Below, in pieces: positions 1 to 38,424 of a stretch of DNA of 38,424 nucleotides; positions within the stretch are counted from its first letter, which is position 1, and the number at the start of each line of letters is the position of its first letter. This DNA comes from Victivallis vadensis. GTDB taxonomy: Bacteria > Verrucomicrobiota > Kiritimatiellia > UBA8416 > CAMCYG01. The notes under the pieces are model-generated. The model saw only the letters and a list, made by a program, of their open reading frames with translations. It was not told the origin of the DNA and searched no databases. Position numbers and translations under genes: made by a program. The stretch lies in assembly GCA_945883775.1 (NCBI GenBank), contig CAMCYG010000009.1:1-38424 (forward strand), read 5' to 3'.

Positions 1-293
1 GATAGGACAACCACAACATCAAATTCCTGGTCATTGATATCATCAAAGCAGGCAAAACTGTGCAGGCCTGCGTCGACACCCACCCCGGAAAGCTGTGATT
101 TTTGTGCCTGCCCCATGGGAGTCGTTACAGAAAGAGCTGCGCAGGTGACTACCAAACCGCCGGGACTCTTTGAGGCGATTGCGGCCGCGACCATAACAGC
201 GTCTACCGCAGGTTTGTCGGCAAGAACAAGTATTCCGGGAGAAAGCCTCAGCTCGCCACCTGCATCTTCTTCTGTTTTCTTCTTCGCAACCAT
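1..293 (-). CDS. LMW protein-tyrosine phosphatase / ArsC-like fold protein, 3' part cut by the window edge; P-loop Cys/Arg not conserved
   Basis: Manual reverse translation: MVAKKKTEEDAGGELRLSPGILVLADKPAVDAVMVAAAIASKSPGGLVVTCAALSVTTPMGQAQKSQLSGVGVDAGLHSFACFDDINDQEFDVVVVLS. Layout resembles the LMW-PTP N-terminal half, including a GIDIS..FD(V/L)V-like segment. Not in the ORF track because it runs off the window. Confidence 0.45.
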   Translation of the reverse strand, partial: MVAKKKTEEDAGGELRLSPGILVLADKPAVDAVMVAAAIASKSPGGLVVTCAALSVTTPMGQAQKSQLSGVGVDAGLHSFACFDDINDQEFDVVVVL

Positions 294-386
294 CGAGTTT
301 CGTTCCGATCTGTTCTTATTATCAGCGCTACCTCATACAGCCCAGACTACCGATATAAGATCGGCTCTGCCTTTTTCGACAACGCA

Positions 387-1316
387 CTATGACTGACCTT
401 CATGACTGCGAACCAATGGCTGGGGCTGTTGGTTATAGACCTTGGAATTCGGAGGCACAGAATGTGTGAGCCACACATTGCCGCCTATTTCACTGCCATT
501 ACCTATTTTCGTCTCGCCTCCGAGTATCGTAGCGCCGGCATAGATCACGACATTGTCGCCTACATCAGGATGCCGTTTGATTCCTTTTACAGGATTGCCT
601 TTTGCATCCAGCTCAAAGCTCTTTGCGCCCAGTGTAACGCCCTGATAAAGCTTGACGTTCTGACCGATCACACAGGTTTCTCCTATCACTACACCCGTTC
701 CATGATCTATAAAAAACCCTGTTCCCAACTTCGCGCCTGGATGTATGTCTATCCCGGTGGCAGAATGGGCGTACTCCGACATTACCCTTGGAATGAGCGG
801 GACTTTCTCTTCATATAGAAGATGCGCTATTCGGTGTACCATAATGGCATAAACGCCAGGATAACTCAGGACTATCTCCATTACCGAACGCGCCGCGGGA
901 TCTCCCTGGTATGCAGCCATTATATCGCTCTGCAAGATACGCTGTACCGCAGGAAGCGATTCCACAAGATGAATCACCACCTGTTCGGCCTTATCTATGC
1001 AATCCGTGCACTTGGAACACTCTTTGCCGTGATCCGTTTTACACTGATACTCGAACGAGCTCTTGATCTGCCCTGTCAACGCATTTGCGGCCTCCTCAAG
1101 CTTCTTCTGCATAAACACAGGCATCTTTGCTTCTGGGACAGGTTCATTACCATGACAGCCGGGAAACAGGACTGACACCAGATCATCTACGACTTGATGA
1201 ATAGCCTGCTGACCGGGCAGGTTTATTCCCTTCTCAGTATTAGCACCGATCGGACACGACCAGCACTTCGTCATTTTATCCATATTCTCTACTATGACTT
1301 TGTTCAGGTTCTTCAT
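387..1316 (-). CDS. cysE: Serine O-acetyltransferase with Cys-rich N-terminal extension
   Basis: Left-handed beta-helix hexapeptides and SAT signature: [47 protein letters not shown]. Confidence 0.93.
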
Positions 1317-1332
1317 AAATCTGTCTTCCTGC

Positions 1333-3150
1333 TCATATTTCCGTTCTTTTCTTGCTCATTGTAATTCTCACCATCACATGCTCGGCAAACAACTTGCACA
1401 ACCCGACCCGGCTCAACAGCCGGCCCCACCATTTATTTGCGACGCACGTTACCTCGAGTATTTTAATTCCCTCTGAGGCACAGAGCTCGATAAAATCCTG
1501 CACAGAAAGAAGATGCATGCCCGGCGTCTCGTACCAATCAGAAGGGATGGAAAATCCCTCACGGATCTGTCCGGAAAAGAGAAGATGCAGTCTATTGGCA
1601 AGCCGCCCTACATTGGGAAAGCTCACTATACCTTCTTCAGCGATGCGCAGCATCTCGCGAAGAACGATCTTCGGCTTTCTCAGAAGCTGAAGGGTATCTC
1701 CCAGTATCGCATAATCATATGATCCTGACGGTATCATCGAAAGCCCTTCGTCAATATCACCCTGCAGGACATCATGCCCGATATCAATGACATGCAGCAT
1801 GTTGTGCAGATCAATATCGACACCCAGACATTTTGCGCCCACACGCTCTGACAGGATCGAAAGCAGTTTCCCCTCACCACAGCCCAGATCCAGAACTCTG
1901 GCACCAGGCTTTATTCTCGATGTGATATAGTCGTAATCGCGCCTCATCACCATGCTTGACGGCGTACGTTCCGGACCGTGATAATAGTCGTCCGGCTTAG
2001 TCCTTATCCACGGAAGGAATGCGTGCAGGAGCTCGGAAAGGTGATCTACATCGACAAGAAAGGCGTCATGTCCGCTGGGCACATTCAATTTGCAATATGT
2101 TACGTTCTTCCCTGCCTCAAGTAGTGCCTTTGCCACATCGTGGGCCTGATTAGCAGGAAAGAGCCAATCCGTGCTCAACGCAACGATTAGCATTCTGGCC
2201 TTAATAGGAGCAAAGGCATCCTTCAGCGATCCGTATTTCGAAAGCAAATCGAACTCATCCAGCGCCCTGGTAATGTGCAGGTACGAATTGGCGTCAAACC
2301 GTGCTATGAACTTATTGCCCTGATATGTAAGATAATTCTCCACCTGAAAATCCGAGGCGAAGGCATTATCATTCCCACCCGATGCGGCCGGAACGGCTTT
2401 CTTTTCGCGTCCGAATTTTTTCGTCATCATCTCGTGCGAGAGATATGTGATATGACCTATCATTCTGGCCGTGGAAAGTCCGCTGTCCGGCGACTTACCC
2501 GTGCCGTAATAATCGCCATTCTGCCAATTGGGATCAGCCATGATCGCCTTGCGCCCTACAATGTCAAACGCCAAGGCCTGAGCTGACAATCTGGCAGTAG
2601 AAGCTATGCACAGACTGCGCTCTACCATATCCGGATAGCGAATTGCCCAGTCCATGGCCTGCATCCCACCGAAGGAACCGCCAATGACACCTGCCAATTT
2701 ATCAATCCCAAGATAACGCACCAACAGATGATTCACATCCACTATATCCGACACACTTATCTGAGGAAACAAAGAACCATAGGGTTTACCGGTCTCAGGA
2801 TTCACCGAGCTGGGCCCGGTTGTCCCCTTGCATCCACCTAGGATATTAGCGCAGATGACGAAATAGTGGTTGGTATCTATCCCACGGCCGGCACCTATCA
2901 TATTGTCCCACCAGCCCGGATTCTCGCCCTCTTTCTCGTGATAGCCCGCAGCGTGAGCATCGCCGGAAAGTGCATGACAGATAAAAACGGCATTGTCTTT
3001 GGCGGCATTAAGAGTGCCATATGTCTCATAGGCAACATCCAACTCCTTGATACGCTTGCCGCATTCTAGCTGCAAGCCGCCCTCCGGAAGCGATATTCTC
3101 ACAATTTTCGTTTCCGTTAAACCTACTGAACCTTTTGCTTTGTCTATCAT
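1333..3150 (-). CDS. metX: Homoserine O-acetyltransferase (MetX) fused to MetW-like methyltransferase domain
   Basis: N-terminal MetX alpha/beta hydrolase ([33 protein letters not shown]). C-terminal MetW signature ([62 protein letters not shown]). One uninterrupted 605-aa ORF. Confidence 0.93.
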
Positions 3151-3166
3151 TAATTACATTTCTGCT

Positions 3167-3490
3167 TTATTTGACTACTTTATCAATCCAATCAAAATAA
3201 CCCCTGAAACCGGTGACTATGGGAACCGCGATTATCTCCGGAACATCGTATGAATGCATAGTCTTTATGAAACTAATCAGCTTCGCCTGTAATCCAGCTC
3301 TCGTCTTCATTGTCAGCAATATCTCATTTGCGGATTCGACCTTGCCCTTCCACCTGTAAACACTGCGAACCGGCATCTGCTGAACGCAGGCAGCAAGTCT
3401 ATTCGCAACAACCTTACCGGCGACTGCATCCGCATCCTTGCGCGAAGCAACTGTGGTCATGACCATGACATATTTGACCTTTTTCTTCAT
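3167..3490 (-). CDS. cutA: Divalent-cation tolerance protein CutA
   Basis: 107 aa; VANRLAACVQQMPVRSVYRWKGKVESANEILLTMKT...HSYDVPEIIAVPI is the CutA1 signature. Confidence 0.93.
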   Translation of the reverse strand: MKKKVKYVMVMTTVASRKDADAVAGKVVANRLAACVQQMPVRSVYRWKGKVESANEILLTMKTRAGLQAKLISFIKTMHSYDVPEIIAVPIVTGFRGYFDWIDKVVK

Positions 3491-3607
3491 AACCGGATGA
3501 ATTACAACAAATCACACCATAATCAGCAAGCAAACAAAACGGAACAAGGGCCCAACTGCGATTCGGTGCCACCCATATAAGAACAGATGTGCCCACAGAA
3601 CACGCAA

Positions 3608-5134
3608 TCACTCAGTTCTTTTTTCTATCTGTTTTACAAGATTATCGAATATCAGTACATGCAGAGGCATGCAGGCATGCCAGTAAGCTCTGCCTATAAT
3701 GCCACTTGTATAAAAGTAAGCTTTAACGGTCAGCCTGTTCATGCCCTGCTCTGGGTCAATGCTGAACTGTAGCCATGCTTTGCCAGGCAGTTTCATTTCT
3801 GCACGCAGAAGAAGCAGACGATTCTCCTGCATATCTTCAACGCGCCAGAAATCAATTACATCATTGATCCTCAAGGTCGAACGACTCCGCCTGCCGCGCA
3901 AAGAGCCTACGCCCATAATCAGCCGGTCTAACCACCCCCTGAGCCGCCACAGCCAGTTACTATGAAACCAGCCCCCACTGCCGCCTACAGAACATACGGA
4001 CTTGAACAGAACATTGCTGTCTCTGGCTGTCAGCATGGAATATGTATATGAATATTCTGGAGACCCGGGCTGTTCCTTAAGCTTCATCGAAAGCTCATGC
4101 GCAGGAGGGTAAGCATCTGACCACCGGGTTGATACCTGATCCTGCTCCTCACGTGACAATGCGGCAACAACTGCTTCCCTGTATCTCATCAGCCGTAAAG
4201 GCACTATCTGCCTTATACTGTCATTCTTGCAGATGACTTCATATGTGATACTTTCCAGCAGACACCTAACGATATGATGCGGGACAGGCGTTAATAGGCT
4301 GGCAAGATACGAAAACAGTGTGATATTCGAGACCGGACTTGGCAGATAGAGCGACTGCTTACCCAAAATGCGGCTGAATTCCTGCATCATATCCTTATAC
4401 GACAGTACGTCAGGCCCGCCTATGTCGTAGCAGCAGCCGACGGTTTCATCTTTCTCCAGCACTCCTACAAGATATTTGATGACATCTCGCACTCCTATCG
4501 GCTGGCAACGTGTGAATGAGAAAGCCGGCAGCAAAATAATCGGCAGCAATCTAACAAGATTATAAACAATCTCATACGAAGCACTTCCGGACCCGATAAT
4601 CACTGCCGCCCGCAAAACAGTTACCGGCACAGCGCCACGCTGAAGCTCTTGCGCCACAGCCATTCTGCTCCTCAGATGCGGTGACAATTTGTAATTGGTA
4701 TCACCCAGCCCGCCGAGGTAGATGATGCGACGCACTTTACACTCTTCTGCGGCAATCCTGAAATTCTCCGCCGACTTGATATCGGCATGCTCAAATTCCA
4801 GCGGGCCCAGCAGAAGCGAATGGATAAGATAATATACGGTATCAACGCCTTCCATGGCCTTGCGTACACCGGCTATATCAAGCGCATCTGCAACGACTAC
4901 CTCCACGCCTGGCCAGCGCTGGGCATACTCACTCGAATATGCCCGCACCATTACCCTTACCCGGTATTTCCTGTAAATAAGCTCGGGCACCAGCCTTCCG
5001 CCTATATAGCCGCTAGCGCCGGTAACAAGTACTATTCCCATATCCGGCCTTGGCTCGGTCGGAAGATCCTGACAGTAAAGATAATTATTGATAACTATTT
5101 CTCTCATATCCCACGGCGACAGTAAAGTCAGCAT
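3608..5134 (-). CDS. NAD-dependent epimerase/SDR family protein with C-terminal DUF2867-like region
   Basis: Rossmann motif VLVTGASGYIGGRLVPELI; C-terminal FWRVEDMQENRLLLLRAEMKLPGKAWLQFSID and FYTSGIIGRAYWHACMPLHVLIF. Start placed at 5134 to avoid overlap with the upstream CDS. Confidence 0.85.
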   Translation of the reverse strand: MLTLLSPWDMREIVINNYLYCQDLPTEPRPDMGIVLVTGASGYIGGRLVPELIYRKYRVRVMVRAYSSEYAQRWPGVEVVVADALDIAGVRKAMEGVDTVYYLIHSLLLGPLEFEHADIKSAENFRIAAEECKVRRIIYLGGLGDTNYKLSPHLRSRMAVAQELQRGAVPVTVLRAAVIIGSGSASYEIVYNLVRLLPIILLPAFSFTRCQPIGVRDVIKYLVGVLEKDETVGCCYDIGGPDVLSYKDMMQEFSRILGKQSLYLPSPVSNITLFSYLASLLTPVPHHIVRCLLESITYEVICKNDSIRQIVPLRLMRYREAVVAALSREEQDQVSTRWSDAYPPAHELSMKLKEQPGSPEYSYTYSMLTARDSNVLFKSVCSVGGSGGWFHSNWLWRLRGWLDRLIMGVGSLRGRRSRSTLRINDVIDFWRVEDMQENRLLLLRAEMKLPGKAWLQFSIDPEQGMNRLTVKAYFYTSGIIGRAYWHACMPLHVLIFDNLVKQIEKRTE

Positions 5135-5150
5135 AAGCTGCTCTTTTCTG

Positions 5151-5861
5151 CTACCGTTTACGGACGACAGCGAACAGTGACTGCCCAACTGGCGGTGCAA
5201 TTATACGTTCAAGCGCAGAGATGAAAGGAGCCAATCTATCAACAATACGCGCATTTACCGGGTCAATTTTAGCGTCCTTCTTAATACGCCCGCTGTACCA
5301 CCAGCCAAATACCCCTATAAAATTGACATAATGGCATTTCTCTACGAAGCCACCTGCGCTCAATATTGTATTCTTAAGACCTGATTTGGAATAGCGCCGG
5401 TAATGACCAAACTCCTTGTCGAGCTGGCCATAAGCCCACTGACATGCAGGTACGAACAACAACAGCCGGCCCTCTGGGGACAGGGCAGACAGCATATTTT
5501 GAACTGCAGCAATATCTTTATCTATATGCTCCAGCACATTCAGACATAAAACATTATCAAAACAGGCCTCTGATATACCCAGCGAAAACATATCCTCTAT
5601 TGAACCGTTTACCACCCTGACATTCTTGTGCATTTCGGCCGTATGCTGAAGAGAACTGGCGAATTCACTGCTGGACTCCAGACAAACAATCTCCTTGCGC
5701 CTGAGCATAAACTGCAGAATATTGCCAGTCCCTGCTCCGACTTCCAAAATCTTAGCCCCCAGATATGGATGCAGCAGAGAATAGATCCAGTGATTATAAT
5801 TGTATGTATCCTTGAGCAGATCAAGGCTGTGAGTCAAAGCAGTTATTTCGTTAGAACTCAT
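5151..5861 (-). CDS. Class I SAM-dependent methyltransferase
   Basis: Motif I ILEVGAGTGNIL; VLCLNVLEHIDKD; RRYSKSGL. Confidence 0.88.
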   Translation of the reverse strand: MSSNEITALTHSLDLLKDTYNYNHWIYSLLHPYLGAKILEVGAGTGNILQFMLRRKEIVCLESSSEFASSLQHTAEMHKNVRVVNGSIEDMFSLGISEACFDNVLCLNVLEHIDKDIAAVQNMLSALSPEGRLLLFVPACQWAYGQLDKEFGHYRRYSKSGLKNTILSAGGFVEKCHYVNFIGVFGWWYSGRIKKDAKIDPVNARIVDRLAPFISALERIIAPPVGQSLFAVVRKR

Positions 5862-5897
5862 AAGCTATACTGATAAAGCAATAATTTGACACTGCCT

Positions 5898-7121
5898 TTA
5901 TTTCAGCATCCTGTCCAGCGTCATGCCGATAGCATCAATGAATTCCTCGGTCGTAACCTGCCTATCGGACGGTGATGGGTCGACAACACGAATCAAGTCA
6001 CCTGTCATAATGCCGTTTTCAATAGTCGAAACAGATGCCTTCATAAGCTTATCAGCAAATGCGACTACGTCAGGCGTACCGTCCATCTCGCCCCTCTTCC
6101 TGATCGCCCCACCCCAGGCAAAGATCAGCGCCATCGGGTTCGAAGACGTCTTCTCGCCTTTTAAATATTTATAGTAATGTCGCTGAACTGTCCCATGCGC
6201 AGCTTCATATTCAAAATGGCCCTCCGGGGAGACCAACACCGATGTCATCAGAGCCAGACTGCCGCAGGCTGATGCCAACATGTCCGACATGACATCGCCA
6301 TCATAATTCTTACAGGCCCACAACATCCCTCCGTCAGTCTTCATTATCCTGGCAACCACATCATCTATAAGCGTGTAGAAATATTCTATACCGGCCTTCT
6401 TGAACTTTTCCCGCCAAAACCCATCGTACTCGGCCTGGAAGATATCCTTAAATCTGTTGTCATATGTCTTGGAAATCGTGTCCTTGGTCGAGAACCAGAG
6501 AGCAACCTTCTGGTCATACGCATATTCGAAACAGGCCTTGGCAAAGCTCTTTATTGAAGCATCAGTATTATGAATACCCTGTATAACGCCAGGAGCATTG
6601 AATTCATGTATTGTCTTCCTGATTGGTGCACTACCGTCGGCCGGAGTAAACACCAACTCCGCCTTACCCGCGCCAGGTACTGCTATTTCCTGATTCTTAT
6701 AGACGTCGCCATAGGCGTGCCTTCCTATATGAATCGGCTTCTTCCAGGCTTTTACGCCAGGTTGCAGATTCTTAACAAGAATCGGACTTCTAAATACAGT
6801 ACCATCAAGAATCGACCTGATGGTCGCATTAGGACTGGGCCACTCATGCTTCAGCTTGTACTCTATTATCCGCTCCTTGTTAGCGGTAATCGTTGCGCAC
6901 TTCACACCAACACCATACTTCTTGATGGCGTAGGCTGATTCATACGTTACCTTATCCTCTGTTTTATCGCGATTGGCCATCCCAAGATCATAATATTCCA
7001 GATTGATATCCAGATACGGCAGTATCAGCCGCTTTTTAAGCATCTCCCACATAACGCGGGTCATTTCATCGCCATCCAGCTCCACCAATGTCGTTTTGAC
7101 TTTTATCTTGCTCATATTCAC
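5898..7121 (-). CDS. icd: NADP-dependent isocitrate dehydrogenase (eukaryote-like type II subfamily)
   Basis: [75 protein letters not shown]. Confidence 0.95.
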
Positions 7122-7202
7122 CTGTTACCTAAATTATGTTTACAACACTCATCACTTTTCATTCACAACACCGGTACCCTGGCCGATGTCCTTTTCGCCA
7201 AC

Positions 7203-7226
7203 ACCCGGCAAAACACCGGGACTACA
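7203..7226 (-). repeat. Second copy of the REP-like half-element
   Basis: Reverse complement TGTAGTCCCGGTGTTTTGCCGGGT matches 18927-18950 TGTAGTCCCGGTGTCTCACCGGGT at 21/24 positions; in the icd/acn intergenic gap. Confidence 0.55.
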
Positions 7227-7292
7227 CTTAATGACACTCTTGCGCCGCGTTCTTGTAGTTTCAGAACTCAGCAGAGTCAGACAAGCAACTTC

Positions 7293-9242
7293 TCAACCTT
7301 GGCCGCCTATCAAATTCAATGCACCGCCTGCCATCAGCATCTCGACCTGTCTCTTCGAGAAGCTGTGTATCAGGAAAATATTCTTACCTTTGGTAATATT
7401 GCGAAGCTTGATATCAGCCCCCAGTTTCAGACAGTCATGTATCCCCTCGATCTTCAACTCGTCACCAAGTTCAATTCCGTCATAATCAGCAGGAGTCTTG
7501 AACACCAGCGGCATTATTCCAAAATTGATAAGATTTGCGCTGTGTATGCGCTCGAAAGATTTTGCGACAACTGCTTTAACTCCGACATACATCGGGCAGA
7601 TAGCTGCATGTTCCCTTGACGAACCCTGCCCATAGCTCGCTCCTGCTACGATAATATTGCTTTTTCCGGTTGCCTTTACCGCCAATGCCCTCTTTGCAAA
7701 CCCTGAATCGACAACTTCAAAAAGGTATTCACTGTATTTGCCTATGTTCGATCTGTATTTCATTCTGGCACCGGCCGGAATGATATGATCCGTAGTTATC
7801 TCGTCACCCAGTTTTATAGCGACCTTGGCTTCAATAACATCGGCCAACGGCAAGCCTGCCGGCGGTTCCCCAATATTGGGGCCTCGTATGACCTCAACGT
7901 TAGCACCGCTCTTTGATGGCGGAATAATCATGTTGTCATTGACTCTGAATTTTCCCGGTAGCTTTATTGCCGGATATTTGATCTTGCTCTTCTCAAGTTC
8001 ACGAGGATCTGTGAACTTACCAGTGAGAGCCGAGGCCGCCGCGGTCTCAGGTCCGACTATATAGACATTTGCATCTTTTGTTCCTGACCGACCAAGGAAA
8101 TTCCGATTCCCAGTTCTCAACGATACAGCACCACTGCCCGGCGACTGGCTATTCCCTATGCAGAATCCGCAAGCGTTCTCTGCAAGACGCACCCCCGACT
8201 TGATCATCTCGGCAAGCATGCCATTATCGGAGAGCATCTCCACTACCTGCTTTGAGCCCGGCCCCACAACGACACTGACATCAGGGTGTATAGTCCTGCC
8301 CTTGAGAATCGATGCAAAAATCATCAAATCCCTGAAAGATGAATTTGTGCAGCTCCCCATGCAGACCTGATCCACCTTTATCCCGCCCATATCTTTGACC
8401 CTGGCAATGTTTCCTGGACTATGCGGTTTTGCCGTCAACGGCTCAATCTTTGCCAGATCGATATCGAACTTACGGGCATATACCGCACCTTTATCAGCTG
8501 ACAGTGACTTCCATTGCTCACCCCTGCCCTGAGCCTTCAGAAAAACACGTGTCACCTCATCACTAGGAAAGACCGAGGTCGTGAAGCCGCATTCAGCACC
8601 CATATTCGTGATAGTGGCGCGCTCTGGCACGGTTAGCGTCTTAACACCCGGCCCTCCATATTCAGCGATTACACCGACATTGCCCTTGGTCCCGAAATGC
8701 TCCAACACTTTAAGTATGACATCCTTTGCCCCAACCCACTTACCGAGCTTGCCGGTCAGATTTATCAGGACTATGTCCGGATAACTCATATAGAAAGGCG
8801 CTCCGCTCATCGCCAGCGCTACATCGAGTCCGCCGGCACCGATGGCAAGCATGCCGATTCCACCTCCGGTAGGAGTGTGGCTATCACTTCCAAGAAGCGT
8901 CTTACCTGGACAGCCGAAGCGCTCGAGATGAACCTGATGGCATATCCCGTTTCCCGGCCTGGAAAAAGTGATTCCATACTTGTCGGCCACTGTCTGCAGA
9001 TATTTATGATCATCAGCATTCTCATATCCTATCTGAATGGTATTGTGGTCGACATAACTGACAGAGATCTCCGTCTTAACCTTTGGTGTCCTGGTTGCTT
9101 CAAACTGAAGATACGCCATCGTACCGGTCGCATCCTGCGTCAGAGTCTGATCGATTCTGACAGCGATCTCCTGTCCTCTCTCAGCGACTCCGCTGACAAT
9201 ATGTTCGTCCAGTATTTTTGCTGTAAGCGTCCTAATAGACAT
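7293..9242 (-). CDS. acn: Aconitate hydratase
   Basis: 649 aa; LGSDSHTPTGGGIGMLAIGAGGLDVALAM, CMGSCTNSS, NACGFCIGNS; swivel-domain GASYGQGSSREHAA. RBS TAGGAGG upstream. Confidence 0.95.
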   Translation of the reverse strand: MSIRTLTAKILDEHIVSGVAERGQEIAVRIDQTLTQDATGTMAYLQFEATRTPKVKTEISVSYVDHNTIQIGYENADDHKYLQTVADKYGITFSRPGNGICHQVHLERFGCPGKTLLGSDSHTPTGGGIGMLAIGAGGLDVALAMSGAPFYMSYPDIVLINLTGKLGKWVGAKDVILKVLEHFGTKGNVGVIAEYGGPGVKTLTVPERATITNMGAECGFTTSVFPSDEVTRVFLKAQGRGEQWKSLSADKGAVYARKFDIDLAKIEPLTAKPHSPGNIARVKDMGGIKVDQVCMGSCTNSSFRDLMIFASILKGRTIHPDVSVVVGPGSKQVVEMLSDNGMLAEMIKSGVRLAENACGFCIGNSQSPGSGAVSLRTGNRNFLGRSGTKDANVYIVGPETAAASALTGKFTDPRELEKSKIKYPAIKLPGKFRVNDNMIIPPSKSGANVEVIRGPNIGEPPAGLPLADVIEAKVAIKLGDEITTDHIIPAGARMKYRSNIGKYSEYLFEVVDSGFAKRALAVKATGKSNIIVAGASYGQGSSREHAAICPMYVGVKAVVAKSFERIHSANLINFGIMPLVFKTPADYDGIELGDELKIEGIHDCLKLGADIKLRNITKGKNIFLIHSFSKRQVEMLMAGGALNLIGGQG

Positions 9243-9391
9243 TATATCCTCCTAAAATTTAAATATTAGGATACAACAAGCGCAATCGCAAGAATAGTTA
9301 TCAGGACGATTATTTTATTATTGTGGAAGCGAGCGGAATTCAATATAACATTCGTCACTTTTGAGGAAAATTATGCAGGCTGCTTTCTTTA

Positions 9392-9784
9392 TTGGAAGAA
9401 CCAGCACTTAAAAATAAGTTTGATATGAAAAAAGCACATACAATAAAGAAAATCACAGCCAAAAAGCTCAAACAGATACTTGGAGCTCCGCGTCGATTCT
9501 TCTGGAATGTGTGCAGGCCTGATTACGTCCGCAAGAACCTGTCAAAGCGCCAGGGGGAATGTCAACGATGCGGGGCCTGTTGTAAATTAGTCTGGAAATG
9601 TGCTTTCTATTACGAAGATAAAGGGCTACCGGCATGTCGTCTCTACAAGATATACCGTCCTCTAAACTGCAAGAGCTTCCCTATTGATCATCGCGATCTG
9701 GCTGATCGAAATCGCGTCGCGCCTGGCACCCCCTGTGGTTTTAGATGGGAAGAGCACCATCACACTGCATCCAGTATAAACTGA
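9392..9784 (+). CDS. YkgJ-family cysteine-cluster protein; start is TTG 9392 or ATG 9425
   Basis: CQRCGACCKLVWKCAFYYEDKGLPACRLYKIYRPLNCKSFPID cysteine pattern. Confidence 0.78.
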   Translation: MEEPALKNKFDMKKAHTIKKITAKKLKQILGAPRRFFWNVCRPDYVRKNLSKRQGECQRCGACCKLVWKCAFYYEDKGLPACRLYKIYRPLNCKSFPIDHRDLADRNRVAPGTPCGFRWEEHHHTASSIN

Positions 9785-9836
9785 AGCCTTCTGCGCTTTA
9801 ACAAAGAGACAGATGCTTCATGCCTCGCAACAGGAT

Positions 9837-10673
9837 CTATGCCTCAGCTCTGATAAACTCTATAACATCTTTCCACCATGACAGACCCGGAGAAGATGGC
9901 CAGGTATTGTGGCCTGCGTTTTCAAACTTGTGAAACATTTTTCGGGTGTTTAAGCCATCATACAGCTTCAGAGTGAAACGGTTAGGGATAATCTCGTCAT
10001 TCCCCGCCATGATCACAGCAACAGGACCTTTGTAATTCCGGATATTACACGCATTGTTAAATTTATCACGTATGAGCCATTTGGCGGGAAGGAACCAGTA
10101 TATACTCTGAGCAAGGTCAGGCAGGTTGTCCCACGGCGTGAGCAGGACAACACCTGAGATATCACTCTCGATACCCTTGATTGCTGAACATACAACTCCA
10201 GCGCCAAGCGATTCACCCCAAAGATAGAGCGGCCCTCCGAACATCGCTTTCGCCCTCTTGACCGCATCCCGCGCGCTTTCCGCAAACGGCCCCTCGCCAA
10301 GTTTACCGCCCCGAGCACCATAAACTGGATATTCAAAGAGAATGATCCGGTAGCCCAGCGGGGTCAAAGCATCAACATAGAAAGCCCTGTCCAGCGCGCA
10401 TCCGGCATTTCCCTGAAAAACTATTACAGTGCCATTTGAGGCCTGAACCCTATCGGCACCGGCTACAAGGCCCAGATAAGACCCGTCAACTGAAGGCCAT
10501 AATTCCAAACCGCAGATGCCGGCATTTTTCTTCAACTCTGCCAGGGTCAGTCTCGTCGGAACAAACAGCAGTGACCGCTGGATGAAATACATCACCAAGA
10601 CCAGGATCGAAAACAGAATCAGCAGCTTAAGAACAAGCATAGAGAACCTCTTTGGGAGTATGGAGAAGATCAC
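9837..10673 (-). CDS. Membrane-anchored alpha/beta hydrolase
   Basis: N-terminal TM; GNAGC...; LWGESLGAGVV nucleophile elbow; AGNDEIIP acid; AGHNTWP histidine. Overlaps the upstream stop by 4 nt. Confidence 0.87.
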   Translation of the reverse strand: MIFSILPKRFSMLVLKLLILFSILVLVMYFIQRSLLFVPTRLTLAELKKNAGICGLELWPSVDGSYLGLVAGADRVQASNGTVIVFQGNAGCALDRAFYVDALTPLGYRIILFEYPVYGARGGKLGEGPFAESARDAVKRAKAMFGGPLYLWGESLGAGVVCSAIKGIESDISGVVLLTPWDNLPDLAQSIYWFLPAKWLIRDKFNNACNIRNYKGPVAVIMAGNDEIIPNRFTLKLYDGLNTRKMFHKFENAGHNTWPSSPGLSWWKDVIEFIRAEA

Positions 10674-12424
10674 AGCTGTTTCTTATATGGGATATCAACG
10701 CCATATTCTTTAGAAGTTTCTGTGATTGCGTCGAGAACGATCTTATCACGCGTCCGTGCGTGCTTTCCAATTAGATGATATATTTTCTGCTTGGCCCATT
10801 CGTTACGGATTGAATCATTACCCTTTGCCACATTGTCAAGGTCAACATCGAACACCATATCACACTGCGTCTCTTTTCCCTTGCCGACGGCCTGGAATAC
10901 GATTTTATTCTGATCACGCGGAAATCTTCCATATAAGACCATCGGTCGATCCAGGTACAGATTGCTCATAAGGCCGGGATATAACTCTCCCTTTTCATCA
11001 CCTGGCAGATTCATACTGATATCAGATAACACAGGGCGCCTGAAACTTCCGAAGAAGGACTCCATGCTCTCAGGAATATCCCAACGTCCGGTTTTGACGG
11101 CAAAACTGGCACCACGGTTGCAATAACCCACCATGTCGAGCAGATAATCATTGGAAATCTTGATCGTTCCGAAAGTGAACACAGATATACCGCCGTTGTT
11201 CTTTGCACTGAACTGGCCTATTATCTCTGAGCTGTTAACCAGTCCGGCAGTCGGCACCCCGTCAGAGACAAGCAGTATCGCCATAGGTCTGCCAACCTCC
11301 CGCTTCTCGCCGAGGAACGAAGTCAAAGAACCATAGATATCCGTATTTGCGCCCGATCTGGTATCAGCCACAAAACTCGCCGCTGCCATTACATTTTCTC
11401 TGGTATTCTCGACCCAGCTCGGAAAACATCGCACTTGCGACTCGCGGAACCTGATGATATTGAAACGGTCCTTCGGGCCAAGAAGCTTGAGACACCTGTT
11501 TAATCCATCCCTGCAGAAATACATCCTTTGCTCCGCCATACTGTTTGAGCTGTCCTGAACTATAAGCACGTCCTTGGGAATGACAGGCAGCTCTTCTTCG
11601 CCAATCCTTGAAACCTCAATCTTGACATACAGGTGAGCTCTGTCCATGAGAAACGGCTCGTATTTGCTTACTTGAATCTTCAGGAGTTTTTCTATGGCAA
11701 GTTTATCTGTTATCTGTTCCTTGAGAAGAGCATCCTTTCCCGGAAGTTCATCAGGCTTGTTCTTGTCTTTCGGCATATACGGTCCGCCGAAGCCTTTACC
11801 TCCAGGTACACCGCCTGCACCATTAGCCAACTGCGGTATGGAAGCCTTACCGCCGACTCTTTTCCCAATCTCATCACGATCCACTGGATAAGTGATATCG
11901 GGTGCTGACGATACTCTTTCTATGACAGGTATGACCCTTCGGTCCAGCGGATAATCCGGACCAACGGCCTTAGTCCTGTCTATCACAAGTATCTCCTGCC
12001 GCGCTTCCCATGCCGTCGGCTTTGGAGCGTCGGGAGCCTCGGTCAATGCGGCAGCCTCTCCCCTGAAATCAGTCACATCCACCGGTTTCGGCTGGGTAAC
12101 GGCTCTATCCACAGGCACACTCAAATCATTAACGGCCTTCACCATGTCGATTTCTTTCGACTCAGACTTGCCAGGCTGCCTGTCATCTCCGCTGGGTGCG
12201 GTTCCCGAGCCCACAGGATCGCGCTGGACGGATACGACAGTAATCGGCTTATCTTTATGCGTCTTTATCTGTTTATTGACCAAGGCAGCAATGGCGAAAG
12301 GGAGCGACATCACAAAGAAGACAAGCAGCACGTGCAAGATCATGGATACAAGAAAGGCTGCGAAAGCGGCAATGACATGCTGTCGCGCAAATCTGATATT
12401 CTTCTCTTCGTATTGCTCGTTCAC
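10670..12424 (-). CDS. vWA-domain protein with TonB/TolA-like N-terminal TM anchor and Pro-rich spacer
   Basis: Intact MIDAS-like vWA (VQDSSNSM, SGANTDIYGSL, LLVSDGVPT). N-terminal TM AAFLVSMILHVLLVFFVM includes SxxxH. Start overlaps the upstream TPR gene by 4 nt. Confidence 0.87.
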   Translation of the reverse strand: MNEQYEEKNIRFARQHVIAAFAAFLVSMILHVLLVFFVMSLPFAIAALVNKQIKTHKDKPITVVSVQRDPVGSGTAPSGDDRQPGKSESKEIDMVKAVNDLSVPVDRAVTQPKPVDVTDFRGEAAALTEAPDAPKPTAWEARQEILVIDRTKAVGPDYPLDRRVIPVIERVSSAPDITYPVDRDEIGKRVGGKASIPQLANGAGGVPGGKGFGGPYMPKDKNKPDELPGKDALLKEQITDKLAIEKLLKIQVSKYEPFLMDRAHLYVKIEVSRIGEEELPVIPKDVLIVQDSSNSMAEQRMYFCRDGLNRCLKLLGPKDRFNIIRFRESQVRCFPSWVENTRENVMAAASFVADTRSGANTDIYGSLTSFLGEKREVGRPMAILLVSDGVPTAGLVNSSEIIGQFSAKNNGGISVFTFGTIKISNDYLLDMVGYCNRGASFAVKTGRWDIPESMESFFGSFRRPVLSDISMNLPGDEKGELYPGLMSNLYLDRPMVLYGRFPRDQNKIVFQAVGKGKETQCDMVFDVDLDNVAKGNDSIRNEWAKQKIYHLIGKHARTRDKIVLDAITETSKEYGVDIPYKKQL

Positions 12425-14796
12425 TTTGTGACCGCCTCCGCAATCGTATTGGTCGACGACCCACCACTCTGTGGCTTATTCAGTCTCTTCGCCCATTCAC
12501 TATCAGGATATCGCTCCACCAGCTCCTGCCGCGCCTTCGACCCTGCTTCGCTATTGCCAGCAAGAGAATATAATTCACCAGCCTCGAAAAGTGCTTCCGG
12601 AACCATATTCTTGTCATCATAAAGAATAGCGATACTCATATAGTATTTTGCTGATGATTCGTACTCCTTGCGTATCTTATAGGCACGGGCAAGACCAAGA
12701 TATGCGTTTGCCCTGACGCCCAGAAGCGCCTCGTCTGAGGCTGTCTCCGCAGCTATAGTGTAATATCTTACCGCCTCATCCAAATTTTTACGGCCATACA
12801 TCATGTCTCCCAGCTTCAATGCAGATTCCGGCAGGAATCTGGTATTTGCTTTTGCTGCAAGCGCTTTTATAAAACATGTTTCCGCTTCATCCAGTCTGCC
12901 CTGCAAAAGGAAGCCCCTGCCGCCAAGCGCCCAGCCGGTCTGCTGCCATTTCGGATCAGGAAACATCTCCTTGATAGCGGCAGCAGCATCAATAGAGTCA
13001 GCTGTAAGGTTATTCTGGAAAGCATATTCAGACAGCCATTGCAGCAGTTCAGCCGGCATTTTCATCCTGCAAGGCGTTTTGAGCAGAGGCAGCATAAGGT
13101 CGGCGGCCTCCTTGTATTTTGCGGTCTTATAAAGAGCCACCGCCAGCTGGAAAGAAGCTTCACGCTCAAGCTCCTGCCTGGGATTAGCGGCCAGACTCTT
13201 CTTGAGCAGTTCCGCCGACGCAGCAGCATCACCTTTATCCTTCTTCAGTACACCCTGCCAGAAATAGGAATCCGCCATGAACCTTGATGCCGGATATCTC
13301 CTGCCCAGTTCCTGCAGACTGGCAAGGGCCTCCACATCGCGTTTCACCCTGACCTCTGCCATGGCTTTATGATACAGGGCATCCTCAGCCAGGGGAATGG
13401 TCTGATAAGTCTTGGCGACTTCGCCCCAGCACTTGATCGCGTCCTGTGTCCTGTTCGCCTTGTCATACGCACAGGCTGCGGCAAAAAGCGCCTGACCCGC
13501 CAGACTGTTCGTAGGATACTTTACAGCTATATCACTGAAATACCGCGCCGCCTCTAGCATCTCGCCCTTTAGCGAAAGAAGATGGGCTATACGATAAGAG
13601 CTATCTGCCGCGGCATCTGTGCCTGGAAAACTATCAGCCAGAAGCTTATAATACTGTATAGCCTCGTCTCTTTTTCCCAGCAGTGAGTTCGATTCCGCCA
13701 AAAGCCAGTACACTTCCTTCTTAAGGGATGTGCCGGGGCGGATCCTGCCAACCTGATGAATCACACTAAGAAAGTCTCCCGTCTTGTAATACACCAATGC
13801 CGTCTCGTACTGAGCATCATCAACGTATTTCGAATCAGAATAATCCTTGATCAGTTTCTGGTACGTGTCTATCGATTCAGCATGCTTCATAAGCTGGCGC
13901 TGACTATTCGCCTTAAGGTATAGCCAATCGGCCACTGCATCAGCTTGGACTGACTTCAGCGCTTCACCAGCCAGTGCCAGAGCATCAGCAGGCAGACCTG
14001 AATTCTGCAAGGCCCAGGCGGCCTGCAGTCTGGCCTCAGAAGAACGCTTGTCCGTTGGATATCTATTCAACAGCAACTTGTAATGATCCCCGCTCTTGTC
14101 GTATTGTTTCTGCCTGAAATACATGTCGGCAAGCTGGAAAAGAGCCTCTGCACCGGTCCGCTCCACTACCGGCTTTTCTGCAGCCAATTTGAACATCTCT
14201 ACTGCTTGCGGTATCTTCTCTGGCTGGCCGGCATAAACCTCCCCTAGTTTCAGAAGGCTGTATCCTGTGAATTTTGATGCAGGATATTTACCTCTTGCAA
14301 TCTCCAGCACCTTCACCGCGTCATTAGTTGCCCCGGATTTGAGCTGTGCCTCTGCCAGATAATACATTGATGGCGCCGCCACCTCCTCATCAGGATTCAG
14401 CGCAAGCACCTGGGAGAACAGACTGACCGCCTCTTTATTCAAACCTGTTTCCAGGAACACACTTGCCCTCTTGAATCCAGCCTTCAGCCTGTACGGACTG
14501 TTCGTGTAGATATTAAAAACTATCGTATATTCCTGCGCGGCCTGTTTGTAATCCTTCTTGGCGAGGAAGCAGTCTGCCAGCCGGAAGTGTGCCACATCGG
14601 CATATTTGCTATCAGAAAAATCCCTTATGAACACCCCGTATTCCTGAATCGACAGCTCATACATCTCTCTGGAGAAAAGACCATCAGCGAACTGAAGCCG
14701 CTCATTCTCGCTCACCGGCCCGAATGTAGAGGCATTGGCAGCGCAGATTGACACCAACAACAGGCTCATCATCGCGAACTTAGTTCTCATTTTCAT
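12421..14796 (-). CDS. Secreted/periplasmic tetratricopeptide-repeat protein (about 791 aa)
   Basis: Many TPR/Sel1-like units (YELSIQEYGVFIRDFSDSKYADVAHFRLADCFLAKKDYKQAAQEYTIVFNIY ...). Signal peptide if started at 14796 (MKMRTKFAMMSLLLVSICAANA), with a GAAGGG RBS. Confidence 0.88.
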   Translation of the reverse strand: MKMRTKFAMMSLLLVSICAANASTFGPVSENERLQFADGLFSREMYELSIQEYGVFIRDFSDSKYADVAHFRLADCFLAKKDYKQAAQEYTIVFNIYTNSPYRLKAGFKRASVFLETGLNKEAVSLFSQVLALNPDEEVAAPSMYYLAEAQLKSGATNDAVKVLEIARGKYPASKFTGYSLLKLGEVYAGQPEKIPQAVEMFKLAAEKPVVERTGAEALFQLADMYFRQKQYDKSGDHYKLLLNRYPTDKRSSEARLQAAWALQNSGLPADALALAGEALKSVQADAVADWLYLKANSQRQLMKHAESIDTYQKLIKDYSDSKYVDDAQYETALVYYKTGDFLSVIHQVGRIRPGTSLKKEVYWLLAESNSLLGKRDEAIQYYKLLADSFPGTDAAADSSYRIAHLLSLKGEMLEAARYFSDIAVKYPTNSLAGQALFAAACAYDKANRTQDAIKCWGEVAKTYQTIPLAEDALYHKAMAEVRVKRDVEALASLQELGRRYPASRFMADSYFWQGVLKKDKGDAAASAELLKKSLAANPRQELEREASFQLAVALYKTAKYKEAADLMLPLLKTPCRMKMPAELLQWLSEYAFQNNLTADSIDAAAAIKEMFPDPKWQQTGWALGGRGFLLQGRLDEAETCFIKALAAKANTRFLPESALKLGDMMYGRKNLDEAVRYYTIAAETASDEALLGVRANAYLGLARAYKIRKEYESSAKYYMSIAILYDDKNMVPEALFEAGELYSLAGNSEAGSKARQELVERYPDSEWAKRLNKPQSGGSSTNTIAEAVTK

Positions 14797-14828
14797 ACAC
14801 CCTTCAATCTCAGTTATAAACACTGACT

Positions 14829-14930
14829 CGGCCGGAGGACTCACCCTCCCGTAATTACGGAAAGGCAGGGCAACCCAGTCCTACCTGCGCAACCCTGAGC
14901 TGTTAAAGAGGCGAAGCGTTCGGCCTCGGT
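14829..14930 (-). other. Candidate structured 5' leader RNA between exbD and the TPR gene
   Basis: In a non-coding gap, on the minus strand: GAGGCCGAACGCTTCGCCTC hairpin, GCAGG..CCTGC hairpin, perfect palindrome CCGTAATTACGG, GGAGG..CCTCC hairpin. No known family could be assigned by eye. Confidence 0.4.
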
Positions 14931-15028
14931 GATCTACTACTTCTGATCAGTAAAACAAGAATTGATGGATAGCGGTACAAATTGCACACCACAATCCCTC
15001 CTCTGTATTCTGAATTCTCGCTTCTTGT

Positions 15029-15472
15029 CTATTTCACCGGCTCTTTATTATCCGGCTTGGTCTCAGGCACGCCTGTTGCAAATGAAATATTCCATAGGTC
15101 AGCAGAACGGCACTGATCTATAACACCAATAATATGCTTGTATGGCACTTCCTTGTCGGCACGGATCAGGACTGACTGGCCGGGAAACATCTTGACCACC
15201 CGCCCTAGCAGGTCACCTAGCCCCGCTTCCCCCAACACCTGCCTGTTGACAATTACAGCTCCATCGCGCATGACATTTATAATTATCTCACCAGGCAGTC
15301 GGCCGGGCAGCTCGCCAGTCTTTGCAGTCGGGAGTTTAACGTCAATCTCGGTCTCCCATTGCGAAAAAACCTGAGTCGTAATAAAGAAGCACAGCATCAG
15401 AAACACGATGTCGATCATCGGTGTCATCTGAAAGCTGGGCAGCTCCTGCGTATATTTCGACTTGAAGTTCAT
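15029..15472 (-). CDS. exbD: Biopolymer transport protein ExbD/TolR
   Basis: FQMTPMIDIVFLMLCFFITTQ with conserved Asp in the TM; C-terminal VLIRADKEVPYKHIIGVIDQCRSADLWNISFAT. Confidence 0.94.
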   Translation of the reverse strand: MNFKSKYTQELPSFQMTPMIDIVFLMLCFFITTQVFSQWETEIDVKLPTAKTGELPGRLPGEIIINVMRDGAVIVNRQVLGEAGLGDLLGRVVKMFPGQSVLIRADKEVPYKHIIGVIDQCRSADLWNISFATGVPETKPDNKEPVK

Positions 15473-16209
15473 TATGTCCTCTTGCTTAACAGACCGGCAA
15501 GCACATCACTCGACTTCTTCTCGAGGTCCGACACCAGCGTTGCGGCCCTTCTTCTGAAATAGGCGTAAAACGCCATTGCAGGGATACCGATGACCAAGCC
15601 GGCCACAGTCGTTATCAACGCCTGCGCTACGCCTTGAGCCAGCAGTATCGGCTTCGCCTTTGCGATATCAAGCGCAACCGCGCTGAATGCGGTAAGCATG
15701 CCGAATACGGTGCCGAGCAAGCCGACCATCGGTGAAATTACAGCTATATCGAGCAGGTATTGGGTCTGCCCTTGTATCGCCTCGCTCTGTCTGCTTCCCT
15801 CGCTTTCTATTGCATCCTTGATCATCGCCGGATCTGCACTGGGAACTTTCTTGATGAAGTCCAAAGCTGTCAGCGTAACCGCAGATATCGGAGAAGGCCG
15901 TTCAACGCAGGCACGTTTTGCAGTCTCCAATGAACCAGCGCTAATCGAATCCAGGATCTGATGGCACTGAAGCTCAGGGATTATCTGCGACTGGCGAAGG
16001 ACCGCAAACAGATAAATTATCATCGCGCCTGCACCGATGGAAAGCGCCCCGAGCACATACATCAGCCAGCCGCCAGCTTGCATAACCTGCCGCCAGGTCA
16101 TCCGCTGCACATTTGAGTCCGTCAGGCCCTCTGCCATCGCCTGATTCGCAAGGCAGACAAGACCGAACAATACCGCAACCGCCAGTAATCTTCTTTTTGC
16201 ACACTTCAT
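15472..16209 (-). CDS. exbB: MotA/TolQ/ExbB proton channel family protein with N-terminal signal-like extension
   Basis: LLDIAVISPMVGLLGTVFGMLTAFSAVA...GVAQALITTVAGLVIGIPAMAFYAYF. Confidence 0.94.
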   Translation of the reverse strand: MKCAKRRLLAVAVLFGLVCLANQAMAEGLTDSNVQRMTWRQVMQAGGWLMYVLGALSIGAGAMIIYLFAVLRQSQIIPELQCHQILDSISAGSLETAKRACVERPSPISAVTLTALDFIKKVPSADPAMIKDAIESEGSRQSEAIQGQTQYLLDIAVISPMVGLLGTVFGMLTAFSAVALDIAKAKPILLAQGVAQALITTVAGLVIGIPAMAFYAYFRRRAATLVSDLEKKSSDVLAGLLSKRT

Positions 16210-16223
16210 AATTATCCTCCTGA

Positions 16224-17591
16224 TTATTTACCGCTATCAATCAGTCGCCGTATTGCCAACGAATAAGAAGCGGCTGATCTGCGAAATATTTTCCGAGCTG
16301 AGACGATCTCTTTCCTGTACATTGCAAAGTCCAGACCGGCCGGAGCACCGTCATGGTTTTTAAGACTTATCGCCTTGTACGGATTGACAGCAGAAAGATT
16401 GTTCAGCTCTGCCTTGACCTTATCGTAAGCATCCCTAAACGGCATCCCGCCAGCCACCAGCTCCAGCGCCCTATCAGTAGCAAATACTGCCGGAGAGAAC
16501 GCACTTAGGAGCTTAAACTTATCAACCGTGACACCCGAGACCATCAGGTTCATGACCCTCAGACTGCTTTCGACGGTTTTGAACGAAAACATGAAAGATC
16601 CTTTAGCCTCCTGCAGATCCCTGTTATAACCGCCGGCAAGGCTGTTTATTATACCTGTGATTGCTGTAAAGTTTCCAACAACAGATGACGTCTTTGCCCT
16701 GACAAGCTCTAGCACGTCGGGATTGCTCTTCTGCGGCATTATGCTGCTGCCGGTACAATACTGAGCCGGGAGTTTGAAATACCCGAACTCTGGCATCGAA
16801 TAAAGGATCAAGTCTTCTGCCAACCTGGAAAGCGTCAGCATTATCTGCAGAAGAGCCGAGACTATCACGGATTCGCACTTGCCCCTGGTATTGCTCGCAT
16901 ACAGGACATTATGTATGGACGAGCTGAAGCCAAGCAACTTCGCCGTCATCGCTCGATTAATCTTAAGAGGCACTCCATAGCCAGCCGCTGAACCAAGCGG
17001 GGACCTGTTATTTAGGTCATACGCTGTCTTGAGCACTTTGAGATCATCAAGCAGGCTTTCAAGATAAGCCGACGCCCACAATCCCACTGAACTTGGCATT
17101 GCCGGCTGAAGATGCGTCCTGCCAACCATCGGCACCTTTTTATTCTTTATCGCCATTTTAAGCAGTGACTCTGCCAGCAGAAGGGTATCTGTTGCGACTG
17201 TTGAAAGATGTTCCCTTGCATACAGCCGAAGATCCAGAGCCACCTGATCATTCCGGCTCCGGGCCGTGTGGACCTTCTTTCCCAGCTGACCGAGCCGGTC
17301 TGTAAGCATCCGTTCGACAGCCATATGCACATCCTGGTCATCCTGCAATATCTCGAACTTGCCTGCCCGTATGTCTGCAATAATCAATTTCAGGGCTTTT
17401 AAGACCTTTTTCTTATCAGCCTTACTAATCAATGGCTTCTTTGTCCTCAAGGAAGATAGCATGGTGACATGCGCCGCGGTTCCGACACAATCGTGCTCGG
17501 CAAGCGCGATATCCAGGACAGGATCATCGCCAACCGTAAAATCCAGAACCGCTTTGTCAATTTTACCAACAATGGTCTTGCGAGTTTTCAT
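16224..17591 (-). CDS. argH: Argininosuccinate lyase
   Basis: HTARSRNDQVALDLRLYAREHL, GRTHLQPAMPSSVGLWASAYLESL, GSSIMPQKSNPDVLELVRAKTSSVVGN. Confidence 0.96.
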   Translation of the reverse strand: MKTRKTIVGKIDKAVLDFTVGDDPVLDIALAEHDCVGTAAHVTMLSSLRTKKPLISKADKKKVLKALKLIIADIRAGKFEILQDDQDVHMAVERMLTDRLGQLGKKVHTARSRNDQVALDLRLYAREHLSTVATDTLLLAESLLKMAIKNKKVPMVGRTHLQPAMPSSVGLWASAYLESLLDDLKVLKTAYDLNNRSPLGSAAGYGVPLKINRAMTAKLLGFSSSIHNVLYASNTRGKCESVIVSALLQIMLTLSRLAEDLILYSMPEFGYFKLPAQYCTGSSIMPQKSNPDVLELVRAKTSSVVGNFTAITGIINSLAGGYNRDLQEAKGSFMFSFKTVESSLRVMNLMVSGVTVDKFKLLSAFSPAVFATDRALELVAGGMPFRDAYDKVKAELNNLSAVNPYKAISLKNHDGAPAGLDFAMYRKEIVSARKIFRRSAASYSLAIRRLIDSGK

Positions 17592-17686
17592 ATGAAGAAT
17601 TTTATAGTATATTGCATAAATGGTTGCAAATGAATTAAGTAAGTTCGCACTTCACAGATGCCACGACGATTTGCTAGCTTTGACCC

Positions 17687-18898
17687 ATGCAGCAATATTT
17701 TCAGGATATCATCAGACTCAGCCTAGGAAGCACTCCCGAAGACATGCTCAAGGCATCTCTCGATGCCTGCATCAAGTTGACCGGTGCATCCGGCGGGTCT
17801 ATCCTGGGCGAAGAAGGACCAAGCCTGCAGTTTCTCTTTTCTGACAATCCCTCCCTGATAGGAATCCGCGTTCCATTCCAGAGTATCGCAGGGACTACGG
17901 TGACAAAGAATCTTGTCGTATTTACTTATGCACCAAAGGATAAGCGCCATTTCGCTGGCGTAGACAGTAAGACAAAGAAAGAAACAAAATATCTGCTCAG
18001 CATCCCCATCCCAACAGTGCACAGCACCTCCGCTGGCAACCGCCAGGCAAAAAGCACCGGGGCTCTACAGCTTTTGTTTGAGGAGAATGTGACAACCCAG
18101 GACACTTCCGCCCTGCCGAGAGAGCTGACTATCGACGAATTCACTCTGTCGCTCGAGAAGGCCGGGCATTTTGCCGAAGTCTTGAGCCTGTTGCCCATCA
18201 TCGCCTTCGGGCTGGAAGTGGTAAGGCTCAGACAAACTTCGTATCAAGTGATTCACGAACTCAAGAACAAGCTCATATCAGGCATCTCGTGGATAGACTG
18301 CCTCAAGGAAGATATTGCCGGCATAGACGCAACCATACTCGAGAACGCAACGGTAAAAGATGACTTTGAACTGGCCTCGGCTTCGGTGCGCGAAGGCGCT
18401 GAGCTTTCCAAATCATATCTGCAATTCACAAAGATATATTCCCCTGTTTTTGCCATGTGCGACATTCGGATTGTACTGCGCGAGGTCGCGGCATCGGCAA
18501 AGGCGCTGGCTTCCGACATGGGCTGTGCAGACCTTGAAGTCAAACTCAACTGTCCCCCGGAAATGCACGAGAGGGAACTTGATCGAGGCCAGCTGAAAAT
18601 GGCGTTCTTTAATCTTTGCAAGAACGGCGCTGAGGCGCTGATAACCTTTAAGACGCCCAACCCGGTACTGACTTTAGACTGCTCGGAAAACAGCGGTGCG
18701 CTGGAAATCAGGATCAGCGATAACGGACCCGGCATGCCGCAAGAGATCGCCGACAACCTTTTCATGGCATTCAAGACAAAGAAGGAGGGCGGAACAGGCC
18801 TGGGCCTTACTATAACAAAGAAAATAATCGATGTTCACGGCGGATCGATCCGATGCGAAACAGGAGCGACCGGCACAACGTTTGTGATAGTGATATAA
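17687..18898 (+). CDS. Sensor histidine kinase (GAF-like N-terminus)
   Basis: H-box YQVIHELKNKL; N-box NLCKNGAEAL; DNGPGMPQ; GGTGLGLTITKKI. Confidence 0.88.
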   Translation: MQQYFQDIIRLSLGSTPEDMLKASLDACIKLTGASGGSILGEEGPSLQFLFSDNPSLIGIRVPFQSIAGTTVTKNLVVFTYAPKDKRHFAGVDSKTKKETKYLLSIPIPTVHSTSAGNRQAKSTGALQLLFEENVTTQDTSALPRELTIDEFTLSLEKAGHFAEVLSLLPIIAFGLEVVRLRQTSYQVIHELKNKLISGISWIDCLKEDIAGIDATILENATVKDDFELASASVREGAELSKSYLQFTKIYSPVFAMCDIRIVLREVAASAKALASDMGCADLEVKLNCPPEMHERELDRGQLKMAFFNLCKNGAEALITFKTPNPVLTLDCSENSGALEIRISDNGPGMPQEIADNLFMAFKTKKEGGTGLGLTITKKIIDVHGGSIRCETGATGTTFVIVI

Positions 18899-18925
18899 GA
18901 CAGAATCCAGGAGCCAGAATTCAGA

Positions 18926-18990
18926 ATGTAGTCCCGGTGTCTCACCGGGTATAGTCATTTAAGATGCCGGTGATGACACCGGCACTACAT
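18926..18990. repeat. REP/BIME-like imperfect inverted repeat
   Basis: ATGTAGTCCCGGTGTCTCACCGG ... CCGGTGATGACACCGGCACTACAT; arms near-complementary, between the kinase and receiver genes. Confidence 0.7.
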
Positions 18991-19044
18991 CTCCGAATGT
19001 TTGCGCACTGGGTTATTCAAAGACACACAAAAGGGGGTAGACAC

Positions 19045-19596
19045 ATGAGTAATGAAAGACTGGATATCGGAGCAGTGGCTGGAAGCGATAGTTACAGCGG
19101 CCTTATCAAGGAAATCGAAAGAAATTTTAACCCTAACAATAACACCGTACTCCTCGTCGACGATGAGCGAGGCATAAGAAAACGTGTCGCCAGGGATGTT
19201 CAGGCTTTTGATAAGAATATTGTCATCTATGAGGCATCAAACGGACAGGAAGCGCTTCAGAAACTGGCGCAGATCCGCACTACGCATTCCCGAGATCCGC
19301 TGTTTATCGTGCTGGATCTGAATATGCCCATTATGGACGGCTGGCAGGTGATTAAGGAGTTGAAAAAGGATTATGAATCGCAGGGCAAAGAAATTGGCAT
19401 TCCTATAATTGTATTGTCATCCACCAGCGGCGAAAAGGGCATATTCCTGACCAAGAGCAGCGTCCACGACGGAAAGAGCGGATATAACCCTCTCGTTTCC
19501 ATTGCAAAGGAAGCCTGCATCGATAAGACAAAATATGACACCAGCGAAAAAGGTCTTGTCGTCTGGCTGAAACATTTCATCAAAGCCGGACATTAG
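19045..19596 (+). CDS. Response-regulator receiver protein (single REC domain, atypical C-terminal half)
   Basis: VLLVDDERGIRKRV; IVLDLNMPIMDGWQVIKEL; IIVLSSTS. Start at ATG 19045 preceded by AAGGGGG. Confidence 0.86.
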   Translation: MSNERLDIGAVAGSDSYSGLIKEIERNFNPNNNTVLLVDDERGIRKRVARDVQAFDKNIVIYEASNGQEALQKLAQIRTTHSRDPLFIVLDLNMPIMDGWQVIKELKKDYESQGKEIGIPIIVLSSTSGEKGIFLTKSSVHDGKSGYNPLVSIAKEACIDKTKYDTSEKGLVVWLKHFIKAGH

Positions 19597-19699
19597 AATA
19601 CATAGGATGCGCTTTTTTCCGGATTCTGTATTCTGCATTCTGACTCCTTCCTGAAATGTAAGTAAAAGCCCTACATACAGCAATCATGGTATCTGCTAC

Positions 19700-19722
19700 T
19701 TTCCCGCTTTTAAAACGGGAAA
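19700..19722 (+). promoter_or_regulatory. Hairpin that could occlude the RBS of the metallophosphoesterase gene
   Basis: TTTCCCG-CTTTTAAAA-CGGGAAA, 7-bp stem; the 3' arm contains the SD-like GGGAAA 5 nt before ATG 19728. Confidence 0.4.
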
Positions 19723-19727
19723 TAAAG

Positions 19728-21176
19728 ATGCAGATAGCAATAGTTTCTGACATTCATTCGAACCTGCAGGCATGGAATGCCGTACTTTTGGACATCAGAA
19801 GCCTAAAAGTCGACAGGATAATCTGCCTGGGTGACATTGTAGGATACGGCCCTAATCCAGCCGAGGTGCTTGCCTCCGTCCATGAGAACGTTGATCACTT
19901 CGTAATGGGCAACCACGATGCCGTCATCTGCGGCAAACTGGATGAGAATCTCTTTAATGATGAAGCCTGCTCAATAATCAAATGGACCAGAAGCAAGCTC
20001 AACTCCAAAGCCGTGCGCTTCCTCGGCAGCATGCCACTCCAGATACACGCAGCAGAATTCCGCTGTACACATGGCGACTATTCAGATCCGGCGGCATTCA
20101 ATTACCTATTTGAGCCGGCAGAAGCGCTTGATTCCTTCAGGGCAACGGATGCCAACCTTATGTTCGTTGGCCATACCCATCTACCTGCCATATATGCCCA
20201 GACCGAAGGCGCCTTCCCTGCCCTTCTTGAAGCCCAGGACTTTGTCATGGAGGAAGGGTTCAGGTATATAGTCAATCCAGGATCTGTCGGCAGCCCGCGC
20301 GATGGCGACTTCAAGTCCACTTATTGCATATTCAATGTCGCCACAAAGTCCATTTATTTTCGACATGTCGTCTTTGATATAACCGCATTCAGGCAGGCGA
20401 TTGACAAGGCAGGCATAAGCACAACTCCTAGCTATTTCCTGAAATCCGATCCTTTGAGCGATAGAACGCCGATAAGAGAGAAGCTGGACTTCTCCCCTGC
20501 AGGTGTTGATACCAGCAACTTTAAAGCCTTGGCAGACTCCAGCATCACCCTCAAGCAAGGCAGATGGCCAGGAAGCAAATATCTTTTGGCCGCTGGTTTT
20601 GCCGGACTGATCCTAACGTCCTCTATCATGATTACCAAACCCGACAAGAAGCCCGTCAAATGCATCGACGGCACGCTGACTAAGCAGATTGACTCAACAC
20701 GAACACCGGCCGGCATATCACTTGTATCAGTTCCGCAAAACCCAGTGACGGAGGGGTCAAAAATACCCGGCTGGCGCATAATCCAAGACCATCAACAGAC
20801 GCCCTGCATCTCCGTCATCAACAGCAACAATGCCGCGATGTTCAAGATCAACTCTGACAACACTGACAAGGAACTACGGCTGACATCTCCGCTGATTGCA
20901 GTGAAACCGGAGGTAAGATTCTGCATGGACGGGCTGATGCAGAAATCGCCTGAATTCAGCGGATCAGCCTATTTTTCCATCTCCGCATACAACGGCAAAA
21001 CCTGGCAAAAAGACTGCATTATCAAGCAACCAGCCCAACTCAGAAAAGGCGGCTGGCTTGCGGCAAAGCAGACAATAACAATCCCGAAAGACTGCACAGC
21101 TTTTGAATTCAGCATCGTATGCAAAGGCAAAGGCGCCATATTCATCAAAGACCTGAGCATTGAGCGGAAGCAATAG
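19728..21176 (+). CDS. Metallophosphoesterase (calcineurin-like, YfcE-type) with TM segment and C-terminal extracytoplasmic domain
   Basis: SDIHSNLQA, GDIVGYGPNP, GNHD, GDYSD, GHTHLP. TM YLLAAGFAGLILTSSIMI, then about 170 aa of beta-rich sequence. ATG 19728 after GGGAAAT. Confidence 0.88.
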   Translation: MQIAIVSDIHSNLQAWNAVLLDIRSLKVDRIICLGDIVGYGPNPAEVLASVHENVDHFVMGNHDAVICGKLDENLFNDEACSIIKWTRSKLNSKAVRFLGSMPLQIHAAEFRCTHGDYSDPAAFNYLFEPAEALDSFRATDANLMFVGHTHLPAIYAQTEGAFPALLEAQDFVMEEGFRYIVNPGSVGSPRDGDFKSTYCIFNVATKSIYFRHVVFDITAFRQAIDKAGISTTPSYFLKSDPLSDRTPIREKLDFSPAGVDTSNFKALADSSITLKQGRWPGSKYLLAAGFAGLILTSSIMITKPDKKPVKCIDGTLTKQIDSTRTPAGISLVSVPQNPVTEGSKIPGWRIIQDHQQTPCISVINSNNAAMFKINSDNTDKELRLTSPLIAVKPEVRFCMDGLMQKSPEFSGSAYFSISAYNGKTWQKDCIIKQPAQLRKGGWLAAKQTITIPKDCTAFEFSIVCKGKGAIFIKDLSIERKQ

Positions 21177-21187
21177 TGCAGGCCTTC

Positions 21188-23968
21188 TTAAACCTTCTGC
21201 GTCTGTCCTTTATCCAACTCTGCGCGTAATGCACAAGCAAACTCACGGGCCTTATACGGCTTGGCAAGCCAGGCAATTCCCAGCGCTTTCACTTCCTCTG
21301 CCAGATTGTCCGGCGCGTAGCCGCTCACAATCAATATCTTCTGCTTAGGAAACAAATTCAAAATAGCCTTGCACGCCGCAAGTCCATCCATCCCTTTCAT
21401 AATCATATCCATCAGCACCAGGTCGAAGAGTGCAATCTTGCCGCCCGCTTTAAACAAAGCAACAGCTTCCTCCCCGCTGTCGACAACCGTTACAGCATAC
21501 CCAAGCCGACTCAATTGCCGTCTGACGGTAACCTGCTGGCCCGGCTCATCATCGACAACCAGAATCCTCTCATGGCCGCCGGGCAGATTCTCCCTTTCGG
21601 TAAGCGCAACAACCTCACCTGCAGCCGCAGACTGCAGGTACACCGTAAACGTTGTACCCTTGCCCTGCTCGCTCTCCACATCCAGAAATCCTGCATGGTC
21701 TTTCACAAGGCCATTCACTACAGACAGACCTAATCCGCTTCCACTGCGCTTGCTTGGCGCTTTAGTCGAGTAAAAAGGCTCAAACATCCGTGACAAAGTC
21801 TTTACATCCATTCCGCAACCCGTATCAACCACTTCGATCGTAACGTAATCACCTGCAGGCACATCTTCATACCTATGAACAAGCTCCGTTAACACCTGCC
21901 GGGCGGTACGGACCACAACATCGCCCTGCCCGTCAATCGCTTCAACTGCATTACCGACCAGATTCACAAGAACCCTCGCCAGCCTCGAATCTGACCCCAA
22001 GCACCAGAGCGATTCTTCCGACAACTGTTTTGCCAGCCTGACATCAGGCCGCCGTGACTGCAGTTCCTTGACCTGTTTGGAATCCATCAAATTCGCAACC
22101 ATCTTGTTGATGTCCACAGGAGACTGCTGGAACTGCCCGCGCCGGCCCATCACTACAAGGTCGCTGACCATAGCCGACGCACGCATGGCAGATGCCGCAA
22201 TCGTCTGCATCGCTTCAAGCGTATCAGCATGTTCCGGATCGGCAGGATTTCCAAGCCGCGCTATGTATTCGGCGACCATCTCAGGCAGGATGACCATCGG
22301 ACCAAGCACATTATTCAGATCATGAGCCACGCCACCAGCCAGGACTCCCAGAGACTCAAGCCGCCCGGCACGCTCCAGTTTCTCTCTCAACTCCTTTTCC
22401 CGTTCCTCAGCCAGTTTGCGCTCAGTGATGTCGCGAATTACTCCAAATATCTGCTGTGGCGAGCCGTCAGCTTGCCTCTTATATATAAGCTCCCGGCTTT
22501 CAAGCCAGCTCCAATTGCCGCTCTTGTGCTTCATCCGGTATCCATGCGATATCAATTCGTTGTCTTTCACCTTGGTATACTTTGGAATGGTTTTCTCGAG
22601 ATACTCTTTATAATCAACCGGATGCATTAAGATCGGTATAACCTGCTCCCCCATTTTCTGTATTTCATCGATAGAGTAGCCGAGCACCGTATTAATACCG
22701 TTATTGCTGTAGACATTCTGCCTGGCAATAAGATCATAAATGTAAATGACATCAGGACTGGAATTGAGGAGCGATTCCACAAACAGGCGCCGGTCCAGCA
22801 AGGCTGCCTCAACCCGCTTGCGTTTCCCGACTTCAAGCAGCAGGAATATGAGAATACCGGACAGGATAAAGAAAGAAGCAAAGACGGCATACAGCTGAGG
22901 TTTATATTGATCCAGAAGCGAAACCGGCTTGTTGATCAAAATACTACCCGGCGGCAGGGAACTCTCCGCAATGCCGAACCGCTGCATTACATTATAATCA
23001 AACATGTATTTGTTCGGGCTATCCAGCAAAACAGGGATCGTTCCGGCATCAACACCGTTTAGGATCTTAACAACCATCTGAGCGGCAGCCTCGCCGTGAT
23101 GGTAGCCGCTGACCACTACGCCGCCAAAGGCCCCAAGGCCAACGCGAATATCAGTCATCACAAACACCGGGACAGAGGAGCTTTGGGCGAGCAGAGGCGT
23201 ACTCTGCTGGACTGTGTAGGCAGTGCCGTTCCTGTCGACAAAATGCTGAAGGAGCAGAACCACACTGTCATCACTGAGCGTCGACAGTTTCCCAGCAAGC
23301 TCTTCCAGAGTCATCTCGGAAAGAGACAAATAGAAGAAAGTAATATTTTGCGGAAAACTACCGCGAACCTTCTCCACTGCCGAACGATGGGCTTTGCCGG
23401 TGGTTGTATTATCCACCACAACAACAATGTTTTTTGTTCCAGGCCGAAGCTTGAGCGCACATCGTATAGTCTCAGCGTACGGGGTATTCTCGCTTGTCCC
23501 TGTTATATCCTTACGGCCGTCGAGCATCCGCTCGTCGTAATCATTGATTGACGAGAAAACGACCGGCACGCCAGGAAAAAGCTCATCGCGATATTTTCTC
23601 AGGAATTCCAGGGCGTCGTTGTCGCAGGAAAGTACGGCATCGAAACGAATCCCCTTGTATCCTTCACGGATCAGATCCTTCAACTGCGATAAATACTGTG
23701 GCGTACTGGGTATCCGCTTCATGTCCATGAAGGTCACATAGGTCTCGACTTTGACACCGGATTTGCCAAACGCGTCATCGATCCCGCGCAGCATATTATC
23801 CGTCCATATGTAACCGCGGTTGAAGGAATTGAGAACAAAGACCTTCTTAGTGTCCTGTTCAGCGGCATGGGCAGTGAAGACAAACAGAAAGCCGATCAAA
23901 AGCGCAGTTATTGACAGGAAAGAGCTTTTTCCAATACCGGGCAACATACTCCGCAACACAGCCGTCAT
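21188..23968 (-). CDS. Hybrid sensor histidine kinase: ABC-substrate-binding-like sensor, TM, PAS, HisKA, HATPase, REC
   Basis: Sensor [21 protein letters not shown]...[81 protein letters not shown]. Confidence 0.93.
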
Positions 23969-24075
23969 GTATAAAGACTACGAAAACCGAACCGAAGAGT
24001 CTAGACCATAATAAAACCACTTTCAGGTTGATAAAGCCACAGGTACCTGATAACTTGCAGACGCTTTTCTGAAAT

Positions 24076-24152
24076 CGGGGTGTAGCGCAGCCTGGTAGCG
24101 CGCTTGGTTCGGGACCAAGAGGCCGAGGGTTCAAATCCCTCCGCCCCGACCA
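24076..24152 (+). tRNA. tRNA-Pro (anticodon CGG), CCA encoded
   Basis: CGGGGTG/CGCCCCG acceptor, anticodon arm CTTGG-TTCGGGA-CCAAG, T-loop GGTTCAAATCC, 3' ACCA. Confidence 0.96.
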
Positions 24153-24347
24153 GTCATATTTTGGGGTCAACATCATTAACAGGGGCAACCCATAAAACCC
24201 AAGCACACATTACCCTGACTCTCAATCGATAATTGTTAAAGTTGCTGAAGCCGAAAGGGGTCAACAGCATTAAAGAGGGCAGAATTATCCTGCCTTATTG
24301 TGAAACACCAGATGTATTGAACATACCGGCACTGCATTCCGAACTCT

Positions 24348-24701
24348 TCAGGCTTGCTTATCGTTGGTTTTGCTAACAGCGTCAGGATACTTGGATCCCG
24401 GAGCCATTATAACGCTATAGCCCTTATCTTTAAATATCTTTATAAGTTCTATCATTGTGCTTTCCTGCACCAGCGACTTTTTATCAACAGAAAACATTAC
24501 GTTTAGAGCGCTTCGGTTAAAGCTCACTTTCTCATAGAAGTCCGCAACCCCAACCTTGGTATCACCTATGACAAATTTCTGGTCGCTAGTGACAACCAGC
24601 ACAATCTCCTTATATCCAGTTGTATCCGGCACTGAGGCACAGCCAGACAGCAGAACCGAAACAACGCCCGTCGCAAAAATCTGACAAATCCTATTCTTCA
24701 T
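24348..24701 (-). CDS. Small lipoprotein, possibly with an ExbD/TolR-like periplasmic fold
   Basis: Lipobox VSVLLSGC; body VLVVTSDQKFVIGDTKVGVADFYEKV...VMFSVDKKSLVQESTMIELIKIFKDKGYSVIMAP. GGAGG before ATG 24701. Confidence 0.6.
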   Translation of the reverse strand: MKNRICQIFATGVVSVLLSGCASVPDTTGYKEIVLVVTSDQKFVIGDTKVGVADFYEKVSFNRSALNVMFSVDKKSLVQESTMIELIKIFKDKGYSVIMAPGSKYPDAVSKTNDKQA

Positions 24702-24899
24702 AACCACACCTCCATGTTTGACCTTCTGCGTTAGATTTAGAAAACTGTTAAGATACTACTCCTCAATAAACGACAACACAAGCTATTTTTGAGCTATGAT
24801 ACAGACATGAGCACATCTAGGATAAAACTTGCTCGTTATTATATGTTATTGTTTATTAACCACTTACATCTCATTAGTGATTAATACTTAAACTTACTA

Positions 24900-24928
24900 T
24901 TGACATTATTGTCCATTAATAAGATTAT
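24900..24928 (+). promoter_or_regulatory. Candidate sigma-70-type promoter for the RRM gene
   Basis: TTGACA-N17-GATTAT, about 140 nt upstream of ATG 25068. Confidence 0.5.
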
Positions 24929-25067
24929 GGCATTTCGTTGGATAGCAGGCTATTAGTGAGTTGGGAGATTGACTGCAGAATGCGTATGTTGCGGTTCGTG
25001 GCAATCAGAAATCCATCTGACTTGGAAACAGTCACTGGCCGGTCCAGCGAGAAGAAAGGTAAGAGTA

Positions 25068-25418
25068 ATGGGTACTAAACTGTATGTTGGTAATCTGTCG
25101 TTCCAGACAATGGAGAAGGATCTTCAGGATCTTTTCGCCGGAGCTGGCAAAGTCACAAGTTGCACTTTGATGACGGACAAGTTCACTGGTAAGTCCCGCG
25201 GTTTCGCATTCGTAGAGATGGGATCCGACGCGGAAGCAAAGAAGGCAATTGACGAACTGGACGGCAAAGAGTTCGACGGCCGTAACCTGAAGGTCAATGA
25301 GGCGAAGCCTCGCGAAGATCGTCCCCCAAGGCGCGATTTCGGCGGCGGCGGCGGTGGAGATAGAGGCGGCTATGGCGGCGGCGGTGGTGGTGGTGGTGGA
25401 AGAGGCGGTCGTCGTTAA
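25068..25418 (+). CDS. RRM-family glycine-rich RNA-binding protein
   Basis: LYVGNLSFQTMEKDLQDLF (RNP2), KSRGFAFVEM (RNP1), Gly/Arg-rich C-terminus. RBS GAAAGGTAAGAG. Confidence 0.95.
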   Translation: MGTKLYVGNLSFQTMEKDLQDLFAGAGKVTSCTLMTDKFTGKSRGFAFVEMGSDAEAKKAIDELDGKEFDGRNLKVNEAKPREDRPPRRDFGGGGGGDRGGYGGGGGGGGGRGGRR

Positions 25419-25446
25419 TAAGCTGTCGATTTGATTCGACACTTCG

Positions 25447-25475
25447 AAGGGCGGTGTAACAACCGCCCTTTTTTT
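25447..25475 (+). terminator. Rho-independent terminator of the RRM gene
   Basis: AAGGGCGGT-GTAACA-ACCGCCCTT followed by a T-run. Confidence 0.88.
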
Positions 25476-25481
25476 ATTCCT

Positions 25482-25517
25482 CTAAAAAGCTGCATCCCAT
25501 AGGATGCAGCTTTTTAG
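25482..25517. terminator. Perfect 16-bp hairpin, bidirectional terminator-like
   Basis: CTAAAAAGCTGCATCC-CATA-GGATGCAGCTTTTTAG. Confidence 0.7.
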
Positions 25518-25630
25518 TTGTTCTGCCAGAGGCAGATCAGCCTCCGGCGGAAAACAACTTATTGTCTCGGGACGACAATTCCTAAAATATTCTTTATTTC
25601 AAGTTAGGCATTCTCTATATTCGTCATGTT

Positions 25631-26380
25631 ATGGAATATGCTATTGAAACAAGGCAGATAGGCATCGTCTTCCCTTCTTCCGGCGGGGCGGTGCAGGCAC
25701 TGAACAATATAAACCTGAAGGTTGAGTCAGGCAGTGTATTCGGGTTCATCGGACCTAATGGAGCAGGCAAGACCACTGCCATGCAGATCCTCCTTGGATT
25801 TATTGAGGCTACCAGAGGCGAGGCTTTCATTTTTGGCACTGATGTAAGGAAGTCCATAGCAAGGCAGAACATAGGATATCTCCAGGAGCATCCCGATACA
25901 TACAGATTTCTGACAGGCATTGAGCTTCTCAATCTCACAGGGCGTCTGTTTGGATTAGGCGGCCATGAACTGAAAGAAAGGATCAACCAACTGCTGGACC
26001 GTCTGGAGTTAAGCACTGAAGCAGCTGGAAGGCGCATAGGAACTTATTCACGTGGAATGATGCAGAGAATCTGCCTGGCTCAGGCACTGATAAATGACCC
26101 TGCACTGCTGATACTGGACGAACCCACCGGCGGCTTGGATCCCATTGGACGCTTGGCCATACGAGAACTCATCAAAAGCCTGAAAGAAGAAAAAAAGACT
26201 GTATTCTTCTCCAGCCATGAACTGTCAGAGGTAGAGTTGATCTGCGACAGAATAGCCATCATCTCGCATGGGAAAATAATATCTGAAGGCCTGACCAACG
26301 ACATCCTCGGGAAAGGCATAAATCTTGAGAAATATTTCATGGACATGATAAGCCTGGAAGAAAGAGCCGGGAAGAAATGA
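25631..26380 (+). CDS. ABC transporter ATP-binding protein
   Basis: Walker A GPNGAGKTT; YSRGMMQRICLAQAL signature; LLILDEPTGGLDP; H-loop SSHELSE. Confidence 0.95.
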   Translation: MEYAIETRQIGIVFPSSGGAVQALNNINLKVESGSVFGFIGPNGAGKTTAMQILLGFIEATRGEAFIFGTDVRKSIARQNIGYLQEHPDTYRFLTGIELLNLTGRLFGLGGHELKERINQLLDRLELSTEAAGRRIGTYSRGMMQRICLAQALINDPALLILDEPTGGLDPIGRLAIRELIKSLKEEKKTVFFSSHELSEVELICDRIAIISHGKIISEGLTNDILGKGINLEKYFMDMISLEERAGKK

Positions 26381-27165
26381 ACAGGATAACAGTCATTGCT
26401 TATATACTTCTGCTTAACCTGATACGACGCAAGGATCTATATGTCCTGATCATTCTTGCGGCAACGATGCTAATCACCCTGACATCATTCAACATCTTCG
26501 GCCTTGGCGGAGCATCCAGGTATATAGCCGACATAGGCCTTATGATGACATGGTTATTCTCTTGGATATTGTCCATTACCATAACGGCCAGAGAGCTGCC
26601 GGGAGAGGAAAACAGAGGGACCATCCTGAACATTCTCGCAAAGCCCGTATCGAGATTCGAGCTTATATGCGGAAAATGGCTTGGCGCCTGGACTGTCACA
26701 TGTATTGCTACCGCTGCGTTCTACATGCTGGTAACGGTAGTCATTGCCGCCAAAGGAGACGCGCTTCAGACCCCCACCCTTCTTCAATGCTTCTTCCTTC
26801 ACTCCGTATCAAATGCAGTGATAATATCACTTGCCCTAGCACTATCCACAAGACTGAACAGCGACGCGGCATCTACATTATCATTTATTCTCAGCGCAAC
26901 ATCATTTCTGGTTGTCCCAAGAATACCGGGATTCCTGGCTTCGGAGTCCGGCATAAGGGCAGACCTCCTGCTGATGGTTTATAACTTACTGCCGCACCTT
27001 GAAGTATTCGACATCCGAATGAGAGTAATCCACGATTTTGGTCCTATCAGCGCGCTACTGCTGTTTAAATCGGCAGCCTACGGAGCTGCGATTACGTCTT
27101 TATTCATCTTCCTCGCATTTCTGTCATACAGGAACAAGCGATTCAGCAGGGCTCAGCTTGATTAG
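26377..27165 (+). CDS. ABC-2 type transporter permease
   Basis: Six or so hydrophobic segments; RGTILNILAKPVSRFELICGKWLGAW typical of ABC-2 permeases; 4-nt overlap with the ATPase gene. Confidence 0.88.
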   Translation: MNRITVIAYILLLNLIRRKDLYVLIILAATMLITLTSFNIFGLGGASRYIADIGLMMTWLFSWILSITITARELPGEENRGTILNILAKPVSRFELICGKWLGAWTVTCIATAAFYMLVTVVIAAKGDALQTPTLLQCFFLHSVSNAVIISLALALSTRLNSDAASTLSFILSATSFLVVPRIPGFLASESGIRADLLLMVYNLLPHLEVFDIRMRVIHDFGPISALLLFKSAAYGAAITSLFIFLAFLSYRNKRFSRAQLD

Positions 27166-27171
27166 TAATAC

Positions 27172-28044
27172 ATGACAAACGTGCATAAGAACGAATGGAT
27201 GGTTGCGTTACCTGCAGTAATGCTGGTTCTGCTGTATTTTAATCTGTCCTGCCTTCTGATGTCTGACAGGGCATCTGTAGTGCAAGGGACAGGCGACGTG
27301 ATAGACGCCTTTCTCAGTGAGGCCAGACTGGCTTTCAGCGGCAAAATGTACATGATCGCCGACCTGTATTTTCATAAAGGAGCAGGCCGTCAGGAAAAAG
27401 AGGGATTTACGGGTGGATTCTTCCAGCAACTGGCCAAGAATCTTAATGCCAAAGGGCACTTCCATCTTTCTGGCAAACAAATCGACGAGATTATGCCCTG
27501 GCTGTGGCTGGGCACTAAAATGGACCCGGGCAATGAGGATCTATTCATTACTGCTGCATTCTGGCTGGCTCAGGAAGGCGAACGACCCGATCTTGCGCTC
27601 AATCTGTTGAAACAGGCCCGCTACTCCAATCCCCATTCATATAAGCTGTTTATCCAGGAAGGCAGGATCCATCTAAAACTCGGCGACAAGACAAAGGCCG
27701 CTTCCGCATTCGACCTTGGTATCGCATTCTGGCCAGGAAAAGACAGCCCGAACACCGAGGAAACAAAGCACGATCTTTCTGAACTTCTAATGTATCGCGG
27801 CCTTTTATATGAAGAAACAGGAAACATTGCACCTGCCATAAAATGCTTCAAAGGAACACTTCTGCTAAAGCCTCAATGGGTCCATCTCAACGCTAGAATT
27901 GCGACGCTGGAACAAGGACTTCCACCTTCCAGCTTGGCAGGAAGCATCTTGAGTGATACATTACAAGATTGGGAAAGAAAGATACGCTATGAGTCATGCA
28001 CAGAGTGTGACCACGCAGACGAGCATAATCATAGACAGGAATAA
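27172..28044 (+). CDS. TPR-containing membrane-anchored protein
   Basis: N-terminal TM; TPR-like PDLALNLLKQARYSNPHSYKLFIQEGRIHLKLGDKTKAASAFDLGIAFWPG. Confidence 0.7.
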   Translation: MTNVHKNEWMVALPAVMLVLLYFNLSCLLMSDRASVVQGTGDVIDAFLSEARLAFSGKMYMIADLYFHKGAGRQEKEGFTGGFFQQLAKNLNAKGHFHLSGKQIDEIMPWLWLGTKMDPGNEDLFITAAFWLAQEGERPDLALNLLKQARYSNPHSYKLFIQEGRIHLKLGDKTKAASAFDLGIAFWPGKDSPNTEETKHDLSELLMYRGLLYEETGNIAPAIKCFKGTLLLKPQWVHLNARIATLEQGLPPSSLAGSILSDTLQDWERKIRYESCTECDHADEHNHRQE

Positions 28045-28056
28045 AGGATCTGAGAG

Positions 28057-28866
28057 ATGTATTTGGAATTTTATGGATTGAAAGAGTTTCCTTTCAATAT
28101 AACGCCTGACCCGCGCTTCCTATACCTCTCCCCTTATCACAAGGAAGCTTACGACCACGTAATGTACGGAATAAAGGCACGCAAGGGTTTCATCGAGCTC
28201 ACAGGAGAAGTCGGGTCCGGCAAAACCACTTTATGCAGGGCAGTCCTTGCCAATCTGGACAACACGGTAGAGACGGCGCTCATACTAAACCCGTCCCTAA
28301 CGGAAACTCAGCTGCTTAGAGCCATGCTTAATGACTTCGGCCTGGACCCCAAGGGCAAAGACAGACTTGACTACATTGAAATACTGAACGATTTTCTGCT
28401 CGCGAAAAGCCAGCAGGGAATCAACGTGGCCCTTCTCATCGATGAGGCACAAAACCTATCCCCGCAAGTCATGGAACAGATAAGACTGCTTTCAAATCTT
28501 GAGACGGACCAGCAGAAGCTCATTCAGATAGTGCTATGCGGGCAGCCGGAACTTCAGAAACGGCTTGCTCGGCCTGATTTGCGACAATTAAGACAGAGGA
28601 TCACGGTGCGTTATCACATTCGACCGTTGACATTTGAAGACACGATGATGTATATAAGGCACAGACTTTGGGTGGCCGGCAACAACGGTAATTTGACATT
28701 CGATCAGCCAGCCTTTAAGGAAGTGCACAGATACTCCAAGGGCGGGCCAAGAGTGATAAACGCGATTTGTGACATAGCGCTTCTGGCCGGTTACGTTGAT
28801 AAAAAACATGCTATTGATGCAAGATGCATCAGGAAAGCAATTGAACAGCTGGAGGGAATACAATGA
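28057..28866 (+). CDS. ExeA/GspA-family AAA ATPase
   Basis: MYLEFYGLKEFPFNITPDPRFLYLSPYHKEA; GEVGSGKTTLCRAVL; LLIDEAQNLSP; RQRITVRYHIRPL. Confidence 0.94.
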   Translation: MYLEFYGLKEFPFNITPDPRFLYLSPYHKEAYDHVMYGIKARKGFIELTGEVGSGKTTLCRAVLANLDNTVETALILNPSLTETQLLRAMLNDFGLDPKGKDRLDYIEILNDFLLAKSQQGINVALLIDEAQNLSPQVMEQIRLLSNLETDQQKLIQIVLCGQPELQKRLARPDLRQLRQRITVRYHIRPLTFEDTMMYIRHRLWVAGNNGNLTFDQPAFKEVHRYSKGGPRVINAICDIALLAGYVDKKHAIDARCIRKAIEQLEGIQ

Positions 28867-29639
28867 GTCTTATTCAGGATGCTTTGAGAAGACAACAAGA
28901 AGAAGCAGGAAGCAGCAAACCAACGCCGCCAGTTATTCCACCCCAGACGGTTACACCGCCTCCACCGGTTATTCCCCCGCAGGCAGAATCACCTGCACCA
29001 GCAGCACCGACCCTAGGACTTAAAAAGAATGCTGAAAGCCCAAAGGCAGACACAGCAAATCAGCCGCCTGCAGGAGGAACAAGTCAACCGCCGCCAATCC
29101 CTCTGGAGAAAGCAGGCAATGGCGGAAAGAACAAGAAAATCATAATTATAGCAGCGGCAGCCTTGTTACTTATCGCTGCAGCGGCAGGCGCAGCGTTCTT
29201 CTTCATGTCAGACAACACCAAAACACAGCCGACAGAGACACAAAAAGAAACGGCTAAGCCGGAACCCGCGCCAGCGCCCACACCCGCTGCCCAGCAGGTT
29301 GTCACCCCGACTACAGACACCATTCCTACCGCGACACAAACTGCTGAAACGGTCATTGAACCTTCACCTGCTATTCAGCCTGAAACAGAAAAACCGGCCA
29401 AAATTGCAAATAATACGGCACCTGTTGCTCAGGAACCGAAACCTATCGTATGGCCACTACTTTCGGTTTCTGGAATTGTTGGCAAAGGATCAAAAGGTTC
29501 AGTAATCATTAACGGTGAAATTCTGGGTGTCGGCGAAGAGACTCAGGGTGTGAAAATCAAAGAAATCAGGCCAAATGGCGCCATTCTGGAATATCAAGGC
29601 GAAAGCAAATTCGTTAAAGTAGGCGGATCGTCGGAATAG
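28863..29639 (+). CDS. Pro-rich single-TM protein with GspB-like C-terminal domain
   Basis: TM IIIIAAAALLLIAAAAGAAFFFM; C-terminus WPLLSVSGIVGKGSKGSVIINGEILGVGEETQGVKIKEIRPNGAILEYQGESKFVKV. Overlaps the exeA-like gene by 4 nt. Confidence 0.75.
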   Translation: MSLIQDALRRQQEEAGSSKPTPPVIPPQTVTPPPPVIPPQAESPAPAAPTLGLKKNAESPKADTANQPPAGGTSQPPPIPLEKAGNGGKNKKIIIIAAAALLLIAAAAGAAFFFMSDNTKTQPTETQKETAKPEPAPAPTPAAQQVVTPTTDTIPTATQTAETVIEPSPAIQPETEKPAKIANNTAPVAQEPKPIVWPLLSVSGIVGKGSKGSVIINGEILGVGEETQGVKIKEIRPNGAILEYQGESKFVKVGGSSE

Positions 29640-29688
29640 TTCGACCCGATACGACAAGACAAGTTCACTCAGACATCCCACTACTTAC

Positions 29689-30591
29689 TTAAGCTTTCGC
29701 TTCAGCGGCTGCCTCGGCTGCCGCAGCTGCTTTTTCAATCAAAACCTCACCGTATTTAGCCACCGTACGGTCGAATTCTGAAGGATATGTGATATAGAAA
29801 CTGCATCTTCTTTTCGCCAGCGTCTCAACATCTTTCTGCAACTGCTTATCGAATGGATTCATTACTGTCACCAGCAGAGTTTTTCCGACCGATTCGAACG
29901 CAAAAGCCCCTCGTTTTATACAAAAATCCAGAGGAAGCAGATTGGCAGTATTAAACTGGAACTCAAAGCAGGCCAGCGACACGAACGGGGTCTTACATTG
30001 ACGAGACAAATAAGCGATTATCCGGTCAATCCCCTTAAAACCTCGGGACTCCAATACATGTAAAACTGATATTGTAACATTGCTGTCACTGGCAGACATC
30101 TCGGTCAAATCCTGCACCACGCTTGCATACTCTTCCTGAGTCAGCTCATTAGCCTCCATCAGGCTCCAAGTAAAAGAAAGTTCATCCGCCATATTGAAAG
30201 TCATTCTGACGTTGGCGGCCTGCTTTTCCTGCGCGATTCTGACCTGTGCTCCTGTCGCAACCGAATCTCCCACGTGCTGTTTGGAGGAGCCAGAAGATTC
30301 CAGCCTCTTTATGAGATCCTTTGTACGCTTATCGTCTGGAGCCATAACCCCCAGCTTTTCAATGATCGCGGAAGCTCCCCCATTATCACCATCATCAATA
30401 AGCACATTGCCGAGCCTTATGAGGTAATCTACTGACTTTGTATGGTCACCTATCTGCTCGTAAGCATGAGAAAGTGCCTCCAAAGAAACCCGGTCATTCG
30501 GCATCGCTTCAAGCATCTGCTCAAAGGCGCTTATAGCGTTCCAAAGCTCTGTTTCGAGATTTTTCTTATCTTTTTCAGATGTTGCAGACAT
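29689..30591 (-). CDS. TPR-like N-terminus fused to GspE/MshE N-terminal-like domain
   Basis: N-terminus ISAFEQMLEAMPNDRVSLEALSHAYEQIGDHTKSVDYLIRLGNV. C-terminus YLSRQCKTPFVSLACFEFQFNTANLLPLDFCIKRGAFAFESVGKTLLVTVMNPFDKQLQKDVETL resembles T2SSE_N/MshEN. Confidence 0.65.
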   Translation of the reverse strand: MSATSEKDKKNLETELWNAISAFEQMLEAMPNDRVSLEALSHAYEQIGDHTKSVDYLIRLGNVLIDDGDNGGASAIIEKLGVMAPDDKRTKDLIKRLESSGSSKQHVGDSVATGAQVRIAQEKQAANVRMTFNMADELSFTWSLMEANELTQEEYASVVQDLTEMSASDSNVTISVLHVLESRGFKGIDRIIAYLSRQCKTPFVSLACFEFQFNTANLLPLDFCIKRGAFAFESVGKTLLVTVMNPFDKQLQKDVETLAKRRCSFYITYPSEFDRTVAKYGEVLIEKAAAAAEAAAEAKA

Positions 30592-30723
30592 GTATCATTC
30601 CTCTCGATTCTTACCGGCATTAGGGTAAGACGCGACGACACTACTGTCAACTAATAAAATATTTACATGGTTGCAAAACACTACTTCTTTTAGTAAGTTC
30701 ACCTCACAAAGAAGGATTATATT

Positions 30724-32427
30724 ATGGCGAAGAAACCAGTCAGCAAGATTTCCGAGATTCTTTTAAGGAACGGTGTTATAGACCAGGCAACATTGACCTC
30801 AGCCGAAGAGGAGTCAATGAACCTTAAGATGAGACTCGAGAAGTACCTCATAGAGAAGAAGCTTGTAAGAGGTGAAGATCTGACCATAGCGCTTTCAGAA
30901 TACCTGAAAATGCCACCAATGACGGTAGCTCATTTCACTCCGAATCAACAAGTTATCGATCTGCTCCCCAAGGAAGTACTCCAGAAAAGGCTTATAATAC
31001 CCATTGCCAGAGCAGGAAAGTCTCTCACTGTTGCTTTGGGCGATCCTTTCGACCAGATGGCAATTGAAGAAATAGCCAATCTGACCGGTTTGGAGATTAT
31101 CCCTACCGTTGGAGCGGAAATTGAGATTGCGGAGACACTGAACAAGATATTTGCCAAGTCAGCAACTGGTCTGGACATGGAAGACATCATGCGTGATGAC
31201 AGCGACGTTCAGATAGTCGAGGACGAAAAGAAAGACGAGAGCCTAGAAGAACAGTTGCAAAGTGCTGAAGGGGCCCCTGTCATCAGGATGGTGAATATGA
31301 TGCTGGTCGAGGCATTAAGAACCGGCGCATCAGACCTGCACATTGAACCCGAAGAGAAAAGCGTAAGGATAAGGTACCGCATCGACGGAAATCTTGTCGA
31401 ACGGCCAGGACCGCCAAAGAGCATGCAGAACGCTATCATCTCAAGAATCAAGATCATGTCTGACCTTGATATTGCGGAAAGACGTATGCCGCAGGATGGA
31501 CGCACCCATATCAAAGCCTTGGGCAAAGAAGTCGACTTGCGCGTCAGCCTCCTGCCCACAGTACACGGCGAAAAAGTCGTTATCAGAACATTGGACAAGA
31601 GTAAACTTCTTGGCGGAGTGGATAATCTTGGACTGGACGATGTGTCGCTGAAAGCCTTCAAATACGCTTTGAAACAGCCCAACGGCATCATACTTGTGAC
31701 GGGCCCCACAGGCTCAGGCAAGACAATGACTCTGTATTCCTGCCTGCAGGACCTCAACCAGGTTGATACCAATATCGTCACATGCGAAGATCCTGTCGAG
31801 TTTCAGATTCAAGGACTGAACCAGGTGCAGATTAAAGCCGATGTAGGACTGACATTCGCCGCGGCACTCCGGTCAATTCTGCGTCAGGATCCTGATATAA
31901 TACTTGTAGGAGAACTTCGCGATCAGGAGACCGGCCATATCGCCATAGAAGCCGCGCTTACCGGTCACCTTGTGCTTGGTACTCTTCACACCAACAGCGC
32001 CCCACAAGCTGTTACACGTCTTGTTGATATGGGCATAGAGCCTTTCATGCTTGGCTCGTCATTGATCCTGGCCCAGGCTCAGCGCTTGTACAGGAAACTC
32101 TGCACTGCTTGTAAGAAACCCTTTACTTACAAACCAGAAGTGCTGGAGGCAAGTCATGTTGATAGGAATTTCCTCGATGGATACAAGACATTCGGACCTG
32201 GCGGATGCCCACGGTGCTCAGGCGGATACAAAGGACGAGGCGCGGCAATGGAGGTCATGTTGGTTGCAGATGACCTGCGAGAAGCCATACTCAGCGGTAA
32301 GAACTCAACAGAAATTACTGCAATCGCCAGAAAGAATGGAATGCTTACCCTAAAGGAAGCGGGATTGCAGAGAGTGCGGGAAGGCATAACAAGCCTTGAG
32401 GGCGCGCTGGAAGTAACCGGAAGCTAA
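30724..32427 (+). CDS. gspE: Type II secretion / type IV pilus assembly ATPase GspE/PilB
   Basis: GPTGSGKTMTLYSCL, CEDPVEFQIQGLNQVQI, RQDPDIILVGELRDQETGHIAIEAALTGHLVLGTLHTNSA; CxxC...CxxC zinc motif. Confidence 0.96.
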   Translation: MAKKPVSKISEILLRNGVIDQATLTSAEEESMNLKMRLEKYLIEKKLVRGEDLTIALSEYLKMPPMTVAHFTPNQQVIDLLPKEVLQKRLIIPIARAGKSLTVALGDPFDQMAIEEIANLTGLEIIPTVGAEIEIAETLNKIFAKSATGLDMEDIMRDDSDVQIVEDEKKDESLEEQLQSAEGAPVIRMVNMMLVEALRTGASDLHIEPEEKSVRIRYRIDGNLVERPGPPKSMQNAIISRIKIMSDLDIAERRMPQDGRTHIKALGKEVDLRVSLLPTVHGEKVVIRTLDKSKLLGGVDNLGLDDVSLKAFKYALKQPNGIILVTGPTGSGKTMTLYSCLQDLNQVDTNIVTCEDPVEFQIQGLNQVQIKADVGLTFAAALRSILRQDPDIILVGELRDQETGHIAIEAALTGHLVLGTLHTNSAPQAVTRLVDMGIEPFMLGSSLILAQAQRLYRKLCTACKKPFTYKPEVLEASHVDRNFLDGYKTFGPGGCPRCSGGYKGRGAAMEVMLVADDLREAILSGKNSTEITAIARKNGMLTLKEAGLQRVREGITSLEGALEVTGS

Positions 32428-32468
32428 TTTAATTATTGGTAAATGAGCGATAACAAGGAGCACTTAGA

Positions 32469-33641
32469 ATGAGCCCAGTCATAAAATCGGCATCCAGACC
32501 CACGGCAACGTCCCAGAAGTCACCACTAGCCGCCAACAATGCTGGCGCCGCGAAAAAAGGTCCGAACATCAAAGGGAACAAGATTCCCGGCGCAAGCAAA
32601 ATAGCAGGTGAACTGCTTCCAGGCTTTTCAAGACAGCTATCCGCTATGTTGTCTGCAGGTATGCCGATCGTTGCCTCGCTCGATGGACTGGAAGAACAGG
32701 CCGACAATCCTAATTTTAAGTATGTTATCCAGCAGATAAAAAAGAGCATTGAGAATGGTGCCGCATTCTCAGAAGCGTTGCGCCAATATCCTTCGGTGTT
32801 TGATGATCTTTACGCCAATATGGTGAAAGGTGGCGAAACCGGTGGACAGCTGGCAGAAACCATTAGCAGGCTTGCGGGCTTCCTTGAGGCAAGCGCCAAG
32901 TTAAAAAGGAAAGTCAAGTCTGCAATGATGTATCCTGTCATCGTGTTGTGCATTGCCATAACAATTGCGATAGGAATGATATTGTTTATTGTACCCGTCT
33001 TCGGTGAAATGTTCAAAGACTTTGGAGCAGCTCTACCCGCGCCAACACAATTCCTGCTCAATATGAGCGTCTGGATGAAGAAATGGGGAATTCTGGTGGT
33101 CATGGGTATAACTGGAGGCGTTATTCTATTTAAGAAATGGAAGGCAACCCCTGCCGGTGCTTATAAATTCGATGAAATGGTGCTGAATGCTCCTGTCTTC
33201 GGCGAACTCAACAAAAAAGTTGCGTCCGCCCGTTTTGCCAGAACATTCGGGCAGTTGATCAGAAGCGGCGTGCCGATATTAAGCGCTTTGGAAATCGTAT
33301 CCGGCGCAACAGGAAACAAAGTTGCAGGCAAAATAATTATGAATGCCAGAAGCGCTGTTGAGAAAGGCGAACCCCTTTCATCGGTAATGCTCACCCAGAA
33401 GGTGTTTCCCATAATGCTTGTACGCATGTTGCAGGCCGGAGAGAAAACCGGAAAAGTTGACGAAATGATGGATAGCATAGCAGACTTTTATGACGACGAA
33501 GTTGAGACAATGCTGGGCGGCTTGACATCCCTGCTTGAACCCCTTCTGATGGTATTTCTAGGCGTTATAATTGGCGGTATCGTAATGTGTATGTTCTTGC
33601 CTATATTCAAGATGGGCTCCGTTGTCGGTGGAAATAAGTAA
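32469..33641 (+). CDS. gspF: Type II secretion / pilus inner-membrane platform protein GspF/PilC
   Basis: FSRQLSAMLSAGMPIVASLDGLEEQ, MVKGGETGGQLAETISRLA, ARFARTFGQLIRSGVPILSALEIV, GEKTGKVDEMM. Confidence 0.95.
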   Translation: MSPVIKSASRPTATSQKSPLAANNAGAAKKGPNIKGNKIPGASKIAGELLPGFSRQLSAMLSAGMPIVASLDGLEEQADNPNFKYVIQQIKKSIENGAAFSEALRQYPSVFDDLYANMVKGGETGGQLAETISRLAGFLEASAKLKRKVKSAMMYPVIVLCIAITIAIGMILFIVPVFGEMFKDFGAALPAPTQFLLNMSVWMKKWGILVVMGITGGVILFKKWKATPAGAYKFDEMVLNAPVFGELNKKVASARFARTFGQLIRSGVPILSALEIVSGATGNKVAGKIIMNARSAVEKGEPLSSVMLTQKVFPIMLVRMLQAGEKTGKVDEMMDSIADFYDDEVETMLGGLTSLLEPLLMVFLGVIIGGIVMCMFLPIFKMGSVVGGNK

Positions 33642-33754
33642 AAAGCGAGCCAAAAGCTTTTTCTCGATTTTGACAATTATCGAAATTGAGAATATTTTCT
33701 TTGCTCAATCCTGCATAAAGGGCTATTATCCCGTATTCGCATATGGGGAAATAG

Positions 33755-35122
33755 ATGGCAAGCATTCTACTAGTTGATGATGAACAGAGCATTCTGAATG
33801 TCTTAAGCACCCTTCTAAGGGCCGAAGGATACCAGGTAACAGCTGCTTTAGGGGGCGAAAAGGCCAAAGAGATTCTGGCCCAGCAAGAGTTTGACCTGAT
33901 GCTATCTGATATCCGCATGTCTCCGGTAAACGGAATGGAATTATTGCGCCTCACCCATCAGGAATACCCAGGATTATCTGTAATAATGCTCACAGCCTAC
34001 GGCTCGATAGAAACTGCCGTAGAGGCCCTGAAATTGGGCGCTTTTGATTATATCACCAAGCCTTTCAAGGTCGACGAACTGATGATCACAGTTGAACGCG
34101 CACTCAAGTACGGTAAGGCTATTACCGAAAATGCTGAACTCAAAGTACAGCTTGGTTTGAAATATCAATTCGAAAATCTTATAGCCGAAAGCCCTGCAAT
34201 GAAAAACGTATGCGAAATGATCAAGCGGGTTGCCCCCACAAATACAACCGTATTAATTTATGGAGAAAGCGGAACGGGCAAGGAGGTCGTCGCCCGCTCA
34301 ATGCATAATTACAGCAAAAGAAGAGAAAAGAACTTTCTCGCGGTCAATTGTGCAGCACTTCCCGAGACCCTGTTGGAATCCGAAATGTTCGGCCATGAAA
34401 AGGGGGCTTTTACCGGCGCTACTGCCAGCAAAGAAGGCCTTTTCGAAGCAGCTAACGGCGGGACCATCCTGCTAGACGAAATCGGCTCAATGCCGTTAAG
34501 CATACAAGGCAAACTGCTTAGAGTCCTCCAAGAGAAAGAGATAAGAAGAGTCGGCAGCAATGAAAACATAAAGATTGATGTCAGGGTTCTTACGGCGACC
34601 AATAACAATCTTGAAACACTTATGAAGGAAGGCAAGTTTCGCGAAGACCTATTCTATCGTATTAGCGTAATCCCCATCGAGATAAAGCCTCTGCGGGAAC
34701 GAAAAGATGACATAATCCCGCTCGTATACCATTTCCTGAGAAAGGAGACACCCAAGGAGACCCAGCCTCCCACGCTGACCCCGGAGACATCTGCCATCTT
34801 GGAGGCCTATTCCTGGCCAGGCAATGTACGTGAGCTAGAAAATGCTATGAAACATGCCATGACTTTCTGCCAAAATAGCACCATAACCAAGGATGTATTA
34901 CCTCCAAAAATAGCAGCAACTGATACAAGCACGCCAAACACTCCGCCCGCCGGCAGCATCGACCCTTATAAATGTAAGTCATTAAGAGCTTTTCTCAAAT
35001 CTAAGGAAAAGGATTACCTAAACCAAGTCCTATCACATTCGGCCGGTAATAAAGAAAATGCTGCTAAATCACTCAAGATCAGCCTTGCCACCTTATACAG
35101 AAAGCTACCAGAGGCAGAATAG
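33755..35122 (+). CDS. Sigma-54-dependent NtrC/PilR-type response regulator
   Basis: REC ILLVDDEQSIL; AAA+ GESGTGKEVVARSMH, GAFTGAT, EAANGGTILLDEIG; C-terminal HTH GNKENAAKSLKISLATLYRKL. Confidence 0.95.
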   Translation: MASILLVDDEQSILNVLSTLLRAEGYQVTAALGGEKAKEILAQQEFDLMLSDIRMSPVNGMELLRLTHQEYPGLSVIMLTAYGSIETAVEALKLGAFDYITKPFKVDELMITVERALKYGKAITENAELKVQLGLKYQFENLIAESPAMKNVCEMIKRVAPTNTTVLIYGESGTGKEVVARSMHNYSKRREKNFLAVNCAALPETLLESEMFGHEKGAFTGATASKEGLFEAANGGTILLDEIGSMPLSIQGKLLRVLQEKEIRRVGSNENIKIDVRVLTATNNNLETLMKEGKFREDLFYRISVIPIEIKPLRERKDDIIPLVYHFLRKETPKETQPPTLTPETSAILEAYSWPGNVRELENAMKHAMTFCQNSTITKDVLPPKIAATDTSTPNTPPAGSIDPYKCKSLRAFLKSKEKDYLNQVLSHSAGNKENAAKSLKISLATLYRKLPEAE

Positions 35123-35267
35123 ATGATATTTCTCGTTTACTATACCACATATGCATATTCTACAATATGAGAATAGAAGGCTCATAAAACAGCATAAACC
35201 GACATATCATGTGCAAAAAGAGCTCATTTACGTGATTTTTACAGGCATAAGCTCACTTGCAGCGAAT

Positions 35268-35283
35268 TGGCACGATGAATGCA
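35268..35283 (+). promoter_or_regulatory. Sigma-54 (RpoN) promoter of the pilin gene
   Basis: TGGCACGATGAATGCA matches TGGCACRNNNNTTGCW at all but one specified position; 61 nt upstream of the pilin ATG and directly downstream of a sigma-54 activator gene. Confidence 0.82.
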
Positions 35284-35343
35284 TAGAATTAAGTTAAATG
35301 GGTACGGACGCAGCCCAGAAACAACAAACGAAAGGAGAATGCG

Positions 35344-35688
35344 ATGAGAAAGAGTAACTTGGGTTTTACACTGGTAGAAATTATGATCGTGGTAGCGATC
35401 ATAGGTTTGCTCGCGGCGATAGCGATACCTAACTTCGTTAAGTCTCGTCAGACAACGCAGCAGACAGCCTGTATCAACAACATGAACAAGATTGATCAGG
35501 GTAAAGAGTTGGCAATGATGGCGCAAAGATGGGCGCCGAATATTATTGCAACCACGACAGTTGTTAACACTTACATCAAGGGCGAAACGACACCTTTGTG
35601 CCCTGCTGGCGGAACATACGCCTACAACAACACGGGAACAAACCCTACCTGCACCATTAGCAGTCCGACGTCACATATTCTGCCATAA
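35344..35688 (+). CDS. Prepilin/pseudopilin with N-methylation motif (GspG/PilA-like)
   Basis: MRKSNLGFTLVEIMIVVAIIGLLAAIAIPNFVKSR; RBS AAAGGAG. Confidence 0.95.
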   Translation: MRKSNLGFTLVEIMIVVAIIGLLAAIAIPNFVKSRQTTQQTACINNMNKIDQGKELAMMAQRWAPNIIATTTVVNTYIKGETTPLCPAGGTYAYNNTGTNPTCTISSPTSHILP

Positions 35689-35716
35689 TTATTGGCGAGT
35701 AGTAGTTGAGGTTTAC

Positions 35717-35750
35717 GAAAAAGCCCTGCGCAAGCGGGGCTTTTTCTTTT
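35717..35750 (+). terminator. Rho-independent terminator of the pilin gene
   Basis: GAAAAAGCCCTGC-GCAA-GCGGGGCTTTTTC followed by TTTT; 13-bp stem with one T-G wobble and a GNRA-type GCAA loop. Confidence 0.9.
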
Positions 35751-35803
35751 GTGTTTCCCCTTCCATGCATCAATAAGCTGTTAGTTACAACATTGCGAGC
35801 TAA

Positions 35804-37738
35804 TTGACTGAATATATATTGACGCACCAATATGGCTTGTCCATTATTCCATGCATGAGGACCTACAGCAGCAATGCTTCAATATCGGTATATTTTGCAG
35901 CTCTAGCGTATGCATCCATAGTGTCCGCAATCTGCATACAAAAACACCTCAGCTTCGGATATGGTGATTTCGACCTCGCAATCCATACACAGAGCATCTG
36001 GAATATCACACACTGGAGCATGGATTGCTCAATACTTGGCATACCGTTCCTGGGCAACCATATGGTACTTATACTATACCTGCTTGCCCCGTTTTTTGCC
36101 ACATTCCCATCACCTGTGTTCCTATTAATTCTGCAAAGCCTCGTCCTGGGCGCAGGCGCGATCGGGATCTACAAGGCGGCACGGCTCGATCTGTCCATCC
36201 GTGCCGCCATGTTGTTTGCCGGAGCATATCTTATTTACCCACCGCTGATCTTAATGAACCTTTACGAGTTTCATCCTGTTGCGCTGGCATCTACATTCCT
36301 AATCTTTGCCATCCTTGAATTCAGACGAATGAACTTTGCTCGATACATGACATGGCTGATACTAGCCATGCTGTGCCAGGAGAATATAGCTTTGATTGTC
36401 GCAGGATTTGGCGTACTCGCCGCGACATACAGGCGCAATGCCAGATGGATATATATTCCTCTCGCTCTTGGAATTGTGTACTTCTCCGTGACCGTCTGCT
36501 TCATAATGCCAGCGCTCAATCGTGGGGTAATCTCATTTCTCTCGCTTTATTCCAGTTTTGGCAGCACTCCCGCTGAGGTTATAACGGCCATGGCCAACCG
36601 GCCGTTTCACACCCTTGCCGTCATGCTCAGCGGACAGAAACTGCTTTTCCTGTCTTCATTACTTATCCCCATAGCGTTCTTATGCCTTTTTGCACCACGC
36701 ACCCTGATACCGCTGTTACCCATCCTTGCTCAACGCTTGCTTTCAGGTCGAGAATCCGAGAATACCGTCATGTTCCACTATCAGGCGGAATTCATACCAT
36801 TCATCTTTCTGGCATCAATATCCGGCTTCAAACGAATCCTCTCTTTCCAAAATAAATACGCGACACTATCAGCAAGGACCGCCCTTGTGTCCGCCCCTTT
36901 AATTGCGCTCTTATCATCCGGACTGTCAGGTCACATGCTCAATGCAATCCAAACAAATCGTGATGATACCCGCATGCTTGAATATAAACGGGAAACTGTC
37001 AAAAGTCTTACTCCTTCAGCGAAGATCGCCTGTACATTTGATTTTTTGCCCATGTTGGCCTGCCGAAAAGAAATCCACTCTCTTCATCATATATACACAG
37101 GTTATCACACCTTATCCTCTATCCCTTACCCCTGCCCAACTAATCTTGATGCCGTCATCATGGATACCACCGACCGTCTTACATTCTCAAAGTCAGGATT
37201 CTGGGCCCCGCTCAACTATACCAATCTTCAGGTATTTCCTACGTTTGGACTGCAGGCCAGTAAAACATATGGCAGCCTGACGCTTTTAACTAAAGAGACA
37301 AGCCCTGGTTTCCAGTATTTTAGCATCATGCCCGAACAGGCTGATGCATACTCAGGCGAAACGCCAGCTACCGGAATCATTAAAACAGCACAAATTAAGG
37401 CAAAGGACCCACAATCCTGCGTGCTCGAGTTAACATGGTATAATCAGCGTGTATATAACTGCGACATGGACATGCAAGTGATAATAACTTCAGCTTCTGA
37501 TCGTCTTTATAAAGGCGTACTATCGCCTGGGCAAAGGATAAATCCCCCTCAATCATGGCCAGCGGGTAGATTAATACGAACAGCGCATGTAATATCTTTC
37601 CCTGATTCCGTCACCAATTGCGGGCCGTTACAGGTTGACATCATCCTAAAACCTTACGGCGTATGTTCTTATGCCACGAAATACTCATTTGTGTGTCCTG
37701 TCATAGCCGACACACCAAACAGCAGGGAGCAAGAATGA
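35804..37738 (+). CDS. DUF2079 multi-TM membrane protein; start is TTG 35804 or ATG 35855
   Basis: YGDFDLAIHTQSIWNITHW, LYEFHPVALASTFLIFAILEF, many TM segments. Confidence 0.83.
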   Translation: MTEYILTHQYGLSIIPCMRTYSSNASISVYFAALAYASIVSAICIQKHLSFGYGDFDLAIHTQSIWNITHWSMDCSILGIPFLGNHMVLILYLLAPFFATFPSPVFLLILQSLVLGAGAIGIYKAARLDLSIRAAMLFAGAYLIYPPLILMNLYEFHPVALASTFLIFAILEFRRMNFARYMTWLILAMLCQENIALIVAGFGVLAATYRRNARWIYIPLALGIVYFSVTVCFIMPALNRGVISFLSLYSSFGSTPAEVITAMANRPFHTLAVMLSGQKLLFLSSLLIPIAFLCLFAPRTLIPLLPILAQRLLSGRESENTVMFHYQAEFIPFIFLASISGFKRILSFQNKYATLSARTALVSAPLIALLSSGLSGHMLNAIQTNRDDTRMLEYKRETVKSLTPSAKIACTFDFLPMLACRKEIHSLHHIYTGYHTLSSIPYPCPTNLDAVIMDTTDRLTFSKSGFWAPLNYTNLQVFPTFGLQASKTYGSLTLLTKETSPGFQYFSIMPEQADAYSGETPATGIIKTAQIKAKDPQSCVLELTWYNQRVYNCDMDMQVIITSASDRLYKGVLSPGQRINPPQSWPAGRLIRTAHVISFPDSVTNCGPLQVDIILKPYGVCSYATKYSFVCPVIADTPNSREQE

Positions 37739-38424
37739 CCAACAGATTAAAGATACTGGTATCAGTTCTTATTCTGACCGCTTCCGTAGCAACAACATAC
37801 ATGAACAGTCTGTACGGTGTATTTGTATTCGATGATATACCTGTAATCCTCAGCAATGCTTCTATAACCGGCCATCTTCCCATGCCGATCGACTCCAGAT
37901 TGCTATGCAACTTATCTTTCAAATCAAACATTCTCATATTCGGCACGAGCAGATTTCCTTTTCACGCAGTCAATATTTTCATTCACATTCTCGCGTCTAT
38001 TTTTTTATTTCTGACAATCAAAACAACGCTTGATCTCAGACGCGGCATTGCCCCCAACCTATCCGATAGGCTGATTATTGCATTCTCGGCCGCATTGATA
38101 TGGGGCGCACACCCACTGACCACCCAATCCGTGACTTACATATGCCAGCGCTACGAGTCGATGGCCGGCATGTTCCTGCTAGCCTCATTATATTTCTTTG
38201 CTCGATCTTTGCAGACCCACTCAAGAACAAGACTGAATGCCAATTTATCTCTGCTAGCCTGCCTACTGGGGATGTCATGTAAAGAAGTCATGATCACTGC
38301 ACCTGCAATAATACTCCTGTATGACTATACATTCTCCGGCGATTCATTCCGCATAATGTGGCAGAAGAGGAAATATTATTATCTTTGCCTGATATTGCTG
38401 ACAGCCGGCTTACTGCTGTTATGG
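37735..38424 (+). CDS. TMTC/GT-C-like multi-TM protein, truncated by the window end
   Basis: Manual translation from ATG 37735 (ATGA overlap with the upstream stop): MTNRLKILVSVLILTASVATTYMNSLYGVFVFDDIPVILSNASI...AALIWGAHPLTTQSVTYICQRYESMAGMFLLASLYFFARSL. Missing from the ORF track because it runs off the window. Confidence 0.75.
   Translation, partial: MTNRLKILVSVLILTASVATTYMNSLYGVFVFDDIPVILSNASITGHLPMPIDSRLLCNLSFKSNILIFGTSRFPFHAVNIFIHILASIFLFLTIKTTLDLRRGIAPNLSDRLIIAFSAALIWGAHPLTTQSVTYICQRYESMAGMFLLASLYFFARSLQTHSRTRLNANLSLLACLLGMSCKEVMITAPAIILLYDYTFSGDSFRIMWQKRKYYYLCLILLTAGLLLLW

Follow-up and report, generated by a model that had tools for sequence, protein, structure and literature searches.

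A candidate PMF-driven trans-envelope machine with a vWA protein in the place of TonB or TolA, encoded in a Kiritimatiellae-type genome

Gene layout and the conserved gene set

The window analyzed here, the whole 38,424-nucleotide stretch of DNA, carries the following genes, all on the minus strand.

16224-17591, minus strand: argH (argininosuccinate lyase), conserved upstream neighbour
15472-16209, minus strand: exbB, TolQ/ExbB/MotA family, 245 aa (Pfam MotA_ExbB, 1.2e-26)
15029-15472, minus strand: exbD, TolR/ExbD family, 147 aa (Pfam ExbD, 7.3e-25)
12421-14844, minus strand: TPR gene (Pfam TPR repeats), likely start ATG 14796
10670-12424, minus strand: vWA gene, 584 aa (Pfam VWA_3, 3.9e-12)
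9837-10673, minus strand: alpha/beta hydrolase (Pfam Abhydrolase), a lineage-specific passenger

An earlier note, made from the sequence, had taken the five genes from exbB to the hydrolase for one co-transcribed set. Coordinates and Pfam matches confirmed the existence and placement of all five, as well as the contact of exbB and exbD at 15472 (a 1-nt overlap, TAATG) and the 4-nt overlaps of TPR with vWA and of vWA with the hydrolase (GTGA). The exbD and TPR genes lie 184 nt apart (232 nt if TPR starts at ATG 14796), and across that junction we infer co-transcription. The exbD-TPR gap gave no Rfam match when searched for structured RNA, and in linked relatives it is mostly small or an overlap. 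argH, separated from exbB by 14 nt on the upstream side and found in the same place in 17 other genomes, probably leads the transcript but stands outside the machine.

Comparison of relatives shows that exbB, exbD, TPR, and vWA belong together and that the hydrolase does not. The gene order exbB-exbD-TPR-vWA is beyond chance, because about 15 genomes from different families share it, with proteins 35-55% identical; the earlier note had named non-conservation as grounds for refutation, and the neighbourhood comparison found the cluster conserved in related genomes. No hydrolase homologue was present in any of 38 vWA neighbourhoods in relatives, and the hydrolase, which the note had counted as a component, was ruled out as a machine part, since it is never conserved beside the system.

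The same parts are found in many Kiritimatiellae-type bacteria, including those in which the genes are scattered. Among 19 genomes with an unlinked vWA gene and fetched exbB loci, 18 have a clade-member exbB-exbD elsewhere, and the TPR gene adjoins that pair in 16. The exbB-exbD-TPR triplet also occurs outside the class (21/25 loci). Across 57 genomes, the vWA transducer and type-A ExbB, which forms one clade (SH-aLRT 96), were both present in 41, both absent in 10, and discordant in 6 (Fisher 1.3e-6, with kinship not corrected for); restricted to genomes at least 90% complete, the counts were 28, 7, and 1, respectively.

Motor, docking helix, head, and TPR solenoid

The window ExbB and ExbD align to ExbB, TolQ, ExbD, and TolR in the PDB and, judged from sequence, retain the channel residues of PMF-driven 5:2 motors. 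ExbB begins with a signal-peptide-like segment, and its clade keeps channel residues Thr167 (57/58) and Thr201 (58/58), together with Ser57 in TM1 (58/58), which is predicted to face the vWA docking pair. The proton-carrying Asp21 in the TM helix of ExbD is present in all 51 of 51 sequences. Pro210 of ExbB is kept in 39/58, and the position of E. coli ExbB Trp38 and TolQ Trp32, which also contacts the His, is mostly Leu or Val here and Gly in the window.

AlphaFold2 modelled the vWA protein as a helix (residues 10-40), a disordered linker (54-240), and a confident head (243-584), with the following features.

12305-12397, minus strand: TM helix, residues 10-40 (Ser27 codon 12344-12346, His31 codon 12332-12334)
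12215-12247, minus strand: possible D-box/motor-box-like strand, residues 60-70 (PITVVSVQRDP), weakly suggested by sequence
10673-11698, minus strand: head, vWA plus C-terminal domain with a complete MIDAS (D291-x-S293-x-S295 at 11540-11554, T361, D388)

The sole TM helix carries Ser27-xxx-His31, the motor-docking pair of TonB and TolA, and this pair is invariant in an alignment (A1) of vWA homologues. Among the 98 distinct homologues that could be evaluated, 96 have SxxxH and the remaining two TxxxH and TxxxY; in a background set of N-terminal hydrophobic segments, SxxxH occurs in 2 of 310. The pair is retained even where the vWA gene lies apart from exbBD. Of the SHLS motif, the Leu and the second Ser are weak. 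The strand after the helix has the consensus PxxLxxV, with a hydrophobic pattern that only approximates the TonB D-box used for comparison (PMC10907165, PMC12215075). A profile of the docking region (A3) retrieved neither TonB nor TolA chains from the PDB, and the likeness to these proteins therefore depends on two residues together with topology and context. The proposal of the earlier note that the vWA protein would take the place of TonB/TolA is well supported, by an SxxxH helix, a disordered Pro-containing spacer, a folded head, and co-occurrence with ExbBD-TPR even when unlinked.

The head was modelled with pLDDT >90 over most of its length. Its best Foldseek match was inter-alpha-inhibitor heavy chain 1 (6fpy, E 9e-23), and its profile matched ITIH4 (9c4f, 1.8e-36). 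The MIDAS residues are conserved among vWA homologues, and the motif is integrin-like. Inter-alpha-trypsin-inhibitor heavy chains (ITIH1/ITIH4) and bacterial secreted vWA proteins (TIGR03788-like) likewise join a vWA domain with MIDAS to a following domain, whereas in the window's protein a linker joins the head to a docking helix in the membrane. The earlier note had instead compared the cluster with Bat/MoxR cassettes, where vWA and TPR proteins are also found together; here, however, there is an ExbBD motor, neither a MoxR ATPase nor a DUF58 partner was noted in the cluster, and the closest solved relatives of the vWA region are inter-alpha-inhibitor heavy chains. The Bat/MoxR comparison was rejected on these relatives, the head being closer to ITIH than to BatB.

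The TPR protein is about 790 aa from the likelier ATG at 14796, a start that gives it a clean Sec signal peptide, and was modelled as an all-helical TPR solenoid over residues 30-770 (AlphaFold2 mean pLDDT 91). A fold search of the PDB returned nothing beyond generic TPR solenoids, and just 2 of the scanned TPR homologues matched a lipobox. TPR orthologs follow exbBD in relatives.

Relation to published vWA transducers, Tol, and Ton

Force transducers consisting of a TMH-tethered vWA domain have already been predicted by Williams-Jones et al. (2025, MBE, Fig. 4a-b; PMC12204202), who include Verrucomicrobia among the holders. The description of the machine as undescribed in the earlier note thus fails for the general kind and stands for the arrangement, which is different here; the window system is a variant, new in arrangement and head, of this already predicted kind. 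We consider it unlikely that it is a plain member of the published (Tichowtungia) family with no real difference. The two share their logic and part list, with a common TolQ/TolR-like motor, a TPR gene, an SHLS Ser-His helix, a disordered linker, and the vWA fold. In the published order (PMC12204202), however, TPR comes first, followed by tolQ, two tolR genes, and the vWA gene; the vWA protein has ~370-480 aa, and MIDAS is missing in the members inspected. The window system has one exbD, TPR after exbD, and a vWA protein of ~590 aa with an intact MIDAS and an inter-alpha-inhibitor-like head, the gene for which is often unlinked. We retrieved the published arrangement (type B) in three genomes (G125, G135, and G087), whose ExbB proteins group apart from the type-A clade (support 96). 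Against type-B vWA proteins the window vWA head scored at most 13 bits; separate, secreted vWA proteins gave 44-186 bits. The DxSxS MIDAS motif is missing from the type-B heads L301, L302, and L295_7680. G125, a complete type-B genome, had no type-A match.

A second alternative assigns the motor to Tol-Pal or TonB, with ExbBD driving TolA or TonB-dependent receptors and the vWA and TPR genes being unrelated neighbours. In its favour, ExbB and ExbD score best as TolQ and TolR, and the TPR protein matches the CpoB/YbgF repeat model. In addition, the window's genome encodes tolA-tolB-pal elsewhere, on C39, with no local tolQR, and TolA might thus be a further client of these ExbBD proteins in that genome. 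In relatives, however, a separate tolQ-tolR-tolA-tolB locus has its own motor, and the unlinked vWA still co-occurs with type-A ExbB and carries the docking pair. Tol-Pal shares with the cluster the SxxxH of TolA, but the cluster itself contains neither TolB nor Pal, and its 790-aa TPR solenoid differs from the ~250-aa CpoB. The Ton system shares the ExbBD motor, a Ser16/His20-type docking pair, and a Pro-containing linker, but here a vWA head stands in place of the TonB CTD. Neither TonB_C (PF03544) nor a TBDR plug was found in the window's genome (89% complete), and no plug was found in G039 (95% complete), which also has the system. The other ground for refutation named in the earlier note, a canonical tonB elsewhere that pairs with these exbBD genes, was not borne out. 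We regard a Tol or Ton assignment as very unlikely.

Two further candidates were considered. The C18 ExbB of the window's genome was not supported as a displaced TolQ, since it resembles other ExbBs as closely as it does TolQ. Replacement of a missing TolB by the system was rejected, because 56 of 57 genomes have TolB-like proteins, with or without the system.

The proposed machine and its role

We think it probable that the four genes encode a PMF-driven trans-envelope machine, with an ExbBD motor, a vWA docking rod, a MIDAS head as grip, and a TPR scaffold or adaptor. Of the earlier interpretation, the vWA protein in the TonB/TolA place is kept, and the hydrolase and the Bat/MoxR comparison are dropped. 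In the proposed machine, vWA Ser27 and His31 would dock on ExbB TM1 at Ser57, as in TonB and TolA, and the strand that follows the vWA helix may associate with the ExbD dimer. The flow of protons would then pull or reorient the vWA linker, and the head would use its metal-ion-dependent site to grip a ligand on the outer membrane or on the cell wall. The TPR solenoid could serve as a scaffold, or as an adaptor presenting the ligand of the head.

To our knowledge, Ton and Tol are the only PMF-driven pulling systems of this architecture understood so far; the machine proposed here would be a third beside them, in Kiritimatiellae and related classes. We see an even chance that it is a third PMF machine independent of Ton and Tol and widespread in these classes, with a periplasmic TPR solenoid of its own, and that its integrin-like, metal-dependent vWA grip became the head of a TonB-like rod in an event separate from the origin of the published vWA transducers. 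So far, vWA transducers are predictions to which no phenotype has been attached. The present analysis provides conserved residues (vWA Ser27/His31, ExbB Ser57, and MIDAS), a defined four-part set kept together in evolution despite scattered genes, and evidence for more than one capture of a vWA head by a TonB-like helix, which makes the idea testable by point mutation and pull-down.

The role is the least certain step. Envelope maintenance or outer-membrane tethering is most likely, rather than nutrient uptake. An adhesion or gliding machine, in which the motor drives a surface adhesin-like vWA protein as in Myxococcus gliding, is improbable in our judgement, although MIDAS-bearing vWA heads are adhesins elsewhere and gliding has been proposed for the published vWA transducers (PMC12204202). 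The head of the window protein is tethered to the inner membrane by a linker of ~185 residues and is therefore periplasmic. No gliding-cluster genes were noted around the vWA gene, and its unlinked copies are surrounded by housekeeping genes, for example in coaE-rho-vWA and DUF1015-vWA-thrS.

A conserved exbB-exbD-TPR-vWA cluster

All five minus-strand open reading frames described in the earlier note were recovered, with argH in front of them:

16224-17591, minus strand: argH, 14 nt upstream of exbB
15472-16209, minus strand: exbB
15029-15472, minus strand: exbD
12421-14844, minus strand: TPR protein
10670-12424, minus strand: vWA protein (584 aa)
9837-10673, minus strand: hydrolase

The Pfam-type families found in the cluster were MotA_ExbB, ExbD, vWA, alpha/beta hydrolase, and numerous TPR repeats of the YbgF and BamD type. 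The 4-nt overlaps at both the TPR/vWA and vWA/hydrolase junctions were confirmed, while exbB and exbD, said to touch, overlap by 1 nt. Between exbD and TPR, 184-232 nt separate the genes, so co-transcription across that junction is inferred. Histidine kinase and response-regulator genes (17687-19596, plus strand) diverge from argH immediately ahead of the cluster.

Strong full-length or near-full-length relatives of the vWA protein were present in 43 of 57 genomes from its order and class, a count that includes the window genome. The exbB-exbD-TPR-vWA order was kept in about 15 of these genomes at 35-55% identity, often with argH at the head and 4-nt overlaps. The hydrolase was absent from all 38 vWA neighborhoods examined, and we no longer count it as a component. 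Named records from a vWA-alignment search were MAGs of Kiritimatiellae, Lentisphaerae, and other Verrucomicrobiota. In other lineages, a lone vWA gene follows coaE-rho (loci L062 and L066) or sits between a DUF1015-type gene and thrS (L042), housekeeping settings that suggest constitutive expression. In the two-contig genome G041, the vWA and TPR genes are each broken into two ORFs (L064 and L189), probably by assembly frameshifts.

The vWA gene also co-occurs with its presumed motor when unlinked. Genomes with an unlinked vWA were queried with the window's ExbB; of the 21 genomes in this search, the window genome included, 20 gave a match of at least 190 bits, at 46-55% identity outside the window genome itself, and their remaining ExbB copies scored at most 128 bits; the sole genome lacking such a match was G015 (88% complete). 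Among 19 fetched exbB loci without a linked vWA, 18 were window-type, and TPR adjoined exbB-exbD in 16 of those 18. Across 57 relatives, vWA and ExbB were both present in 41, both absent in 10, and found singly in 2 (vWA) and 4 (ExbB); in genomes at least 90% complete, these counts were 28, 7, 0, and 1. Fisher values for co-occurrence (~1e-6) ignore kinship and are descriptive only. Beyond the class, too, a full-length vWA is accompanied by an ExbB of the window's clade, and TPR comes after it in 21 of 25 loci.

The vWA protein as a putative transducer

AlphaFold2 predicted helix 10-40 in the vWA protein, disorder from 54 to ~240, and then a confident head. Ser27 and His31 of the transmembrane helix are among 19 invariant columns in an alignment (A1) of 30 sequences. 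SxxxH occurred in 96 of 98 distinct homologues that were 500 aa or longer and had a readable N-terminus, against a background of 2/310 other same-locus proteins with a strong N-terminal hydrophobic segment. The sole exceptions seen, one TxxxH and one TxxxY, belong to family f59 (loci L245 and L253) and offer a natural test of the docking pair's importance. In E. coli, TonB Ser16/His20 contact ExbB Ser34/Trp38, and TolA Ser18/His22 contact TolQ Ser28/Trp32 (PMC12215075). ExbB Ser57, matched to the E. coli contact serine by sequence pattern, is invariant (58/58); the Trp is not conserved in window-type ExbB. The channel and motor residues ExbB Thr167 and Thr201 and ExbD Asp21 are conserved. A strand-like PITVVSVQ after the vWA helix is placed like the TonB D-box (PMC10907165), with an inexact hydrophobic pattern.

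The head is nearest to inter-alpha-inhibitor heavy chains (6fpy and 9c4f, by Foldseek and profile search) and has a full MIDAS (D291, S293, S295, T361, and D388). For the TPR protein, a continuous helical solenoid was predicted (pLDDT 91) behind a Sec signal peptide; only two of the homologues scanned matched a lipobox.

Most likely, protons power an ExbB5-ExbD2 motor that pulls the vWA rod, which, judging from sequence conservation, would dock via Ser27/His31. The MIDAS head would grip a ligand in the wall or outer membrane, and the TPR solenoid would serve as its scaffold. Three elements of this model are hypotheses: TPR binding, the nature of the ligand, and what the machine does for the cell.

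Relation to published vWA transducers, Ton, and Tol

The accessible portion of Williams-Jones et al. 2025 (PMC12204202) predicts force transducers in which a vWA protein carries an SHLS helix, taking Tichowtungia as the start, and gives TPR, tolQ, two tolR, vWA as the typical order. We retrieved this arrangement from genomes G125, G135, and G087. The window system differs in gene order and exbD number, and the published-type ExbB proteins fall outside its clade (SH-aLRT 96 for the window's clade, quick tree). The window-type head profile scored 44-186 bits on the phylum's secreted vWA proteins but at most 13 bits on published-type heads, and the three of these inspected lack the DxSxS motif of the window head. 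Since order, exbD number, ExbB clade, and head all differ, the window system is, by sequence, a variant of the predicted vWA-transducer kind, distinct from the published arrangement. Most simply read, these differences mean that vWA heads were gained by TonB-like helices at least twice.

The earlier note's report of no standard tonB extends to the whole window genome, where neither TonB_C nor a TBDR plug was found, although at 89% completeness either could have been missed. The system also occurs in G039 (95% complete), and no plug was found there. TolB-like proteins, all under the curated cut-off, occurred in 56/57 genomes with or without the system, and in relatives tolQ-tolR-tolA-tolB forms a locus of its own. 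On contig C39 of the window genome (L357, 4622-8489), tolA-like, tolB, pal, tatA, and tatC lie in series with no adjoining tolQ/tolR, so the window's ExbBD may be shared with this TolA.

Other partners were seen in related loci. On contig C23 of the window genome (L243, 7532-9920), the gene after TPR-TPR-exbB-exbD-exbD, the published arrangement, encodes a GspG-like pseudopilin and not a vWA transducer. In genome G071 (L304, 4011-9664), exbB-exbD-TPR (810 aa) directly precedes a penicillin-binding-protein-like transglycosylase (597 aa) in vWA's place. A protein of G250 (L325, 5385-6971, minus strand) has an SxxxH helix like the vWA transducer's N-terminus but an OmpA-like C-terminal domain, possibly the same rod with another head; its homologues in G071, G076, G111, and G251 keep the His and have Ala for Ser.
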